A stretch of 64,000 nucleotides of DNA from Brumimicrobium mesophilum (lineage in GTDB: Bacteria; Bacteroidota; Bacteroidia; Flavobacteriales_D; Crocinitomicaceae), in the NCBI RefSeq assembly GCF_003025005.1, contig NZ_PVSS01000017.1:1-64000 (forward strand), in the 5' to 3' direction. Made by a program: the position numbers and the translations under genes. How positions within the stretch are numbered: position 1 is the stretch's first letter; each line of letters starts with the position of its first letter. Of the stretch, positions 1-64,000 are shown one piece after another. Under the pieces are notes generated by a model. That model made no database searches. It was not told where the DNA came from and saw only the letters and a list, made by a program, of their open reading frames with translations.

Positions 1-1039
1 ATTGAACGTAAAATTCATAATCTGTATCTGCGGTCAAACCTGTTAAATTGTAAGGGTTAGCAACACCTGAAACAGTTGTTCCATTACCAGCAGTAAATCC
101 TGGAGATCCATATTCAATATTATATAAAGATGCAGTTCCGTTTTCAGTCCATGATAAATCTGCTGTTGTTGTCGTTAAATTACTTACTGTTAAAGCAGTA
201 GGTGCTAAACAAGTAGGTGGTGTTGAGAAACTAAAAGGTCCCTCAAAAACACTTAAATCACCTCCACCACAGTCTGATTGAACATAAAAATCGTAATCAG
301 TTTCCGCAGAAAGTACAGTAATATTATATGGATTTGATGTTACAGCCACAGTTGTTCCTGAACCTGGAGCAAAACCTGGCGCACCATACTCAATGTTCCA
401 TGCAGCTGCCGAACCATTTTCAGTCCAACTTAAATCCGCAGTGAAAGGCGTGATATTAGCAGTAGCTAATGATGTTGGACTAGGACAGGTAGGTATTCCT
501 GAGACACTAATATCATCTAAGTATAATCCAAACTCGTCTTGTGATATTGCTTGAAAAGCAATATAAATTGTTTGACCTACATATGAAGTTAAAAAGTACT
601 CATACTCTGTCCAGGAAGTAGGAGGTTGAACAGCGGCTTGTAATGTGGTAGAGAAATCAGCAACAGCTGTTCCTGTTGTTGAAATTAAAATGTTGAACTC
701 CTCAAGAAAAGAGGAAGATCTGTTTTTACCATATAATTTTAATAAATCGCTTGTACCCGCTGTTACGGTTATCGCTGGTGTTATCAAGTAATCGTCATGC
801 GCCACCGATGAATATTCTATATACGCAGAATTTGCACCAGAGTTTGCACTGCCAGAAGGTGGAACTCCAAATTCCCACTCTTTTGCATCTGCATTATTGT
901 TAATTGCTGACCATCCGGCAGGAATAATTGTTCCTCCTTCAAAATCTTCTGTAAATTGCGCAGAAGTATAGCCAACAAAGGAAGTGGTTGCCAAAATAGC
1001 TAAACCATAATTCCTTAGTTTTTGTAAAATCTTTTTCAT
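1..1039 (-). CDS. Secreted fibronectin type III repeat protein, partial (3' end beyond window)
   Basis: The reading frame is open from an ATG at 1039 to the left edge with no stop, so the C-terminus is missing. The N-terminus is a signal peptide (MKKILQKL, then a hydrophobic stretch ending near TSAQ). About 140 residues follow that resemble the cleaved-adhesin / choice-of-anchor-J jelly-roll domain (motifs TEDFEGG, GWSAINN, YLDDISVSG). Two fibronectin-III-like repeats of about 92 residues come next, each with the signature ADLSWTENG, NIEYG.PGF and TDY.FYVQ. This architecture is typical of large T9SS-exported adhesins or hydrolases in Bacteroidota; a C-terminal sorting domain is expected outside the window but cannot be seen. 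The gene is monocistronic on the visible side, with its own promoter upstream. The exact function is unknown. Confidence 0.85.
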   Translation of the reverse strand, partial: MKKILQKLRNYGLAILATTSFVGYTSAQFTEDFEGGTIIPAGWSAINNNADAKEWEFGVPPSGSANSGANSAYIEYSSVAHDDYLITPAITVTAGTSDLLKLYGKNRSSSFLEEFNILISTTGTAVADFSTTLQAAVQPPTSWTEYEYFLTSYVGQTIYIAFQAISQDEFGLYLDDISVSGIPTCPSPTSLATANITPFTADLSWTENGSAAAWNIEYGAPGFAPGSGTTVAVTSNPYNITVLSAETDYDFYVQSDCGGGDLSVFEGPFSFSTPPTCLAPTALTVSNLTTTTADLSWTENGTASLYNIEYGSPGFTAGNGTTVSGVANPYNLTGLTADTDYEFYVQ

Positions 1040-1070
1040 AGGAAAGTTTTTAATTGATAATTGTGACTAC

Positions 1071-1102
1071 CAAACATAGAGAAATAATTTGGGTTAAACA
1101 AA
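1071..1102 (-). promoter_or_regulatory. Bacteroidota-type promoter for the fibronectin-repeat gene
   Basis: Read on the minus strand, TATGTTTG (1071-1078) matches the -7 consensus TAnnTTTG. A TTTG -33 element (1099-1102) lies 20 bases upstream. The predicted leader is about 25 nt. A second -7-like octamer, TACATTTG, lies at 1099-1106 and overlaps the -33 element, so a second start is possible. Confidence 0.6.
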
Positions 1103-1670
1103 TGTAAAATTAACATTTGTTTTGATTATTACTTTCCAAAACTCTTCAAAAACACCTGAAAACCACCTATTTAGAGTGGCGTATGCATGCATAACTTTTG
1201 ATATAAGAATGATTGAATTGAATTATCTTATTATGCAAAAGTGCTTCTTTAGAATATTAACGCAATAAAATCATATTAAAATAGTAATACAGGTATCTCC
1301 ACAAAATCTCATTTATTATATTATCATAAATCAAGCAAGTAGTTAAAACCTAATCCTTGGATGAAAATCTGTATTGAACTATTATTCTTCGCTGTCCTCT
1401 AAAAGGAACAACAATTTAATTGAAAGAATTACTGACAATCTGTAAAAGAGAAACACTGAGAATTTTTTTTCTTTTGATTTTTATCCTCCAAACAAGGCAT
1501 GTGTAATTATCTAATTTACACGAACTAGAGTAACTCAACAGTGATGATTTTAAGCTGTGATTAATAAGGGCAAGCCTCCACCAATTTAATTAATACATCT
1601 ATATATATAAAATGATAAACATAATCGAGAAGTTAAAAGAATATTCAAATCTGAAACCGTCCAAAAACAC
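1103..1670. other. Intergenic region with no recognisable gene
   Basis: About 570 bases of AT-rich sequence separate the promoter of the left gene from the terminator of the SDR/glmS operon. All frames are broken by stops. The only structure I noticed is a 12-base perfect palindrome, TATGCATGCATA, at 1182-1193. I see no RNA gene. Confidence 0.5.
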
Positions 1671-1704
1671 AAAATGAGCGTACCGAAGTACACTCATTTC
1701 TTTT
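1671..1704 (-). terminator. Rho-independent terminator with UUCG tetraloop, end of SDR/glmS operon
   Basis: On the minus strand the stem GAGTGTAC / GTACGCTC, extended by AAAT/ATTT, closes a TTCG loop in the C(UUCG)G context. It is followed by TTTTGTGTTTTT. One G-U wobble pairs only in the minus-strand RNA, which fixes the direction. It lies 20 bases beyond the SDR stop codon. Confidence 0.85.
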
Positions 1705-1720
1705 AAAAATATCTACTTGA

Positions 1721-2503
1721 CTACAGTGACTTTGTTCTACCTCCGTCTACTGGTACGTTAATTCCATTGATGTAGCTTGCAGCTGGACTTGCTAAAAAAG
1801 CCACAGCATTGGCAATTTCTTCAGGTTGAGCTATACGCTTCATTGGCGATTGTGCCGCCATACTTCCTAAAATCTCTTCATAATTCAACCCGGTTGATTG
1901 AGCTGCTTTATTTTCAGCAATCGATTGCAAACGAACAGTATTAGTAGCTCCAGGTAAAACATTGTTAACTGTAATATTATACTGTCCTAGTTCATTGGCC
2001 AATGTCTTACTCCAGTTAGCAACTGCACCACGGATCGTATTTGAAACACCCAATCCGTCCAAAGGTTGTTTTACACTTGTAGAAATAATATTTATAATGC
2101 GACCATAACCTTCTTTTTTCATACCAGGATAAAGTGCTTGAACCAAAATGTGATTACAGATAAGGTGATTTGTAAAAGCCTCATTGAATTCTTCAATCTT
2201 TGCTTTTCTAATCGGTCCCCCTTTTGGTCCTCCTGTATTATTGAGTAGGATATGTGCATTATTTTTATTTGCCCATTCTTTAATTTTTCTGTCTAACTCT
2301 AGAGGTTGTGAAAAATCCGCAACGATATAATCGTTCTTAGCATTTGGCTCAAGTTCTTTAAGCACTGCTTTCAATTTCTCTTCATTCCTTGCGACCAAAG
2401 TAATTGATGCACCTAATTTAGATAATTTCAAAGCAGACTCTCTACCTATCCCTTGTGTACTTCCGCATACAACTGCATGCTTACCTTTTAAATCAATGTT
2501 CAT
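1721..2503 (-). CDS. SDR-family oxidoreductase with atypical active site
   Basis: A 260-residue Rossmann protein of the short-chain dehydrogenase/reductase family, closest in style to 3-oxoacyl-ACP-reductase-like members. The dinucleotide motif GSTQGIG is at residues 14-20 and a variant NNTGG motif at 88-92. In place of the catalytic Tyr-x-x-x-Lys the sequence reads S154-N-T-I-R158, so both Tyr and Lys are absent. This matches my recollection of a BKR-like SDR subgroup that lacks the canonical tetrad. The C-terminal GG..INVPVDGG pattern (246-255) is ordinary. It starts 6 bases after the glmS stop and is therefore the last gene of the glmS operon. Whether it is an active dehydrogenase, and on what substrate, cannot be told from the sequence. 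Confidence 0.88.
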   Translation of the reverse strand: MNIDLKGKHAVVCGSTQGIGRESALKLSKLGASITLVARNEEKLKAVLKELEPNAKNDYIVADFSQPLELDRKIKEWANKNNAHILLNNTGGPKGGPIRKAKIEEFNEAFTNHLICNHILVQALYPGMKKEGYGRIINIISTSVKQPLDGLGVSNTIRGAVANWSKTLANELGQYNITVNNVLPGATNTVRLQSIAENKAAQSTGLNYEEILGSMAAQSPMKRIAQPEEIANAVAFLASPAASYINGINVPVDGGRTKSL

Positions 2504-2509
2504 ACTTTT

Positions 2510-4357
2510 TTATTCTACAGTTACCGATTTAGCTAAATTTCTTGGTTGATCAACATTTGCTCCTCTCATTACTGCAACATAATAAGAAATTAATTGAAAA
2601 GGAATTGTTGTTAACAAAGGAGTTAAATATTCGTGAGTATCAGGGATTTCTATATAGTGATCCGCCATTTCCTTCACTTGAGCATCACCTTCAGTTATAA
2701 TTGCTATAACTTTACCTTTTCTTGCTTTAACCTCTTGAATATTACTCACCACTTTCTCGTAAGACGTACCTTTGGTCGCGATAACGAAAACTGGCATTTC
2801 TTCATCAATTAAAGCAATAGGTCCATGTTTCATTTCCGCAGCTGGATATCCTTCCGCATGAATATATGAAATCTCTTTTAATTTTAATGCTCCTTCTAAT
2901 GCAACTGGGAATGAGTTTCCTCTTCCTAAATATAAAGCATTTGTTGCATCTTTATAAATAGCAGCGATTTCTTCAATTTTCTTACTTTTTTCAAGAATTT
3001 TAGCCACTTTATCCGGAATAAGCTCCATTTCTGTGATAATTCTTCTGAAATCAGTTTCATTAATTGATCCTTTTTTACGTGCAATTGTTAATGCCATTAA
3101 TGTAAGAACTGTAACCTGAGCAGTAAAAGCCTTCGTTGAAGCCACACCTATTTCTGGACCTGCGTGAGTATAAGAACCCGCATCAGTTATTCTTGAAATT
3201 GATGACCCAACTACATTACAAATCCCTAGGATGGTTGCTCCTTTAGACTTTGCTAAATTTAGAGCAGCCATAGTATCTGCTGTTTCTCCTGATTGAGAAA
3301 TTGCAATCACAATATCATTTTCATTTATGATAGGATTTCTGTATCTAAACTCTGAAGCATATTCAACTTCAACAGGAATTCTTGTTAAATCTTCAAACAA
3401 GTACTCACCTACTAATGCCGCATGCCATGAAGTACCACAAGCAACCATTATAATTCTTTTAGCTTTTGCTAGTTTGGTTTCATAATCTTTTATTCCACCT
3501 AGTCCTACCCAGCCATCTTCAACATTAAGTCTTCCTCTAAAACAATCCATTATCGAACGTGGCTGCTCATGGATTTCTTTTAACATGAAATGCTCATATC
3601 CACCCTTTTCGATAGCCTCTAATTGAAGTTCTAAATGTTGAATATATGGAGTTTTCTCTTGATTTTGAATACTGAAGATTCTTAATCCTTCATTTCTATC
3701 AACAATAGCTATTTCCTCATCTTCCATATATACAACTTCGTTTGTATACTCAATTATTGGAGTTGCATCGGAAGCCAAGAAGAAATCTCCGTTTTTTCCA
3801 ATTCCAACAACTAATGGGCTAGATTTACGAGCAGCAATTAATTGATTTGGATTGTCTTTACTTAAAACCACAATTGCATATGCACCAATAACACTGTTTA
3901 AAGCTATTCTTACTGCTTCAGCAGTTTTTACTTTTTCATTGGTCTTAATGTCATCAATTAAATGAATAAGGACCTCTGTATCCGTTTCACTCTTAAAAAC
4001 ATAACCTCTTGACACCAATTCCTCTTTCAAAGAATCATAGTTCTCAATAATTCCATTATGAATTAAGGCCATTTCTCCATCAGTAGAGATGTGAGGATGA
4101 GCATTTACGTTGTTAGGCAAACCATGAGTTGCCCAACGCGTATGCCCAATACCAATTGTACCAGAAGTATCCTGTTCAGCTGAAAAATCTTCCAACTCTG
4201 AAACTTTACCTTGGCGTTTGTAGTTGTTTAATCCAGATTCATTATTTAGAACTGCAATTCCAGCGCTATCATAACCTCGGTATTCAAGTCTTTTAAGTCC
4301 TTTTAAAATAATAGGGAAAGCTTGTTCTTTTCCAATGTAAGCAACAATTCCACACAT
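2510..4357 (-). CDS. glmS: Glutamine--fructose-6-phosphate aminotransferase (isomerizing)
   Basis: Makes glucosamine-6-phosphate from fructose-6-phosphate and glutamine, the first committed step toward UDP-GlcNAc for peptidoglycan and LPS. The protein is 615 residues, close to the family's usual 609. The N-terminus MCGIVAYIG exposes the class II amidotransferase nucleophile Cys2 after Met removal. Two sugar-isomerase (SIS) domains follow at roughly 290-430 (ACGTSWHA, ISQSGETADT) and 465-600 (GRGNSFPVALEGALKLKE). The C-terminus DQPRNLAKSVTVE is the conserved family ending. The gene sits 27 bases after a DUF4270 lipoprotein gene and 6 bases before an SDR gene, all co-directional, so it is probably co-transcribed. 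I see no ribozyme-like leader in the short gap. Confidence 0.97.
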   Translation of the reverse strand: MCGIVAYIGKEQAFPIILKGLKRLEYRGYDSAGIAVLNNESGLNNYKRQGKVSELEDFSAEQDTSGTIGIGHTRWATHGLPNNVNAHPHISTDGEMALIHNGIIENYDSLKEELVSRGYVFKSETDTEVLIHLIDDIKTNEKVKTAEAVRIALNSVIGAYAIVVLSKDNPNQLIAARKSSPLVVGIGKNGDFFLASDATPIIEYTNEVVYMEDEEIAIVDRNEGLRIFSIQNQEKTPYIQHLELQLEAIEKGGYEHFMLKEIHEQPRSIMDCFRGRLNVEDGWVGLGGIKDYETKLAKAKRIIMVACGTSWHAALVGEYLFEDLTRIPVEVEYASEFRYRNPIINENDIVIAISQSGETADTMAALNLAKSKGATILGICNVVGSSISRITDAGSYTHAGPEIGVASTKAFTAQVTVLTLMALTIARKKGSINETDFRRIITEMELIPDKVAKILEKSKKIEEIAAIYKDATNALYLGRGNSFPVALEGALKLKEISYIHAEGYPAAEMKHGPIALIDEEMPVFVIATKGTSYEKVVSNIQEVKARKGKVIAIITEGDAQVKEMADHYIEIPDTHEYLTPLLTTIPFQLISYYVAVMRGANVDQPRNLAKSVTVE

Positions 4358-4384
4358 AGTTAAATATTATTAAGTTAATCATTA

Positions 4385-5710
4385 TTAAAGCACTGTGTAC
4401 ACAATACTTAGTTTAGGTTTGTTTTTATTTGGCGTATCAGAACCATTAAATAAGATACGTTCTGCAGTTGTATTAAATTTAGTAGGAGAAACAAAGATAC
4501 CAGAATTAGGAGCTTCTCCTAAAACAATCTGCTGAATATATGTTCTCAAATTAATTACATAGGATTTACGTGTAGAATTGAATGAAACATTTTCAGTTTC
4601 ACTTACTACATATTTCTTTCCATCTCCTAATATTTCAGAACTTACTCGTACATCAGAGCTTGGGTAAAAATTACTTCCCTGATAATAACTTACAGGTAGT
4701 TCTAAAGTTGCTTTTTGTATAATGATGTTTTTTGGTAAAGAATCTATTGAACTAAAATCAATTTTCGCTCTAGTAGAAAAAGCCTGGGCATAAAACTCCG
4801 TTTGACCCAAATCATTATCATTGATCACCTGTTCTACTCGGGTACCAGAATAGTCTGTAACAACATTGTTGAAATCAATTGCCGACCCTGTAATTAAAAA
4901 ATCATAACTTCCTTGTTCTCCATTAGCTGTGTAATAAACAGTCATTTTAGATGCTGGCAAAGTAGATGAAAGATATAGTATTGTTCCCTCACCTGGAGAC
5001 TGAAAGCTATTATTCACTTTAAAATGAAGTCCTTTGAAACTTTGCAAAAAATCTGCATCACTAGTTGAATTTTCAGCTATAGACAACATATTACGCGCAA
5101 AAACGGTATCCAATGGTATTCTTAACTGTGGATTTAAAGTATCGTTTCCAACAACTGCATTTTTCAATGGATCTGGAGTAATCAAGCCTTCACCATTCAC
5201 AGTAGGAACCAATTGTTCCGTTCCAACAGAAGCAACAGAAGATCTTGTATAACTAGAATCTCGTGTCAATTCATCAGTAATTTCGTAAACTTCAAAAAGC
5301 TGTTCAGATATATCTCCATAATACCCTCCAAATTCAAAAGCCATTACAGCAGAATCTATAACCACAGTAGATAAATCACCAAAATCTGGAGAAAAACCAG
5401 ACAAAGTTAATTGCGTATAAAAACTAGCATCAACTTTTCCATAAACCTCATCATTGTAGCTACCCAGAAGATTAAAACTAGGATCCATTGAATAAATAGA
5501 ATCCTCTTCTATGGTATAGGTTTTCAATTGAAAAGTATCAATTACATCAGACCCCATAATATTTTCTGAAGAAAGTGCACTTGCTCCTACCGGATTTCTT
5601 TTCTTCTTACATGAAGAAATGGTTATACTTAAACAAAAAAAAGCAGCGAAAAGTAAAATTACTTTTCGCCACTTTTTCAGAGTATAATTTGTTGTATTTT
5701 GTATCATCAT
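4385..5710 (-). CDS. DUF4270 domain lipoprotein
   Basis: A 441-residue exported protein with a lipobox at SITISSC (Cys34). The positively charged KKWRK stretch precedes the hydrophobic core. The body is beta-rich and repetitive in style (GSYNDEVYGKVDASFYTQL, KATLELPVSYYQGSNFYPSSD), as expected for DUF4270, a Bacteroidota family of unknown function anchored in the outer membrane or facing the periplasm. Its ATG overlaps the stop of the upstream GT5-like gene by 4 bases (ATGA), so translation is probably coupled. From what I know of the phylum, the order GT5-like, DUF4270, glmS next to a divergent panC is a recurring neighbourhood, suggesting an envelope-carbohydrate role. That role is inference. 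Confidence 0.85.
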   Translation of the reverse strand: MMIQNTTNYTLKKWRKVILLFAAFFCLSITISSCKKKRNPVGASALSSENIMGSDVIDTFQLKTYTIEEDSIYSMDPSFNLLGSYNDEVYGKVDASFYTQLTLSGFSPDFGDLSTVVIDSAVMAFEFGGYYGDISEQLFEVYEITDELTRDSSYTRSSVASVGTEQLVPTVNGEGLITPDPLKNAVVGNDTLNPQLRIPLDTVFARNMLSIAENSTSDADFLQSFKGLHFKVNNSFQSPGEGTILYLSSTLPASKMTVYYTANGEQGSYDFLITGSAIDFNNVVTDYSGTRVEQVINDNDLGQTEFYAQAFSTRAKIDFSSIDSLPKNIIIQKATLELPVSYYQGSNFYPSSDVRVSSEILGDGKKYVVSETENVSFNSTRKSYVINLRTYIQQIVLGEAPNSGIFVSPTKFNTTAERILFNGSDTPNKNKPKLSIVYTVL

Positions 5711-6531
5711 TGAATCAATGCTTCTTCATCTATAACTTTATCGAAAAACTCACTCATGACCTTAGGTTGAACTTCTTCAGATTCAAAATCTAATTTGAAA
5801 ACCTCAGAATCATCATATGCTTTTTTCAATTCATCATTAACAGATGCACTTCCCATAACTACTCCATCAGAGTAATTTAAGGCAGCCTTATTTAAACTGG
5901 TATAATCACCTCCTTTAATTGAATCTATTACATCTTCATTAAAGCCTTCAAATTTAAGTTTTTCAACAAACTTCCCCTCCCAATTATTGTTAAACTCATT
6001 ATCATATAAAGAGTAAATAACTTTTGTATCTGAGAAATGTGGGTCATTCTTGTAAATATCTTTTACATACATAGGCATTAAAGAAGTCATCCAACCATGA
6101 CAGTGAATGATATCTGGTTTCCAACCTAATTTTTTCACAGTTTCTAAAACTCCCCTACAGAAGAACATAGAACGTTCATCATTATCATTAAATTCCTCTC
6201 CTTTATCGTTAGAAAAAACACCTTTACGCTTAAAGTACTCATCATTATCGATGAAATAAACCTGCATACGCGCCGTAGGAATAGAAGCTACTTTTATAAT
6301 TAAAGGATGATCCATATCATCGACGATAAGATTCATTCCTGACAATCTAATTACTTCATGCAATTGGTGGCGTCTTTCATTAATCACTCCAAATCGAGGC
6401 ATAAAAACTCTTATTTCTTTGCCACTCTCCTGCACTCCTTGTGGAAGTTTTCGGGCTGCGGTAGACACCTCAGACTTTGGTAAAAATGGTGCAATTTCTT
6501 GCGAAACAAATAGGATTTTCTTTTTCTCCAT
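5707..6531 (-). CDS. Stand-alone N-terminal GT5 (glycogen/starch synthase-like) domain protein
   Basis: The 274 residues match only the N-terminal Rossmann half of glycogen/starch synthases (LFVSQEIAPF, IRVFMPRFG, DIIHCHGWMTSLMP). The C-terminal GT1-type half that binds the nucleotide-sugar is absent. The ADP-glucose-binding signature KTGGLGDV is replaced by KSEVSTAAR near residues 19-27. A glucosyltransferase reaction by this protein alone is therefore unlikely. It is common in Bacteroidota annotation to see such proteins called glycogen synthase, but the sequence does not support activity. It is the first gene of the operon, is translationally coupled to DUF4270, and shares a divergent promoter region with panC. 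A scaffold or binding role is possible. Confidence 0.85.
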   Translation of the reverse strand: MEKKKILFVSQEIAPFLPKSEVSTAARKLPQGVQESGKEIRVFMPRFGVINERRHQLHEVIRLSGMNLIVDDMDHPLIIKVASIPTARMQVYFIDNDEYFKRKGVFSNDKGEEFNDNDERSMFFCRGVLETVKKLGWKPDIIHCHGWMTSLMPMYVKDIYKNDPHFSDTKVIYSLYDNEFNNNWEGKFVEKLKFEGFNEDVIDSIKGGDYTSLNKAALNYSDGVVMGSASVNDELKKAYDDSEVFKLDFESEEVQPKVMSEFFDKVIDEEALIQ

Positions 6532-6556
6532 GAAATGTATTTTGGTAAAACGTTTA

Positions 6557-6564
6557 CAAAAATA
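6557..6564 (-). promoter_or_regulatory. -7 promoter element for the GT5-like/DUF4270/glmS operon
   Basis: On the minus strand TATTTTTG matches TAnnTTTG, 26 bases upstream of the start codon. No clear TTG -33 element is visible at the usual spacing, so the assignment rests on position and the -7 match. Confidence 0.5.
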
Positions 6565-6597
6565 TAAAAAAAAATTCGGAATTTCAGCATAAAAAGA

Positions 6598-6605
6598 TAG
6601 TTTTG
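6598..6605 (+). promoter_or_regulatory. -7 promoter element for panC-ribE
   Basis: TAGTTTTG matches TAnnTTTG and lies 32 bases upstream of the TTG start of panC, giving a leader of about 25 nt. It faces away from the divergent promoter at 6557-6564. Confidence 0.5.
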
Positions 6606-6636
6606 TTGATTTCGCTTTAATATAGCCTTAGAAATT

Positions 6637-7491
6637 TTGGTAGAAATATATAACTTACAAGAACTTAATGATCAACTTTCACCCATAAGGGATAAAGGTT
6701 TGAAAATTGGATTTGTCCCTACAATGGGAGCTTTGCACGATGGACATATCTCATTAATAAATAAAGCAAAGAAAGAATGCGACTTTGTGGTAGTAAGTAT
6801 TTTTGTTAATCCTACTCAATTTAATAACTCTAAAGACCTAGAGCAATATCCAAGAACGGAAAAGGAAGATATCAAACTTCTGAGGAAGAATGAATGTGAT
6901 TTTGTCTTTTTACCTTCAGTTTCTGAAATGTACCCTGAAAATTATGTAGCCGAAAAAGTAGACCTGCATCACATTGAAAATACTATGGAAGGCGCACACC
7001 GTCCTGGACATTTTGATGGTGTAGTAAACATTGTCTCAAGATTTTTCAGAATGGTTCAACCCACAAAAGCATTTTTTGGGAGGAAAGATTTTCAACAAGT
7101 TGCCGTAGTTATTGAAATGGTAAAGCAGTTAAAAATACAGGTGGATATTGTAGTTGTTGACACAAAAAGAAATGCTAGTGGATTAGCAATGAGCAGTCGA
7201 AATTTAAGGTTGAGTGAACAAGAACTTGAACAAGCTGTTGTAATATCTCAAGTTCTCAATAAAGGCCAAGCTTGGGCAAAAACCTATTCTCCAGTGATTA
7301 CTTTAGAGAAAATGAAACGCTATTTTGAAGACAGTGCTCTAAAATTAGAATATTTACAAATTGTTCATCCAGAAACATTGAATGACTTAAATCAATATTG
7401 GGTTCCTGGAGCTACGGCATGTATTGCTGCATTTTGCGGAGATGTAAGATTGATCGACAACATGGAATTGGTTTCGACTGAAGAAAATTAA
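6637..7491 (+). CDS. panC: Pantoate--beta-alanine ligase (pantothenate synthetase)
   Basis: Condenses pantoate and beta-alanine with ATP to form pantothenate, the precursor of CoA. The protein is 284 residues, normal for the family. It shows the nucleotidyltransferase motif GFVPTMGALHDGH (HDGH at 34-37), the substrate-loop region SIFVNPTQF, FFGRKDFQQ and the C-terminal MSSRNLRLS loop. The start is a TTG: the frame is closed by TGA at 6607 and has no ATG between, so a non-ATG start is forced. ribE follows after 11 bases in the same direction. panD, which often accompanies panC, is not adjacent. Confidence 0.95.
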   Translation: MVEIYNLQELNDQLSPIRDKGLKIGFVPTMGALHDGHISLINKAKKECDFVVVSIFVNPTQFNNSKDLEQYPRTEKEDIKLLRKNECDFVFLPSVSEMYPENYVAEKVDLHHIENTMEGAHRPGHFDGVVNIVSRFFRMVQPTKAFFGRKDFQQVAVVIEMVKQLKIQVDIVVVDTKRNASGLAMSSRNLRLSEQELEQAVVISQVLNKGQAWAKTYSPVITLEKMKRYFEDSALKLEYLQIVHPETLNDLNQYWVPGATACIAAFCGDVRLIDNMELVSTEEN

Positions 7492-7502
7492 AACAAAAGA
7501 TT

Positions 7503-8084
7503 ATGTTTACTGGAATAATAGAAGACCTTGGCGAAATTAAAAACATCGAACGAGAAGGAAGTAACATTCATTATACGCTAACTTGCTCTTTTGTAAATGA
7601 ATTAAAAATCGATCAAAGTTTGGCTCACAATGGTGTTTGTTTAACAGTTGTAAACCTTGACGCGGAAAACTACACTGTTACCGCAATTGACGAAACCTTA
7701 AATAAAACAAGTCTCTCAGATTGGGGAATTGGAGACAAAGTAAACCTTGAAAGATGTATGTCCGCCAATGGTCGTTTTGATGGACACATTGTGCAAGGTC
7801 ATGTGGACACAACTGGAAAGTGTATTTCTATAATTGAAAAAGACGGAAGTTGGGTATTTACATTCCAATACACCACAGAAAACATGACTGTAGAAAAAGG
7901 CTCAATTACCGTAAACGGAGCAAGTTTAACCGTTGTTGATTCAAAAGATGATCAATTCTCAGTACATATTATTCCTTACACTTATGAGCACACTCAGTTT
8001 CATGCCTTAAAAGTTGGTAGTACAGTGAATTTGGAGTTTGACATTTTAGGAAAGTATATTGCCAAGATGATGAGGAGGAATTAG
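7503..8084 (+). CDS. ribE: Riboflavin synthase subunit alpha
   Basis: Dismutates two 6,7-dimethyl-8-ribityllumazine molecules to riboflavin and the pyrimidinedione. The protein is 193 residues and made of two homologous lumazine-binding barrels. The diagnostic N-terminus is MFTGIIEDLGEI, and the internal duplication is visible as NGVCLTV (43-49) and NGASLTV (138-144). GHIVQGHVDTTG marks the start of the second barrel. It is co-directional with panC at 11 bases and probably co-transcribed, a vitamin-biosynthesis pairing. A short perfect hairpin lies about 70 bases after the stop. Confidence 0.95.
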   Translation: MFTGIIEDLGEIKNIEREGSNIHYTLTCSFVNELKIDQSLAHNGVCLTVVNLDAENYTVTAIDETLNKTSLSDWGIGDKVNLERCMSANGRFDGHIVQGHVDTTGKCISIIEKDGSWVFTFQYTTENMTVEKGSITVNGASLTVVDSKDDQFSVHIIPYTYEHTQFHALKVGSTVNLEFDILGKYIAKMMRRN

Positions 8085-8154
8085 TAACGAAAATGGATTG
8101 AAGGATTGAAGGATTCAAAAATTTAAAGATAAACATCAATCGAAGATACAATGT

Positions 8155-8178
8155 AGGGACGATTAGCAAATCGTCCAC
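8155..8178. repeat. REP-like palindrome (class 2) downstream of ribE
   Basis: The perfect 8-base inverted repeat GGACGATT / AATCGTCC encloses AGCA at 8157-8176. No U-run follows on the plus strand, so it is more like a dispersed intergenic palindrome than a terminator, though it may stabilise the 3' end of panC-ribE mRNA. A related imperfect hairpin occurs at 30661-30683. Confidence 0.5.
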
Positions 8179-8226
8179 TTTCATTGTGACTAACGATTTT
8201 TATTGAAGGATTCAGATAATTTAGCC

Positions 8227-8261
8227 AAAAAATGCACACCCCAATCAAGGAATGTGCATTT
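8227..8261 (-). terminator. Terminator of the decayed T9SS gene
   Basis: The perfect 9-base stem AAATGCACA / TGTGCATTT (8230-8238 with 8253-8261) is followed on the minus strand by a run of six T. It sits directly after the stop codon of the remnant at 8281-8514, supporting that a complete minus-strand gene once ended here. Confidence 0.7.
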
Positions 8262-8280
8262 CTGAATTTAATATTTTCTT

Positions 8281-8514
8281 TTACTTCTCTTTTTTCACAA
8301 TCAATTTAGAGTTCAATTTCATTATTCCATCGTTGTAAATATTGATAAGGTAAACTCCATTTGTGAGATTTCTTGAATCAATAACTTTCTCACCTTCATT
8401 TGCATCAATTGTACCTGACCCCATTTCGATACCATTCAAATTAAAGATTTTGTAGTGAGCATTGTTTAGTTCAGCAAATATTTCCCATTTGATATTTGAA
8501 AAAAAGACCGTTCT
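8281..8514 (-). pseudogene. Remnant of a T9SS type A C-terminal sorting domain
   Basis: On the minus strand a frame closed by TAA at 8281-8283 reads about 77 residues with the classic sorting-domain pattern: HYKIFNLNGIEMGSGTID, then DSRNLTNGVYLINIYNDG, and a basic end LIVKKEK. The frame is blocked by a TGA at 8515-8517 and has no plausible start, signal peptide or passenger domain. The rest of the gene is gone. What is left is the last secretion-signal segment plus its terminator. It is either a deletion relic or the tail of a gene displaced by the frameshifted protein next door. Confidence 0.75.
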
Positions 8515-8636
8515 TCAGTAATTAAATAAGCACTTAGTTTATAGGTCGTAACATTTTTCACTTTTCACACCAACTACCCCCTTATTTTACACGTTAATAT
8601 TACTAAAGGAACTCTTTCGAAATTAATATATTTTCC

Positions 8637-10440
8637 ATGAAAAAAATCTCTCTACTATATATATTCATTCTATATTCATCCTTTTATTCAACTTGTTCAT
8701 CACAAACAGTTTTCTATCAAGACACATATCATGGTGGTGTAACAGGAGATGGCATCGGCCCCTTTAACTCAGAATCACAAATGACTTTTAATGTTGACAT
8801 TCCATCAAACAGTGCTATTCGAGTGGCATATCTTTTTGTCACCACACACAAAACCTCATTTCCAAACTTAGATAGTATTTTTTATAACAGAACAATTGAA
8901 TTTAACAATAGTCAATTAGGGTTAACTGAAAATGAAATAATTAGCACTTTTAACGCTGTTGGAAGTGGGGTACCTATTAAAATGGGTATAATTGCCATTG
9001 ATGTTACAACATTGACATCATCAACACAGAATAGCTATACATTGAGCCCTCCAACAAATCAACTCATTTCGGCAGCAACCGGTGTTTATTCTGAATATTA
9101 CTTATATATAGCCTATGAGAATACATCCTTAACAAAAGTAAATCCCTTAATAGTATTAAATCAACAAAATAATGATCTTATTATCAATTATAATATTAGT
9201 AATATAAACTCTATCGATACAGGAAGTGATGTTGGATTTTCATTTCATTCAACTTCTTTTTGTGATACAATCAAGGACGGCAGCTATATATATGCCAATA
9301 ATAATATTTTAGGGCTTGTAGGAGGCGATGAATTACCTCCCAACAAGTCCTGCACTGGCGTTTGGGGTTCTTTTAATTACAATAATGGGACATTGTTCGG
9401 CTTAGCGAATGATATTCCGAATAACACAATGGAGGGAGCTGATGCCCTGGCTAATATTCAATCCTATATAACAAATCCTAATCAACTTGATATAAAATTT
9501 GAATATCAAGACCCTACATTTGCCCCTTATTCAAATTCAGTCCTTCAACTCTTTCTTACGTATGCTACCTCCTGCGACACATTCACTACATCCCTCACCC
9601 CAGACACCACAATATGCTTTGGTCAAACCCTCCAACTCCAAGCAAAAGGCGGAACCCCAAACAGCACTTCCTCCGGCTACGAATGGTCTGCCATTTCAAA
9701 TCCTTCTGCATTAAACGATCTAAGCTGTTCAACTTGGAGCAGTAAATCAAAATGGAGACACATTGAGTCCTGCTTCGGGGAATGTTTTTGTTAATCTTTC
9801 TGCGGGAGATTACACAGTTTTTTATATCGATAAATTTGGATGCAGTTCAGACACTTTAGTTTATGTAGAGCCAATAATTGATACAAAAGCGGCATTCAAT
9901 GCGAATCCTAAAACTGGAACTGCACCAATACAAATTAATCTTACGAATCAATCAGAAAACGCTACGGATTACAGCTGGTGGATCAATGATGTTTATCAAG
10001 GAAATCAATTTTCAGGATTTTTTACAGATACATCAGGAACTTTCGAGATAGAACTCATCGCCTTTCGTAATGATAGTATTTGTGCCGACACAGCTTCATT
10101 TACTGTATTTATTTTGGATAGTTTAATTGTTGGTTTACCTAATGTTTTTACGCCTAACAATGATGGTGCAAATGATAACTTTAATGTAAGCGTGAATCTT
10201 CCAGTTGCTTACAAATTAAATATTTTAAATCGATGGGGAAATATAGTTTTCGAAAACGAAGATAAACTTTTGAAAGGGACACACAATTTGTGGAATGGTG
10301 CAGCTAAAAACGGTGAAAAAGTCACAGATGGAACATATTTTTATCAGATCACTTTTGAACTCGATCGAGAAACAGTGAATTGCGAAACTTCAGACTGCGA
10401 AGTGAAGAAGGAAGGGTTTGTGCAGGTGATTAATAACTAA
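8637..10440 (+). pseudogene. Frameshifted gliding-motility-associated C-terminal domain (T9SS type B) protein
   Basis: Two overlapping frames together make one protein of about 600 residues. The first (8637-9794) carries a signal peptide (MKKISLLYIFILYSS..) and an adhesin-like body ending in the PKD/SprB-style linker DTTICFGQTLQLQAKGG and YEWSA. The second, one base ahead and open from 9724, continues with NGDTLSPASGNVFVNLSAGDY, a PKD-like segment (AAFNANPKTGTAPIQINLTNQS) and the C-terminal CHU_C domain VFTPNNDGANDNF, NRWGNIVFEN, DGTYFYQI. Skipping one A near 9733 joins the frames cleanly. The frame change could be a real mutation or a base-call error. If intact, the product would be exported by T9SS as a surface or motility adhesin. 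Confidence 0.8.
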
Positions 10441-10684
10441 TTACGAATTACGAATCATTTAATTATGAATTTGTTTGACTTGGAGTTGATTAAAATTAGC
10501 GAATGCCAATCAACAACCCTGCGAAAACCTGAATAACAAGTAGTTGCATTAACAAATACTCTTCAAAGTCTAAAACTCTCAAGGTTTTTTCAATGCAGAT
10601 ATCTTATGATTTTTACCATCAAAGTATTTTTGAATAGCAGGAAGAGCTTCTTAAATGATATTGGTGAGACTTTTGGATTGAATA
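10441..10684. other. Intergenic, no gene seen
   Basis: AT-rich spacer between convergent genes. It contains short imperfect direct repeats (TTACGAATTACGAAT, TTATGAATT) just after the frameshifted gene's stop and no coherent reading frame. Confidence 0.5.
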
Positions 10685-10723
10685 AAAAGTGAAAAATTGT
10701 GTTCAAACAAACTTTTCACTTTT
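10685..10723. terminator. Bidirectional terminator between convergent genes
   Basis: The perfect 11-base stem AAAAGTGAAAA / TTTTCACTTTT (10685-10695 with 10713-10723) contains an inner TTGT/ACAA pair and gives T-rich tails on both strands. It serves the plus-strand CHU_C gene and the minus-strand gene ending at 10751. Confidence 0.6.
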
Positions 10724-10750
10724 CAATAATCATTTTTCATCTTTTTAACT

Positions 10751-11296
10751 CTACTTCCACTCTTTTCTCAACTTCTTATCAACCTTCTTTAATAATTTCT
10801 TCATTACAGCATCTCGAGAACCAACTGTTCCAGTCCTAATTAACTCGTAATGAACTGGTTTCATATCACGGTAAAATGTAAAGGAAAAAGTTACGTTGGA
10901 AGCACTTTCTCTATATAATGGATAAAGGTGACCAGCATTGATTTCATCCTCGAGCGGACTTGCTTCATCTGAAAGCTTAAAGCGATTATTATATCCTCGA
11001 ATTGACACTAAAACATAAGTATCTATTCCTTCACTTTTCAATGATGCATAAATGCTGTCGTTTAAAATAATATCATCTTCCCCACCTTCTTTAATTACAT
11101 TTAAGGAAGCTTTAGATTTAATATTGTTATCAGTAAACAATTGTAAAAGTCCCACTTCTAAAATATAACGGTCAGACAAATCGTCTTGTTGACCAACAAT
11201 CATTACGTTTTTCAAATTCAACGATTCAGAATCTTGAGACCAAATATTTTGACTTAAAAATAGAATTGAAATTGTGATCAATATTATGTTTTTCAT
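10751..11296 (-). CDS. Exported protein of unknown function
   Basis: The 181 residues start with a signal peptide (MKNIILITISILFLSQNIWSQ). The mature part has alternating hydrophobic segments (LKNVMIVGQQDDLSDRYILEVGLLQLFTDNN, IDTYVLVSIRGY) and a lysine-rich C-terminal tail (KKLLKKVDKKLRKEWK). No catalytic motif is recognisable. It follows metF by 12 bases on the same strand and is probably its co-transcribed partner, but nothing ties it to folate metabolism. It is likely periplasmic. Confidence 0.75.
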   Translation of the reverse strand: MKNIILITISILFLSQNIWSQDSESLNLKNVMIVGQQDDLSDRYILEVGLLQLFTDNNIKSKASLNVIKEGGEDDIILNDSIYASLKSEGIDTYVLVSIRGYNNRFKLSDEASPLEDEINAGHLYPLYRESASNVTFSFTFYRDMKPVHYELIRTGTVGSRDAVMKKLLKKVDKKLRKEWK

Positions 11297-11308
11297 AGCT
11301 TTTCTTTT

Positions 11309-12259
11309 TTAAAATAATTCAGAAGCAATTTGTTTTACCTCTGATGAGTTTGACATTGTGTAATAATGTATGCAAGGCACACCTGCAGCTTTTAATTCTT
11401 TAGTTTGTTGAATCCCCCATTCAATACCGACCTGCTTAACATCATCATTGGTTTTACATTTCAACAATTCGGAAGACAATTCGTTAGGCAAATCAATGTG
11501 GAAAAACTTGGGTAAAAAGGAAATATGTCTCAAATTTGAAATCGGCTTAAGTCCTGGAATAATAGGAACATTAATTCCAACAGCGCGACATCTCTTTACA
11601 AAATCGAAGTATTTATTGTTATCATAAAACAACTGTGTAATGATATAATCAGCACCCATATCCACTTTTTGCTTGAGGTATTGCAAATCTGTGTCCATAT
11701 TCATCGCTTCGAAATGTTTTTCAGGATATCCGGCAGCTCCAACACAAAAATCGGTAGGCTCCAAATGGATTTCATCCATTGTGTACTTCCCTTTATTCAT
11801 GGCTTGAATCTGCTCAATAAGTTCCACAGCATAATTGTGACCTTTAATTGCAGGTTTAAAAGCGGCTTCTGTTTTGATGGGATCACCCCTTAATGCCAAA
11901 ACATTATCTATTCCCAAAAATTGCAAGTCAATCAGAGCATTTTCAGTATCCTCTCTGCTAAAACCACCGCAAATAAGGTGAGGCACAGCATCTACATGAT
12001 ATTTATTCATGATAGCCGCACAAATACCAACTGTTCCTGGGCGTTTACGAATTGACACTTTCTCTAGTAAACCTTTATCCCGTTCTCTGTAAACATACTC
12101 TTCTCGGTGATAAGTTACATTAATGAATTTAGGCTTAAACTCCATTAACGGATCGATTCCATTATAAATTGATTGAATACTCTTCCCTTTTAAAGGAGGA
12201 AGTATTTCAAAAGAAAACAATGTATCTTTCGCTTCATTAATGTGATCAATTACCTTCAT
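11309..12259 (-). CDS. metF: Methylenetetrahydrofolate reductase [NAD(P)H]
   Basis: FAD enzyme reducing 5,10-methylene-THF to 5-methyl-THF for methionine synthesis. The 316 residues form a single TIM-barrel of the bacterial length. Visible family marks are the N-terminal TLFSFEILPP, the LALRGDP segment, and ITQLFYDNNKYFDFVKRC followed by IPIIPGLKPI (in sequence VPIIPGLKPIS). The gene has its own -7 promoter element upstream and is separated from ispD by 79 bases. A small exported protein gene follows at 12 bases. Confidence 0.95.
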   Translation of the reverse strand: MKVIDHINEAKDTLFSFEILPPLKGKSIQSIYNGIDPLMEFKPKFINVTYHREEYVYRERDKGLLEKVSIRKRPGTVGICAAIMNKYHVDAVPHLICGGFSREDTENALIDLQFLGIDNVLALRGDPIKTEAAFKPAIKGHNYAVELIEQIQAMNKGKYTMDEIHLEPTDFCVGAAGYPEKHFEAMNMDTDLQYLKQKVDMGADYIITQLFYDNNKYFDFVKRCRAVGINVPIIPGLKPISNLRHISFLPKFFHIDLPNELSSELLKCKTNDDVKQVGIEWGIQQTKELKAAGVPCIHYYTMSNSSEVKQIASELF

Positions 12260-12286
12260 TGTTTGGATAGTTTTATTTTAGCATGA

Positions 12287-12294
12287 CAAATTTA
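12287..12294 (-). promoter_or_regulatory. -7 promoter element for metF
   Basis: On the minus strand TAAATTTG matches TAnnTTTG, 28 bases upstream of the metF ATG, giving a leader of about 20 nt. No clear -33 TTG is seen. Confidence 0.5.
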
Positions 12295-12338
12295 AGAATA
12301 GCCTTTAGATTAGAGGACTATAATTTAAATGAATCCTA

Positions 12339-13001
12339 TTAATTTTCCATAAGAAATTCAACCAGTTTTAAATCGAATGGAGTTGTAATCTTAATATTCT
12401 CTTCATTTCCTTCTGTTAGAAAAACTTGTTTCCCAATTGCCTCCACCAAACTTGCATCATCTGTAACGGATGTTGAGTAAGGAATATTATATGCTTTTTG
12501 AAGAATTTTTAATTGAAAAGCTTGAGGAGTTTGAACAATCCAAAACTCTGAACGGTCTTGGTGCCCACTTACTTCGCTATTGCCTTTTCTTAAAGTGTCT
12601 TTAATTGGAAGAACTGGAATTGCAGCTCCAAATGAAACAGCCTTTTCAATCACCTTTTGAATTGTTTGCTGGCTCACCAAAGGACGAACAGCATCGTGCA
12701 CCATGATTACATCACCGTCCACATTCTGAAGGGCATTTTTTATTGAATGATAGCGCTCTTTCCCTCCTTCAATAACTTCATGATGAATATCAAAATCAAA
12801 TTGTTTGCACAAATCCTTCCACAATTGAATAAAATCTTTGGGTAAGGAAATTACTATTTGAATTTCTTGATCGTAATCAAAAAATCTTTTTATGGTGTGC
12901 ATTAAAACGGGAAGTCCTTTAATCGTAATAAATTGTTTCGGTAAATCACTCCCCATTCTCTTTCCAATTCCACCAGCAGTAATAATAACAGATTGTTTCA
13001 T
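12339..13001 (-). CDS. ispD: 2-C-methyl-D-erythritol 4-phosphate cytidylyltransferase
   Basis: Transfers CMP from CTP to MEP in the non-mevalonate isoprenoid pathway. The 220 residues show the nucleotidyltransferase signature AGGIGKRMGSDLPKQF (residues 9-24), VMVHDAVRPLV with the HDAxRP motif, and VTDDASLVEA near the C-terminus. Length is typical for the single-domain enzyme. A stem-loop with terminator features lies just 18 bases upstream, between queA and ispD, so expression depends either on read-through or on a promoter at the end of queA. Confidence 0.95.
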   Translation of the reverse strand: MKQSVIITAGGIGKRMGSDLPKQFITIKGLPVLMHTIKRFFDYDQEIQIVISLPKDFIQLWKDLCKQFDFDIHHEVIEGGKERYHSIKNALQNVDGDVIMVHDAVRPLVSQQTIQKVIEKAVSFGAAIPVLPIKDTLRKGNSEVSGHQDRSEFWIVQTPQAFQLKILQKAYNIPYSTSVTDDASLVEAIGKQVFLTEGNEENIKITTPFDLKLVEFLMEN

Positions 13002-13013
13002 GAAACGAATTTA

Positions 13014-13045
13014 AAAGAAAAGTCCCGACTGTTAGGTCAGGACTT
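13014..13045 (-). terminator. Terminator after queA, in the ispD leader
   Basis: In minus-strand RNA the 10-base stem AAGTCCTGAC / GTCGGGACTT (with one G-U pair) closes a six-base loop and is followed by TTCTTTT. It lies 33 bases after the queA stop and 18 bases before the ispD ATG. Confidence 0.75.
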
Positions 13046-13078
13046 CAAATATTTCTAAAAAATTTAATTCTTGTGGAC

Positions 13079-14128
13079 CTAGATGATTAACATCGCATCT
13101 CCGTAAGAATAGAATCTATACTTTTCTTTAATTGCTTCATTATAAGCTTGCATTGTTAATTCATGTCCTAAAAACGCTGACACCATCATCAATAAAGTTG
13201 AAGAAGGTTCATGGAAATTAGTAATCATTGAATCTGCAATACTGAAATCATAAGGAGGGAAAATAAATTTATTTGTCCAACCTTCGTATGGTTTCAACAT
13301 TCCATCTGTAGAGACAGAAGTTTCGATTGTACGCATTGAAGTTGTTCCAACAGCACAAATGCGTTTTTTCTTTTTCTTAGCTTTATTTACAATATTAGCA
13401 GCTTTCTCAGTTACTTCAGCTTGTTCAGAATCCATTTTATGCTTAGTAAGATCCTCAACCTCAACAGGTCTAAAAGTACCTAAACCAATATGCAAAGTAA
13501 TTTCTGCAAACTCAACTCCTTTAAGCTCTAATCTTTTCAATAATTGCTTAGAAAAATGCATCCCAGCAGTTGGTGCAGCTACAGCTCCTTCAACTTTCGC
13601 ATAAATTGTTTGAAAACGTTCAGCATCTTCTGGTTCAACCTCTCTATCGATGTACTTAAGCAAAGGTGTTTCACCTAATTCATCAATTTTATTCTTGAAT
13701 TCTTCGTAAGTTCCATCATATAAGAAACGCAAAGTACGTCCTCTTGATGTAGTATTGTCGATTACCTCTGCTACTAAAGATTCATCATCTCCAAAGTACA
13801 ACTTGTTACCAATACGGATTTTTCTTGCAGGATCCACTAGAACATCCCAAAGAAGAGACTCTCTATTCAATTCTCTCAATAAGAAAACTTCAATTTTAGC
13901 TCCAGTTTTTTCTTTATTCCCATACAAACGTGCAGGAAAAACTTTGGTATTATTGCGTACAAAAACGTCGCCTTCATCAAAATAATCGATGACGTCTTTA
14001 AATAATTTATGTTCAATTTCACCTGTCTTACGATGTATAACCATCATACGAGATTCGTCTCGGTTTTGTGCAGGATGTTTTGCGATGAGTTCTTCGGGCA
14101 ATTCGAAGTCGAACTCAGAAAGTTTCAT
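13079..14128 (-). CDS. queA: S-adenosylmethionine:tRNA ribosyltransferase-isomerase
   Basis: Adds the epoxycyclopentane ring to preQ1 in tRNA during queuosine synthesis, using the ribosyl part of SAM. From the ATG at 14128 the protein is 349 residues and begins [19 protein letters not shown], the standard QueA N-terminus. A longer frame reaches 14173 but its extra 15 residues have no family counterpart. Other marks are [18 protein letters not shown] and [24 protein letters not shown]. It is the last gene of the ftsX-DUF3098-truB-DUF389-queA run and is followed by a good terminator. About 125 bases separate it from the DUF389 gene, so it may also have its own start of transcription. Confidence 0.95.
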
Positions 14129-14253
14129 TTTATTCAAATCGTACTCTTTTTTTAAGGGATACAAATGTAACAAATATATCCATGATATTCGTTAATAAGA
14201 GGGCAAATGTGCAGAGAAGTAATCTAAACAGGCAAAAATAATTAAATTTTGCG

Positions 14254-16140
14254 TTATCTCGTTACTCTGACGGCCACTTTTAGCGTTACTTTTTCACCAA
14301 CTATTTCTTCAATTTCTTCTTTAATAACATCTATTTCTTCATTACTTGGTGTGGAATCTGCTACAACATCTACAGAAATAACCATAGGTTTTCTACTTTC
14401 CATGATTACTCTTTCCAAAATAACACCTTTTATTTCAGTATCGTTTAGTGAGCGTATGATTTTATTCTCTTCCACAACCTTAAAGAATCCAAAAGCCAAG
14501 GGAATACTAATAGAAAGCACCACAAACAATGAGATCAACAATCCCTTTCTTGCCAATTGAAACGGACTATATCCTGTGAGCAGAAAAACAAGGGCGGCCG
14601 CTAAAACCATTCCTGTAAGGTTGGTAATTAGCAATAAGAAAGCTCCAAAAAACACTTCAAAATTTAGCCAAGCAATTCCAATTCCTGACACAGCTAAAGG
14701 CGGTACAAGAGCAACAGCAATTGCCACACCAGCGAGTGTTTTAGCAATTTCTTCTTTTGAATAAGCATAAGCTCCAGCCGCACCAGAAACGACTGCTATT
14801 CCTAAATCAATGATATTGGGTTTAATGCGTGAGGTAATCTCTGAATTAATTTGGGTGAGCGGAGTAATTACGGTAAAAATAATTGCAAATAAATATCCAA
14901 CTCCTATTCCCACCATCATCGTAATAAAACTATTCTTCATCAACTCCTTATCTTGTCTAAGGACACCCATAGAAAATGAAATAATTGGAGCCATAAGTGG
15001 AGCCAAAATCATCGCCCCAATAATAACAGGGGATGAATCTGCAAAAACCCCAAGTGTTGCTAAAATCACAGACAAAATCATCAGAACAACATAGTTCTGA
15101 GTTGGTTTAGCATTTTCTCTTAATTGCGTAAAAAGCTCTTTATATTCATCAGAAGAAGCATGAGAAATAAAAGGTAAATTCTTTCGAACCATTTCTTTGA
15201 TCGAATCACCTTTTGGTAAATTTTTAGTTTGAAATATCTTTGAACTATTTGTTTTTTTTGATTCAATATTTACACGAGTTGACTCACTAGGAATTTGCTT
15301 AAAGCTAGCTTCAAGAGAAAAAACTAATTCTGTTAATGACGAATACCGACCATCAATATTACAGCTGAAACTTTGAGTGGATGATATGGATAAATCTTCG
15401 GTTTTAAAACGACTTAAAAAGTCAAATGATTTGTTTTTTTGACCAGTTCCCAGTAAAAGCTTCATGATATAAGACCTAATCAACTGAATAACACTTCGTG
15501 GAGCAAAAATAAAAGTATTAAATAAGTTATCACTTGAAATATCACCGGATGTGAAAACGCGAGATACAACAGAGTTCTGTGCTGATTGAACAACTAAAAT
15601 GTCAGTTGCAGCAGTATCAACTGCATCCTTTTCTTCCGCTTTAATTGTAAAAGGTAAAGCCCTAATATTTCTTAATCGGTCCAAGTACCTAAAAAACCTT
15701 TTGATTCTATGAAACAAATTTTTACTTCTTGATCGTTTAGTCAGAAAGGTTACAATTTCGCCAATTACCACATAATTTAAAATCACTTCTCCGTTACAAC
15801 AAAGTATTCCTGAGTTAACAACACTTTCAGCCTCTAATAAATCAGTTAATGCTTGTTTTAAATCTTTGGGTATTCTATAGCCAGATTGAGCTTGCACTGC
15901 ATCAGGATGAGGTAAAAATCCAATTGCACAATTTTGTTTGGCTAATTCAGGTAATTTTAATTTAATTTGACTATCACTAATATAAACAAAAACGCGATCG
16001 TCTTCTGTTATGGATCCTAAATCGAATGTCCGATAATCAACAATATTGGGGAAGTTCTCTTGAATAAACTCCTTGGTTTTATCACTTTCGTTCTCTAATT
16101 CGTCAAGATCTGCATAAAGATAGATAGTACTGGTCCCCAT
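14254..16140 (-). CDS. DUF389 (TIGR00341-type) membrane protein with diacylglycerol-kinase-like N-terminus
   Basis: The 628-residue protein has two parts. The C-terminal half (about 340-560) is a DUF389 membrane domain with repeated small-residue helices (SVILATLGVFADSSPVIIGAMILAPLMAP, AVVSGAAGAYAYSKEE) and an acidic cytoplasmic tail. The N-terminal 130 residues resemble the diacylglycerol/NAD-kinase fold by pattern: VFVYISDSQ (51-58) where GGDGT would be, then GFLPHPDAVQ (74-83) where the LP-G-T-x-N-D loop would be, then RIPKDLKQAL and a late NGEVILNYVVIG. All catalytic residues are substituted, so kinase activity is not expected. It sits 10 bases after truB. Function is unknown; DUF389 proteins are often suggested to be transporters. 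Confidence 0.85.
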   Translation of the reverse strand: MGTSTIYLYADLDELENESDKTKEFIQENFPNIVDYRTFDLGSITEDDRVFVYISDSQIKLKLPELAKQNCAIGFLPHPDAVQAQSGYRIPKDLKQALTDLLEAESVVNSGILCCNGEVILNYVVIGEIVTFLTKRSRSKNLFHRIKRFFRYLDRLRNIRALPFTIKAEEKDAVDTAATDILVVQSAQNSVVSRVFTSGDISSDNLFNTFIFAPRSVIQLIRSYIMKLLLGTGQKNKSFDFLSRFKTEDLSISSTQSFSCNIDGRYSSLTELVFSLEASFKQIPSESTRVNIESKKTNSSKIFQTKNLPKGDSIKEMVRKNLPFISHASSDEYKELFTQLRENAKPTQNYVVLMILSVILATLGVFADSSPVIIGAMILAPLMAPIISFSMGVLRQDKELMKNSFITMMVGIGVGYLFAIIFTVITPLTQINSEITSRIKPNIIDLGIAVVSGAAGAYAYSKEEIAKTLAGVAIAVALVPPLAVSGIGIAWLNFEVFFGAFLLLITNLTGMVLAAALVFLLTGYSPFQLARKGLLISLFVVLSISIPLAFGFFKVVEENKIIRSLNDTEIKGVILERVIMESRKPMVISVDVVADSTPSNEEIDVIKEEIEEIVGEKVTLKVAVRVTR

Positions 16141-16149
16141 AAGTTGTTA

Positions 16150-16869
16150 TTATTTTAATTCATCAACCATTTCATTTGATTCAATAATTTCTATCCATTC
16201 ATCAACAGATTTAGCATTTTCAATCAGAAATTCACCTGATTTTGTTCTCCTTAGGGCAATAAGCGTTGCACCAGACCCTAATTCTTTTCCAAAATCATTA
16301 GCAATAGAGCGAATGTAAGTTCCTTTAGAACATTTGATTTCAAAATCTACTTCAGGAAAACGAATTGCAGTAATAGCAAACGATTGTATATTGATGTCAT
16401 TTGCTTTTAAATCTACTTCAATCCCTTTTCTTGCAGATTCATAAGCGCGTTTCCCATTTACTTTCTTAGCGGAAAAAACAGGTGGAATTTGCTTTTGTTC
16501 GCCTTCAAACGAAATAGCCGCTTGATGTATTGCTTCAGATGTAATATGGTTAATTGGATATTCTTGATCAAAATCTGTTTCCAAATCGTAACTTGGGGTT
16601 GTTCTTCCGATCAAAAATGTTCCAGTATACGTTTTATCTTCTGACGTTAATTCCTGGCTAATTTTGGTACTTTTCCCTGTACAAATAAGCAATAAGCCAG
16701 TGGCCAAAGGATCTAATGTTCCCGCGTGACCTACTTTAAATCTTTTAATTCCGTATTGTTTACTCAATCTCCAACGTAGTTTATTTACTACATCAAATGA
16801 AGTCCAATTTAATGGCTTGTCAACCAAAATCACTTCACCAGTTCGAAATTCGTAGGATGTCTTTTCCAT
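16150..16869 (-). CDS. truB: tRNA pseudouridine(55) synthase
   Basis: Makes pseudouridine at position 55 of the tRNA T-loop. The 239 residues start with the family N-terminus GEVILVDKPLNWTSFDVVNKL and contain the catalytic motif HAGTLDPLATG with Asp53. FLIGRTTPSYDLETD and the KCSKGTYIRSIANDFG segment are also characteristic. The protein is short compared with the E. coli enzyme, as the C-terminal PUA extension is absent or minimal, which is usual in Bacteroidota. It lies 14 bases downstream of DUF3098 and 10 bases upstream of DUF389, clearly within an operon. Confidence 0.95.
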   Translation of the reverse strand: MEKTSYEFRTGEVILVDKPLNWTSFDVVNKLRWRLSKQYGIKRFKVGHAGTLDPLATGLLLICTGKSTKISQELTSEDKTYTGTFLIGRTTPSYDLETDFDQEYPINHITSEAIHQAAISFEGEQKQIPPVFSAKKVNGKRAYESARKGIEVDLKANDINIQSFAITAIRFPEVDFEIKCSKGTYIRSIANDFGKELGSGATLIALRRTKSGEFLIENAKSVDEWIEIIESNEMVDELK

Positions 16870-16883
16870 TTAAAAAAAAGGAA

Positions 16884-17147
16884 TTAGGCTTTCGGTAAAT
16901 TGTCGTTCTTCGTCGATTTAGGTTTTTTCATGATACTGTAAATAATTACCACGTAACCTAAAAGAATAAGAATTGGAGCGACAGTTAATCTCACAGGAGA
17001 GAATAATTCGTCTGCGTTAAAATCGTTTAAATTTTCAGCTGCTCCTCCAATCATCAATAAAAACCCAATTACATTAAGTACTACACCAATTATAAGAAAG
17101 GTATAGTTTGATTTATTAAAAAGGAATGTTGTTTTTTCTTTTTCCAT
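16884..17147 (-). CDS. DUF3098 small membrane protein
   Basis: The 87 residues have two transmembrane helices (FLIIGVVLNVIGFLLMIGG and VAPILILLGYVVIIYSIM) separated by a short acidic loop, with a basic C-terminal tail (KKPKSTKNDN). This is the DUF3098 family, which in Bacteroidota sits directly after ftsX. Here too it lies 12 bases after ftsX and 14 bases before truB. A role with FtsX in envelope or division processes is a guess from position only. Confidence 0.88.
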   Translation of the reverse strand: MEKEKTTFLFNKSNYTFLIIGVVLNVIGFLLMIGGAAENLNDFNADELFSPVRLTVAPILILLGYVVIIYSIMKKPKSTKNDNLPKA

Positions 17148-17159
17148 AATGAATATATT

Positions 17160-18050
17160 CTAGTACAAATTATCAAGTCTTTTTCTCAGGTACTTATTTA
17201 ATGCAAACCAAGTTGAAAGTAAACTAATTAAGACTCCTAAACAAATTAGAACTCCGAAAAGAATTAAAAAAGTCTCAAAGTTATAAGTCGAGCTTACTAT
17301 TTCCATATAGCGTTTTAATGCAAAGAAAACAGCCATTAACAATGACATTCCAACGATAGCAGAAAGAAAGCCTTGAACGACAGAATTCCATAGGAAAGGC
17401 TTTCTAATGAATCCTGATTTTGCACCTACCAATTGCATTGTTTTTATTGTAAATCGCTTTGAATACAGCGCTAAACGAATAGTATTATTGATCATTGCAA
17501 AAGCTATAATTGTTAACAATAATCCAATGGCAACGAAAAGATAAATCCATTGTAAAAACCCAAGATTTACTTGAGCCACTCTATTTTCGTCGTAATTAAC
17601 TTCAGCAACTTGGTCAGGATAAGTAGATAAAATTTGTTCTTTTATTTCATCTAAACCCTGTTTATCTACGATACTTCCAATCGGGTTAAAGGATACTGAA
17701 GGAGGAAAGGGACTTTTATCATTAAAAATGGCTTTGATTTCATTGGCTTCGACTTCATTTGATTGAAAAACTTCCAAAGCACGCTCAGGAGAAACAAACC
17801 ACACTGATTTGATGTTTTCCCAACCTTTTAACTCTTGTTCGATAAGCTTAATGTCAGAATCATTTAAATCTGGATTAAAAAACAAATCAATTTCAATATT
17901 TTCTTTGGCAGCGTTTTGCGTATGCTCTAATCCAAAGTATGCGCCCAACACAAGTCCTAACATAAAAAGAACCAGTGAAATTCCGACCACCACAGAAAGA
18001 TAGCCTGACTGCAGACCTCTTCTTCCATATTTTTCGATATCCTTTCCCAT
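17160..18050 (-). CDS. ftsX: Cell division protein FtsX (ABC transporter permease)
   Basis: Membrane subunit of the FtsEX complex, which in other bacteria controls peptidoglycan hydrolases at the septum. The 296 residues fit the family: first helix at about 18-45, an extracytoplasmic domain (about 48-160) with the typical acidic, coil-rich pattern, then three helices near 165-190, 215-240 and 260-285. The NNTIRLALYSKRFTIKTMQLVGA segment is the conserved FtsX cytoplasmic coupling region. ftsE is not adjacent in the window. It is the first gene of the operon leading through DUF3098, truB and DUF389 to queA. Confidence 0.93.
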   Translation of the reverse strand: MGKDIEKYGRRGLQSGYLSVVVGISLVLFMLGLVLGAYFGLEHTQNAAKENIEIDLFFNPDLNDSDIKLIEQELKGWENIKSVWFVSPERALEVFQSNEVEANEIKAIFNDKSPFPPSVSFNPIGSIVDKQGLDEIKEQILSTYPDQVAEVNYDENRVAQVNLGFLQWIYLFVAIGLLLTIIAFAMINNTIRLALYSKRFTIKTMQLVGAKSGFIRKPFLWNSVVQGFLSAIVGMSLLMAVFFALKRYMEIVSSTYNFETFLILFGVLICLGVLISLLSTWFALNKYLRKRLDNLY

Positions 18051-18285
18051 TTAATCGACGAATTTAGGAAGATTTTTTAGAAATATAGTTAATGTTATGT
18101 GATTTAAGTCTTGAGAATTTTCCTAACTAAAATTAAAAATTGGGTTTGTTACAAATTAAAATACTTTAAAGTGAGTTAAATATCAAAGTTTGATTATCCG
18201 AAATGGTCTATATCAGATCTCAATTAGTAAATATCTTTAACGTTCTTTAACCTCGTCAAAGATACACCTGGAAAAATTACATACC

Positions 18286-18312
18286 TTGGTATATTTAATT
18301 TAGCTATATTTG
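18286..18312 (+). promoter_or_regulatory. Promoter for the YceI lipoprotein gene
   Basis: TTG at 18286-18288 and the -7 octamer TATATTTG at 18305-18312 are 16 bases apart. The predicted leader is about 25 nt. The rest of the 18051-18344 spacer between divergent genes shows no other recognisable feature. Confidence 0.6.
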
Positions 18313-18344
18313 CACCTTAATAATAATCAATTAAAAATAACATT

Positions 18345-18983
18345 ATGAAAAAAGTAATTTACGGAGTTTTGGCATTTGCAGCATTTTCGTTGACATCTTG
18401 CGGTGGAACTGAAAACACTGAAGCAACTGAAAATAAAGAAGAAGTTAAAGAAGAAGTTGTAGTTGCTGAATACCAACTAGACACTGAAAACAGTAAGTTA
18501 GAATGGACTGGATCATGGGTAGGAGGAGAAAATGATGGTAAAAGCCACAATGGAGTTGTTCACATTGCTCAAGGTACAATTATGCAAGATGGTGAAGACT
18601 TCAAAGGAAACTTTGTTATTGATATGTCATCAATTGACGTACAAGATATCGATGCAGAAAGCGGAAAGCCAAAATTAGAAGGTCACCTTTCAAACGAAGA
18701 CTTTTTTAACGTAAGTAAGCATTCTAAGGTAGATGTTAAAGTTATGGAAGTGATTGAAGACCAAGTTAAATTGATGATCAACGTTGCTGGTGTTCAAATG
18801 GAAAGAACTGTTCCAATGACAGTTAAAACTGACGACAACAAATTAACAATGAAAGGTGAATTTGCAGTTGACTTTACAGAAGCGGACATGCCAGGAATGA
18901 AAGTTAAAGAAGACAAACCTGAAGAAGGAGCGGTTTCAACTGAAATCGAATTTGACTTACATGTTGAGATGATGAAAAAATAG
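18345..18983 (+). CDS. YceI-family lipoprotein
   Basis: The 212 residues start with a lipoprotein signal (FAAFSLTSC, Cys19), followed by an acidic Glu/Thr/Lys-rich linker (residues 21-45). A YceI lipocalin-like barrel comes next (YQLDTENSKLEWTGSWVGG...KSHNGVVHIAQGTI, GHLSNEDFFNVSKHSKVDVKV). YceI barrels bind amphiphilic or polyisoprenoid molecules in the periplasm. The net charge is strongly acidic. It is monocistronic, with a promoter and a strong terminator of its own. The precise ligand is not evident. Confidence 0.9.
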   Translation: MKKVIYGVLAFAAFSLTSCGGTENTEATENKEEVKEEVVVAEYQLDTENSKLEWTGSWVGGENDGKSHNGVVHIAQGTIMQDGEDFKGNFVIDMSSIDVQDIDAESGKPKLEGHLSNEDFFNVSKHSKVDVKVMEVIEDQVKLMINVAGVQMERTVPMTVKTDDNKLTMKGEFAVDFTEADMPGMKVKEDKPEEGAVSTEIEFDLHVEMMKK

Positions 18984-19002
18984 TAAATAATTAAATTTAT
19001 TG

Positions 19003-19037
19003 AAAAGGGCAATTCCATAACGGGATTGCCCTTTTTT
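19003..19037 (+). terminator. Strong terminator of the YceI gene
   Basis: The stem AAAAGGGCAATTCC / GGGATTGCCCTTTT, with a short ATAAC-type loop, runs into a T-tract at 19032-19037. It ends 15 bases before the start of the HAD gene. Confidence 0.9.
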
Positions 19038-19052
19038 GTTTATTTTAGGACT

Positions 19053-19679
19053 ATGAAAGTAAAAAACATCATTTTGGATTTAGGAGGAGTTTTGTTGAAT
19101 ATCAACTATCAACTCACTATTGATGCTTTTATAAAACTCGGCATAGAGGATTTTGAGGACATGTACACTCAAGCTAATCAAAGCGATTTATTCAACAAAT
19201 ATGAAAGAGGAGATATCGAAGCCGATGAATTTATTGAAGGAATAAAATTATATCTACCTGAAAACACTTCAGAAAAAGACATTATTGCGGCTTGGAACGC
19301 CATGTTATTAGATCTACCAAAAAACAGGCTAGATTATTTGATGGAACTGAAATTGGATTACAAAACAGTTTTACTGAGCAATACGAACACAATACACATG
19401 GATTTTTTCCATCAACAATTATTTGAAGTTTATGGAAAAACATCGCTTGCTTCCTATTTTAATGAAGTTTACTTCAGTTGCGACCTAGGAATGAGAAAAC
19501 CAGATACTGAAATATTTGAAACTATTTGCCAAAACGAAGGCTTTGATCCTAATGAAACGTTATTCATCGATGATTCCATTCAACATGTTGAAGGGGCTAA
19601 ATCTATAGGGATTCAAGCACATCATTTAGACATTGAAAAAAGTGATGTCATCACTTTAGTCCGTTCGCTCCTGACATAA
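19053..19679 (+). CDS. HAD-superfamily phosphatase (subfamily IA)
   Basis: The 208 residues from the ATG at 19053 (a TTG at 19026 would start inside the terminator and is rejected) carry all four HAD motifs. These are I: IILDLGGVL with the nucleophile Asp; II: LLSNTNT; III: GMRKPDTEIF with Lys; IV: LFIDDSIQHVEGAK. The second Asp of motif I is replaced by Gly, as in other DLGGV-type members of subfamily IA variant 3. The cap domain is helical. The substrate is unknown; related proteins act on sugar phosphates or nucleotides. Its 3' end overlaps the convergent epimerase gene by 24 bases. Confidence 0.9.
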   Translation: MKVKNIILDLGGVLLNINYQLTIDAFIKLGIEDFEDMYTQANQSDLFNKYERGDIEADEFIEGIKLYLPENTSEKDIIAAWNAMLLDLPKNRLDYLMELKLDYKTVLLSNTNTIHMDFFHQQLFEVYGKTSLASYFNEVYFSCDLGMRKPDTEIFETICQNEGFDPNETLFIDDSIQHVEGAKSIGIQAHHLDIEKSDVITLVRSLLT

Positions 19680-20060
19680 TTCTACCAACAAACCTGCAGT
19701 AGATTTAGGATGTAAAAATGCAATTTTTTTATTATCTGCACCATTTTTAGGCGTTTTTTGAATCAGTTGGAAATCCTCTGCAATTAAGCGGTCAATTTCT
19801 GACTCTATATCTGTTACATCGAAAGCAATGTGATGCATTCCTACTCCCCTTTTCTCAATAAATTTCGCAATTGGACTTTCAGGATTTGTTGCTTCAAGTA
19901 GTTCTATTTTAGAATCACCTATCTTGAAAAAAGCCGTTTTTACTCCTTCTGATTCAACGTTTTCAATCTTGTAGCATTTTGTATTTAGCAATTGCTCATA
20001 GATTTTTATAGCGCTATCCATATCTTTAACTGCTATTCCGATGTGTTCAATTTTATTCAT
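19656..20060 (-). CDS. mce: Methylmalonyl-CoA epimerase
   Basis: Interconverts the (R) and (S) forms of methylmalonyl-CoA in propionate metabolism. The 134 residues form two glyoxalase/VOC modules with metal ligands recognisable at His6 (KIEHIGIAV), the acidic position in KIELLEA, His76/77 (GVGMHHIAFDV) and Glu127 (GLLVELCQ). The GVGMHH and HPKSTAGLLVEL signatures separate it from ordinary glyoxalases. The mutase genes are not in the window. It overlaps the tail of the convergent HAD gene. Confidence 0.93.
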   Translation of the reverse strand: MNKIEHIGIAVKDMDSAIKIYEQLLNTKCYKIENVESEGVKTAFFKIGDSKIELLEATNPESPIAKFIEKRGVGMHHIAFDVTDIESEIDRLIAEDFQLIQKTPKNGADNKKIAFLHPKSTAGLLVELCQERTD

Positions 20061-20163
20061 GTGGACTAAATTAATAAAAATGGTGATGTTGGTGGAGTTT
20101 TTACCTCAGACTTTAGTCGTTTGCATATTGTTGGGGTCGGCGATTTAATATCATATTGATTTT

Positions 20164-20295
20164 TTAGTAACTCTTACTAATGATTGTTGTAAGCATGGCA
20201 TTTACATTCTTTTTCAATGTATTCTCATCTTGTTTTTCTTCAGGCATTTTCTTTAATTCCGCAACCCACTTAGAATATAAAGAACAGCATGTGGA
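20164..20295 (-). pseudogene. Possible C-terminal remnant of an unknown gene
   Basis: Within the 349-base spacer 20061-20409, the minus strand has a 43-codon frame with normal codon use. It reads CCSLYSKWVAELKKMPEEKQ and ends in LTTIISKSY before a TAA. A TAA blocks it immediately upstream and there is no good start codon. It may be the tail of a decayed gene or chance. The rest of the spacer shows nothing. Confidence 0.3.
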
Positions 20296-20409
20296 TTAAA
20301 TAATGAACGGCACCGCTTAGTTTATGGAATTATTATTTTAAATTCGGTGATGAATCACTTTGATTAACGATCTACTTTTAAAGTTTAAAATTCACATTAC
20401 TAACTTAAA

Positions 20410-22134
20410 ATGAGAAAATTACCATTTTTTTTATTATTATTGACTACCTATTCATGTTCTGACTTTTCTTTCAATGAGAAAAGCAAAAATGCAGGAGGTA
20501 GTTTCAACTATGTGATAAATAATGAGCCGTCCACTTTAATTCCGAGATATGTAAATGACTTATATTCTTCTACTTTACTGAATCAGGTTTATGAAGGTTT
20601 AGTTGAATTAGATCCAAAAACACTTGAAACAAAAGCTGGTTTAGCTAAAGATTGGACCATTTCACCAGATGGAAAAACCATTCAGTTCCAACTTCGAGAA
20701 AATGTTTATTTCCATAAACACACTTCAATAAAGGGGGAAAATAAATTCACTGCCGAGGATGTAGTTTACAGTATTGAGTTGGCTTGTTCACCGGAAGCAA
20801 ATGAAGCAAGTGGAGCTTACCATTCAATTTTTAAGGGTTTATTGGAAGGTGCAGATGCGTTTTTCAGAAAGGAAGCCGACCATATTTCAGGTTTAAAAGT
20901 AAGAGGAAATACAATACAAATCCAATTACTACAAAGAGATGCTGATTTTATCAATAAACTTACCCAAACTTCAGCTCTTATAGTTTCTAAAAAAGCCGTA
21001 ATAGCAGGTCTTGAGGAAGAGCTTATAGGCACAGGACCTTTCAGATTTGTAGAAAATAGAATACGTCAAGGTCGAAAAGAGATTGTTTTAGAAAGAAATA
21101 AAGATTATTACGGAAAAGATAGTGAGGGAAAAAAGCTCCCTTATTTAGATTCACTGATTTTAAAAGTAGAAAACGATAAACTACAGCAATTAAAAATGTT
21201 TGAAAATGAAGAAATTCATTTAATTGAGGGCTTGCCACCAAGTAAAATTTCATCAATGTTAGGAGAAGATAATATTGAAGATTTTAATGGTACTCCTCCT
21301 AAATTCAATCTTATTAGAAAACCATTATTAGCCACACAGTTTTATTACTTCAATTTAATGCAACCCGAATTTCAAGATATTAGGGTAAGAAAGGCCATAA
21401 ACTACGCTATCAATCGAGACTCAATCATTATAAATGTTCTAAAAAATCAAGCCTTTGGAAAAGGTGATGGAGGAATAACTCCGCCAGCAGTTTTTAACGG
21501 ATACAATTCAGATCTTGTGAAGAAAAATGGATACTCTTTCCAACCTGAAAAAGCGAGAAAGTTACTCACTTCTGCTGGTTATTCTGATGGTAAAGATTTC
21601 CCAACTATTCAATTAACTTTCAATAAAGGAACAATTCATTCTAAGGTTGCAAAAGAAATAGCAAATCAGCTCAATGCAACTTTAAACGTTCAAGTGGAGT
21701 TAAAAGCTGTTTCTTTTGAGGAAAAATTGGAAGATCAAAAATTTGCACGAGGAGATTTATTTCGCTCTTCTTGGTTTGCAGAATATTACAGTCCTGAAAG
21801 CTTTTTAATGACAGCCTATGGTAAAACTTTACCTGCAGATTCTGCCCAGCCTTCCATGACTAATTATTCACGATATCAAAATGAAGAGTTTGATAATATA
21901 TTCGAAAAAGCAAAAAACACTGACGAAATAGTCGAACGATACACCCTTTTTGCCGAAGCTGAATCTATTTTGATGGATGATTCTCCGTACATTATTTTAT
22001 GGTATGAGGAAACAATCAAAATAGTATATTCCAAAGTTCGAAACCTAAAGCTCAACGAAATGAATAGTTATACTTTTAAGAAAGTATACTTTAAGGATTG
22101 GTCAAAAAAAGAATGGGAATCCAAGGAAAAATAA
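20410..22134 (+). CDS. Solute-binding lipoprotein, family 5 (peptide/nickel ABC type)
   Basis: The 574-residue protein begins with a lipoprotein signal (FFLLLLTTYSC, Cys16). It carries the whole SBP family 5 fold: NEPSTLIPRYVNDLYSSTLLNQVYEGLVELDPKTLE, the FTAEDVVYSIE motif, then IRVRKAINYAINRDSI in the form QDIRVRKAINYAINRD, and a C-terminal lobe ending WYEETIKIVYS. Homologues bind oligopeptides or similar solutes. No ABC permease or ATPase gene is adjacent. Instead a TonB-dependent receptor gene starts 35 bases downstream, which suggests the lipoprotein may work with that receptor or deliver to an importer encoded elsewhere. Confidence 0.92.
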   Translation: MRKLPFFLLLLTTYSCSDFSFNEKSKNAGGSFNYVINNEPSTLIPRYVNDLYSSTLLNQVYEGLVELDPKTLETKAGLAKDWTISPDGKTIQFQLRENVYFHKHTSIKGENKFTAEDVVYSIELACSPEANEASGAYHSIFKGLLEGADAFFRKEADHISGLKVRGNTIQIQLLQRDADFINKLTQTSALIVSKKAVIAGLEEELIGTGPFRFVENRIRQGRKEIVLERNKDYYGKDSEGKKLPYLDSLILKVENDKLQQLKMFENEEIHLIEGLPPSKISSMLGEDNIEDFNGTPPKFNLIRKPLLATQFYYFNLMQPEFQDIRVRKAINYAINRDSIIINVLKNQAFGKGDGGITPPAVFNGYNSDLVKKNGYSFQPEKARKLLTSAGYSDGKDFPTIQLTFNKGTIHSKVAKEIANQLNATLNVQVELKAVSFEEKLEDQKFARGDLFRSSWFAEYYSPESFLMTAYGKTLPADSAQPSMTNYSRYQNEEFDNIFEKAKNTDEIVERYTLFAEAESILMDDSPYIILWYEETIKIVYSKVRNLKLNEMNSYTFKKVYFKDWSKKEWESKEK

Positions 22135-22144
22135 TAAATCGGTC

Positions 22145-22152
22145 TATTTTTG
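22145..22152 (+). promoter_or_regulatory. -7 promoter element for the TonB-dependent receptor gene
   Basis: TATTTTTG matches TAnnTTTG just after the stop of the binding-protein gene, 18 bases before the receptor ATG. The receptor may therefore be transcribed both from this site and by read-through. Confidence 0.45.
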
Positions 22153-22169
22153 ACCACAAACAACAGTAT

Positions 22170-24623
22170 ATGATAAAATATTTACTCATCATGATCAGTT
22201 TGGTATCACTGCCATTGATTGGACAAATATCGCAAACGGTTAAAGGAAGTGTTGTAGATTCTGAATCGCAATATCCTTTAATTGGAGCAAGATTAACCTT
22301 GGTTTCTTCAGATTCAAGTGTCATTATTAAGAACATGACAGATATGGATGGGTTATATAACTTCCAGGATGTACCGATTGGAAAATATCAATTAATCACG
22401 AGTTATAATTCATATTTGAACTCCTACACAACAGTAACTGTAAATTCTGGAAGAGAGAGCATTATTAATGTTCAATTAAATGAAGATATTCTTACAACAG
22501 AAGAGATAAATATTGTCGGTAAAAAAATCGATCAACTCAACAATGAGATGGCAACAATTTCTGCTCGTCAATTTAGTGTTGAAGAAACTGAAAGGTATGC
22601 TGGTTCAAGAGGTGATCCCGCAAGAATGTCTAGTAACTTTGCTGGAGTTCAAGGAGCAGATGATTCAAGAAATGACATTGTAGTGAGAGGAAATTCCCCA
22701 ATTGGAGTACTTTGGAAAGTTGAAGGGATTGATTTACCAAATCCAAATCACTTTGCTACATCTGGATCTACAGGTGGACCAGTGGCCATTTTGAACAATA
22801 AAATATTAGCAAATTCAGACTTTTTCATGTCAGCATTTCCAGCTGATTATGGAAACTCAATTTCAGCGGTGTTTGATTTAAAATTAAGAAATGGAAATAC
22901 AGACAAACATGAATTTACTGGTCAGTTTGGTTTTTTAGGAACAGAAGCCTTAGCAGAAGGCCCTATCAACCGCGACAAACGATCTAGTTATTTGGTAATG
23001 GGCCGTTACAGCACGCTAAGTATTTTCCAATCAATGAATATTAGAATTGGAACAGATGCGGTTCCTGTTTATGGAGATGGTGCTTTCAAATTATCCTTCC
23101 CCCTTAAAAAAGGTGGTCACCTTGGTGTTTTTGGAATTGGAGGAGCCTCCGACATTGACATTGTAATTTCTGATCAGAAAGAAGTTTCTGAAGAAGCTTT
23201 TGGGGAAGGAGACAGAGATCAATATTTTGGAACTGCCATGGGAGTTGTTGGTGTCAGTTATAAGAAACCTATATCAAGAAACACTTTCTTTAAAGCGACA
23301 ATTGCCCAATCTTATGATCAACAACAATCGCGTCACGATTTTTTAATTAGAAGTCTTGACACGCTTAATTCGGGGAGTGAACCGACTTATGAAATCAGAA
23401 CAGATTCTATTTTTGAATTGTTTAGCTATAAATTTAAGACCTATAAAACTGCATTATACGCAAGTATAAATCATAAAATCAATAATAGAAACCTAATTCG
23501 CGCTGGACTAAATGTGGATGGATATTATATGGAAAATATTGATTCTGCATTAGATGTTACAAAAAGCTTTTTCGAAACGCGACACGACTACAAAGGTTTC
23601 AGCATGTTAGTACAGCCGTTTGTTCAGTACAAATTGAAGGTGAATGAAAAAATGGACTTCACAGCAGGTTTACACAGTCAATATTTTTCATTGAGTGACA
23701 GTTGGAGTTATGCAGAACCGAGATTAGGTTGGCAATGGCGTTTAAACAACGGTCATCAATTGAGTGCAGGAGCAGGAATGCACTCACAAATGCAGCCAAC
23801 CTATCAATATACTTACCAGCAATCTGATGCTCAGGGAGATTTACGTAGGTTGAATGAAGACATGGATTTCACAAGAAGTTTTCACAGTGCAATTGGTTAT
23901 CAGAAAAACTTTAAAGGGAACTTAAGTCTTAAATCTGAGGTTTATTATCAATATTTATACAATATTCCAGTCGACATGTATGCTTCGTCCTTTAGTTTGA
24001 TTAATCAAGGATCTGGATTCCAAAGATTTTTCCCAGATGAATTAGTAAACGAAGGAACCGGAACAAATTATGGAGTTGAAGTAACAGTTCAAAAGTTTTT
24101 CAATAAATCGTTCTTTTTCTTGGCTACAGGATCACTTTTTGAATCTAAATACAAAGGAAGTGATGGAATTGAAAGAGATACAGATTTCAATGGAAACTAT
24201 GCATTGAATTTCCTAGCAGGTAAAGAAATTAAAATCAATGATAAAAGTAAAATTTCTGCAGGGTTTAAAATTACTGCGGCTGGAGGAAGAAGATATGGAT
24301 ATGTTGATATTGCACAAACAGAAATCAACAGCGAATTGGTTTTTAAAGATTCTCTATTTAACACAAGACAATTTCAAGATTATTTCCGTTTAGATTTCAA
24401 GGTAACTTATGTTTTAAACACAGAAAAACTAACGCACGAAATTGGATTGGACTTAGTGAATATTCTAAATACAGAGAATATTTTAGCGTTGAGCTATGCT
24501 CCAAATTTGATTGATCCAACACAAGAACCAATTGCTGAAAGGTATCAGTTGGGATTCTTGCCGATTTTCTATTATAAAGTAGATTTTAGTTTTAGTAAAG
24601 GATCACGAGGAAACTCGCGATAG
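22170..24623 (+). CDS. TonB-dependent receptor with carboxypeptidase-like regulatory domain
   Basis: Outer-membrane receptor of 817 residues from the ATG at 22170; a longer frame to 22098 lacks a signal peptide and overlaps the previous gene. The order is: signal peptide (MIKYLLIMISLVSLPLIGQ), CarboxypepD_reg-like domain (about 27-105, VKGSVVDSESQYPLIGARL), plug (about 130-230, SRNDIVVRGNSPIGVLWKVEGID), then a 22-strand-type barrel with many aromatic girdle residues, ending YYKVDFSFSKGSRGNSR. It lacks SusD, so it is not a SusCD pair. The final codons and the TAG stop lie inside a palindromic repeat. Partner: the family-5 binding lipoprotein just upstream. Confidence 0.92.
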   Translation: MIKYLLIMISLVSLPLIGQISQTVKGSVVDSESQYPLIGARLTLVSSDSSVIIKNMTDMDGLYNFQDVPIGKYQLITSYNSYLNSYTTVTVNSGRESIINVQLNEDILTTEEINIVGKKIDQLNNEMATISARQFSVEETERYAGSRGDPARMSSNFAGVQGADDSRNDIVVRGNSPIGVLWKVEGIDLPNPNHFATSGSTGGPVAILNNKILANSDFFMSAFPADYGNSISAVFDLKLRNGNTDKHEFTGQFGFLGTEALAEGPINRDKRSSYLVMGRYSTLSIFQSMNIRIGTDAVPVYGDGAFKLSFPLKKGGHLGVFGIGGASDIDIVISDQKEVSEEAFGEGDRDQYFGTAMGVVGVSYKKPISRNTFFKATIAQSYDQQQSRHDFLIRSLDTLNSGSEPTYEIRTDSIFELFSYKFKTYKTALYASINHKINNRNLIRAGLNVDGYYMENIDSALDVTKSFFETRHDYKGFSMLVQPFVQYKLKVNEKMDFTAGLHSQYFSLSDSWSYAEPRLGWQWRLNNGHQLSAGAGMHSQMQPTYQYTYQQSDAQGDLRRLNEDMDFTRSFHSAIGYQKNFKGNLSLKSEVYYQYLYNIPVDMYASSFSLINQGSGFQRFFPDELVNEGTGTNYGVEVTVQKFFNKSFFFLATGSLFESKYKGSDGIERDTDFNGNYALNFLAGKEIKINDKSKISAGFKITAAGGRRYGYVDIAQTEINSELVFKDSLFNTRQFQDYFRLDFKVTYVLNTEKLTHEIGLDLVNILNTENILALSYAPNLIDPTQEPIAERYQLGFLPIFYYKVDFSFSKGSRGNSR

Positions 24624-24692
24624 ATAAAAGATAGTTATTAGCTAGCTTACCACGAGTTGAAAACTCGCGGTAGCTGCTAAAACTCGCGGTAG
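24603..24692. repeat. Cluster of REP-like palindromes (class 1)
   Basis: Three related copies are present: TCACGAGGAAACTCGCGATAG (24603-24623, covering the receptor's stop), TACCACGAGTTGAAAACTCG then CGGTA (24648-24672), and a half copy AAAACTCGCGGTAG (24679-24692). The arms pair fully only in minus-strand RNA through a G-U wobble, so the natural orientation of the unit is minus. A further copy lies at 31872-31896. Confidence 0.7.
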
Positions 24693-24871
24693 TGAGTGGC
24701 GTAAAGAAATGAAGGGATTTGTATCGAGAATGACGGGGATTCAATGTAAATCAGCCCTGCTTCTCGATAAACCTCCATATTATTCCTAACCTTGAAATGA
24801 AGTACTTCGCTCAACAGTTTTACATCTTAGGAAAGGTCTTAAAAACAACACCCGAATTAAAGCATTTAAAA

Positions 24872-26002
24872 CTACTGTACAATTACTTTTCTGGTTACAA
24901 CTTTTCCTTCAGTCTCAATTTTCACGAAATAAACACCATTATTCAAATTCGAAATTTCGAATGATTTTTGAATATTGGTAAAGGTTGCAATTGTTTTTCC
25001 ATGGGCAGATAGTATATCAATCTTATCTACTTTTTGGTGTGTTTCAATTTGAATTGTCCCTTTGGAAGGGTTTGGATAAATAATCAATCCACTATCCCCT
25101 TGGGGTTGCTCATCAATTGATAGTAAGTCCGAAGAATTATATTGACTAAAAAACCTCCAAATTTCGGTACTGGCGTCAATATCATGGTTGGTTACCCCAA
25201 TATCTATAAAAGCACCTGGCCAAGTATGACCTCCGTTTATTATTTTATAATGTTCAACAGTAGCTCCATTTGTTCCTCCTTCGTAAAGATAGTGCTCTGC
25301 GGCACACCCATCTGTTGGGTCAATATCTGGTAATTGTGTAACAGTTGGTGAATTAGAACAGTTTAAAATACTCACCCATTCGTCCAGCACCTGATTAACT
25401 GACGCAAATCCAATATTCCCGTTATATGGAACCACTGGGTCATTAGTTCCATGAATCAACATTGTTGGGACAGGTTTATTAGGGTTGCAATTTCCCAACT
25501 GAGTAACAATGATCGTTCCAGTTACAGATGCAATTGCAGTGATTTTATCTGATAAATTACATGCTAAATAATAGCTCATGAATCCACCGTTACTCATTCC
25601 TGTTGAATAGATCCGGTTCTGATCAATTGAATACTGACTAGATACTTCATCGATTAGTAACGATAAGAAACCAATATCGTCCTCTCCATTGGGTAAGTAA
25701 AAATTCCAATGTCTTTCATTTCCCGAATCAAACAAGCCATTGGGAACAACCATGATGAAATTTGCAGTATCAGCAATATTACGAAATTCACCGTAGAAAA
25801 GTTGTTCTAGCATAGACGAACCATGACCATGAAGGTTAATTACCAAGGGAAGTTCTGATTGTCCATCGTATGATTGTGGAACGTAAAGAATGTATTCCCT
25901 AGTTTTACCATCATGTTGCAAAGTCGAAGTTGACTGAGTTCCTGTTTGAGAATATGATTGCAAGCCTAAGAAAAAGACAAAAAATAAGGTGAGATTCTTC
26001 AT
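24872..26002 (-). CDS. Secreted PHB-depolymerase/feruloyl-esterase-like hydrolase with T9SS sorting domain
   Basis: From the ATG at 26002 the protein is 376 residues. The longer frame to 26053 would bury the signal peptide MKNLTLFFVFFLGLQSYSQ. It is an alpha/beta hydrolase of the CE1/PHB-depolymerase (LpqC-like) type: oxyanion segment LHGHGSS (58-64), nucleophile elbow GMSNGG with Ser137, acid in IHGTNDPVVPY, and His in GGHTWPG. The C-terminal 80 residues are a T9SS type A sorting domain (IIYPNPSKGTIQIE, LNNGVYFVKIETEGK, RKVIVQ). It is exported to the cell surface or medium. The substrate (polyester, feruloylated xylan or another ester) cannot be read from sequence. Confidence 0.92.
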   Translation of the reverse strand: MKNLTLFFVFFLGLQSYSQTGTQSTSTLQHDGKTREYILYVPQSYDGQSELPLVINLHGHGSSMLEQLFYGEFRNIADTANFIMVVPNGLFDSGNERHWNFYLPNGEDDIGFLSLLIDEVSSQYSIDQNRIYSTGMSNGGFMSYYLACNLSDKITAIASVTGTIIVTQLGNCNPNKPVPTMLIHGTNDPVVPYNGNIGFASVNQVLDEWVSILNCSNSPTVTQLPDIDPTDGCAAEHYLYEGGTNGATVEHYKIINGGHTWPGAFIDIGVTNHDIDASTEIWRFFSQYNSSDLLSIDEQPQGDSGLIIYPNPSKGTIQIETHQKVDKIDILSAHGKTIATFTNIQKSFEISNLNNGVYFVKIETEGKVVTRKVIVQ

Positions 26003-26117
26003 AATACAATTGTTTAGAAGTAAATTTAGGGAAAAGAAATTGAAAAACAGCACTGCGATTTTATCTACACGAGATAAGTGATCATATCAAAGTAGTAACT
26101 AAATTGAGAATAGAAAA

Positions 26118-26420
26118 ATGCAGAAATTAATCTTACATGAGGATATTTTTGATGCCTTGAACCAAGGTAAAATAACGACTATTCGGAAAGGTCGAAGAAA
26201 AATAGAATTGGGTAAATTGATGTTTGAAAGTTCTGATGAGGACCGACAAAAAATAGTTGAAGTTGTTAGTTTTTACTATGCTAAATTAGAGGATGTGAAT
26301 ACTGAGGATTTGGAGAATGATGGTTTCAAAGATCACCAAGATATGTGGGAGAAAATGCAACGTTTCTATCCAGATATTGGGTTGGAAGATGAAGTGACTG
26401 TGGTTAAATTTAGTTGTTAA
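26118..26420 (+). CDS. Small ASCH/PUA-like domain protein
   Basis: The 100 residues lack a signal peptide. The pattern fits the ASCH fold: LHEDIFDALNQGKITTIRKGRRKIELGKLMFE, where the G-K-x-x-T-I-R-x-G core is the family mark, followed by VEVVSFYYAKLEDV and a C-terminal EVTVVKF strand. ASCH proteins are RNA-binding-like and some hydrolyse modified nucleosides. It stands alone between divergent or unrelated genes, so its partner is unknown. Confidence 0.6.
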   Translation: MQKLILHEDIFDALNQGKITTIRKGRRKIELGKLMFESSDEDRQKIVEVVSFYYAKLEDVNTEDLENDGFKDHQDMWEKMQRFYPDIGLEDEVTVVKFSC

Positions 26421-26518
26421 TGTTAAATGTTTACTTGTAAATGGTTAACACGATAGGGGTTTTAAAATAGTCGGACTTTAACTGCCTAAATATAAGAAAT
26501 ATAAGAAAGTAGAGTTAC

Positions 26519-26563
26519 GAATGTTTAAATTATGAATATTTAAATTATGAATGTTTAAATATA
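26519..26563. repeat. 15-base tandem repeat, three copies
   Basis: The unit GAATRTTTAAATTAT is repeated at 26519, 26534 and 26549. It lies immediately upstream of the lipoprotein promoter and is extremely AT-rich. Confidence 0.7.
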
Positions 26564-26569
26564 ATTATA

Positions 26570-26577
26570 TAAATTTG
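26570..26577 (+). promoter_or_regulatory. -7 promoter element for the 26610 lipoprotein gene
   Basis: TAAATTTG matches TAnnTTTG, 33 bases before the ATG and directly after the tandem repeat. No TTG -33 element is present because the upstream DNA is the AT repeat. Confidence 0.4.
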
Positions 26578-26609
26578 ATCAAATTCTCTTTAAAAATAAA
26601 CACTGCTTT

Positions 26610-27266
26610 ATGAAAATTTCACTATTCATTTTACTTATTACTTTGTCAGGACTTCAAGGATGTCAAGTAGTTTCAAAGGTTATGCTTAATAAATTCACTT
26701 TAAACATTAAAGAACCAACTGAATATAACACTCGACTTGAAAGCCATAATAAGATAGTTAAAGATTTACGTAAAAAGGACATAACAAATTATAAAATAGT
26801 TTATTCTTCTTCTGACTACATAGAGCAAACTGGAGACCTTGAAGTCTTTAATACTGAGGCTTATATTTACAATTTTAAAGGGCAACTCCCTATTTACGAT
26901 TCTTTAAATATTTGTGAAACTACTACCTTCAAATATTATGCTTTTTCAAAGTATGGTTCTAAACTGGATTCCGTTAAATGGTCTGAAGAAAATAAGCTCG
27001 CCGAAATCACTCCATATTTAGAGTATATTGATTCAACTAAATTGAATATTAACTTTGAAAAATACGATTATGTGGTATTAATGGACTACACTACATTCGT
27101 TAAAGGGCCTCAAAACAGAAGGTTTAGAAGACTAAATAAAATTCCAGAATTCAACGGTGACAATCAAAATGTACTTTATCTTTTTAACAATAAAGATCTA
27201 ATCATAAATAGTTACTTTTATAATTATATGAAAAGTGAATCTGAGAAAGTTGAGGCTTCAAATTAA
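26610..27266 (+). CDS. Lipoprotein of unknown function
   Basis: The 218 residues begin with a clear lipobox (ITLSGLQGC, Cys18). The mature part has the repeated motif YxYNFKGQLPIYDS and FRRLNKIPEFNGDNQN and no enzyme signature. It is rich in Asn, Lys and Tyr. It has its own promoter and is convergent with the pair of outer-membrane proteins that follows. No family recognised. Confidence 0.7.
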   Translation: MKISLFILLITLSGLQGCQVVSKVMLNKFTLNIKEPTEYNTRLESHNKIVKDLRKKDITNYKIVYSSSDYIEQTGDLEVFNTEAYIYNFKGQLPIYDSLNICETTTFKYYAFSKYGSKLDSVKWSEENKLAEITPYLEYIDSTKLNINFEKYDYVVLMDYTTFVKGPQNRRFRRLNKIPEFNGDNQNVLYLFNNKDLIINSYFYNYMKSESEKVEASN

Positions 27267-27280
27267 AAATTAGAAAATCT

Positions 27281-28153
27281 CTAATTATTCTTATCAAAAT
27301 ACCAGCTTAGTCCTATAGAAAATATCTGCGCTTTTGCTGTCATTTCTGCTCTAACCACTTCGGTTAGACCAAGGGTTGGAAGGCTATAAGAAATTGTATG
27401 CTCTGTGATCGAACTACTTTTGCCAAATTGATATTGATAACGCCCTCTAAGGTGTAGATTTTCTGTAATTCTAATGTCTTTAGAGATTCCAAGGTAAAAT
27501 CCGTAATATGTTCGAGAACTAATGCGATAATTGAAACCAAGGGTCGTAATTCCTACATTATCATTATAATCTAAATATGCAGCACTAAGTCCATATCCAC
27601 CGCCTGTACTCACCTTATTATCAGTCATTCCCAAAACGAAGCCTGCATGTACATCGAAAAACCGTAAGTTGTTTTTACCGACAAATCGATATCCCCCACC
27701 TATATTAAGTGAGTAAGTAATGAAAGAATTATTATAAATACTTATTATTCCTCCTTCCTTAATTCCATATCGATTAGGTTTTAATGTTGTACCATGCCAT
27801 GTCCAACTAAAATCACCTTCTGCAAAAAAATTCTGAGGTAAGTTATATTGATAACCAACATTCCAACCGTTAACAAGATTACCTCGATCTAAATTAATTG
27901 GAGTGCTGTTCATTTGTGGTAGAGAAAAGCTTGGTTCAATAAGAATAATGGGATGACGACTATTTAAGAGAGACACAGTAACTATATGCGTATTTGGATT
28001 AACCAATCTACGATTTGCTCTTTCTTGAATTTTCGAACTCCTAGATTGCGAAATACTTTGGTCTAAAGTGGCATTATTATTTTGTGCGTGAAGGTTTTGA
28101 AGAACACTAAAAGAAAGAATAATAATTGACGCTAAAATGCTATTGAATCTCAT
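27281..28153 (-). CDS. Outer-membrane beta-barrel protein, paralogue of the upstream gene
   Basis: The 290 residues have a signal peptide (MRFNSILASIIILSFSVLQNLHAQ) and alternating amphipathic strands ending on an aromatic residue (IFSIGLSWYFDKNN), the hallmark of an outer-membrane barrel. Segments FFDVHAGFVLGMTDN and YLGISKDIRITENLHLRGRYQYQFG match FFNLHAGMFFGVSNM and YLGLSKDIRLSSKVRIFVKYVHRFG of the adjacent protein, showing a tandem duplication. Its start overlaps the previous gene's end by 14 bases, so translation is coupled. Function unknown. Confidence 0.82.
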   Translation of the reverse strand: MRFNSILASIIILSFSVLQNLHAQNNNATLDQSISQSRSSKIQERANRRLVNPNTHIVTVSLLNSRHPIILIEPSFSLPQMNSTPINLDRGNLVNGWNVGYQYNLPQNFFAEGDFSWTWHGTTLKPNRYGIKEGGIISIYNNSFITYSLNIGGGYRFVGKNNLRFFDVHAGFVLGMTDNKVSTGGGYGLSAAYLDYNDNVGITTLGFNYRISSRTYYGFYLGISKDIRITENLHLRGRYQYQFGKSSSITEHTISYSLPTLGLTEVVRAEMTAKAQIFSIGLSWYFDKNN

Positions 28154-28985
28154 AACTAGGTAATTTATTTGAAAATATAGAAATTTTTAGCCCTCCTGAA
28201 ATGAATGCTCCACCACCACGAACTTTAACAGATACTTTATCATCGAATGTCATATTATCAGAGACGATCTTTATTGAATTATCGATATTAGCATTTAGTC
28301 CAAAACGATGAACATATTTCACAAATATTCTAACTTTACTAGAAAGTCGAATGTCCTTTGACAGCCCCAAATAAGGACCAACTGAAAGCCTAGAAAATGA
28401 ATTTGTCGTTTCAACCAATTGATAGTTCAAATTTGCTGTATTTTCCACATTCTCAGAAACGCTAATTGTTGCTGTACCTTCTTTGAAATTTTTGACATCA
28501 TTCGATTTCATATTAGAAACACCAAAAAACATTCCCGCATGAAGGTTGAAGAAGTTGAAATTATTTGAATTCGCCAACCTATAGCCAATCCCTAATTGAA
28601 TATCATGATTTGAATAATGCTTTCGATAATAACCCCAGCTAATATTTTCACTATAATCTCTTTTCAATGAGATTCCTTGACCAATATAACTATATCCCGC
28701 TTCAGCAAAGAAACCATCTCTAATACCATGCTCATACATCACATTTGGGAAATAGGTGTTATTATGCATAATCAAACCTTCTGAAAGAAAATTGTTAGGG
28801 TCTTTAATATGAGTGGAAGTAAAACCAAAACCAGCTGAAACTGAAATATATTTCGATTGAGGATGTATATACCGTTTTATTTTTCTTTCCTCTTTTTTTG
28901 TGAGCTCAATTTTGTCATACGTTTGAGAAAACACTGAAAAGGAAAAAAACATCGTTAAATGTAAAATTACAAGTAGATTTTTCAT
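28140..28985 (-). CDS. Outer-membrane beta-barrel protein, tandem paralogue
   Basis: The 281 residues have a signal peptide (MKNLLVILHLTMFFSFSVFSQ). A short charged linker (KKEERKIKRYIHPQSK) precedes a barrel-like body with repeated Gly/aromatic strands (YISVSAGFGFTSTH, FFAEAGYSYIGQG, YHNDIQLGIGYRLANSN-like segment). The protein is clearly related to its downstream neighbour in the HAGxxxG and GLSKDIRL segments. It is the first gene of the two-gene unit. No ligand or catalytic residue can be named. Confidence 0.82.
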   Translation of the reverse strand: MKNLLVILHLTMFFSFSVFSQTYDKIELTKKEERKIKRYIHPQSKYISVSAGFGFTSTHIKDPNNFLSEGLIMHNNTYFPNVMYEHGIRDGFFAEAGYSYIGQGISLKRDYSENISWGYYRKHYSNHDIQLGIGYRLANSNNFNFFNLHAGMFFGVSNMKSNDVKNFKEGTATISVSENVENTANLNYQLVETTNSFSRLSVGPYLGLSKDIRLSSKVRIFVKYVHRFGLNANIDNSIKIVSDNMTFDDKVSVKVRGGGAFISGGLKISIFSNKLPSYEIQ

Positions 28986-29095
28986 ATTTTATTTTAAACA
29001 TAATACACTTCGCAAGAATTAATGAAATTCTTGATTAACTTCAGATCTTAAACCTTTCGATTGAGACTTTAGTCTCCGCAATTTTCGTAATTATA

Positions 29096-30493
29096 TTAAC
29101 ACTCCTCCCAAACAAAGTCGCTTTCTTTCAATTCACCATAATATTCAGCGACAAACTCTTCTAATCTTTTGAAGAAAAGTAAAATATCATCATGGCTATT
29201 TTGAGCGTTGATCGTTACAAATCTTACAAATTCATCTTCTTGGAATGAACCAAAACTCACCATTAATTCGGCTTTTTCGTAAAGCTTTGTACACAATTCT
29301 TGAGATGGGATATTCTTGTATTTGAAGCAAACAGCAATTGAATCATCGAAGCTGAACAGTTCATAATCTGGATGATTTCTTACGTACTCTCGTGCTGTAT
29401 CGGCTAAAGAAAATTGGTGATCAACCATTTTTTCTAATCCTTGCGTACCCACACTTTTCCAGAATGTCCAGAATTTTAACGCATCGTTTCTTCTTCCACA
29501 TTGCAAAGAAGTTTTTCCTGGATTGAAATCGTCTTCATCCGTTTGATAAAGATATTCTGCGTCATTCGCAAATGAATTTCGTAGGTTTTGTTTGTCTTTT
29601 ACAACAATAATCGAACACGTTAATGGCGTTCCTATCATTTTATGTGCATTGAAACTAAAAGAATCAACGTTTTCGAGTCCTTTTAAGTGATGCTTGTATT
29701 TTTTACTAAAAATTACAGAACCACAGTATGCTCCATCCACATGCATCCAAACATTGTGTTTTTTACATACGACGCTAATTTCTTCAACATTATCAAAAGC
29801 ACCCAGAACCGTTGTTCCAGCTGTTGAGTTCACCATCACAGGATGAAAACCATCAGCAAGATCTTTTGCGATTGCTTTATCTAATTCAACAGGGTTCATT
29901 TCGCCAACTTTATTCACAGGAATATAGCGTACGTTATTTCTTCCAATTCCTGAAAAAGAAGCATTTTTTGGAATACTGTAATGAGATTCTATTGAAGTAT
30001 AAACAGTCATTTTTTGCTGAACTCCATCAAAGCGAACTTTACCATTGTAGGCATCTCTAGCCATAAGCATAGACATGAAATTCGTCATAGAACCTCCTGT
30101 TGCAAATGTACCGTCAGACTTTTCATCCCAACCAATGATTTCGCAAACTTTACGCAGAACGGCTTTTTCAACACCCACTTGTGCTCCAGCCGCTTTAAAG
30201 GTGTACATGCTATTATTCATCAGCACCGCCAACAATTCTCCAAGCACTGCTTTTTCATTTCTTCCACCATACAATTGATTAAAGAAAGCGTTTGTTGCAG
30301 TTCTTGGTGTTGCCATCACCAATTCCTTCAATTTCTTAAGATGTGTTTCATCATCAATCGGTTGATCGACAAGTGAAAGATCAAGTTTATCAAACAATTG
30401 ATCTGCAGGAATATAATCTACAACAGGGTTAACTTTTTCGTCTGCTAATAATTCTGCTGCTATTGATTGAAAAACTGCTAATGCTTTTTCCAT
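29096..30493 (-). CDS. Group II PLP-dependent amino-acid decarboxylase
   Basis: The 465-residue protein is a fold-type I PLP enzyme of the glutamate/aspartate/sulfinoalanine decarboxylase group. Visible marks: GTFATGGSMTNFMSM (phosphate loop, about 128-142), His171 (ESHYS) that stacks on PLP, the HVDGAYCGS motif with Asp253, and the PLP lysine K285 in NAHKMIG. The substrate cannot be fixed; aspartate (giving beta-alanine), cysteine sulfinate and glutamate are all possible. No panD gene is seen next to panC in this window, which makes aspartate an interesting but untested candidate. The gene appears monocistronic. Confidence 0.88.
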   Translation of the reverse strand: MEKALAVFQSIAAELLADEKVNPVVDYIPADQLFDKLDLSLVDQPIDDETHLKKLKELVMATPRTATNAFFNQLYGGRNEKAVLGELLAVLMNNSMYTFKAAGAQVGVEKAVLRKVCEIIGWDEKSDGTFATGGSMTNFMSMLMARDAYNGKVRFDGVQQKMTVYTSIESHYSIPKNASFSGIGRNNVRYIPVNKVGEMNPVELDKAIAKDLADGFHPVMVNSTAGTTVLGAFDNVEEISVVCKKHNVWMHVDGAYCGSVIFSKKYKHHLKGLENVDSFSFNAHKMIGTPLTCSIIVVKDKQNLRNSFANDAEYLYQTDEDDFNPGKTSLQCGRRNDALKFWTFWKSVGTQGLEKMVDHQFSLADTAREYVRNHPDYELFSFDDSIAVCFKYKNIPSQELCTKLYEKAELMVSFGSFQEDEFVRFVTINAQNSHDDILLFFKRLEEFVAEYYGELKESDFVWEEC

Positions 30494-30660
30494 AATATTG
30501 TAAACTGTTTTGTCGGAAACTCAATAAATATAATTGTTTCATCAAGTGACCTAACACAAAAATCAAACCTTTGTTTATGGTTTTTTTATATGAATTGGCA
30601 AAAGTACGTTTTTTAGTTGAATGGAAAGAACAAAAATATGCGTTATTGAATGAAAGCACG

Positions 30661-30683
30661 AGGGCGAATTACCAATCGCTCGA
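30661..30683. repeat. REP-like palindrome (class 2), imperfect
   Basis: GGGCGAATTACCAATCGCTC forms a hairpin with GCGAAT / AATCGC arms and one mismatch. It resembles the palindrome at 8155-8178 in sequence and intergenic location. Confidence 0.35.
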
Positions 30684-30747
30684 TCTTTTTCACTTTCCGC
30701 TCGACACTCTAAACTCTATACTGCATACTGTATTCGAAGAATATTAA

Positions 30748-30755
30748 TATCTTTG
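30748..30755 (+). promoter_or_regulatory. -7 promoter element abutting the glycosyltransferase start
   Basis: TATCTTTG matches TAnnTTTG and ends only 4 bases before the ATG at 30760, so transcription is predicted to begin at or within about two bases of the start codon (leaderless mRNA). Confidence 0.5.
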
Positions 30756-30759
30756 ATTT

Positions 30760-31896
30760 ATGAGAATTGGCGTTAACACAAGATTTTTATTGAAAAACAA
30801 AATGGAAGGTTTTGGATGGTATACTTATGAGACCATGTTGAGAATAACTCAAAACCATCCAGACCATGAATTTATTTTCTTTTTTGATCGTCCATTTGAC
30901 AAGAAATTTATCTTTTCGGATAACATAACTCCTGTTGTAGTAAATCCACCTGCTAGACATCCAATTCTTCAAATCATTTGGTTTGACTATGCTATTCCGA
31001 AAGCATTGAAAAAATATAAATGCGATGCTTTTGTTTCTACCGATGGCTATTTATCCTTAAAAACGGATGTGCCGCAACTTACGGTAATGCACGACTTGAA
31101 TTTTGAACATAATCCGCAAGACGTTCCAAAAAATGTCTTAAAATTCTTCAAAAAACGTTTTCCATTGTTTGCAAAAAAAGCCAAACATTTGTGTACAGTT
31201 TCTCATTTCTCGAAGGCTGATATTGTTAAAACTTATGGAATTCCCGAAGAGAAAATTGATGTAACGCATAATGGAGTTTCTCCTGTTTTCAAAGTCATAG
31301 ATCAATTTGAAAAACAAGCCATCAGAGATCGATATACCGGTGGAAAACCTTTCGTCGTTTTTGTTGGTGCAATTCACAAAAGAAAGAATGTTCAACGTTT
31401 GATCGCGGCTTTTAAAAACTTGAAATCTGAACATAAAATACCTCATCAATTATTAATTGTAGGCGAACCAATGTGGGATAGTCAAACGATTGAAGTAGAG
31501 GAAGAAATGAAATCTTATATTCGATTTACAGGTCATGTATCTTTAGAATTATTGGCGGATATTGTAGGAAGTGCGACATGCATGGCTTTTGTGAGTTATT
31601 TTGAAGGTTTTGGAATTCCGCTAGTTGAAGCAATGCAATCTGGTGTTCCAGTTTTAGCTGGAAATAAAACTTCTCTCCCTGAAATTGGTGGTGATGCAGT
31701 TTTGTATTGTAATCCGTATTCTGTAGAATCAATTCAAAATCAATTGTATTCGTTGCTAGATAATCAAGAATTACGAGAAGATTTAATTGAAAAAGGATTG
31801 GAAAGAGCGACAGAGTTCTCGTGGGATTTTACGGCTAGGGATTTGTGGAAGGCTATTGAGAAGATTTTGCCATCACAAGTTGAAAACTTGCGGTAG
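30760..31896 (+). CDS. Glycosyltransferase, GT-B fold (GT4/GT1 family)
   Basis: The 378 residues have the two-lobe GT-B organisation. The N-terminal acceptor lobe contains WYTYETMLRI and CDAFVSTDGYLSLKTDVPQLTVMHDLNFEH. The C-terminal donor lobe contains VFVGAIHKRKNVQRLIAAF and the signature GFGIPLVEAMQSGVPVLAGNKTSLPEIGGDA with the E-x7-E pair. It probably transfers a sugar to an envelope glycan or lipid intermediate. The start lies next to a -7 element. The C-terminus (VENLR, then TAG) is encoded within a REP-like palindrome, so the last residues are probably repeat-derived. No neighbouring glycan genes are present. Confidence 0.92.
   Translation: MRIGVNTRFLLKNKMEGFGWYTYETMLRITQNHPDHEFIFFFDRPFDKKFIFSDNITPVVVNPPARHPILQIIWFDYAIPKALKKYKCDAFVSTDGYLSLKTDVPQLTVMHDLNFEHNPQDVPKNVLKFFKKRFPLFAKKAKHLCTVSHFSKADIVKTYGIPEEKIDVTHNGVSPVFKVIDQFEKQAIRDRYTGGKPFVVFVGAIHKRKNVQRLIAAFKNLKSEHKIPHQLLIVGEPMWDSQTIEVEEEMKSYIRFTGHVSLELLADIVGSATCMAFVSYFEGFGIPLVEAMQSGVPVLAGNKTSLPEIGGDAVLYCNPYSVESIQNQLYSLLDNQELREDLIEKGLERATEFSWDFTARDLWKAIEKILPSQVENLR
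31872..31896. repeat. REP-like palindrome (class 1) overlapping the glycosyltransferase stop
   Basis: ATCACAAGTTGAAAACTTGC then GGTAG has arms CACAAGTT / AACTTGCG around GAA and ends in the TAG stop codon. It has the same layout as the copies at 24603-24692. Related fragments continue downstream: TCACCTGCGGTGA near 31966 and TCGCGGTAGC at 32040-32049. Confidence 0.65.
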
Positions 31897-32070
31897 CGGC
31901 AATTGGAGAAGTTTATTGTTTTTTTTCCGCAAAGGAAGCAAAGGTTTAGGAGGTAAGCAGAGTTTTCACCTGCGGTGATGGAGAAAAATATTTTTTTAGG
32001 ACGATCACGAATTGGATTTCTACAAGCTCAACCACCTTTTCGCGGTAGCATTCTAAAAATAATCTTAACA

Positions 32071-32106
32071 AAAAAAGCGATACTTCATTTAGAAGTACCG
32101 CTTTTC
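32071..32106 (-). terminator. Terminator of the RND efflux operon
   Basis: In minus-strand RNA AAAAGCGGTACTTC pairs with GAAGTATCGCTTTT (one G-U pair) around a five-base loop and is followed by a T-run. It lies 25 bases after the RND pump stop. Confidence 0.85.
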
Positions 32107-32130
32107 CTAGTATAACTTTTAACTAAAGAA

Positions 32131-35100
32131 CTACACGTTTGTTTTCAACGTCCAATTCAGTTTTTTGTAAATCCAAACTTTGAATCTGTACAACGTTAAA
32201 TACATCGCTGGTACGATAACCAAAGTCAAGAATGTTGCGAATGTTAATCCGTAAATAATTGTCCAAGCCATTGGAGAGAAGAACATGTTGTTGTCTCCAC
32301 CAATAAAGATGTTTGGCTTGTATTCAGTTAACAATCCAACGAAATCGATATTTAAACCAATCGCTAAAGGAAGTAAACCAAGTACAGTTGTAATTGCCGT
32401 TAACAATACTGGACGTAAACGTACTTCTCCACCTCGAATTGTAGCCTCCACTACTTCATCGTCTGGTTCAAGTTCCGTTTCTTCAAGACTTGCTTTCTCA
32501 CGGTTTTCTCTACGTATTAAATTGGTATAATCAATCAATACAATGGAGTTATTTACCACAACACCCGCAAGAGAAATAATACCAATCATCGTCATCATAA
32601 TAACGAATGTTTGCCCACTCAATGCCAATCCTAAGAATACTCCAATAAATGAAAGTACTACTGAGAAAAGGATAATTGCTGGCGTAGAGAATGAGTTAAA
32701 CTGCGCAACGATAATCAATAGAATAAGGAATACGGCAATCATTAACGCATTTGTTAAAAACGCCATTTCCTCAGCTTGCTCATCTTGAGCACCTGTAAAG
32801 CTGTAGGCTACATCTTTCGGAAGATTGTCGTCATTTGCATAATCCATCATCTTTTCTTTCAGGACTGCTACAACTTCATTCCCATTAAATCCTTCTGTCA
32901 CCTCAGATGAAATAATCACTTTTGAAGTTTGGTCTTCACGCGAAACACCCGTAAAAGAAATATTCTCTTCTGGATCTTTGATTACACTTCGAATTGGAAT
33001 ATTCAATAATTGTCCAGTGTTATTTCTAAACATCAGTTTTTGATCTAACAAAGCGTCTAAATCATAACGAGAGTCTTCTTTAAAACGCACGACCATATCG
33101 TAGTTTTCTTCATCCTTCGTAAATGTTGCAATATCTTGACCCAATAAGGCTTTACGAATTGCCATACCTACTTGTGAAGTTGAAGAACTCAATTTTCTCA
33201 CTTGGTCACGGTCTACTTCAATTGGAATCTCAGGTCTTGTTGCCTCAACGTTCAATTTCAATTCATCCACACCTTGAACCCCTAAGCGGTCGAGGTGATT
33301 TTTCACATCCGTTGCTACAATAATAAGGTCTTTGTAACTGGCATTTTTCTTTGTGTTTATCAACTCAATGTTAATTGGCGCCTCTTGAGGTGGTCCCATT
33401 GTGTTTTTCTTCACAGAAATTTGCACGTCAGCTGGTAACACACCTTTCAATTCATCTTGCAGTTTTGTCAAGACAAAACCAGTTGTGTTAATCGAATCTC
33501 TGTATTGGAATTCAGTAAAATCAATTGTGATTCTTGCCTTGTGTGGCGTATTCCCCATGTCCATTCCTTGCTCACTCGTTCCTTTTCCAACTTGAGCAAT
33601 AATTGACTGAACAAGGTCAGCATCCTGTACATTACTTCTGTCAGCACCTTTTGTATAAGGTGCTAGAATCTCATTAATTTTCTCTTCGATGATCAAAGCA
33701 GATTTATTCGTTTCCATAATATCCGTTCCAATTGGATGCGTGATAAAAACGTTAACAAACTTCGCTTGATTTGAAGGGAAGAATTCAACTTTTGGTTGTT
33801 TAATTGCGAAGACAACTACAGATAAAATCAGCATTACAAAAGTCCCGACAATAAACCAAACTGGTCTTGATCCTTTCAAAGCAAAAGTCAAGAAATTCTT
33901 ATACCAACGCTCAAGAACAGGCAATAACCTTTCTTGGAATGCGATTGTTCCTGGGTAGAAAACAAAAGTATTCAATAAGTTTAATGCCCCAATAAGCAAT
34001 AAGATATTCCCAAATAATGTAGCACCTACCATAACAATTAAGAATCCTAATCCTATGAAGATTGCTCCATACGTTAAAGATTTCCCCTTTTTAGGTTTTG
34101 CTTGTTCCACAGTCATATAAAGCGCTGTTAACACTGGATTAATCACCAACGCAACAAATAAAGAAGAACCTAAAACGATAATCAATGTAATTGGAAGGTA
34201 TTTCATGAACTCCCCAAAAATACCCGGCCAAATTGCCAACGGAACGAAGGCTGCCAAAGTAGTTGCCGTTGATGCAATAATAGGCCAAGCTACTTCACTC
34301 ACCCCGTGAATTGCTGCTTTGAAAGGTGGGAATTTTTCTTCATCCATAAAACGGTAGATGTTCTCAACAACTACAATTCCGTTATCTACCAACATTCCAA
34401 GTGCCAATACCAAAGCAAAAAGTACCATTGTGTTTAGTGTAACACCCATTGTTTGAAGAATCATAAATGACATCAACATTGAAAGTGGAATCGCTACACC
34501 TACGAACATTGCGTTACGTCCTCCAAGGAAGAACAATAATACAAGTGTTACCAAGATTACCCCAAAAATAATTGAGTTTTCAAGGTTAGAAACCATGTCT
34601 CTTGTTTGATCTGATTGATCATTTGTCAATGAAACACTAACTCCTTTAGGAATAATATTTTCATCTCTTGCTTGTTGGATTAATGCTTCAATTTTATCAG
34701 CGGCATCCAGCAAGTTCTCACCACCTTGCTTAATCACATCAAGCATAACTACAGGTGCACCAAACTCTCTAGCAAAAGAAGTTGTATCTCCATTTCCGAA
34801 ATAAACATCAGCAATGTCTTTCAACTTTACAGGCATGTAATCCTGTTGTTTTACGATAACTTCACCTAATTCCGAAGCATTTTGGAATTCACCATCAATC
34901 ATCACGGTTTTACGCATTCCATTCATTAGAATTTCACCACCAGAAATTGTTGCGTGTTCAGCAGAAACTGCATTTTCGATATCTGTTAAAGAAACTTGAA
35001 CTGCTTCCGCTTTTAAACGGTCAACATCAATACGCATTTCCTCTTCTTGAATTCCTCGAATGTTCACTTCATTGATTTCAGAAAGGTCTTCCACCATGTC

Positions 35101-35610
35101 TTTTAAGTCTTCAGCTATTTCTTTCAAAACGCCTTGACTTTCACCACTTAGGTTAATATTCAGGATTGGAAAATCACTAGGATTAATCTCAAAGATATTT
35201 GGTTCAACAGGGAGTTCAGGGAAATCTGTTTCAGCTCTCGCTTGATCAACCGCATCTTTCACCTTGTTTAATCCGTCGTTGACATCAATACCAAATTCAA
35301 AAGCCACACGAATAGTTGCGTAACCATGTTGTGAATCTGAAGTAATCTCATCTACCTTTTTAATTGTCTTTACTTTTTTCTCAATTGCTTCTGCAATTTT
35401 CTCAGACATATACTCTGGGGATGAACCTGGTTTTGCTATCCCGATATAAATTTCAGGGATTTGTAACTCTGGGAAGTTTTCTTTTGGCATCGACTGATAA
35501 GACAGCATTCCACCTATAAATAGGATGGCGATAATTAAGAAAACCGTTTTGGAGTTATTTACCGACCAATTCGATATTCCAAAAAGTTTTGTTGTTTTTT
35601 TCTCTTCCAT
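32131..35610 (-). CDS. RND efflux transporter permease (AcrB/HAE1-like)
   Basis: Inner-membrane proton-driven pump of 1159 residues, longer than AcrB (about 1049). The extra length comes from inserted hydrophobic segments around residues 500-560 and an extended C-terminus. The first helix, the large porter domains and the central helices are all present. In TM4 the proton-relay site reads LVDNGIVVVEN (one Asp, where AcrB has two), and in TM10 it reads VVVNNSIVLIDY, where AcrB has Lys. Both are substitutions seen in other RND subgroups. It starts 4 bases after the adaptor gene. Together with the adaptor and TolC homologue it forms a complete tripartite pump, likely for drugs or other toxic hydrophobic compounds. 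Confidence 0.95.
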   Translation of the reverse strand: MEEKKTTKLFGISNWSVNNSKTVFLIIAILFIGGMLSYQSMPKENFPELQIPEIYIGIAKPGSSPEYMSEKIAEAIEKKVKTIKKVDEITSDSQHGYATIRVAFEFGIDVNDGLNKVKDAVDQARAETDFPELPVEPNIFEINPSDFPILNINLSGESQGVLKEIAEDLKDMVEDLSEINEVNIRGIQEEEMRIDVDRLKAEAVQVSLTDIENAVSAEHATISGGEILMNGMRKTVMIDGEFQNASELGEVIVKQQDYMPVKLKDIADVYFGNGDTTSFAREFGAPVVMLDVIKQGGENLLDAADKIEALIQQARDENIIPKGVSVSLTNDQSDQTRDMVSNLENSIIFGVILVTLVLLFFLGGRNAMFVGVAIPLSMLMSFMILQTMGVTLNTMVLFALVLALGMLVDNGIVVVENIYRFMDEEKFPPFKAAIHGVSEVAWPIIASTATTLAAFVPLAIWPGIFGEFMKYLPITLIIVLGSSLFVALVINPVLTALYMTVEQAKPKKGKSLTYGAIFIGLGFLIVMVGATLFGNILLLIGALNLLNTFVFYPGTIAFQERLLPVLERWYKNFLTFALKGSRPVWFIVGTFVMLILSVVVFAIKQPKVEFFPSNQAKFVNVFITHPIGTDIMETNKSALIIEEKINEILAPYTKGADRSNVQDADLVQSIIAQVGKGTSEQGMDMGNTPHKARITIDFTEFQYRDSINTTGFVLTKLQDELKGVLPADVQISVKKNTMGPPQEAPINIELINTKKNASYKDLIIVATDVKNHLDRLGVQGVDELKLNVEATRPEIPIEVDRDQVRKLSSSTSQVGMAIRKALLGQDIATFTKDEENYDMVVRFKEDSRYDLDALLDQKLMFRNNTGQLLNIPIRSVIKDPEENISFTGVSREDQTSKVIISSEVTEGFNGNEVVAVLKEKMMDYANDDNLPKDVAYSFTGAQDEQAEEMAFLTNALMIAVFLILLIIVAQFNSFSTPAIILFSVVLSFIGVFLGLALSGQTFVIMMTMIGIISLAGVVVNNSIVLIDYTNLIRRENREKASLEETELEPDDEVVEATIRGGEVRLRPVLLTAITTVLGLLPLAIGLNIDFVGLLTEYKPNIFIGGDNNMFFSPMAWTIIYGLTFATFLTLVIVPAMYLTLYRFKVWIYKKLNWTLKTNV

Positions 35611-35614
35611 TATC

Positions 35615-36742
35615 TTATCTTTTCTCTATTCGAACAATATCGCCATCTGTAATTCCACGCGCTCCGGCAGAAACCACACGGTCACCAGACTTAACTGCTT
35701 CTTTTGAAACAGTTATTGCAGCTTTACCTTTGTATTGACTCACAATATTCACCATCACTTGCTTGGCGATGAAGTTTTCTCCAGATTTCTCCAAAATGAA
35801 TAGGTAATCCTCATTTTGTTGTGTTTTTAACAAAGAAACAGATGGTACAATCAATGTACTGTCTACAACCAAATCTGTGATGTGCATTTCTGCAAGCATA
35901 TTTGGCAACAATTTAGTCTCCCCTTTGATGTCTGACTTCACTTTGAAAGTTCTATTTGTTGGGTTGATATAGTTACCAATTGAAGAAACTTCCAGATTAA
36001 ACGTATCTTGTAAAGTTGGTACAAATACCTCTACTTTTGTTCCTTCCTTAATTGTTCTGTAGTAGTGTTCAGAAATGTTTCCAGACACATACATGTCTTT
36101 GTTGTTCACCAATCTTAAAATTGGAGATTGTGCACTTGCCATTTCTCCTTCATGTGTTACAATTTCATCAACAACCCCAGCATAAGGTGCTCTTACAACA
36201 GATTTAGAAGATTGTGTTTTAATTGTATTCAATTGAGAACTTAAAGAAGCTTTTTGATTCTTCGCTTGTTTTAATTCAAATTCTGTACCTACACCTCGAT
36301 CAAACAATTGTTGTTGTTTCTCCAAGTTGTATTCAGCAAATTCCAATTGTGTTTCTAACTCTTTAATGTTACTCGATAAGATTTCGGTATCAATTCTAGC
36401 TAAAATCTGCCCTTTCGAAACCGATTGACCTTCCTTAACGTTAATTGACTTGATTAATCCGTTAGACTCTGCAACAATCATTGCTTGGCGGTCTGTTTCG
36501 ATATCACCTTGAACAGTGATCCTGTGCTTAAATTGACCAAAGTCAGCACTTTCACTCTCTACGTATGGAAGCATAACAACCTTGACCGTATCCAATTCCT
36601 TAATTTGCGCGTCTAATTCAGCCACTTCAACTTTAAGTTCTGCTCTTTTTTCCTTTAACTTATCCAATTTAGTGCTTGGGCTACAAGCAACTACTGTTGA
36701 TATTACTCCTAATACTACCAGTGATTTAAAATATTTTTTCAT
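35615..36742 (-). CDS. RND efflux periplasmic adaptor lipoprotein (membrane-fusion protein)
   Basis: The 375 residues begin with a lipobox (ISTVVAC, Cys20). An early coiled segment follows (LDKLKEKRAELKVEVAELDAQIKELD, about 25-50), then the barrel-sandwich lipoyl half-motifs (GLIKSINVKEGQSVSKGQILARID and VRAPYAGVVDEIVTHEGEMAS), an alpha-hairpin (IKELETQLEFAEYNLEKQQQLFD) and a C-terminal membrane-proximal domain. The short N-terminal coiled coil before the usual domains is a small extension. It links the RND pump to the TolC channel and lies 14 bases downstream of the TolC gene. Confidence 0.94.
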   Translation of the reverse strand: MKKYFKSLVVLGVISTVVACSPSTKLDKLKEKRAELKVEVAELDAQIKELDTVKVVMLPYVESESADFGQFKHRITVQGDIETDRQAMIVAESNGLIKSINVKEGQSVSKGQILARIDTEILSSNIKELETQLEFAEYNLEKQQQLFDRGVGTEFELKQAKNQKASLSSQLNTIKTQSSKSVVRAPYAGVVDEIVTHEGEMASAQSPILRLVNNKDMYVSGNISEHYYRTIKEGTKVEVFVPTLQDTFNLEVSSIGNYINPTNRTFKVKSDIKGETKLLPNMLAEMHITDLVVDSTLIVPSVSLLKTQQNEDYLFILEKSGENFIAKQVMVNIVSQYKGKAAITVSKEAVKSGDRVVSAGARGITDGDIVRIEKR

Positions 36743-36756
36743 CGGTTCTGTTACTG

Positions 36757-38082
36757 TTAATTTCTAATTAATTGATTGTATAATTTATCCAACTCCAATT
36801 TTTTATTGAAGACTTCAACCATGGCATTCACATAATTAGTTTGTGCTTGCACTAATTGATTATATTTCTGTGTTACGATAATGCTGTTTTCCTTACCAAT
36901 TTCAGCCATAATCATTGAGTTATTATGAATTTTACGAGCTAATTCAACATTTTTCTTTTGCAATTCAAGATTTGTTCTTGCACTCTTTAACTCATTCTTC
37001 AATTGTATTTCTTGACCAGAAAGAGAACGCTGAAACTCTTGAACAGTTAATTCATCTTGTAATACAGTGATTTTTGCTTTTTGAATCTTCGCCCATCTTT
37101 CTCCACCTGCAAAAATTGGAATAGACAACTTCAATCCCCAAACTGTTTGATCAAACCATTTTCCTCCAGTTCTAAAAAAATCAAATTCAGATCTATAAGC
37201 ATCAAATTGATGATTAAAAAATGCTGAAAGTTGTGGATAATTCCCCATTTTTACATTCTTTAAATCATACTCAGAAATCACAACTTGCTTTCTAAGGATA
37301 TCTAATTCTAGATTATTCTCATAAGAACCCGACAAATCAACCTGCTTATCCAATAACAAATTATCTAAATCTTCAGTTAATGTAATTTCATCATCAATAG
37401 GATAAGACATCGTCATTTTCAACATTATCAATGCGTTCTCATAAGTTGTATTTGCAGCAACTAAGTTCGCTTGTGCCGACAATAATGAAAATTCTGTTTG
37501 GTCAACTTCTTCTTGAGTAATGAAACCAACATCAAACAACTCTCTTTGCTTTCTGATTAACTCTTCTGTCAAGCCAACTAAAGTATCAACGAATGCTTTA
37601 TTTCTTGCACTCACCAAAGCCATTTGATAAGCTTGTGTTACATTTGATAGAACATCTTGTTCTGATTTTTTAATACTTGAAGCTACAAATTCAGTGTAGA
37701 AATTAGAAACTTGTAAAGCAATAATATAAGAACCATTAAAAATCAATTGATTCACCGATGCTCCTGCATTGGCTGAAAATTCTTGACCAAAACTTACTTC
37801 GATATCTTCTCCAGGTTGCCCCATTAAAGCTCCATCTAAAACTTGCGTTGGAATATTGATCAATTGTTGGAAATTCACTTCCCCATTAATTTGTGGCAAT
37901 CCCATTGCTCGCGTTTCAATCACTTGCTTTTTAGCAGATTCTAAATCTAGTTCAGATCGCTTGATTTGTTCTGCATTTTCTAAGGCATAAGATTGTGCCT
38001 CAAAAAGTGAAAATTGTTGTGCAAATGTTGATTGAGTCACCAACAAAACCAGAACAATTATTAGTTTGTTTAACCTATTCAT
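36757..38082 (-). CDS. TolC-family outer-membrane efflux channel
   Basis: The 441 residues have a signal peptide (MNRLNKLIIVLVLLVTQSTFAQ) and the two pseudo-repeats of the OEP family with long amphipathic helices (SYALENAEQIKRSELDLESAKKQVIE, ELTVQEFQRSLSGQEIQLKNELKSARTNLELQKKNVELA). The conserved GxxxPQINGEVNF segment marks the first strand region. No lipid attachment Cys is present. It begins 5 bases after the tetR stop and precedes the adaptor gene, completing the pump. Confidence 0.94.
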   Translation of the reverse strand: MNRLNKLIIVLVLLVTQSTFAQQFSLFEAQSYALENAEQIKRSELDLESAKKQVIETRAMGLPQINGEVNFQQLINIPTQVLDGALMGQPGEDIEVSFGQEFSANAGASVNQLIFNGSYIIALQVSNFYTEFVASSIKKSEQDVLSNVTQAYQMALVSARNKAFVDTLVGLTEELIRKQRELFDVGFITQEEVDQTEFSLLSAQANLVAANTTYENALIMLKMTMSYPIDDEITLTEDLDNLLLDKQVDLSGSYENNLELDILRKQVVISEYDLKNVKMGNYPQLSAFFNHQFDAYRSEFDFFRTGGKWFDQTVWGLKLSIPIFAGGERWAKIQKAKITVLQDELTVQEFQRSLSGQEIQLKNELKSARTNLELQKKNVELARKIHNNSMIMAEIGKENSIIVTQKYNQLVQAQTNYVNAMVEVFNKKLELDKLYNQLIRN

Positions 38083-38087
38083 TATTT

Positions 38088-38696
38088 TTATTTATTTTTC
38101 ATGTTTTTAACCATTAACTCTCTTCCTTTATCATTCACTATTCCTCTTAATTGAAATAGAATAATTTGCTCTAATAACGCCCCAAATTGATTCGGTTCAA
38201 CATCAAATATTTTACCTTCTGTTAGCATACTCACAGTAGACAAATGAATTCCTGCCATAATTTTTGGATCCAATTCAGATAAATAAATACCTTCTTTTTG
38301 ACCTCTAATAATGTTATCCTTAATTTGATTAATTACGAATTTCAACCTATGTTCTCTGACGATTTCCCATGCCTCGGGGTAATACTTTTGTAAATCAAAA
38401 AATACAGAAGTATGAATTTCAGTAAATAATTTTGTAGAAAATTCACTAATACTCATCAACGCTTCAATTGCATTTTCAGACCTTAGCCTACTCGCTTCGC
38501 ATGCCACTTGATTCTGATCTATTAAAGTGCTTACGATTTGTTTCACCAGTTCGTCTTTATCCTTAAAATGATTGTAAATCGTTTTTTTTGACATTGACAT
38601 TTCTCTGGCCAAGTCATCCATTGTCACTGATTTAATTCCGTGACGCAAAAAAATCAATGCTGATTTCTCAATTATTTCTTTATACTTTTTATCCAT
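38088..38696 (-). CDS. TetR/AcrR-family transcriptional regulator of the efflux operon
   Basis: The 202 residues have an N-terminal helix-turn-helix (KSVTMDDLAREMSMSKKTIYNHFKDKDELVKQI, about 19-51) and a helical ligand-binding C-terminal domain. It is the first gene of the tetR-tolC-adaptor-RND operon, 5 bases before tolC, so it almost certainly autoregulates the pump. A 9-base inverted repeat upstream of its promoter is the obvious operator candidate. The inducing ligand is unknown. Confidence 0.93.
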   Translation of the reverse strand: MDKKYKEIIEKSALIFLRHGIKSVTMDDLAREMSMSKKTIYNHFKDKDELVKQIVSTLIDQNQVACEASRLRSENAIEALMSISEFSTKLFTEIHTSVFFDLQKYYPEAWEIVREHRLKFVINQIKDNIIRGQKEGIYLSELDPKIMAGIHLSTVSMLTEGKIFDVEPNQFGALLEQIILFQLRGIVNDKGRELMVKNMKNK

Positions 38697-38703
38697 TGGA
38701 GCG

Positions 38704-38711
38704 CAAAAGTA
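38704..38711 (-). promoter_or_regulatory. -7 promoter element for the efflux operon
   Basis: On the minus strand TACTTTTG matches TAnnTTTG and ends 7 bases before the tetR ATG, predicting an untranslated leader of only a few bases. Confidence 0.6.
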
Positions 38712-38725
38712 GTAAAATAAAAACG

Positions 38726-38757
38726 ATGGAAACTATTTACACTCGAAAAGTTTCCAT
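38726..38757. promoter_or_regulatory. Candidate TetR operator (palindrome)
   Basis: ATGGAAACT (38726-38734) and AGTTTCCAT (38749-38757) are perfect 9-base inverted repeats separated by 14 bases. The element covers the -33 region of the efflux promoter, where a bound repressor would block RNA polymerase. Confidence 0.6.
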
Positions 38758-38922
38758 GATTTCACATGTTTTTTCTCTATTGGCAGAAATTCAATACACA
38801 TCACACTCATTCATCCTTATAAACAGCCATTTAAATAACTACTCAACCTCTTGACAGCAACAAGAAAAATCACCAAAAAAAATAAAATTTAGGAAACCCT
38901 ATTAATATTGTAGTCAAAAACT

Positions 38923-38930
38923 TAGCTTTG
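38923..38930 (+). promoter_or_regulatory. -7 promoter element abutting rnhA
   Basis: TAGCTTTG matches TAnnTTTG and ends 5 bases before the rnhA ATG. Initiation at or next to the start codon (leaderless mRNA) is predicted. Confidence 0.5.
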
Positions 38931-38935
38931 TTTTT

Positions 38936-39394
38936 ATGGCAATTCTAATTTATTCAGACGGTTCGGCAAAAGGAAACCCAGGAAATGGAGGTTACGGTGC
39001 AATTCTCAAATTTATGGGATTTGAGAAAGAATTGTCTCAGGGTTTCCGCTTAACTACGAATAACAGAATGGAACTTATGGCGGTAATTGTTGCTTTAGAA
39101 GCGATTAAAACCGACAAACATGATGTTGTTATTTACTCAGATTCCAAATATGTTGTCGATTCTGTCGAAAAGGGTTGGGTTTTCAATTGGCAGAAAAAAG
39201 GATTTAAAGGAAAAAAGAATGTTGACTTATGGAAACGCTATTTGAAATTACATGCTATTTATAAGCCAAAATTTATTTGGGTAAAAGGACATGCAGGTCA
39301 TGTGGAAAATGAAAGATGTGATGTCTTGGCTGTAAATGCTGCGGATGGGAAGAATTTGCTGGTGGATAAAGGGTATGAGGAGAGTGTTAAATAA
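38936..39394 (+). CDS. rnhA: Ribonuclease HI
   Basis: Cleaves the RNA strand of RNA-DNA hybrids. The 152 residues match the family length. The four acidic catalytic residues are visible: Asp8 (IYSDGSAKGNPG), Glu46 (NNRMELMAV), Asp69 (YSDSKYVVDS) and Asp129 (NERCDVLA). His121 in KGHAGHVEN corresponds to the usual catalytic His loop. The basic protrusion (WQKKGFKGKKNVDLWK) is present. It is monocistronic. Confidence 0.95.
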   Translation: MAILIYSDGSAKGNPGNGGYGAILKFMGFEKELSQGFRLTTNNRMELMAVIVALEAIKTDKHDVVIYSDSKYVVDSVEKGWVFNWQKKGFKGKKNVDLWKRYLKLHAIYKPKFIWVKGHAGHVENERCDVLAVNAADGKNLLVDKGYEESVK

Positions 39395-39405
39395 TAAATT
39401 TTATA

Positions 39406-39470
39406 GCTGCCTTCGACTACGCTCAGTCAACGGAAAATGATTCTTGTTGATTGAGCCTGTCGAAGGCAGC
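39406..39470. repeat. 65-base imperfect palindrome (TTCGAC...GTCGAA type)
   Basis: The arms GCTGCCTTCGAC and GTCGAAGGCAGC pair perfectly, continue through CTCAGTCAAC / GTTGATTGAG with small bulges, and enclose a 14-base loop. It lies between rnhA and recJ. A degenerate relative (CGACAGGCTCAG and CGAAGGC) occurs at 55994-56060. The type is a widespread REP-like intergenic repeat; it may also end rnhA transcription. Confidence 0.7.
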
Positions 39471-39552
39471 GAGTACCATTTTTCATTTTATTCTTTAATT
39501 AATTCAATTATTTCACTAACTTAAATAAGACCACCCAAAAAATCAGAAGATA

Positions 39553-41283
39553 ATGAATACGAAATGGCTTATTAAAGACGCTCCAGATGCGCTTCAGGTA
39601 GAAAACTTGAAAAACGAAATGAATGTTTCCGAAGTTGTGGCATATATGTTAGTCCAACGAGGAATTACAGAATTTGATCAGGCTAAATCTTTTTTCCGTG
39701 GAACACTTAAAGAATTACATGATCCTTTTTTGATGAAAGATATGGAACGCGCGGTAGAACGCGTAAACATTGCTTTGGAAGAAGGTCAGAAGATATTGAT
39801 ATACGGAGATTATGATGTCGATGGAACAACAGCGATTTCGATAGTTTATGGATATCTTTCTCAACTTACCGATACAATTGCCTATTATATTCCAGATCGT
39901 TATTCTGAAGGTTATGGAGTAAGTGAAAAAGGTATCAGAAGTGCAAAAGAGAATGACTTTTCTTTAATAATCACCTTAGATTGTGGAATAAAAGCCAATG
40001 AAAAGGTTGATCTAGCTAATTCTTTGGGAATCGACATGATTATTTGTGATCACCATACACCCGGAAAAGAATTGCCGGATTGTATTGTTTTGGATCCGAA
40101 AAGAGAAGATTGTAATTATCCGTATAAAGAATTATCTGGTGCTGGAGTTGGTTTTAAATTAATGCAAGCTCTTGCAACTACGAATAATTGGGATGAAAGT
40201 ATCCTGTTTGAAAATTTAGATTTATTGGCCATAAGTATTGCGGCAGATATTGTTCCTGTTACTGGAGAAAATCGACTATTGGCACAATATGGATTAAAGC
40301 AATTGAATGAAAATACCCGACCTGGAATTGATATTATGTTGAATTTAGCGAAGAAAGAAAAACCGCTAACTTTAACTGATGTTGTGTTTACAATTGCTCC
40401 AAGGATTAATGCAGCAGGTAGAATAGACGATGCAAAAAAAGCGGTGGTTCTTTTGACCTCAAAAGACGAAAAAGAATTAAGAAATATCGCTCAAACCATT
40501 CATGATTTCAATGAAGAAAGAAGAGGTTTAGATAAAGAAATTACCGAACATGCTTTATCAATCGTTGAAAATGACCCTGGATTCAATCAAAAATGTACGA
40601 CTGTAGTTTACCACGAAACATGGCACAAAGGAGTAATTGGAATTGTAGCTTCTCGATTAATTGAAAATTATTATCGTCCTACAATTGTTTTAACGCAATC
40701 TGAAGACGGAGAAACGTGGACAGGTTCTTCACGAAGCATAAAAGGCGTGAATGTTTATGATGTCCTTGAAAATTGCAGTAAATATTTAGATCGTTTTGGA
40801 GGCCATTATTTTGCTGCTGGAATGACCTTAAAAAATGAACAACTCAATGATTTCGTTAAATGTTTTGATGATGAGGTTCGAAAAATAATTGGAAGTGAAT
40901 CTTTAATTCCAGAACAAATTATTGAAAAAGAATTGGCTTTTGACAGCTTATTCAACATGGGAGAATCGGTGCTTGAAGTCCCAAGATTAATGCGTGTTTT
41001 AAATCAATTTGAGCCACATGGCCCACAAAACATGAAACCACTTTTCTTGGCGAAAAACGTTTATGCGCATGATGCAAAATTATTGAAAGATGTTCATTTA
41101 AAAATGAATGTTTATCAGCCAGATTTTCAAAAACATATTCCAGCGATTTATTTTAAAGCTCCAGAAGCATTAGAAATTGTTCAAAACGGTCCTTTTGATA
41201 TGGTTTTTACTTTGGAAGTGAATCAATATAGAGGAAGAACGACTCCGCAGTTAATGGTGAAAGATATTCGAGCGCATCGATGA
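39553..41283 (+). CDS. recJ: Single-stranded-DNA-specific exonuclease RecJ
   Basis: 5'-to-3' ssDNA exonuclease in recombination and mismatch repair. The 576 residues are the usual size. DHH-superfamily motifs appear in order: IYGDYDVDGTTA (motif I), TLDCGIKA (II), IICDHHTPG (III), LDPKRED and ELSGAGVGFKLMQAL. DHHA1 marks follow (RINAAGRIDDAKKAV, ASRLIENYYRPTIVL, GGHYFAAGMTL). All metal-binding Asp/His are intact. Codirectional with rnhA but separated by 158 bases containing a palindrome, so probably a separate unit. Confidence 0.96.
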   Translation: MNTKWLIKDAPDALQVENLKNEMNVSEVVAYMLVQRGITEFDQAKSFFRGTLKELHDPFLMKDMERAVERVNIALEEGQKILIYGDYDVDGTTAISIVYGYLSQLTDTIAYYIPDRYSEGYGVSEKGIRSAKENDFSLIITLDCGIKANEKVDLANSLGIDMIICDHHTPGKELPDCIVLDPKREDCNYPYKELSGAGVGFKLMQALATTNNWDESILFENLDLLAISIAADIVPVTGENRLLAQYGLKQLNENTRPGIDIMLNLAKKEKPLTLTDVVFTIAPRINAAGRIDDAKKAVVLLTSKDEKELRNIAQTIHDFNEERRGLDKEITEHALSIVENDPGFNQKCTTVVYHETWHKGVIGIVASRLIENYYRPTIVLTQSEDGETWTGSSRSIKGVNVYDVLENCSKYLDRFGGHYFAAGMTLKNEQLNDFVKCFDDEVRKIIGSESLIPEQIIEKELAFDSLFNMGESVLEVPRLMRVLNQFEPHGPQNMKPLFLAKNVYAHDAKLLKDVHLKMNVYQPDFQKHIPAIYFKAPEALEIVQNGPFDMVFTLEVNQYRGRTTPQLMVKDIRAHR

Positions 41284-41335
41284 TGCGGGCGAATATCTTT
41301 AGGGAAAATTGGAAGCACTCTACACTCAATACTGA

Positions 41336-41830
41336 TTAAATAAAACTCTCCTCAAACCTCTCAAAATGACAAGTATATCCATTTGGATACTTTTGAAGAT
41401 AATCTTGATGTTCTGGTTCTGCTGGCCAAAATGGGGAAAATGCTTCTAAAGAAGTTGCCACTTCTCCATCCCATTTATTGGATGCATTTACTATTTCAAT
41501 TACCTCTTCCGCTGTTCTTTTCTCATCTTCATCTTGATAGAAAATAGCCGAACGATAACTTGTTCCTTTATCATTTCCTTGTCTATTTATCGTAGTTGGA
41601 TTATGAATTCGGAAAAAATAATCTAGGATTCCCTTAAATGAAGTTTGACTTTCATCGTAAGTGATTTCAATTCCTTCTGCATGTCCAGGATGATATTTAT
41701 ATGATGGATTTTTATTTTCACCACCAATATATCCAACCTCCGTATCAATGATTCCTTTTCTGTTTCTAAACAAATCTTCCATTCCCCAAAAACAACCACC
41801 TGCTATATATACCTTTTTTGTATTGCTCAT
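41336..41830 (-). CDS. msrA: Peptide-methionine (S)-S-oxide reductase
   Basis: Repairs methionine-S-sulfoxide in proteins. The 164 residues carry the catalytic motif AGGCFWGMEDLF with Cys13, the GYIGGENKNPSY loop and GHAEGIEITYDE. The C-terminal YPNGYTCHFE segment contains a Cys that could serve in recycling. There is no signal peptide, so it is cytoplasmic. It is convergent with recJ. Confidence 0.95.
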   Translation of the reverse strand: MSNTKKVYIAGGCFWGMEDLFRNRKGIIDTEVGYIGGENKNPSYKYHPGHAEGIEITYDESQTSFKGILDYFFRIHNPTTINRQGNDKGTSYRSAIFYQDEDEKRTAEEVIEIVNASNKWDGEVATSLEAFSPFWPAEPEHQDYLQKYPNGYTCHFERFEESFI

Positions 41831-41963
41831 TGTATTTTTATTTTTCCAATGATAGTAACAATTAATGTAATGCTCTTGTTCGAACTTTGGTTAAAAAGTC
41901 CAATCTACTCATATTTCACCCTAAAATAACCACCAAAATCATCAGAATATAAGATATCAATAG

Positions 41964-41971
41964 TATTTTTG
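41964..41971 (+). promoter_or_regulatory. -7 promoter element for tyrS
   Basis: TATTTTTG matches TAnnTTTG, 16 bases before the tyrS ATG, giving a leader of about 12 nt. Confidence 0.5.
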
Positions 41972-41987
41972 AAGAAAATTAGAAAAA

Positions 41988-43283
41988 ATGGCGAAAAACT
42001 TCATAGAAGAATTGACTTGGAGAGGCATGATTCACGATAGCATGCCCGGTGTGGAAGAACATTTATTAGAAAAAATGCGTTCTGCTTATGTGGGAATAGA
42101 TCCTACTGCAGACTCTTTACATATTGGACACCTTGTAAGTGTTATGATGTTACGTCATTTTCAACGTGCTGGGCACAAGCCTTATGCTTTACTTGGTGGA
42201 GCTACAGGAATGATTGGTGACCCTTCTGGAAAATCACAAGAGCGTAATTTACTGAATGAACAAGAACTGCAGCACAATCAAGACGCTATTAAAACACAAT
42301 TAAGTAGATTTTTAGCTTTCGATACGACAGATGAAAACGCTGCTGTTTTAGTGAATAATTATGACTGGATGAAAAACTTTTCATTCCTAGAATTTATTCG
42401 CGATGTTGGAAAACACATTACGGTAAATTACATGATGGCCAAAGATTCTGTAAAGAAAAGATTAACGGGTGAAAATGCGGAAGGAATGTCTTTCACGGAA
42501 TTTTCTTACCAATTAGTTCAAGGAAATGATTTTCTACATTTATATAAAAACAACGAAGTTTCCATTCAAATGGGAGGTTCTGACCAATGGGGAAATATCA
42601 CCACAGGAACAGAATTGGTTCGTCGTGTAGAAAGTGGAAAAGCATTCGCAGTGACATGTCCTTTAATTACAAAGGCAGACGGAACGAAATTTGGGAAAAC
42701 GGAAGGTGGAAATATCTGGTTAGATGCGGAACGTACATCTCCTTACCAATTCTACCAATACTGGTTGAATACTTCGGATGAAGACGCAGAAAAATTCATT
42801 AAGATTTTCACTTTTTTATCGAAAGTAGAAATTGAAGAATTAGTTGCCTCACATCAGGAAGCTCCTCACCAACGTCAATTACAAAAGAAATTGGCTGAAG
42901 AAGTCACAATAATGGTTCATTCAGAAGAAGCACTAAAAACGGCAATTACAGCTTCAAATATTTTGTTTGGAAAATCAACAGAAGAGGATTTAAGATCACT
43001 ATCTGCCAAAGATTTCCTTGCAGTTTTTGAAGGAATTACGCAAGCCACTTTAACTAGAGCTGAATTAAAAGAAGGTGTTGGAATTATCGACGCACTTTCA
43101 GCAAAAACTGGATTCTTAGAGTCTAACGGAGCAGCAAGAAGAGAGTTAAAAGGAAATGCAATTAGCGTGAACAAAACTAAAGTTAAAGAAGATTTAATCC
43201 TAACAGAAGACCACTTGATTAGTGATCAATTTATTCTTTTAGGTAAGGGTAAGAAAACAAACTACTTAATAATAGTTTCGTAA
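41988..43283 (+). CDS. tyrS: Tyrosine--tRNA ligase
   Basis: Class I aminoacyl-tRNA synthetase of 431 residues. Motifs: the HIGH box in [15 protein letters not shown], the tyrosine-binding QGNDFLHLY and [18 protein letters not shown] segments, and the KMSKS-equivalent KFGKTEGG. The C-terminal S4-like RNA-binding domain is present ([17 protein letters not shown]). The expected Tyr-activation residues are present. It is followed by a GAAA-loop terminator. Confidence 0.96.
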
Positions 43284-43415
43284 TAATATGTCCACTATCG
43301 GCGTTGCAATTATTTTTGAAAGCAGTCATTGACAAATGTCAACTCCTTGGATTTCAAAATTAATCGCGTCTTGCTATTAAACACATTATTACAAAACTAA
43401 ATTTGATAAATAATC

Positions 43416-43447
43416 AAAGGAGTTCAAGAAATTGAGCTCCTTTTTTT
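43416..43447 (+). terminator. Terminator of tyrS with GAAA tetraloop
   Basis: AAAGGAGTTCAA pairs with TTGAGCTCCTTT (one G-U) around GAAA, followed by seven T. It lies about 135 bases after the tyrS stop. The intervening DNA holds no recognisable feature. Confidence 0.88.
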
Positions 43448-43466
43448 GTGGGTATTTCATATAAAA

Positions 43467-43497
43467 TTTGTTAAATATGTATATTAAATTACTTTTG
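43467..43497 (+). promoter_or_regulatory. Promoter for the M48 protease operon
   Basis: TTTG (43467-43470) and TACTTTTG (43490-43497) are separated by 19 bases, an excellent match to the Bacteroidota -33/-7 consensus. The leader is about 25-30 nt. Confidence 0.75.
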
Positions 43498-43529
43498 TCG
43501 ACTGCAATAAAAAACAACAAACTTATTAC

Positions 43530-45608
43530 TTGGGCGTGAAAAACACTCTTACTTTAACCAACAGGCCTGAGTCTACATTTAATGTAATTCTTACTTTACT
43601 TTTTGTTTTATCTGGTATATTTCTAAATGCTCAAGAAAATATTTTTAATGAAACCAAAAACATTGATATATCTAATCATTTTAAGTCTTCAGAGGAGTTA
43701 AAAAACGACCTTTACTATGAAAACTATGGTAAACTCCACAGAAAGGAAGGTTATTTAATAGGAGATGTTTTAAAACAAGGGTCACTATTCAACCATTCAC
43801 TTAAAAAAAGTGGTGCTGTGAATTTCAATTCTGAAGCCACTGAATATTTAAATCAAATAAAAAGCTTATTACTTCAAGATTATCCTTCGGTAAATAATGA
43901 CATTCAAATATTTATCACCCACGACAATTCTGTTAACGCCTTTGCTACTGTAAACAAAGATATTTTTATTAATGTAGGACTTTTGGCAAAGATTAAAAGT
44001 GAAGCTCAATTGGCATTTATCATTTCACATGAAATTATGCATGTCATTAATGACCACATTATTTCCAAGCAGCGAACAATTAAGGATGAAATAGACAATC
44101 TGGACAAAGCCGATATTTCAATTAATAATGATTACTTGAAATTATTTGAACACCAAATGGGTCTTGATGCAGAATATGAAGCCGATATCAACGGACTGCA
44201 CTTATATCTAAAAACAAATTACTCTAAAGCAGAAGCTATTCAAGCTTTAAACATGCTTAAGACTTCTAATCAAAAAGTATATGATGATTCATTTGATGAA
44301 AGCTCTTTATTCATAGATGCTGATTTATTAATTTATTGTAAAGAAACAATTAAAGAAAATTTGAACGAGTTAAAAAGCTCCTCGGATGATGCTAAAACCT
44401 CTCAATTAAGTAGCCATCCTGACATAGACCTTAGAATTGATACCATTTCAGTGACGATTGAAAAATTTAACAACAACAATACTAAAGGAAGTCAATTTTT
44501 GATTTCAAAGGAATTTTTCAATTCTTTAAGTCTGTATTCAAAATTAGAAATGCTAGAAATTTACAAATCAGATTTTGATTTCATTTCAACATATAATTAC
44601 GCTAGTTATTATTTAAAAAATTCAACTAATGAGATAGTAAAAGAAGATGCGATAAACAGTATTGCCTATGCAATTTATGGACTAATCGTGGACAAAAAGA
44701 ATTCTATCAAACTAAATACATCCAACATTTCATCTTATCCTGATGAACTTCTTTCTACTTTTTATGAAGATCAAAATGAAGAACTACTGGCTGAATGGGG
44801 CGTAAAAATATTGGATAGCATGTCTGTTGAAAACAACAGTGCAACTTTAGCCAAATACAAAGGATATATTCAAGAGTTATCAACGAAAGAAAGTGATCGT
44901 AAATCTGAAGAAAGTAAAAGTTTGAATCTTACAGATTATGACTTTTTAATCAGTCCATTTACAGAGATGATCAATACGAAAAACTATACTTCAAATGCAC
45001 AATTCTCAGGTTCCTTCGAAGGAAAAATTGCAATGTCTAATTACAACACAACAAACCTTCAAGTCGGATTGCAAAAATTCAATGTAAACGTTGAAAAAAG
45101 TGAAAAACAATTAATTAGAGGAACCGAGGCTATTTCGCAACTAGCAGAAAATTATCCAGATAAAATTATTTCTTTAATCCCAAATCCTCAAGAATATTCT
45201 GGAGATGAGTACAATAAATTTAATTTATTAAACAAATGGCTACAAGAGCGATTTTATTTTGATGCACAGGACTACACTTCAATGTATCAAGATGAAATAA
45301 ACAAATTAATCAAGGAAGATGGAATTGAATTCGTAATGGCGAACCTACAAGTTGATATTAAAACAATCGGCTTATTAAGTATCATGAAAAGATTTTATCC
45401 AGTTTTGTTTGTTTATCAGTACTTCCCCCAGCTCGTGATGAATTCTGAAATAGGGAAATACAGAACCTACAAACTAACTATTATGTTTAGATTGGTTGAT
45501 GGTGAATTAGCTCTTTGGGACACCAGAACCTCTCAGCAACCTCAAACAACCGCTCAGGTTTACTTAACTTTTCAAGACATTATAAACGACTTAAATATTG
45601 CCAAATGA
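43530..45608 (+). CDS. Exported M48-family metalloprotease
   Basis: The 692 residues start at TTG 43530 or, as likely, GTG 43536; no ATG is available before the signal peptide (VILTLLFVLSGIFLNAQ). The M48 zinc site is intact: HEIMH at residues 167-171 and the third-ligand region DAEYEAD at 213-219, preceded by the strand FINVGLLAKIKSEAQLAFIIS. The roughly 450 residues after the protease domain are helical, without the TPR repeats common in BepA-type proteins, and I do not recognise them. It is the first gene of a three-gene operon with two exported barrel-like proteins. Quality control or processing of outer-membrane proteins is a reasonable but untested idea. Confidence 0.88.
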   Translation: MGVKNTLTLTNRPESTFNVILTLLFVLSGIFLNAQENIFNETKNIDISNHFKSSEELKNDLYYENYGKLHRKEGYLIGDVLKQGSLFNHSLKKSGAVNFNSEATEYLNQIKSLLLQDYPSVNNDIQIFITHDNSVNAFATVNKDIFINVGLLAKIKSEAQLAFIISHEIMHVINDHIISKQRTIKDEIDNLDKADISINNDYLKLFEHQMGLDAEYEADINGLHLYLKTNYSKAEAIQALNMLKTSNQKVYDDSFDESSLFIDADLLIYCKETIKENLNELKSSSDDAKTSQLSSHPDIDLRIDTISVTIEKFNNNNTKGSQFLISKEFFNSLSLYSKLEMLEIYKSDFDFISTYNYASYYLKNSTNEIVKEDAINSIAYAIYGLIVDKKNSIKLNTSNISSYPDELLSTFYEDQNEELLAEWGVKILDSMSVENNSATLAKYKGYIQELSTKESDRKSEESKSLNLTDYDFLISPFTEMINTKNYTSNAQFSGSFEGKIAMSNYNTTNLQVGLQKFNVNVEKSEKQLIRGTEAISQLAENYPDKIISLIPNPQEYSGDEYNKFNLLNKWLQERFYFDAQDYTSMYQDEINKLIKEDGIEFVMANLQVDIKTIGLLSIMKRFYPVLFVYQYFPQLVMNSEIGKYRTYKLTIMFRLVDGELALWDTRTSQQPQTTAQVYLTFQDIINDLNIAK

Positions 45609-46228
45609 GAAAACTAATTTTATTTATAATTCTTGTTTTTATTACCATCGGTGTAAATGCTCAAAGCTATCAGGGCTATCAAGGAAAGAAGTTTTCTTTC
45701 TCTTACCAGCCTTCATATGTAGTTCTTAATTACTTCTCTACAAAGCTTTTAGCACCTCAAACAATTAACTTTACTTACTCTCCTTTTCAGCATTTTTCAA
45801 TTGGATTGAGTGCCACTAGCGCAAACAAAGAGTTTTTCAATGATTATCATTACAAATACATGCATGTAAATGACAAAACGATTGGAATAGCATTTAATTA
45901 CCACAGAAAGAATAAAGGCAGCTATTCTCCAGCGGGTAGATATATTGGGCTAAAATTTGAGTATGGAACCCAAAACGGAGAAACATTGCAGCAAGAAGAA
46001 GTCGAAGTCCCAAATTGCGTAAACTGCTTTGAAAACCTGTATTACTACGATGAACGAGGAAAAGGTAAAATGATCGTAGCCTCAGTTATTTTTGGACGTA
46101 ATTTCATTTTGAAAGATCATTTTTTATTAGGTTACGGTATTCAATGGGGATTGATTGTAAATGATAATAATAACCAACCAATGCGTCACATGGGAAGACC
46201 ATTCTTTAACCTTGGAATAATATTTTAA
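45605..46228 (+). CDS. Exported protein, probable outer-membrane barrel
   Basis: The 207 residues start at the ATG that overlaps the protease stop (ATGA, 4 bases), giving translational coupling. A longer frame starting inside the protease gene is rejected. The signal peptide is MRKLILFIILVFITIGVNAQ. The mature part has alternating aromatic/Gly strands (FSFSYQPSYVVLNYFSTKLL, HFSIGLSATSAN, IGLKFEYGT) and ends HMGRPFFNLGIIF with a terminal Phe, as in outer-membrane barrels. A VEVPNCVNCFEN loop contains a C-x-x-C pair. Function unknown. Confidence 0.8.
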   Translation: MRKLILFIILVFITIGVNAQSYQGYQGKKFSFSYQPSYVVLNYFSTKLLAPQTINFTYSPFQHFSIGLSATSANKEFFNDYHYKYMHVNDKTIGIAFNYHRKNKGSYSPAGRYIGLKFEYGTQNGETLQQEEVEVPNCVNCFENLYYYDERGKGKMIVASVIFGRNFILKDHFLLGYGIQWGLIVNDNNNQPMRHMGRPFFNLGIIF

Positions 46229-46230
46229 AA

Positions 46231-46971
46231 ATGAAAGTAATATTTATAACTCTTTTCACATTAATTTTCTTCAATGGAATATCCCAAGATTTAGAATTAG
46301 TGGATGATAAAATGAATTCTTACAAAGAACCAGAATCTAAAAATTATTCTTGGCTGAAAAAGAATTTCTTTCTTGATTTAAAGCTGAACATACCTACAGA
46401 AGTTTTCAAACCAAAAGAAATGGATATTATTTTCGACGGACAGCCACACCATTTCACTAATTTCGAATACAAAACTGTTGAATATACAGATAGAAATTTT
46501 CTAATAAACATTATTGGTGTAGGAATCGAGCCACGTGTAAATCTCTATGAGACTGACAAAACTTCCTTTGGTTTAAAAGCTTCTTTTCATTTTAATTTAT
46601 CGGTTTACAACACTTTAGATAATCAATTTAAAGAAGGGGGAAACCACCACATCAGTTCTTCCGCAATGGTTTTCATGGGAAGGGGATTGGGCTCAACATA
46701 CTTTAATATCAATGAATACGGCTGGGCATTATCTGCTGGAGTTAACTATATTAAAACTCCAATTTCAGGAGGTGAAATCAGATTTACTCCAAATAAATAT
46801 TTAATCAACCCGGAAAGTGAAGAATTTAGGAAATCAACATGGTTGCTTCCTATGATTCAATTCGATCATTACCGATTAACAGAAAAAAATAGACTTCGTA
46901 ATGTTTCATTTTCAGCGGGCTATTTTAATCAAAGTACGTACTTAAGGCTAAATATAGGGTGGACCTTGTAG
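46231..46971 (+). CDS. Exported protein, probable outer-membrane barrel
   Basis: The 246 residues start 2 bases after the preceding stop. The signal peptide is MKVIFITLFTLIFFNGISQ. The mature sequence has strand-like segments with aromatic edges (FFLDLKLNIPTEVF, NFLINIIGVGIEPRVNLYE, TSFGLKASFHFNLSVY) and a C-terminal YLRLNIGWTL. It shares the general barrel style of its upstream neighbour but no clear sequence identity. It is the last gene of the M48 operon and is convergent with the next gene, leaving only 4 bases. Confidence 0.78.
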   Translation: MKVIFITLFTLIFFNGISQDLELVDDKMNSYKEPESKNYSWLKKNFFLDLKLNIPTEVFKPKEMDIIFDGQPHHFTNFEYKTVEYTDRNFLINIIGVGIEPRVNLYETDKTSFGLKASFHFNLSVYNTLDNQFKEGGNHHISSSAMVFMGRGLGSTYFNINEYGWALSAGVNYIKTPISGGEIRFTPNKYLINPESEEFRKSTWLLPMIQFDHYRLTEKNRLRNVSFSAGYFNQSTYLRLNIGWTL

Positions 46972-46975
46972 CGTG

Positions 46976-47644
46976 TTAAACCACGTCTTGCATTTCCTGA
47001 TAATGATACACTTCTACACCCTTTTTATTTAATTTCGCAACTTCAACCATCGCTTTGGCAACAGTTCTACCTTCAATTGGTTTTGCATTTTTAGGTATTA
47101 GGAATTTCAGCACTTTACCAAACAACTGCATGATTCCTTCAGCAAATCTATTGTCTGAACGATCCCCTAATAATAGTGATGGCCTGAAAATAGATAAGGA
47201 ATCCAAACCAACAGGTGAATGAACTTTCTCCTTCAAGGCATCTTCTACTTCTCCTTTCAATTTCAAATAAAAACCTCGTTTTTTACTATCCGCTCCTAAT
47301 GACGAAACGATTAAAAATTGTTTACAGCCAAATTTTACACAGTGTTGAGCCGCATTAACAGGAATATCGAAATCTATTTTCCTATATAATTTCTTGTCCC
47401 CTTTAACCTTTTTTTGAGTGGTTCCTATAGCACAAAAAACAACAGTACTTCCATCAATAGCCGCCTTGAATTGCGCTTCATCCTCGAAGTCAATTACAAC
47501 AACTTTAACCTTAGGATGGTCAATTTCTAATGACCTTCTAGAAATAATTCTAATTTCATCAAAAGTGGCTTCATTCTTTAATCGCTCCAGAATATGTCCT
47601 CCAATTAACCCTGTTGCTCCAAGTATAGTTGCTGTTGTTTCCAT
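46976..47644 (-). CDS. NAD(P)-binding Rossmann oxidoreductase (NmrA/HTATIP2-like)
   Basis: The 222 residues begin with the dinucleotide motif ILGATGLIGGHILERL (G9-x-x-G12-x-x-G15). They continue with the family segments VVFCAIGTTQKKVKG, YRKIDFDIPVNAAQHCVKFG, FLIVSSLGADSKK and FRPSLLLGDR. The catalytic Tyr-x-x-x-Lys is represented by FYLKLKGEVE, so reductase activity is possible. Substrate unknown. It stands alone and is cytoplasmic. Confidence 0.88.
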   Translation of the reverse strand: METTATILGATGLIGGHILERLKNEATFDEIRIISRRSLEIDHPKVKVVVIDFEDEAQFKAAIDGSTVVFCAIGTTQKKVKGDKKLYRKIDFDIPVNAAQHCVKFGCKQFLIVSSLGADSKKRGFYLKLKGEVEDALKEKVHSPVGLDSLSIFRPSLLLGDRSDNRFAEGIMQLFGKVLKFLIPKNAKPIEGRTVAKAMVEVAKLNKKGVEVYHYQEMQDVV

Positions 47645-47768
47645 GATGTTGTAATTTGAGTTTATGCCGAATAGTAAATATAGACAAAATCTAACATCAA
47701 AATATTTCCAAATGTCAAAACTCCATAATTTTAAGAACCATTTTAAATAATTGTTGTTTTAAAGCTAT

Positions 47769-48038
47769 ATGACAGAAAGAGAAACGGATAGAATTATCGA
47801 GATGGCTTGGGAAGACAGAACTCCTTTTGAAGCAATTGAATTTCAATTTGGCAAAACTGAAGCAAATGTTGTTGAATTAATGAGAAAAACGTTGAAAAGA
47901 AGTTCGTTCAACCTTTGGAGAAAACGGGTGAATAGTAAGATCAGCAAAAAACATCTCAATAAAAGAAGTGATGAAATTACAAGATTTAAATGTTCACGTC
48001 AAATCAGTATTTCTAATAATAAAATTTCGAAGCGATAG
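47769..48038 (+). CDS. TIGR03643/DUF2805 family protein
   Basis: The 89 residues begin MTERETDRIIEMAWEDRTPFEAIEFQFGKTEANVVELMRKTLKRSSFNLWRKRV-type sequence (residues 1-54), a helix-turn-helix-like region characteristic of the TIGR03643/DUF2805 family found in Bacteroidota and marine Proteobacteria. The C-terminal 30 residues are strongly basic (SKISKKHLNKR, KCSRQISISNNKISKR), so nucleic-acid binding is plausible. Its stop lies 3 bases from the convergent gene's stop. Confidence 0.8.
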   Translation: MTERETDRIIEMAWEDRTPFEAIEFQFGKTEANVVELMRKTLKRSSFNLWRKRVNSKISKKHLNKRSDEITRFKCSRQISISNNKISKR

Positions 48039-48041
48039 TGA

Positions 48042-48947
48042 TTATTTTTGGTCATCTATTTTCTCCCACCCATCCTTAATTAGCTCAAATGTTTTTCCGT
48101 TAAAAATGAATTTACACCCGCAAAATATTTCATTCAAATTTGACTCATTGGGATTAAATTCGAAATAAACTTCACTTCCTTCTTCGCAACCGCAATGCTG
48201 AGTCAAATCATCAACTTGGTAACTCACCTCAATTGTTTTCGTTTCGTGATCATAGTAGGCTCCATCCTTCCAATCACGATTTGTTACGGCATATTCGAAA
48301 TCTAAATTAAACAAATTGTCTTCGAAGTTTATCAATTGAACAAAGGTGTGAAAACAAGAAGAACATCCACGAATATTTCCTGTTAGCACGTATTTGACAC
48401 CTTCCATGGTTTCTAACATAAAGATTTCATCGTAACCATCGCCTTCAAAAACTAAATATGGATCAATTTCAATAGAGTCGGCTAAAATTAAATCAGTGTA
48501 GTGCATAATTGAAAATCGAGAACGGTAACTTCCACCAGTTTTTTCATCCAATGAAAAGTTGAATAATTTATTATCCGTTGATTTTACAACAGAAAGTTCA
48601 TCATGAATCAATTCATCAATATCATACTTTTCAAAATCTGGATGTTTTAATACTTTATCTAGTTTACTTAAAATTTGATCTTGCAAATAGAATATCATTT
48701 GATACTGAGCTATTGAATCTTTGTTTTTTGTAAGATTCTCATCATAATCAGATACCAAAATCAGTTCATTCCTTTCTTTTCTAGACAAATCAAAATCTTT
48801 TAGCGACAGGTATTCTTCACCAAACGGAGACAACTTTTCATATTGAGTTAAATCTTCATTGAGTTCACTAACTAAAGTTGAAAAGGGCACTTTCTTTTGA
48901 GACAGCAGAAAGAGTGGAAATAGGAAAAACAATAAAGTTATTTTCAT
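48042..48947 (-). CDS. Exported cysteine-rich protein of unknown function
   Basis: The 301 residues start with a signal peptide (MKITLLFFLFPLFLLSQ). The C-terminal third contains three short Cys clusters, IRGCSSCFHTF, QHCGCEEGSE and FCGCKFIF, which look like disulfide or metal sites. The N-terminal half is helical and acidic (ELNEDLTQYEKLSPFGEEYLSLKDF). No family recognised. It is monocistronic. Confidence 0.72.
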   Translation of the reverse strand: MKITLLFFLFPLFLLSQKKVPFSTLVSELNEDLTQYEKLSPFGEEYLSLKDFDLSRKERNELILVSDYDENLTKNKDSIAQYQMIFYLQDQILSKLDKVLKHPDFEKYDIDELIHDELSVVKSTDNKLFNFSLDEKTGGSYRSRFSIMHYTDLILADSIEIDPYLVFEGDGYDEIFMLETMEGVKYVLTGNIRGCSSCFHTFVQLINFEDNLFNLDFEYAVTNRDWKDGAYYDHETKTIEVSYQVDDLTQHCGCEEGSEVYFEFNPNESNLNEIFCGCKFIFNGKTFELIKDGWEKIDDQK

Positions 48948-49041
48948 CCTCGATTCTTTTACAAAGGTTTTACATTGAATAGTAAAGTTAATGAAATTAA
49001 ACGCTAATTTATTTCCTTATTTTAGCCTAAAATAAAAGTTT

Positions 49042-50679
49042 ATGTATGCAAAACACTTTCTTCTCTTCGTATTTCTTTCTAACATAGCTCTAATTCAAGG
49101 CCAAGTTTTTCAAGGGTCGAAAGAATACACTAGAGGAGACACTCTACGTGGTTCTTTGCGACCTGAACGATCTAGTTATGATGTATTAAAGTACAATCTA
49201 AACGTAAAAGTTGAACCTTCCAAAAAATACATTTCCGGGTTTAATGAAATTTTTTTTCGTGTAATTGAGAACATGCCAATAATGCAACTCGATTTATTCG
49301 AAAACATGAAAGTTGATTCTATAGTTCATCAGGGTGAAAAATTGAACTACACAAGAGACTTTAACGCCGTTTTTATTACATTTAAAAATGCATTAATTGC
49401 TGAAACAATAGACAGTTTAAGCATTCATTTTTCTGGTCATCCTACAATTGCAAAAACTCCACCTTGGGATGGCGGATTTGTATTCTCAAAGGATAAAAAC
49501 GGAAAAGATTGGGTGAGTGTTGCAGTTCAAGGAACTGGCGCTAGTCTTTGGTATCCGAATAAAGATCATCAAAGTGATAAGCCTGAAGAAGCCGAAATTC
49601 ATGTGGCTGCTCCTAATGGATTAATGAACATTTCAAATGGTCGATTCACAGGAAAAAAAGACTTAGAAAATGGCTTTACTGAATGGAGCTGGAAAGTCAC
49701 AAATCCGATCAATAATTACAATATTATCCTAAATATTGGTGATTATGTTCATTTTGCAGACAAATTTCGCGATTTAGACCTCAATTATTACGTTTTGGCC
49801 TATAATTTAGAAAAAGCTAAAAAGCAATTTCAAGAGGTTATTCCAATGATGGAATGTTTTTACGAACACTTTGGAGAATATCCGTTCAAAGAAGATGCGT
49901 ACAAATTAGTAGAAACACCCTATTTGGGAATGGAACATCAAAGTGCCATTGCTTACGGTAACGAGTACAAAATGGGATATGCAGGAACGGACATTTCGAA
50001 AACAGGAATTGGGAAGAAGTTTGATTTCATCATCATCCACGAAACAGGACACGAATGGTTTGGAAACAGCATTACCTCATCTGACATTGCAGACATGTGG
50101 ATTCATGAAGCCTTCACTTCATACGCCGAAGCAGTTTATATTGAATGTCGCTGGGGAAAAGAAGATGCTTTGAAATATTTCAACGGTTTACAGAAAACAA
50201 TGATTTCGAACGAAGAAGCTATCATTGGAGATTACGGAGTAAATAAAGAGGGAAGTTTCGATATGTATTACAAAGGCGCCAATATGCTAAACACTATTCG
50301 AAGTGTCATTAACGATGATGAAAAATGGTGGGCTCTTGTAAAAGATTTCAGTGAAAATTTCAAACATAAAATCACGAATTCGGAGGAAGTTATTGCGTTT
50401 TTCGAGGAAAATTCTAATGAAACCCTAGCTCCTATTTTCAATCAATATTTATATCATTCAAAAATCCCTGTCCTACTATTAAAGAAAGAAAAAAAGCGGA
50501 TTTATTACCGTTGGGACGCTTCAGTTGAAAATTTCAAAATGCCAATTGATGTCAAACTTGGTAAACGAATCAAAAGAATTAAACCCAATTCTGATTGGGA
50601 AAAACTTCGTGGAACTCGAAAAATGAGAAAAGTTAATCCGGATTTAGAAAGGTTTTACGTTGAAGTTGAAAAGTTGTAA
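49042..50679 (+). CDS. M1-family metallopeptidase (aminopeptidase-like), exported
   Basis: The 545 residues start with a signal peptide (HFLLFVFLSNIALIQGQ). The zinc site HETGH (333-337) is followed at the standard 18-residue spacing by Glu356 in MWIHEAFTSYAEAVY. The substrate-recognition GxMEN motif is varied to GMEHQSAIAYG (296-306). The N-terminal beta domain (about 40-235) is present; the C-terminal helical domain is short, so this is a compact M1 enzyme. It likely trims peptides in the periplasm or at the surface. A bidirectional terminator follows. Confidence 0.93.
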   Translation: MYAKHFLLFVFLSNIALIQGQVFQGSKEYTRGDTLRGSLRPERSSYDVLKYNLNVKVEPSKKYISGFNEIFFRVIENMPIMQLDLFENMKVDSIVHQGEKLNYTRDFNAVFITFKNALIAETIDSLSIHFSGHPTIAKTPPWDGGFVFSKDKNGKDWVSVAVQGTGASLWYPNKDHQSDKPEEAEIHVAAPNGLMNISNGRFTGKKDLENGFTEWSWKVTNPINNYNIILNIGDYVHFADKFRDLDLNYYVLAYNLEKAKKQFQEVIPMMECFYEHFGEYPFKEDAYKLVETPYLGMEHQSAIAYGNEYKMGYAGTDISKTGIGKKFDFIIIHETGHEWFGNSITSSDIADMWIHEAFTSYAEAVYIECRWGKEDALKYFNGLQKTMISNEEAIIGDYGVNKEGSFDMYYKGANMLNTIRSVINDDEKWWALVKDFSENFKHKITNSEEVIAFFEENSNETLAPIFNQYLYHSKIPVLLLKKEKKRIYYRWDASVENFKMPIDVKLGKRIKRIKPNSDWEKLRGTRKMRKVNPDLERFYVEVEKL

Positions 50680-50730
50680 GTGCTTTGATTTTATTGAAAG
50701 CTGACTTTTACTTTAAATAAAATAGTGGAC

Positions 50731-50767
50731 AAAAAAAGGCGATTACCTTTCGATAATCGCCTTTTTT
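50731..50767. terminator. Bidirectional terminator between M1 peptidase and typA
   Basis: AAAAAGGCGATTA pairs perfectly with TAATCGCCTTTTT, giving an A-tract before and a T-tract after on both strands. It is centred between the convergent genes. Confidence 0.92.
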
Positions 50768-50793
50768 AAAGTTTTATTCTTAAGCTATTCCGG

Positions 50794-52593
50794 TTATTTA
50801 CCTGCTCTCTTACGTGCACCCTCATCTAAGATAATCTTACGAACTCTTAATGATTCAGGTGTAACCTCAACGTACTCATCAGATTGAATGTATTCCAAAC
50901 TTTCCTCTAAAGACATTTTGATTGCTGGTGCAATACTGATTTTATCATCAGCTCCTGAAGAACGCATGTTAGACATTTTCTTCGTTTTAGTAACGTTAAC
51001 CACTAAATCTCCTTGTCTTGAATTTTCTCCAATTACTTGACCTCCATAAATTGCTTCATTAGGATTAACGAAGAATTTACCTCTATCTTGTAAGTTATTC
51101 AAAGAATAAGGAATTGCTGACCCTTTCTCCATAGAGATTAAAGAACCATTCTGACGACCAGGAATCTCTCCCTTGTACTGTTGGAACTCAATAAATCTGT
51201 GGTTCATGATTGCCTCACCTGCCGTTTGTGTCAACAAGTAATTACGTAAACCAATAATTCCTCTTGAAGGAACGATAAAGTCAATGATCATACGATCACC
51301 TTTGGCAACCATATTTGTCATTTCACCTTTACGTCTAGAAACTGCTTCTACTGCTGTTCCTGAGAATTGCTCTGGCAAATCAATTGTTAATTCCTCAATT
51401 GGCTCATGTTTCTTACCATCAACCTCCTTGATGATTACTTGTGGTTGACCCACTTGTAATTCGTAACCTTCACGACGCATTGTTTCAACCAATACAGACA
51501 AGTGCATTACCCCTCTTCCGAAGACTAACCATTTATCTGCTTTTTCAGTTTGTTGAACGCGTAATGCTAAGTTTTTCTCTAATTCTTTTGTCAAACGTTC
51601 TTGGATATGACGAGAAGTCACAAACTTCCCTTCTTGCCCGAAGAATGGTGAATCGTTAATAGAGAACATCATGCTCATTGTTGGCTCATCAATAGTGATA
51701 GTTTCCAATGGTTCAGGGTTCTCAGCATCACAGATAGAATCTCCGATATCAAATCCGTCAATACCTGTTACAGCACAAATATCACCAGGCTGAACGCTAT
51801 CAACTTTAATTCTTTCCGTTCCTTCGTAAACAAACACATCTTTGATACGGTGCTTTTCTTGCGTTCCATCACGCTTAGTAAGAATGATTGGCATACCAGG
51901 CTTGATTGTTCCTCTTTGTAAACGACCAATTGCGATACGACCAACAAAAGAAGAAAAATCTAAAGAAGTAATCAACATTTGAGTATTTCCTTCTTTAATG
52001 TCAACTGGAGGGAAATATTCTAAAATTGTATCCAAAAGTGGTTCAATGGTGTCAGTTGGTTTTTTCCAATCTTTAGACATCCACTTGTTCTTTGCAGAAC
52101 CATAAACTGCTTCAAAATCTAATTGATCTTCATTCGCTTCAAGTTCAAACATCAAGTCAAAAACTTTCTCATGAACTTCATCAGGTGTACAGTTGTCCTT
52201 ATCAACTTTGTTTACAACAACTAAAGGTTTCAACCCTAATTGAAGTGCTTTTTGAAGTACAAAACGTGTTTGAGGCATAGGACCTTCAAAGGCATCTACC
52301 AACAAACAAACACCATCAGCCATGTTCAAAACACGCTCTACCTCACCACCAAAATCGGCGTGACCAGGAGTGTCAATGATGTTAATCTTTGTTCCTTTAT
52401 AATTTACAGAAACATTCTTTGATACGATGGTAATACCTCTTTCCCTTTCTTGGTCGTTATTATCCATCATCAACTCGCCTGCATTTTCACGATCTCTTTC
52501 GCTAAATGACTCTCCTGCTTCGATTATACGGTCAACCAACGTCGTTTTTCCGTGGTCAACGTGTGCTATAATCGCTATATTTCTAATTTCCAT
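50794..52593 (-). CDS. typA: Translational GTPase TypA/BipA
   Basis: Ribosome-binding GTPase used in large-subunit assembly and stress or cold growth. The 599 residues show G1 AHVDHGKTT (11-19), the switch region RERGITIVSKN, G3 DTPGHADFGGEVERV and G4 VVNKVDKD. Domain II and the C-terminal BipA-specific domain (GQVIGENSRQGDLVVNVTKTKKMSNMRSSG) follow. It starts 29 bases after the DEAD-box helicase gene on the same strand, making a likely RNA/ribosome-stress operon. Confidence 0.96.
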   Translation of the reverse strand: MEIRNIAIIAHVDHGKTTLVDRIIEAGESFSERDRENAGELMMDNNDQERERGITIVSKNVSVNYKGTKINIIDTPGHADFGGEVERVLNMADGVCLLVDAFEGPMPQTRFVLQKALQLGLKPLVVVNKVDKDNCTPDEVHEKVFDLMFELEANEDQLDFEAVYGSAKNKWMSKDWKKPTDTIEPLLDTILEYFPPVDIKEGNTQMLITSLDFSSFVGRIAIGRLQRGTIKPGMPIILTKRDGTQEKHRIKDVFVYEGTERIKVDSVQPGDICAVTGIDGFDIGDSICDAENPEPLETITIDEPTMSMMFSINDSPFFGQEGKFVTSRHIQERLTKELEKNLALRVQQTEKADKWLVFGRGVMHLSVLVETMRREGYELQVGQPQVIIKEVDGKKHEPIEELTIDLPEQFSGTAVEAVSRRKGEMTNMVAKGDRMIIDFIVPSRGIIGLRNYLLTQTAGEAIMNHRFIEFQQYKGEIPGRQNGSLISMEKGSAIPYSLNNLQDRGKFFVNPNEAIYGGQVIGENSRQGDLVVNVTKTKKMSNMRSSGADDKISIAPAIKMSLEESLEYIQSDEYVEVTPESLRVRKIILDEGARKRAGK

Positions 52594-52622
52594 TTTTCGT
52601 TTATCTGGGTTTTAGTGTAATT

Positions 52623-54422
52623 TTATCTTCTTCTGCTTGAACCTCCGCTAGAACGGCCTCCACTTCGACTACCGCCTCCGCTTCTTCCACCACTTCTTCT
52701 GTCTCCACCTGAGCGACTTCCGCCACGGCTACCACCACGACCTCTACCACCTCCGCCTTTCGACTTTTCTTGGGTTTTTTCAATGTTCATGCTTTTTCCT
52801 TCGAAATCTGCACCATTTACTTGTGCTAGAATTTTTTCTGCGTCAGACTTATCTGCATCAAAGAATGAAAACGCTGGCATAATATCAATTCTACCAATCG
52901 TGTCAGATTTTAATCCTGTAGCATCACATATTACACGTAATAATCCACCTGGATTCAATCCATCTTTATCTCCTAATGAAACAAAGAAACGTTGTTTGTT
53001 TTCATCTGTTCTTCCTCTGTCTCTACTTCTACCTCTGTCACGACCTCTGTCAGCACCTCTATCGTCTCCACCTCTATCGTCTCCACCTCTATCAGAAGCT
53101 TTAGCATTTAGGTCACCTGCTTTCTTGTAATAATCTAAGAAACGGTTGAATTCAGCAGAAACGAATTTCTTGATCACTTCTTCTTTCGACAACTCCTCCA
53201 AATCAGCTAAGATATGTGGAATGAAAGGTGCGATTTCTTCTTCGTTTACTTTAGTCGCTTTCACTTTGTTGATCATAGATTCCAACTGGATAGCACAAAT
53301 AGCTTCCGGCCCAGGAATTTCAGCTTGAGTAAATTTAGAACCAATAATCTTTTCGATTTGATTGATTTTATATTTCTCACGTGTGTTGATTAAAACAAGA
53401 GATTCTCCTGTGTTACCAGCACGTGCTGTACGACCACTTCGGTGCGTATAATTCTCTACCTCATCAGGTAAATTATAATTAATTACGTGAGTAATATCGT
53501 CAACATCAATTCCACGAGCAGCAACATCAGTAGCTACAAGTAATTGAATACTTCTGCTTCTGAATAAGTTCATTACTCGATCACGTTGCGCTTGAGATAA
53601 ATCTCCGTGCAATGCTTCTGCGCTGTACCCTTCTTTTCCAAGTTTTTCAGCAACTTGCTGAGTCTCTCTTCTTGTACGGCAAAAAACAAGTCCAAATATT
53701 TTAGGATTAAAATCAATTAAACGCTTTAATGCAGCGTAACGATCTCTTTCTTTTACTGAAAAATAAATGTGGTCAATGTTGGCATTACCTTCATTTTTGT
53801 TTCCTATGCTCACCTCTAATGGGTCAGTCATATACGTTTTCCCAATTCTTGCCACTTCTTTTGGCATTGTTGCAGAAAACAACCACGTACTTTTTTCTTC
53901 CGGCGTAGCGCTCAAAATAAAATCCAAATCTTCTTTGAATCCCATGTTTAGCATCTCATCTGCCTCATCCAGTACTACAACTTCAACTTCGTTAAGCTGA
54001 ATCGCTTTACGTTTGATCAAATCTACTAAACGTCCTGGTGTAGCTACAATAATAGATACTCCATTTCGGATGTTTTTGATTTGACGTTGAATGTCTGCTC
54101 CACCATAAACGGCTTCTACAGTCACTGATTTTTCGTACTTAGAATAGTTTTGTAAATCTTTTGCAATCTGCAAACATAATTCCCGTGTCGGACAAATAAT
54201 TAAGCCTGTTGGATATTTTCGGCTTTCTGTAATTCTGTTCACTAATGGCAATCCAAAAGCGGCAGTTTTCCCTGTCCCAGTTTGAGCTAATCCTACAAAA
54301 TCACTCTTAGACTTGAGTAAGTGTGGAATCGCTTCTAACTGAATTGGCGTTGGCTGTTCAAACCCCATGTCTGTAACAGCTTTGACCACTTGGCTTCTCA
54401 GCCCTAAATCGTTAAAGGTCAT
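52623..54422 (-). CDS. DEAD-box RNA helicase with DbpA-like domain and RGG tail
   Basis: From the ATG at 54422 the protein is 599 residues; a 17-residue longer frame runs through the promoter and is rejected. Motifs in order: Q motif (PTPIQLEAIPHLL), AQTGTGKTAAFGLP, PTRELCLQIAKDL, LDEADEMLNMG, FSATMP, VATDVAARGID and HRSGRTARAG. A linker with Arg/Asp/Gly repeats (RGGDDRGGDDRGADRGRD) is encoded by a 15-base tandem repeat near 53053-53095. A DbpA/CsdA-type RNA-binding domain (FVSLGDKDGLNPGGLLRVIC) follows, then a 45-residue Gly-Arg-Ser tail. It probably remodels rRNA or mRNA at low temperature. typA follows after 29 bases. Confidence 0.94.
   Translation of the reverse strand: MTFNDLGLRSQVVKAVTDMGFEQPTPIQLEAIPHLLKSKSDFVGLAQTGTGKTAAFGLPLVNRITESRKYPTGLIICPTRELCLQIAKDLQNYSKYEKSVTVEAVYGGADIQRQIKNIRNGVSIIVATPGRLVDLIKRKAIQLNEVEVVVLDEADEMLNMGFKEDLDFILSATPEEKSTWLFSATMPKEVARIGKTYMTDPLEVSIGNKNEGNANIDHIYFSVKERDRYAALKRLIDFNPKIFGLVFCRTRRETQQVAEKLGKEGYSAEALHGDLSQAQRDRVMNLFRSRSIQLLVATDVAARGIDVDDITHVINYNLPDEVENYTHRSGRTARAGNTGESLVLINTREKYKINQIEKIIGSKFTQAEIPGPEAICAIQLESMINKVKATKVNEEEIAPFIPHILADLEELSKEEVIKKFVSAEFNRFLDYYKKAGDLNAKASDRGGDDRGGDDRGADRGRDRGRSRDRGRTDENKQRFFVSLGDKDGLNPGGLLRVICDATGLKSDTIGRIDIMPAFSFFDADKSDAEKILAQVNGADFEGKSMNIEKTQEKSKGGGGRGRGGSRGGSRSGGDRRSGGRSGGGSRSGGRSSGGSSRRR
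53053..53095. repeat. 15-base tandem repeat within the helicase gene
   Basis: The unit CACCTCTATCGTCTC is repeated almost three times in frame and encodes the repeated Arg-Gly-Gly-Asp-Asp block of the linker. Its length could vary between strains by slippage without a frameshift. Confidence 0.7.
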
Positions 54423-54444
54423 ACTTTTATTTAAAATTTGAGTG

Positions 54445-54473
54445 CAAAGGTACGACATTCTCAAGAGAATCAA
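54445..54473 (-). promoter_or_regulatory. Promoter for the helicase-typA operon
   Basis: On the minus strand TTG (54471-54473) and TACCTTTG (54445-54452) are 18 bases apart. A small perfect palindrome, ATTCTC-TT-GAGAAT, lies inside the spacer. The leader is about 17-20 nt. Confidence 0.7.
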
Positions 54474-54717
54474 GATTTTGAGGTTTTTTTTATTGATTTT
54501 TTTTCGTGAAATGGAATGAATTGCAATTAAACAGTGAAACTTTAAGACGCTGACTTAGTGCTATATAAAGTAATTCGATAAAAAAGTTGTTTACAAAGAT
54601 TTAAAACTTCTTTAATACACCATATTTTAATTTATGTTCAAAAAAAATTTTAAACGCAAGTTCAGGATTTAACAGAATGATTTTCTTGAAATAGAAGTCT
54701 CACTCAAAACAAAACTC

Positions 54718-54725
54718 TACTTTTG
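54718..54725 (+). promoter_or_regulatory. -7 promoter element for the MFS transporter gene
   Basis: TACTTTTG matches TAnnTTTG, 16 bases before the ATG, giving a leader of about 12 nt. The preceding 230 bases between the two divergent promoters hold no other recognised feature. Confidence 0.5.
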
Positions 54726-54741
54726 CGACCTTTTAAGCTCA

Positions 54742-55932
54742 ATGGAAAAACTCGACGAAAACGGATTAAATAAGTCTACAAGAATACTGCTCTTAGTTGG
54801 TGTTTTGATAATATCACTTAACCTTAGACCTGCGCTTGCAGCAATTGGTCCACTGATTGAACTAATTGGTGCCGACCTTAATTTATCGGAAGCATTACTG
54901 GGTTTACTCACCACCTTACCTCTGATTGCTTTTGGGGTGGTTTCGACAATCACTCCTGTTTTTACTAAAAAATTTGGTATTGGAAATACTTTATTGGGTT
55001 CATTAATTCTACTCACTCTAGGAATTATAATTCGTTCAGCCGACGGTATTTTCCCCCTCTATTTTGGAACAGTTTTGTTGGGAATTGCTATCGCGTTTGG
55101 AAACGTACTTATTCCTGCCTTAATTAAACGTAACTTCCCTCATAAAGCAGGCTTAGTGACCAGTTTATACACCGGAGTAATGTCACTTGGAGCTTCGATT
55201 GCAGCAGGATTAAGCTTTCCGCTAGCTACAGAATTTAATCTGGGATGGAAAGGCTCATTAGCAATTTGGACAGTTTTCTCCATTTTAGCGATCATAATCT
55301 GGATTCCCAACATCAAACGCATCAAAAGAACTCCGCCTCGTAGAAGTTTTTTTATTGCAATGAAAAAATTAAGTGGATCACTATTGGTCTGGAAACTTGC
55401 GCTTTACATGGGTTTACAATCATTTGCTTTCTATACTGTTCTCGCTTGGCTTCCTTCAATTCTAATTGGAAAAGGAATGGATGCAAACTACGCTGGATGG
55501 ATGCTTTCATTGTCACAAGTAACGGGCATTATTGGTGCCATGGTTATTCCAATTTGGGCAGGAAAAAGAAAAGACCAACGCTTAGTTATTCTTGTTTTGT
55601 CGATCATCGAAATTGTTTCATTGATTTGTATAATGATCCCTCAAATTGGACTTATTGAACTATGGATAAGTTTAATTGGAATTGTTTTAGGTGGTACTTT
55701 TGGACTGGCTTTACTTCTAATTGTACTGCGTTCGGATGATGCCGAAACGGCAGCTGAGCTTTCTGGTATTGTACAGTCAATCGGATATTTCGTTGCTGCT
55801 ACAGGTCCATTTGCTGTAGGAGTAATTTATGACCTAACACATGTTTGGAATTATGCTTTAGTACTTCTGATTTTTGTTGGGATTCTAAAATTAACCATGG
55901 GGTTTGGTGTTGGTAAAGATCAAAAAGTTTAA
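54742..55932 (+). CDS. MFS transporter (CynX/NimT-like)
   Basis: The 396-residue inner-membrane protein has about 12 hydrophobic helices. The segment SLNLRPALAAIGPLIELIGADLNLSEALLGLLTTLPLIAFG is typical of the CynX/NimT (cyanate or nitroimidazole) branch. FPHKAGLVTSLYTGVMSLGASIAAGLS and the central loop with IKRIKRTPPRRSF also fit. The direction and substrate are not determined. It is monocistronic with its own promoter. The region after it (55933-56125) carries fragments of a REP-like repeat. Confidence 0.9.
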   Translation: MEKLDENGLNKSTRILLLVGVLIISLNLRPALAAIGPLIELIGADLNLSEALLGLLTTLPLIAFGVVSTITPVFTKKFGIGNTLLGSLILLTLGIIIRSADGIFPLYFGTVLLGIAIAFGNVLIPALIKRNFPHKAGLVTSLYTGVMSLGASIAAGLSFPLATEFNLGWKGSLAIWTVFSILAIIIWIPNIKRIKRTPPRRSFFIAMKKLSGSLLVWKLALYMGLQSFAFYTVLAWLPSILIGKGMDANYAGWMLSLSQVTGIIGAMVIPIWAGKRKDQRLVILVLSIIEIVSLICIMIPQIGLIELWISLIGIVLGGTFGLALLLIVLRSDDAETAAELSGIVQSIGYFVAATGPFAVGVIYDLTHVWNYALVLLIFVGILKLTMGFGVGKDQKV

Positions 55933-55993
55933 TTTTTTGTAAGAAAACTTCAAATACTGGATAACCCTCCACCTTCTCTGTGAATCTCTAAAT

Positions 55994-56060
55994 CGACAGG
56001 CTCAGCACAAGCGTGAAAAACCTCTACTTTACCTGCGTGTAAATACCAAGTGCCGAAGGC
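55994..56060. repeat. Degenerate copy of the TTCGAC/GTCGAA repeat
   Basis: CGACAGGCTCAG at 55994-56005 is the core of the right arm of the 39406-39470 element. CGAAGGC at 56054-56060 matches its tip. The arms no longer pair well, so this is a decayed copy. Confidence 0.4.
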
Positions 56061-56125
56061 GCTCTCAGCAATCCACCACACAACTACCAAACTTTGCCTT
56101 ACCTTTTTTTTCTTATCTTTCCTCC

Positions 56126-56764
56126 ATGTTAAAAAATCTTACATTCATTCTTCTCTTGGGCTTGACATTCCTCACTCCAAATCTCTTCTCTCAAAAATTC
56201 TCTTTGGGAATTATCGGCGGGTTAACTTCTAGCCAAATTAGTGGCGATGGAATTTACGGCTTTGCACAATTTGGAGGAATCGCAGGAGCAGACGTGAACT
56301 ATCCATTTAATGAAACTTGGTCCGCAACCTTTGGTTTGCAATTCAATCAAAAAGGAGCGAGAAATTATCAATCACAATCAGTTTATAGCCCTTATAGATT
56401 AAGAGTGAATTATGTAGAAGCTCCACTAGTTTTAAATTATCATTTTAATAAATTTAAGTTCAACGCCGGATTATATTTAGGCGTAAAAGTCAATCAAAAT
56501 GAAAGAAATAGCTTTGGTCTTACAGAACCTTATAGAGAATTTAAATCTTTAGACATTGGATTACAGTTGGGAGTGAATTATGAAATCAAAGAAAATTGGC
56601 AATTGGAATTGCGTTTTCAGAATTCAATATTTCCTGTGAGAGACCACATCTTGAATCAAGCATTTCCACCAGCTTTATTTATTGTGGGTGACTGGCATCA
56701 GAAATATTTAAATAAAGGTCAATTTTTTACGAGTTTGAGTCTCACACTGCGATATGAAATATAA
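56126..56764 (+). CDS. Outer-membrane beta-barrel protein, PorT-like
   Basis: The 212 residues have a signal peptide (MLKNLTFILLLGLTFLTPNLFSQ). Beta-strand pattern segments follow: FSLGIIGGLTSSQISGDG, WSATFGLQFNQKGARN, YVEAPLVLNYHFNKFKFNAGLYLGVKVNQ, LDIGLQLGVNYEIKENW and the terminal SLSLTLRYEI. The LQFNQKGAR and VEAPLVLNYHF pieces are the PorT/OMP_b-brl_2 family marks. The function is not known; PorT relatives contribute to T9SS only in some species, so the name is family level. Confidence 0.85.
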   Translation: MLKNLTFILLLGLTFLTPNLFSQKFSLGIIGGLTSSQISGDGIYGFAQFGGIAGADVNYPFNETWSATFGLQFNQKGARNYQSQSVYSPYRLRVNYVEAPLVLNYHFNKFKFNAGLYLGVKVNQNERNSFGLTEPYREFKSLDIGLQLGVNYEIKENWQLELRFQNSIFPVRDHILNQAFPPALFIVGDWHQKYLNKGQFFTSLSLTLRYEI

Positions 56765-56829
56765 GAAGGAGAAATTCGTAATTATTATATCAAATGAAGC
56801 ATTAAACTATAAACATTAATAATTATTAA

Positions 56830-57828
56830 TCAATTACCTAAAACCCTTTCCCAGAGCTCCCCTATCAACTTTTTTCCATCGGCAATATCCTTTTCTGATT
56901 CTAAAAAATTGATAGATCCGTCATTATTTTCAATAATTTTATATTGAAAAACAAAGTTTGTTGAATTCTCTTTCGTGCTTAACAAGCCAAACCTTAAATC
57001 ATTATAGAATAATTCTCCATTCTTTTCTGTAATTGTGAACCAACCATGTGAGATATTAATCATACGCTGCATCTTCTCATGATCAATTAAATGATCAATG
57101 AGTTCATGATTTTTAGAATAGCTAGAGAATTGGATATCACTTTTATCTAAGAAAGAATAATTTCCAATTAAAAAATCATTCTCTCTTTTAATGTTTGCCG
57201 TCCAAAGTATAGTATTTAATGGAGCTGGTTTTGTATCAATTTCTTGATAAGTGATATTTTGTTGTGCTAAAGCTGTTGTAAATTGAAAGAATGATAATCC
57301 TTTGAGTAAAAATGTTAACGCTAAATAACTCGAACTCACAATTAAACCCATTCGATTGTATTTCTGACGTTTCGGAGAATCTTTCTTTTGAAACATTGCC
57401 AGCAAAAGAAAGGTTAGAAACGGAATCGTATAAAGTGGATCAATTACAAAAATGGTTTTAAAGGCCAAACGAATATCTAAGGGCCAAAAAAGTTGAGTTC
57501 CCCAGGTAGTATGAACATCGAGAATTGGATGGGTAAACAATGCCCAAAAGAATAACATTGACCAACCTTTCACTGATTTATAGGAGTCGATTTTTGAGAC
57601 GAGCCAACCGAATATCGGAGCAAAAATCACAGAAAAAAGTATGGAATGGGTAAAACCACGGTGAACTTCCAAAGCCCGAACAGTATCAACATAAAATGAT
57701 GAAATCACATCTAAATCTGGAATTGTACCGGCCAATGCACCATAAAACATAGCTCTATTTCCAACTTTTCTACCTAAAACAGCTTCTCCAACTGCGGCAC
57801 CTAATACAATTTGGGTCAATGAATCCAT
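56830..57828 (-). CDS. YdjM/DUF457-type membrane-bound metal-dependent hydrolase
   Basis: The 332 residues begin with the family N-terminus MDSLTQIVLGAAVGEAVLGRKVGNRAMFYGALAGTIPDLDV-type sequence (residues 1-41). Conserved metal-ligand candidates are PDLDV, HRGFTHSILFS and HPILDVHTTWGTQLFWP. Four or five transmembrane helices occupy the first 190 residues; the last 130 are a soluble domain. The family is annotated as metal-dependent hydrolase, partly by structural analogy, and the true reaction is unclear. Confidence 0.88.
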   Translation of the reverse strand: MDSLTQIVLGAAVGEAVLGRKVGNRAMFYGALAGTIPDLDVISSFYVDTVRALEVHRGFTHSILFSVIFAPIFGWLVSKIDSYKSVKGWSMLFFWALFTHPILDVHTTWGTQLFWPLDIRLAFKTIFVIDPLYTIPFLTFLLLAMFQKKDSPKRQKYNRMGLIVSSSYLALTFLLKGLSFFQFTTALAQQNITYQEIDTKPAPLNTILWTANIKRENDFLIGNYSFLDKSDIQFSSYSKNHELIDHLIDHEKMQRMINISHGWFTITEKNGELFYNDLRFGLLSTKENSTNFVFQYKIIENNDGSINFLESEKDIADGKKLIGELWERVLGN

Positions 57829-57864
57829 AAAATCTTATTGAAATAAAAATGTGAAATGACTTTG

Positions 57865-57872
57865 CAAATCTA
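57865..57872 (-). promoter_or_regulatory. -7 promoter element for the YdjM-type gene
   Basis: On the minus strand TAGATTTG matches TAnnTTTG, 37 bases upstream of the ATG, giving a leader of about 30 nt. Confidence 0.4.
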
Positions 57873-57934
57873 AGAATTAAAAAAAGGAGTTTATGGATTG
57901 GTTCGAATAGCTGTAAAAGTATTAATCAAAAAAA

Positions 57935-57994
57935 AGACTCAAAAAAAACTGGATCTTTTCGTGATAACACGCGATATAAGTTTTTTCTGAGTCT
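57935..57994. other. Large structured stem-loop in a 480-base intergenic region
   Basis: AGACTCAAAAAAAACT (57935-57950) pairs with AGTTTTTTCTGAGTCT (57979-57994) with one mismatch. The 28-base loop itself contains CGTG-ATAA-CACG (57960-57971). No coding frame overlaps it. Candidate roles are a small RNA, a recombination site or a decayed element. The rest of 57829-58308 has no other recognised feature apart from promoter motifs. Confidence 0.5.
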
Positions 57995-58275
57995 ACTCTG
58001 CAAGAGTTAGTCCGCCTGCTTAAAATTGAACCCCTTCAATAAAACCCCAGACAAACTATTGTACTGACGAGAATTAAAATCAAAAGGTTGTGTGTGGGAT
58101 TAAAATAAATTAAAATGTTTTGGATTAGCTCCATTAAGTCTGAGAAATATTAGTGAAGAATACTCAATCCTAAGTGATACTTCCATCTTTTCACAATTTG
58201 TATATTTCCAAGAGAAACAACTTTACAATTAACACAACTTAGCAACAATTACTTTACATTCCATATTATATCCCA

Positions 58276-58283
58276 TAGTTTTG
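58276..58283 (+). promoter_or_regulatory. -7 promoter element for the DUF4168 gene
   Basis: TAGTTTTG matches TAnnTTTG, 25 bases before the ATG at 58309. Confidence 0.5.
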
Positions 58284-58308
58284 AAAAAAATAAACAAATT
58301 AAAACAAT

Positions 58309-58776
58309 ATGAAAATCACAACACTTTTATTGGCTTTTGCCTTAACGACTGGAGCAACATCAATTATCGGACAAGAACAAATGTTGCCAGCTCAAGAAAA
58401 TCAAACTCAAGATATTACTGATAAGGAATTGAAGAAATTTGCAAACGTCTATGTTGAAGTTCAATCTGAAAGTCAAAAAATGCAAGAAAAGGCTGTAAAA
58501 ACAATAGAAGAAGAAGGCATGGAAATCGCTCGATTTAATGAAATTGCTAAAGCTCAAAATGACCCAAACAAAAAAGCTGACCCTAAAGAAGAGGAGGTTG
58601 AAAAACTAGCTGCCATAAACTCAAAAATGAGCAAAATTCAGAGTGACTTTCAAGCTGAAATTACAAAATTGATTCAACAAGAAGGTTTAACCCTTCAACG
58701 TTATCAAGAACTTTATACAGCCATCCAGAAGGATGAAGAATTACAACAGAAGTTTGGCACTTTGATAAGTGGATAG
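58309..58776 (+). CDS. DUF4168-like exported protein
   Basis: The 155 residues start with a signal peptide (MKITTLLLAFALTTGATSIIGQ). The mature part is almost entirely charged helix, with a repeated pattern of two helical units: DKELKKFANVYVEVQSESQKMQEK...EEGMEIARFNEIAKAQ and AAINSKMSKIQSDFQAEI...EGLTLQRYQELYTAIQ. The G-M/L-x-x-x-R-[FY]-x-E-[IL] motif occurs once per unit. This matches DUF4168, an exported family of unknown function. It has its own promoter and terminator. Confidence 0.85.
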   Translation: MKITTLLLAFALTTGATSIIGQEQMLPAQENQTQDITDKELKKFANVYVEVQSESQKMQEKAVKTIEEEGMEIARFNEIAKAQNDPNKKADPKEEEVEKLAAINSKMSKIQSDFQAEITKLIQQEGLTLQRYQELYTAIQKDEELQQKFGTLISG

Positions 58777-58803
58777 AATAAATACATTAAAAAAGTTTAT
58801 ATT

Positions 58804-58840
58804 AACAGAGGTAAATTTATTTATACTTCTGTTTTTTTTA
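58804..58840 (+). terminator. Terminator of the DUF4168 gene
   Basis: AACAGAGGTA pairs with TACTTCTGTT (one G-U) around a 10-base loop, followed by a long T-tract. Confidence 0.8.
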
Positions 58841-58896
58841 TTTAATCAGTTGATGATACCAATAGGAATAACTATATTTAATAAAAATTTTAAAAT

Positions 58897-59421
58897 ATGA
58901 AAGCTCCTTTTAACTTAATGAAGTGGATTGAATCCAATCGAGATTTACTTAAACCACCAGTTGGAAATAAAAACTTATATGTAGATGCTGGAGATTTCAT
59001 TGTTATGGTTGTTGGAGGACCAAATTCACGAAAAGATTATCATTACAATGAATCGGAAGAATTATTCCTTCAAATTGAAGGTGATATCACGGTTCGCATT
59101 CAAGAAAAAGGAAAAGCCAAGGACATAAAAATTTCTGAAGGAGAGTTGTTTTTACTTCCTGCACGTACACCGCATTCTCCAATTCGTGGAGAAAACACCG
59201 TTGGCTTAGTTATCGAAAGAGTTCGAAAAGGAACAAATTTAATTGATGGATTAATGTGGTATTGCGAATCCTGTAATCACCCCCTTAAAACATATAAATT
59301 CAAATTAGAAAACATCGAAAAAGACTTTCTTCCACGATTTAAAGAGTTCTATTCGTCAGTGGAAAATCGAACTTGTGACAATTGCAGGAAAATTATGGAA
59401 GTTGACCAACGATATATATAA
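58897..59421 (+). CDS. haaO: 3-hydroxyanthranilate 3,4-dioxygenase
   Basis: Opens the ring of 3-hydroxyanthranilate, whose product cyclises to quinolinate; this is the kynurenine branch to NAD. The 174-residue cupin has Fe ligands His49, Glu55 and His93 and substrate-binding Arg45, Arg97 and Glu107, with the same spacing as known bacterial enzymes. The C-terminal rubredoxin-like iron site is intact (Cys123, Cys126, Cys160, Cys163). Other kynurenine genes are not in the window. A polytopic membrane protein gene follows after 22 bases. Confidence 0.95.
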   Translation: MKAPFNLMKWIESNRDLLKPPVGNKNLYVDAGDFIVMVVGGPNSRKDYHYNESEELFLQIEGDITVRIQEKGKAKDIKISEGELFLLPARTPHSPIRGENTVGLVIERVRKGTNLIDGLMWYCESCNHPLKTYKFKLENIEKDFLPRFKEFYSSVENRTCDNCRKIMEVDQRYI

Positions 59422-59443
59422 CTTATAATAATAGAATTTAGCT

Positions 59444-60781
59444 TTGACAACTGAGCTCATTGGTTTTTTCGATATTGTTATTGGTGCTGGTTGGTTAATT
59501 CTTCTCTTGGCATTCTTGTGGGTTCTACGTTTAAATAAATTAGACAAAGCTCATTACAAGCTTTTTTACCCAGCAATGATTTTTAAATTGGGATTCGGAG
59601 TCTTGTTTGCTCTTACGTATTCCCTTGTTTTGGAAGGAGGAGATACTTTAGCATATTGGGATGGAGCTGTAAAACTGAATCATCTTTTTTGGGATAGCCC
59701 AACTGCCTATTTTTCTGAATTGTGGCAAACTCCCTCTTCATCAACTATTAGAAATAATTTTAACGAGAATACTCGCTACCCTCCAGGTTGGATATATAGA
59801 GAACCTGCAAGCTTCTTCGTTTGTAAGGTCACTTCCTTGTTTACATTTTTTACTTTCAATAGTTATTTAGCACTGTCATTGATAACTGCAACAATCACCG
59901 GAATCACCTCTTGGAAAATGTATGAATTGGTTAAAGATTTTGATTTTTGTAAGAAATGGGTGCTCGCATTTGCTACTTTATTTATTCCAACTGTATCTTT
60001 TTGGTGCTCTGGAATATCTAAAGACACCTACGTTCTGATAGCCTTTCAAACAATAGTTTATATCGCTTTCTCAATATTGCTTAAAAAGAAAAAATGGAGT
60101 TTCAAATATGTAATATTACTTCTAATTTCAATCTACTTTTTATATGCAATGCGGGACTTTATGATTATAGCCATTCTCATCCCTTTGTCTTTTGTTATCC
60201 TAATGCGTATAATTAAGAACATAAAATACAATCCTGTCTTACTTTGGTCAATTAGAATTGCATTTACAGGATTAACTATTCTATTATCATTGGTGTATAT
60301 TCAAAATTTAACTCACGAAATTAACAATAATGCATACATTGAAGAGATGGCAGTTATTCAGCAAGATTTTGCTGAAAATAAACTTTATACTGGTCCCCGC
60401 TATGACTTAGGTATAACAGACTATTCTACATTTGGTGTGATTAAGGCAGTTCCTATTTCAATAATAACGGCTTTTTATCGTCCTTTTCCAATAGAAGCTA
60501 GCAGTCCCTTTCTACTTTTAAGCGCAATTGAAGGCGTTCTATTAATATTTCTAACTTTCGGATTCTTTTTTCGTTCAGGGAATATCTTGGCTCATTTTCA
60601 ATTTGTAAGTAAAAATGAAATATTAGTATTTGCCATAATTTTCTCTCTGATACTGGGATTCTTCGCAGGGTTCACCTCAGGACTTTTCAATGTCTTAGTT
60701 AGATTTAAAGCACCTTTTATGGCCTTAATAACCATCTTTTTTGCAGCAAGAACACCGAGTAAACTTCAAGAGAATAAATAG
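59444..60781 (+). CDS. Polytopic membrane protein, possible lipid-linked-sugar glycosyltransferase-like
   Basis: The 445 residues contain about 9-11 hydrophobic helices, the first at about 7-27 (FFDIVIGAGWLILLLAFLWVL). The start is TTG: a TAG lies 10 bases upstream in frame and the next ATG would remove the first helix. The loop EGGDTLAYWDGAV and segments NTRYPPGWIYREPASFFV and FWCSGISKDTYVLI resemble PMT/ArnT-like or EpsG-like membrane enzymes with acidic periplasmic loops, but I cannot assign a family with confidence. It follows haaO at 22 bases and is probably co-transcribed. Convergent with the DUF6089 gene. Confidence 0.8.
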   Translation: MTTELIGFFDIVIGAGWLILLLAFLWVLRLNKLDKAHYKLFYPAMIFKLGFGVLFALTYSLVLEGGDTLAYWDGAVKLNHLFWDSPTAYFSELWQTPSSSTIRNNFNENTRYPPGWIYREPASFFVCKVTSLFTFFTFNSYLALSLITATITGITSWKMYELVKDFDFCKKWVLAFATLFIPTVSFWCSGISKDTYVLIAFQTIVYIAFSILLKKKKWSFKYVILLLISIYFLYAMRDFMIIAILIPLSFVILMRIIKNIKYNPVLLWSIRIAFTGLTILLSLVYIQNLTHEINNNAYIEEMAVIQQDFAENKLYTGPRYDLGITDYSTFGVIKAVPISIITAFYRPFPIEASSPFLLLSAIEGVLLIFLTFGFFFRSGNILAHFQFVSKNEILVFAIIFSLILGFFAGFTSGLFNVLVRFKAPFMALITIFFAARTPSKLQENK

Positions 60782-60785
60782 AAGT

Positions 60786-61625
60786 TTATTTTTGATAATG
60801 GCAGTTACCTGGCTTTCCTAATGAAAAAGTAAACATTACACCAAACATTGAGTACCAATCTTTCGTTTCGGCATTCCCTCTACTTCCTGTCATTTCAATA
60901 TCAACAGGAGAACGATCAGATAAATTAGCCGCAATACTTCCGTTTTGTTCAGCTAATTGAGTCCTATTTAAATAATCTCCTTTCCCTACATCATCTAAGT
61001 AATCTGTAAAGGTTTTTCGAATTCCATATTCTAATGAAAGAGCTGCTCTTTCACCTAGGTTTATTTTGAAACCTACTCCAAATGGTATAACGATTTGAGT
61101 CAATCTATATGCTTTTATATCGCTAAGATCACTGTTTTGACCTTCAGTTCCTATGGGTTGAAGCTCCACTAATTCGCCATTATATTCAGTCTTAGGATTC
61201 ATTTTGAACAAACCAATATCTATAAACATATATGGAGTAAAGAAGTATTGCTTATTTCCCATTTTATAATTCAAATAATTGAATTCAAGACCTCCTGACA
61301 TTTCGAAAATATCGGATTCAAAAGAAAGGTTTCTTGCCAAGTTATCTGGTCTATCAGATTCAGAATCATATCCTTCAACCTTTCCGTACCTTACAGCTCC
61401 ACGTAATTCAATTCTTGAATTTACATGATACCTATAAATTAGACCAGCTGAAAGATTTGTATTATTAAAATGCTTGTATTGATTTAAATCTCCAATGTAA
61501 TAGCTTCCACCCACCATAAAACCCAAAGATGATCGAGAACCAAAATTCTCAACTTGAGCAATAGAATGACCTGTGGTTAATAAAACCAAAGCGCTTATCA
61601 ATAATATTTTGAAATTTATTTTCAT
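60786..61625 (-). CDS. DUF6089 outer-membrane barrel protein
   Basis: From the ATG at 61625 the protein is 279 residues; the frame to 61634 adds three residues before the true signal peptide MKINFKILLISALVLLTTGHSIAQ. The barrel body includes SSLGFMVGGSYYIGDLNQYKHF, AGLIYRYHVNSRIELRGAVRYG, YFFTPYMFIDIGLFKMNPK and ALSLEYGIRKTFTDYLDDV, which are DUF6089 marks. The family is found in Bacteroidota next to nadK and pdxJ, as here. A -7 element precedes it. It is thought to be an outer-membrane or envelope protein; function unknown. Confidence 0.88.
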   Translation of the reverse strand: MKINFKILLISALVLLTTGHSIAQVENFGSRSSLGFMVGGSYYIGDLNQYKHFNNTNLSAGLIYRYHVNSRIELRGAVRYGKVEGYDSESDRPDNLARNLSFESDIFEMSGGLEFNYLNYKMGNKQYFFTPYMFIDIGLFKMNPKTEYNGELVELQPIGTEGQNSDLSDIKAYRLTQIVIPFGVGFKINLGERAALSLEYGIRKTFTDYLDDVGKGDYLNRTQLAEQNGSIAANLSDRSPVDIEMTGSRGNAETKDWYSMFGVMFTFSLGKPGNCHYQK

Positions 61626-61642
61626 GTGGAACAATGAAACGA

Positions 61643-61650
61643 CAAAAATA
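61643..61650 (-). promoter_or_regulatory. -7 promoter element for the DUF6089 gene
   Basis: On the minus strand TATTTTTG matches TAnnTTTG, 18 bases before the ATG, indicating that DUF6089 is transcribed separately from nadK upstream. Confidence 0.5.
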
Positions 61651-61751
61651 AGAAATTATTGTCTATTCTATTAGAACAAATTGGTTAGCGATTTGACATT
61701 CAGAATGAATAACAAAAATTATGTAAAACTTGAAAAATATTTGGTAATTAT

Positions 61752-62633
61752 TTACTCATTCCTCTGGTCAATTCCCCACATCATTTTCTCTCGAATAGTT
61801 TTGAAGAATCCATTTTCACTAAACTTCACAACGTTGATCATGAAATCAGCTTTTATTAATTCAATTTCAGTACCGTTTTTTACCGGTTTGGAATGAGAAT
61901 CTAACGTCAATAAGAAATTCCGATCTCTTCCTATAGCTTTTAGCGTAATTGGAATATGATCTGGAACTACAACAGGACGGACATTTAAATTATGAGCAGC
62001 AATAGGGGTTAAAAAATGTACTCCACAACTTGGATATATAATTGGTCCACCACAACTCAAACTGTAGGCTGTAGATCCAGTTGCAGTTCCTACTAGTAAA
62101 CCGTCAGCCCAATAAGAATTCAAATACTCTCCCCCTAAATATGCTTCAACCGTTATCATTGAAGCTGTATCCTTTTTATGTACGGCTAACTCGTTTAATG
62201 CTAAATTTCTGTCTCCAAATATATTTTCTTCTGTTTCAACTTGAATAAGTGAACGCTTTTGATAAGTAAAATCCTTTTTTTGAATACGTTCTAAAGTTCT
62301 TTCGAAATCTGCTGTATTGGTATCCGCCAAAAATCCTAATCGACCAGTATTAATTCCTAAAATAGGAACACCGCTAGATCTCACAAAACTCACACACTTA
62401 AGAAATGTACCATCTCCCCCAATACTTATGGCTAAATCAATTCCTGTAACAAAATCCTTATAACTATTGAAAGTTTGGTAACCATCCTTTAGTCCAATTT
62501 GTTGTTTCAATTGTTTATAAAACTCAACTTCAATGATGGGGTTCCAATTTAAATCTTCCATCTGTTTAAAGAAACGCTTAAAGAAAAGCACTTCGTGTTT
62601 TAAAACTTTTCGAGAATATACCGCTACATTCAT
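61752..62633 (-). CDS. nadK: NAD kinase
   Basis: Phosphorylates NAD to NADP. The 293 residues carry the GGDGT motif (SIGGDGTFLKCV), the NTGRLGFLAD segment, the NE/D ribose motif (LNELAVHK), and GTATGSTAYSLSCGGPIIYP. The C-terminus is the normal all-beta domain. It starts 3 bases after the CBS-ACT gene, so the two are probably co-transcribed. pdxJ diverges upstream. Confidence 0.96.
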   Translation of the reverse strand: MNVAVYSRKVLKHEVLFFKRFFKQMEDLNWNPIIEVEFYKQLKQQIGLKDGYQTFNSYKDFVTGIDLAISIGGDGTFLKCVSFVRSSGVPILGINTGRLGFLADTNTADFERTLERIQKKDFTYQKRSLIQVETEENIFGDRNLALNELAVHKKDTASMITVEAYLGGEYLNSYWADGLLVGTATGSTAYSLSCGGPIIYPSCGVHFLTPIAAHNLNVRPVVVPDHIPITLKAIGRDRNFLLTLDSHSKPVKNGTEIELIKADFMINVVKFSENGFFKTIREKMMWGIDQRNE

Positions 62634-62636
62634 TGA

Positions 62637-63299
62637 TTAAATATTCAAATAATTCATTAATTCATCATAACGATCTTTCAAATCATCATGATAGCTATTG
62701 CGTTGAAAACTTGCCTTAACATGAAAATCATATCGCTCCAATGCCTTAATTACCCTACCCAACTCTAATTGATTAATTTTAAGGGTAAGTTCTAATTTTT
62801 TAGATAATGCATTTGAAGTAATAAATGAACTCAATACTTTTGCGTTTTCGCTTTCTACAATTTGTGAAATTTGAGCCAAAGAATAATCTGTATCACTCAT
62901 TTCCAAAACAATAATACCACCTGCTTCTTTGATACTTCCTGTGGAAGCCACATTTTGCATCAATTTTGCAATGCTAATATTTCCTAAGTAATTTTCCTGA
63001 TCATCCAAAACTGGAACAACAGACAAGTTTTCCAAAGAAGCAATATTCAATACTTCATAAACATGCGAAGTCCCCTTAACATATGGTCGTGGTAGATGAA
63101 CAAACAAGTCTGTAAGTGGTAAAGAAAGATCAGATTTATCCAATAAATCGTCTTCTGAAACCAAGCCTACAAAACTCTCGCCCTTCAGCACTGAAAGATG
63201 ATTCACTTTGAATTCTTCCATCCATTGTAAAGCCGTTTCCCCTGAATCCGTATGTTTTAACGGTGGGATCTCATCTGTTATTAATTCAATTCCTATCAT
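62637..63299 (-). CDS. CBS-pair and ACT-like domain regulatory protein
   Basis: The 220 residues from the ATG at 63299 (a TTG at 63311 adds four residues and is less likely) contain two CBS motifs (about 1-120: SETALQWMEEFKVNHLSVLKG, TSHVYEVLNIASLENLSVVPVLDDQENYLGNIS). An ACT-like segment follows (about 138-210: GGIIVLEMSDTDYSLAQISQIVESENAKVLS), an AcuB-like architecture. Such proteins sense adenine nucleotides or amino acids. The position directly upstream of nadK at 3 bases suggests a regulatory partnership with NAD(P) or PLP metabolism; that is inference. Confidence 0.88.
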   Translation of the reverse strand: MIGIELITDEIPPLKHTDSGETALQWMEEFKVNHLSVLKGESFVGLVSEDDLLDKSDLSLPLTDLFVHLPRPYVKGTSHVYEVLNIASLENLSVVPVLDDQENYLGNISIAKLMQNVASTGSIKEAGGIIVLEMSDTDYSLAQISQIVESENAKVLSSFITSNALSKKLELTLKINQLELGRVIKALERYDFHVKASFQRNSYHDDLKDRYDELMNYLNI

Positions 63300-63336
63300 T
63301 ATATTGACCAAAGTAGTAATTCTGCGTTAATGTATA

Positions 63337-63344
63337 TAACTTTG
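63337..63344 (+). promoter_or_regulatory. -7 promoter element for pdxJ
   Basis: TAACTTTG matches TAnnTTTG, 20 bases before the pdxJ ATG, within the 65-base spacer to the divergent CBS-ACT gene. Confidence 0.5.
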
Positions 63345-63364
63345 TTGCAAAAAATAACAATAGC

Positions 63365-64000
63365 ATGACAAAATTAAGCGTTAATGTTAATAAAATTGCC
63401 ACAATTCGTAATGCACGAGGTGGAGACGTTCCTAGTGTTGTTCAAGTAGCAAAAGATTGTGAAAGATTCGGTGCTGAAGGAATCACAATTCATCCAAGGC
63501 CGGATGAAAGACATATTACAACCAAAGATGTTTACGACCTAGAAAAGGTAGTAACAACAGAATATAATATTGAAGGATATCCAGATGAGCGTTTTATGAA
63601 ATTAGTGGAAGAAACACGCCCGGCTCAAGCAACTTTAGTTCCGGATGGTCCAGATGTTTTAACTTCGAATGCCGGATGGGATACAATAAAACACAAAAGC
63701 CAATTAACGGAAATTTGCAAACAATTATCTGAATGGGGCGTTAGATCTTCTATATTCGTAGATACAAATCCAGACAACATTAAAGGGGCAAAAGAAGTGG
63801 GTGTTGACCGTATTGAATTATATACTGGGCCTTTTGCAGATAATTACGAAAAAGATAAAGATGCAGCGATTAAAGATTATATCACTGCTGCTGAACTAGC
63901 CAACCAATTAGGCTTAGGGATTAACGCAGGACATGATTTAAGTTTAGTGAATTTAGCGTTCTTCAAAAATTCTATTCCTAATTTAGAAGAAGTAAGTATT
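63365..64000 (+). CDS. pdxJ: Pyridoxine 5'-phosphate synthase, partial (3' end beyond window)
   Basis: Condenses 1-deoxyxylulose 5-phosphate with 3-amino-2-oxopropyl phosphate to pyridoxine 5'-phosphate. The frame is open from the ATG at 63365 to the right edge (212 codons, about 90 percent of the usual 235-245). Family marks are [19 protein letters not shown], the [21 protein letters not shown] segment, [29 protein letters not shown] and [11 protein letters not shown]. The enzyme is cytoplasmic. It diverges from the CBS-ACT/nadK pair. Confidence 0.96.

Follow-up and report, generated by a model that had tools for sequence, protein, structure and literature searches.

An exported M48 metalloprotease encoded with a predicted outer-membrane barrel in Brumimicrobium mesophilum and related Bacteroidota

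To our knowledge, outer-membrane surveillance in Bacteroidota is poorly understood, and BepA and other M48 proteases have been described mainly as proteins acting alone. LoiP, YcaL and HtpX, other M48 proteases of membrane quality control in E. coli, are not known to have a long C-terminal half. Among the closest described systems is BepA (YfgC), which acts at the BAM complex of E. coli. Two reports describe a plug histidine, TPR and the function of H246 in BepA (PMC7950410), and a His switch in an enzyme that either promotes the assembly of LptD or degrades it (PMC8423444). A third describes a periplasmic ring of PelC assembled on the PelB barrel (PMC12141448).

The protease studied here, P0001, shares with BepA the M48 fold, the zinc site, the SHP histidine and export, and BepA was its best sequence match in the PDB. 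Unlike BepA, it has a predicted extra C-terminal alpha/beta domain, its own barrel gene (or, in relatives, a fused barrel) and no TPR family match. Against the NCBIfam BepA equivalog (M48_BAM_BepA), P0001 scored 43.8 bits over residues 82–176 only, far below the cut-off of 570. The M48 domain is also shared with LoiP, YcaL and HtpX; HtpX models matched P0001 weakly. No description of an M48–barrel pairing was recognised in the literature, as judged from titles and the opening parts of abstracts, in agreement with the sequence-only reading that the system was not known as described.

The window, that is, the whole 64-kb stretch of DNA analysed, contains three consecutive + strand genes in its ORF list: P0001 (43536–45608), P0002 (45605–46228) and P0003 (46231–46971). 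P0001 and P0002 overlap by ATGA and P0002 and P0003 are separated by 2 bases, confirming the tight packing noticed earlier, and each product begins with a hydrophobic signal-like segment, as judged by eye. A terminator-like stem-loop with a T run (43416–43443, + strand) lies between the operon and the upstream ORF (41988–43283), which we take to be tyrosyl-tRNA synthetase; four terminator-like sites were found, where 1.7 were expected. The following ORF (46976–47644) is convergent. These flanks fit the self-contained operon first proposed. The pattern TTTG-N19-TAnnTTTG is present on the + strand at 43467–43497, as TTTG-N19-TACTTTTG, and is presumably of the Bacteroidota promoter type. The pattern occurs three times in the window, where 0.89 would be expected by chance, and 6 of 100 shuffles contain at least three. 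The strong promoter first proposed is thus plausible, which the pattern does not prove.

P0001 is predicted to be an exported metalloprotease of 690 aa with a GTG start, a TTG at 43530 being possible. The Pfam M48 match (E = 4.6e-16; 59.6 bits against a gathering score of 20.3), together with the HExxH and a downstream E, places it in peptidase family M48. The HEIMH zinc site (residues 165–169; 44028–44042, + strand) is intact, as had been claimed, and E213 (44172–44174, + strand) and the SHP histidine H294 (44415–44417, + strand) are likewise conserved. H165, E166, H169, E213, D217, H294, P295 and R300 were kept in 47/47 aligned proteins, an alignment that left out the zinc-site-less homologues described below. 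The SHP His-switch motif is present (H294 and P295 in 47/47), and the motif suggests that H294 is equivalent to BepA H246.

A search of genome contigs with P0001 alone returned no relatives; the search was later repeated with an alignment. Compared with the profile of the large M48 family, P0001 aligned over columns 71–708 (hhalign probability 100, E 1.3e-43), and by this measure its homology to the large M48s extends past the catalytic domain, over nearly the full length. No TPR family match was obtained in P0001 (Pfam, E up to 10) or in any of 26 aligned relatives including it (Pfam, E up to 0.01). The C-terminal half, first described as unrecognised and in place of TPRs, is common to the whole large M48 family, and the model of a fused relative shows it as helices plus a PelC/PqiC/HpaA-like domain.

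Four metagenome-assembled Bacteroidota genomes encode protease and barrel as a single chain (four ORFs, 869–914 aa). A barrel HMM trained on separate barrels matched 4/4 fusions among 339 ORFs, with E from 4e-6 to 4.6e-13, the best unrelated ORF scoring 0.0017, and the fusions formed one branch in a quick tree (SH-aLRT 100). An alignment that combined the fusions with separate barrels was not used, its barrel rows being spread across the protease part. The model of one fused relative comprised the M48 domain, helices, an alpha/beta domain and an 8-strand barrel. Its residues 518–711 gave VIA Z scores of 12.2 for HpaA, 11.2 for HP0492, 10.0 for PelC and 9.9 for PqiC, a Z near 10 being moderate for this domain, and Foldseek matched the relative to GNA1162 with probability 0.98. 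BepA was matched with VIA Z 14.8, the alignment covering 44–411 at rmsd 8.2; helices occupy 304–504 in the model. The VIA lists for this model and that of P0002 consisted mostly of barrels, and the folds missing from them are uninformative. Carried over by alignment from the fused relative, which is about 20% identical, a PelC/PqiC/HpaA-like alpha/beta domain would correspond to the C-terminal part of P0001 (about residues 494–690; 45015–45605, + strand, the boundary being approximate). PelC, PqiC, GNA1162 and HpaA are outer-membrane-side lipoproteins, whereas here the fold would be a protease domain, and by eye the protein is no lipoprotein.

The second gene encodes an exported protein with the features of an outer-membrane barrel. 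A barrel HMM built without P0002 matched it at E 2.4e-7 among 465 ORFs; two ORFs near the protease of locus L088 scored close to it (5.7e-7 and 1.1e-5), and the next non-partner ORFs were at 1.2e-4 or weaker. With an hhalign probability of 98.7% as well, P0002 is, by profile, a member of the partner-barrel family. The AF2 model (pLDDT 78.6, 8 main strands) resembled OmpW in Foldseek (E 1.6e-4), and the OprF barrel and OmpW in VIA (Z 14.8 and 13.3). In this model, P0002 is a barrel of eight strands, of the OmpA/OmpW type. The partner barrels differ from OmpA, OmpW and OprF in two motifs and in a genetic, sometimes covalent, link to an M48 protease. In P0002, these motifs are GYQGKK after the signal peptide (45674–45691, + strand; family motif GYxGKK), predicted to be periplasmic, and SPAG before strand 5 (45926–45937, + strand; family APxG), a predicted periplasmic turn of which P109 and G111 were kept in 14/14 sequences. 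Mean conservation was 0.45–0.56 in predicted periplasmic segments, some of just 3–4 residues, against 0.23–0.41 in extracellular loops and 0.40 in strands. One such predicted loop contains CVNC (46016–46027, + strand), the C-x-x-C pointed out in the sequence-only reading; it was absent from both P0002 orthologues compared, and a functional role was rejected. A weak P0002 match in an 893-aa frame of genome G010 was, by eye, a repetitive MORN-like protein and was rejected.

No Pfam or NCBIfam family was found for the partner barrels among the 36 scanned, which gave scattered weak matches only (18 Pfam families at E up to 1). Identity with the type IX proteins PorP/SprF (presumably PF11751) was rejected, the family being neither among those 18 nor matched by P0002 or P0003 (E up to 10).

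The survey of the pairing covered 100 genomes from the taxonomic family to which the window belongs, the large M48s being open frames of 656–776 aa. Among the matches listed, 76/82 large M48s had an exported gene of the barrel family directly after them on the same strand (75/82 if barrel matches were limited to E 1.3e-8 or better), against 0/68 smaller M48s of any subfamily with an adjoining barrel-family match. A strong barrel match was also present in 58 of the 60 genomes with a large M48. The barrel profile drew 23 of its 36 rows from surveyed genomes, leaving about 50 pairs independent of it. Eight strong barrel matches had no listed M48; of the six fetched, one lay at a contig end and five followed a full-length M48 homologue without HExxH, so that at five related loci a zinc-site-less protease homologue adjoins the barrel gene. 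Across 45 pairs, protease and barrel co-diverged (Mantel r 0.84, permutation maximum 0.15). Pairing and co-divergence are also expected from joint inheritance, and contact does not follow from them.

Beyond the family, distribution in the phylum was patchy. Among 118 genomes spread over the phylum, barrel matches at E 1e-6 occurred in the window's own genome only, and every M48 match of the others at E 1e-20 was shorter than 600 aa; the barrel family was present in 50/197 sampled genera of the class. The three-gene order recurred in another genus and in another taxonomic family (loci L058 and L173), in line with the expectation that the genes co-occur elsewhere. On sequence grounds, the three-gene operon is one branch of a larger protease–barrel module.

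Taken together, the protease and the barrel are almost certainly a dedicated pair, and it is probable that they form a physical complex. We favour, with some reserve, the reading that the operon encodes a zinc protease of BepA type that works in the periplasm, docked on a barrel of its own in the outer membrane. Docking would occur through the PelC-like C-terminal domain of P0001, on the conserved periplasmic rim of the barrel with its GYxGKK and APxG motifs, and would hold the protease at the periplasmic side of the outer membrane. There, like BepA at the BAM complex, it may cut proteins of the outer membrane or exported proteins, or assist their folding; a quality control role of this kind is a tentative assignment. 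The barrel would serve as anchor and adaptor, which is more likely than a role as substrate. A doubtful extension is that the PelC-like domains form a gated chamber on the barrel rim, an outer-membrane proteolysis machine of Bacteroidota. If true, this would be the outer-membrane counterpart of HtpX or FtsH, which are membrane-anchored proteases, and one branch would have lost catalysis and kept a folding or scaffolding role.

Somewhat less probable still, and unlikely, is that the protease is an assembly factor for its own barrel, a foldase and quality control enzyme that escorts or trims it at insertion and destroys failures. BepA is reported to promote the assembly of LptD or to degrade it (PMC8423444), one protease could serve several barrels in the tandem arrays of L152, L154, L164 and L146, and zinc-site-less homologues kept with a barrel would fit a non-proteolytic chaperone. 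A permanently fused protease is, however, hard to picture as an escort, and by general reasoning about 700 aa devoted to a simple barrel of 200–300 aa would be costly.

The sequence-only reading had proposed a dedicated protease–substrate or protease–chaperone system. Dedicated coupling is strongly supported by the 76/82 pairs, the fusions, co-inheritance and gene order. That the barrel and P0003 are substrates of the protease now seems very unlikely: the genes do adjoin and overlap and the extracellular loops are variable, but the conserved face is the predicted periplasmic one, and protease–barrel fusions occur in one clade (four genomes), while in another the barrel stays beside five zinc-site-less protease homologues. 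A chaperone role is still compatible with these data. Equally improbable is an envelope sensor, whose surface loops would sense a condition and free the histidine switch so that the protease cuts a signalling protein (P0003 or another accessory exported protein), for although the SHP histidine is kept in 47/47, the loops vary while the rim is conserved and several unrelated accessory exported proteins occur beside the module, no recurring regulator or signalling gene was noticed in the neighbourhoods viewed, non-systematically.

Under the favoured reading of a docked protease, the pairing of protease and barrel makes a testable module. Structural work could use the fused forms, in which one chain carries both parts; the zinc-site-less branch tells scaffolding apart from cutting; and point mutations could be placed in the two rim motifs. 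Both the barrel family, without Pfam or NCBIfam coverage, and the C-terminal half of the protease, not covered by Pfam, gain context from the module.

P0003 (46231–46971, + strand) is an exported protein that recurs as the third gene in two other genomes. It matched no Pfam family (E up to 10) and, among PDB sequences, gave weak unrelated matches only, the best at E 0.19 to subtilisin; relatives exist, giving a six-member alignment. Membership of the partner-barrel family was not supported: hhalign gave 6.8% and 29.6%, and the higher value came from the signal peptide alone. Of the two small barrel-type partners first proposed, P0002 is supported by family membership and model and P0003 is not, and outer-membrane location is supported by the model for P0002 only. 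Within its branch of the module, P0003 probably acts as an accessory protein or is a client. Several unrelated accessory exported proteins adjoin the module; 17 candidates (two duplicates) for a shared exported third partner of 480–550 aa split into seven groups, not one family.

Six of the 82 large M48s were without a same-strand barrel. No barrel was seen beside the large M48 at loci L065 and L073; a further locus, L120, also has none. A lipoprotein-like ORF took the barrel's place at L070, the unpaired protease at L022 was the second copy of a tandem, and that at L145 lay at a contig end. At L147, four barrel-like genes were found near the large M48, in the other orientation.

The operon lies on the plus strand. 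The gene for P0001, the exported M48 protease of 690 aa (43536–45608; Pfam M48, E = 4.6e-16), is followed through an ATGA overlap by that for the first small protein, P0002 (45605–46228), and after a 2-base gap by that for the second, P0003 (46231–46971), confirming the tight packing described in the sequence-only reading. Alignment with relatives showed both the zinc-site residues, reported there as intact, and the SHP histidine (H294) in P0001. A terminator-like stem (43416–43443, plus strand) precedes the operon, and a pattern search of the window placed a promoter-like TTTG-N19-TACTTTTG site at 43467 (plus strand). Because the window holds three copies of this pattern where chance would give 0.89, the site is a plausible but weak candidate for the operon promoter.

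Pairing of protease and barrel was common. Forty-eight fetched regions, picked among the strongest matches, held 51 large M48 genes, and 46 of these had an ORF of 180–330 aa on the same strand within 150 bases; judged by signal segment and ending, 45 neighbours were barrel-like and one (L070) lipoprotein-like. The profile of the partner-barrel alignment A8, scored on the best 25 candidates or fewer per genome and with 23 of its 36 rows taken from genomes then searched with it, found a same-strand downstream barrel for 76/82 large M48s (open frames of 656–776 aa) and for 0/68 smaller ones, among the matches listed, which leave out the weak end of M48 matches. P0002 is a member of the barrel family: an HMM that excluded its sequence matched it at E = 2.4e-7, and hhalign gave 98.7%. 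Its model has eight main strands (pLDDT 78.6, pTM 0.70), resembling OmpW, OprF and OmpA in structure comparison. The sequence-only observation stands with two exceptions: the barrel-like character, proposed for both small proteins and supported here for P0002 alone, and the C-x-x-C loop ascribed to P0002. Neither Pfam nor NCBIfam has a family for the partner barrels, single members giving scattered weak matches. Their conservation peaks on predicted periplasmic segments, including GYxGKK at the N-terminal end and the turn that carries APxG. Across 45 pairs, protease distances correlated with barrel distances at a Mantel r of 0.84, or 0.68 when only pairs below 45% M48 identity were taken, which shows joint inheritance and not contact.

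Four metagenome-assembled records (three labelled Bacteroidales, L106 Bacteroidetes) carry protease and barrel in a single ORF. An HMM trained on separate barrels and run over 339 ORFs matched all four, at L104 (897 aa, E = 4e-6), L106 (914 aa, 9.6e-12), L108 (912 aa, 4.6e-13) and L115 (869 aa, 7e-12), the best unrelated ORF scoring 0.0017. The fusions form one branch in a quick tree (SH-aLRT 100). The AlphaFold2 model of L106 (pLDDT 76.9, pTM 0.70) comprises an M48 domain, helices at 304–504, an alpha/beta domain and a barrel of eight strands. It matched the OprF barrel (VIA Z 17.4, rmsd 2.7, 129 aligned), BepA (14.8, 8.2, 253), HpaA (12.2, 5.4, 142), PelC (10.0, 3.2, 116) and PqiC (9.9, 3.4, 115).

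An 8-strand barrel is too narrow for protease export, so the simplest reading is that the partner barrel would serve as an anchor or adaptor of the protease on the periplasmic side. Since the protease precedes the barrel N-terminus in the fusions, it would be periplasmic, given the usual topology. The dedicated protease and outer-membrane system suggested earlier was right in kind, given the 76 pairs and four fusions; an anchor or adaptor fits better than the protease-substrate relationship then proposed. BepA acts at the outer membrane on barrels under assembly, with a histidine switch (PMC7950410, PMC8423444), and PelC forms a ring that docks on a barrel from the periplasm (PMC12141448); the alpha/beta domain in the model of the fused relative L106 resembles the PelC fold. 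The module is an M48 outer-membrane protease variant with no earlier description found, the literature searched yielding none of an M48 protease with its own outer-membrane barrel.

A Pfam scan of all 26 members of the M48 alignment A1 found no family besides M48 in any. P0001 and its orthologue aligned with the rest of the large M48 family over nearly the full length (hhalign E = 1.3e-43), so the C-terminal half, called unrecognised in the sequence-only reading, is shared across the family. Two paralogues of P0001 are encoded on another contig of the same genome. Some M48 match was present in 86/100 sampled genomes of the taxonomic family, and a large M48 in 60/100, among the matches listed. 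This family is probably Crocinitomicaceae, since the named locus L112 and L083, one of the family's loci, share ORF lengths and visible protein starts, and named Fluviicola loci (L119, L122) likewise have the order M48 then barrel behind a gene which we take to be nadE-like. In the window's genus (L020 4684–17948, L021, L022, L023, L027), one or two M48(-barrel) units lie between the same flanking genes, presumably RNase III-like on one side and rimP/nusA-like on the other, so the site is conserved.

Eight strong barrel matches had no listed M48, and six were inspected, those on genomes G072 and G022 being left out. Five follow 652–673-aa ORFs that match the M48 profile (E = 2.8e-63 to 1.4e-83) without HExxH or the SHP motif, at L139 1474–3453, L140 1565–3586, L141 1726–3738, L142 2044–4002 (adjoining barrel sequence partly X) and L143 2006–4012; the remaining match, L144, lies where its contig ends. 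These five full-length homologues, predicted to be pseudoproteases, group together as a single branch nested among the active proteases (quick tree, SH-aLRT 99).

Barrel matches occurred in 70/395 class genomes and 50/197 genera (E 1e-8; best six candidates or fewer per genome scored). Across 118 phylum-wide genomes, barrel matches (E 1e-6) were confined to the window's own genome, and all M48 matches at E 1e-20 outside it were <600 aa. Among the 31 of 41 named loci inspected, 17 unfused ORFs were at least 690 aa; 14 had a barrel-like ORF downstream, L103 had a barrel upstream, L101 was at a contig end and L120 had no barrel. The barrel HMM matched L103 and the 14, which belonged to its training set. 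At several loci a single protease is followed by two or more barrels. Tandem arrays of three or four follow one M48, or its visible end, at L152, L154, L164 and L146 2368–5005; at L147 2388–10414, four barrel-like and two lipoprotein-like genes surround the protease on the opposite strand. Proteins of ~480–550 aa, mostly with a signal-like start, adjoin large M48s at L020–L023, L069, L074, L087, L104, L108, L114, L116 and L127; they fall into several unrelated groups and are possible clients or regulators.

The three-gene order, whose recurrence elsewhere in Bacteroidota had been proposed as a check, was found again in G029, from another genus, and in G244, from another taxonomic family, the latter with the 4-base overlap and 2-base gap. 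In G478 the M48, barrel and P0003-like genes are adjacent in a different order. P0001 and the proteases of L058 and L173, which carry this three-gene order, form one branch (quick tree, SH-aLRT 100), whose deeper place appears unsure because neighbouring branches are long. P0003 relatives occur in 4/395 class genomes, its own counted; the one in G304 and a second one in G478 have no nearby M48. Relatives lacking a nearby M48, at L175 5644–6408 and L176 5298–6056, both lie beside a similar gene pair (ORFs of 408–419 and 331–413 aa).
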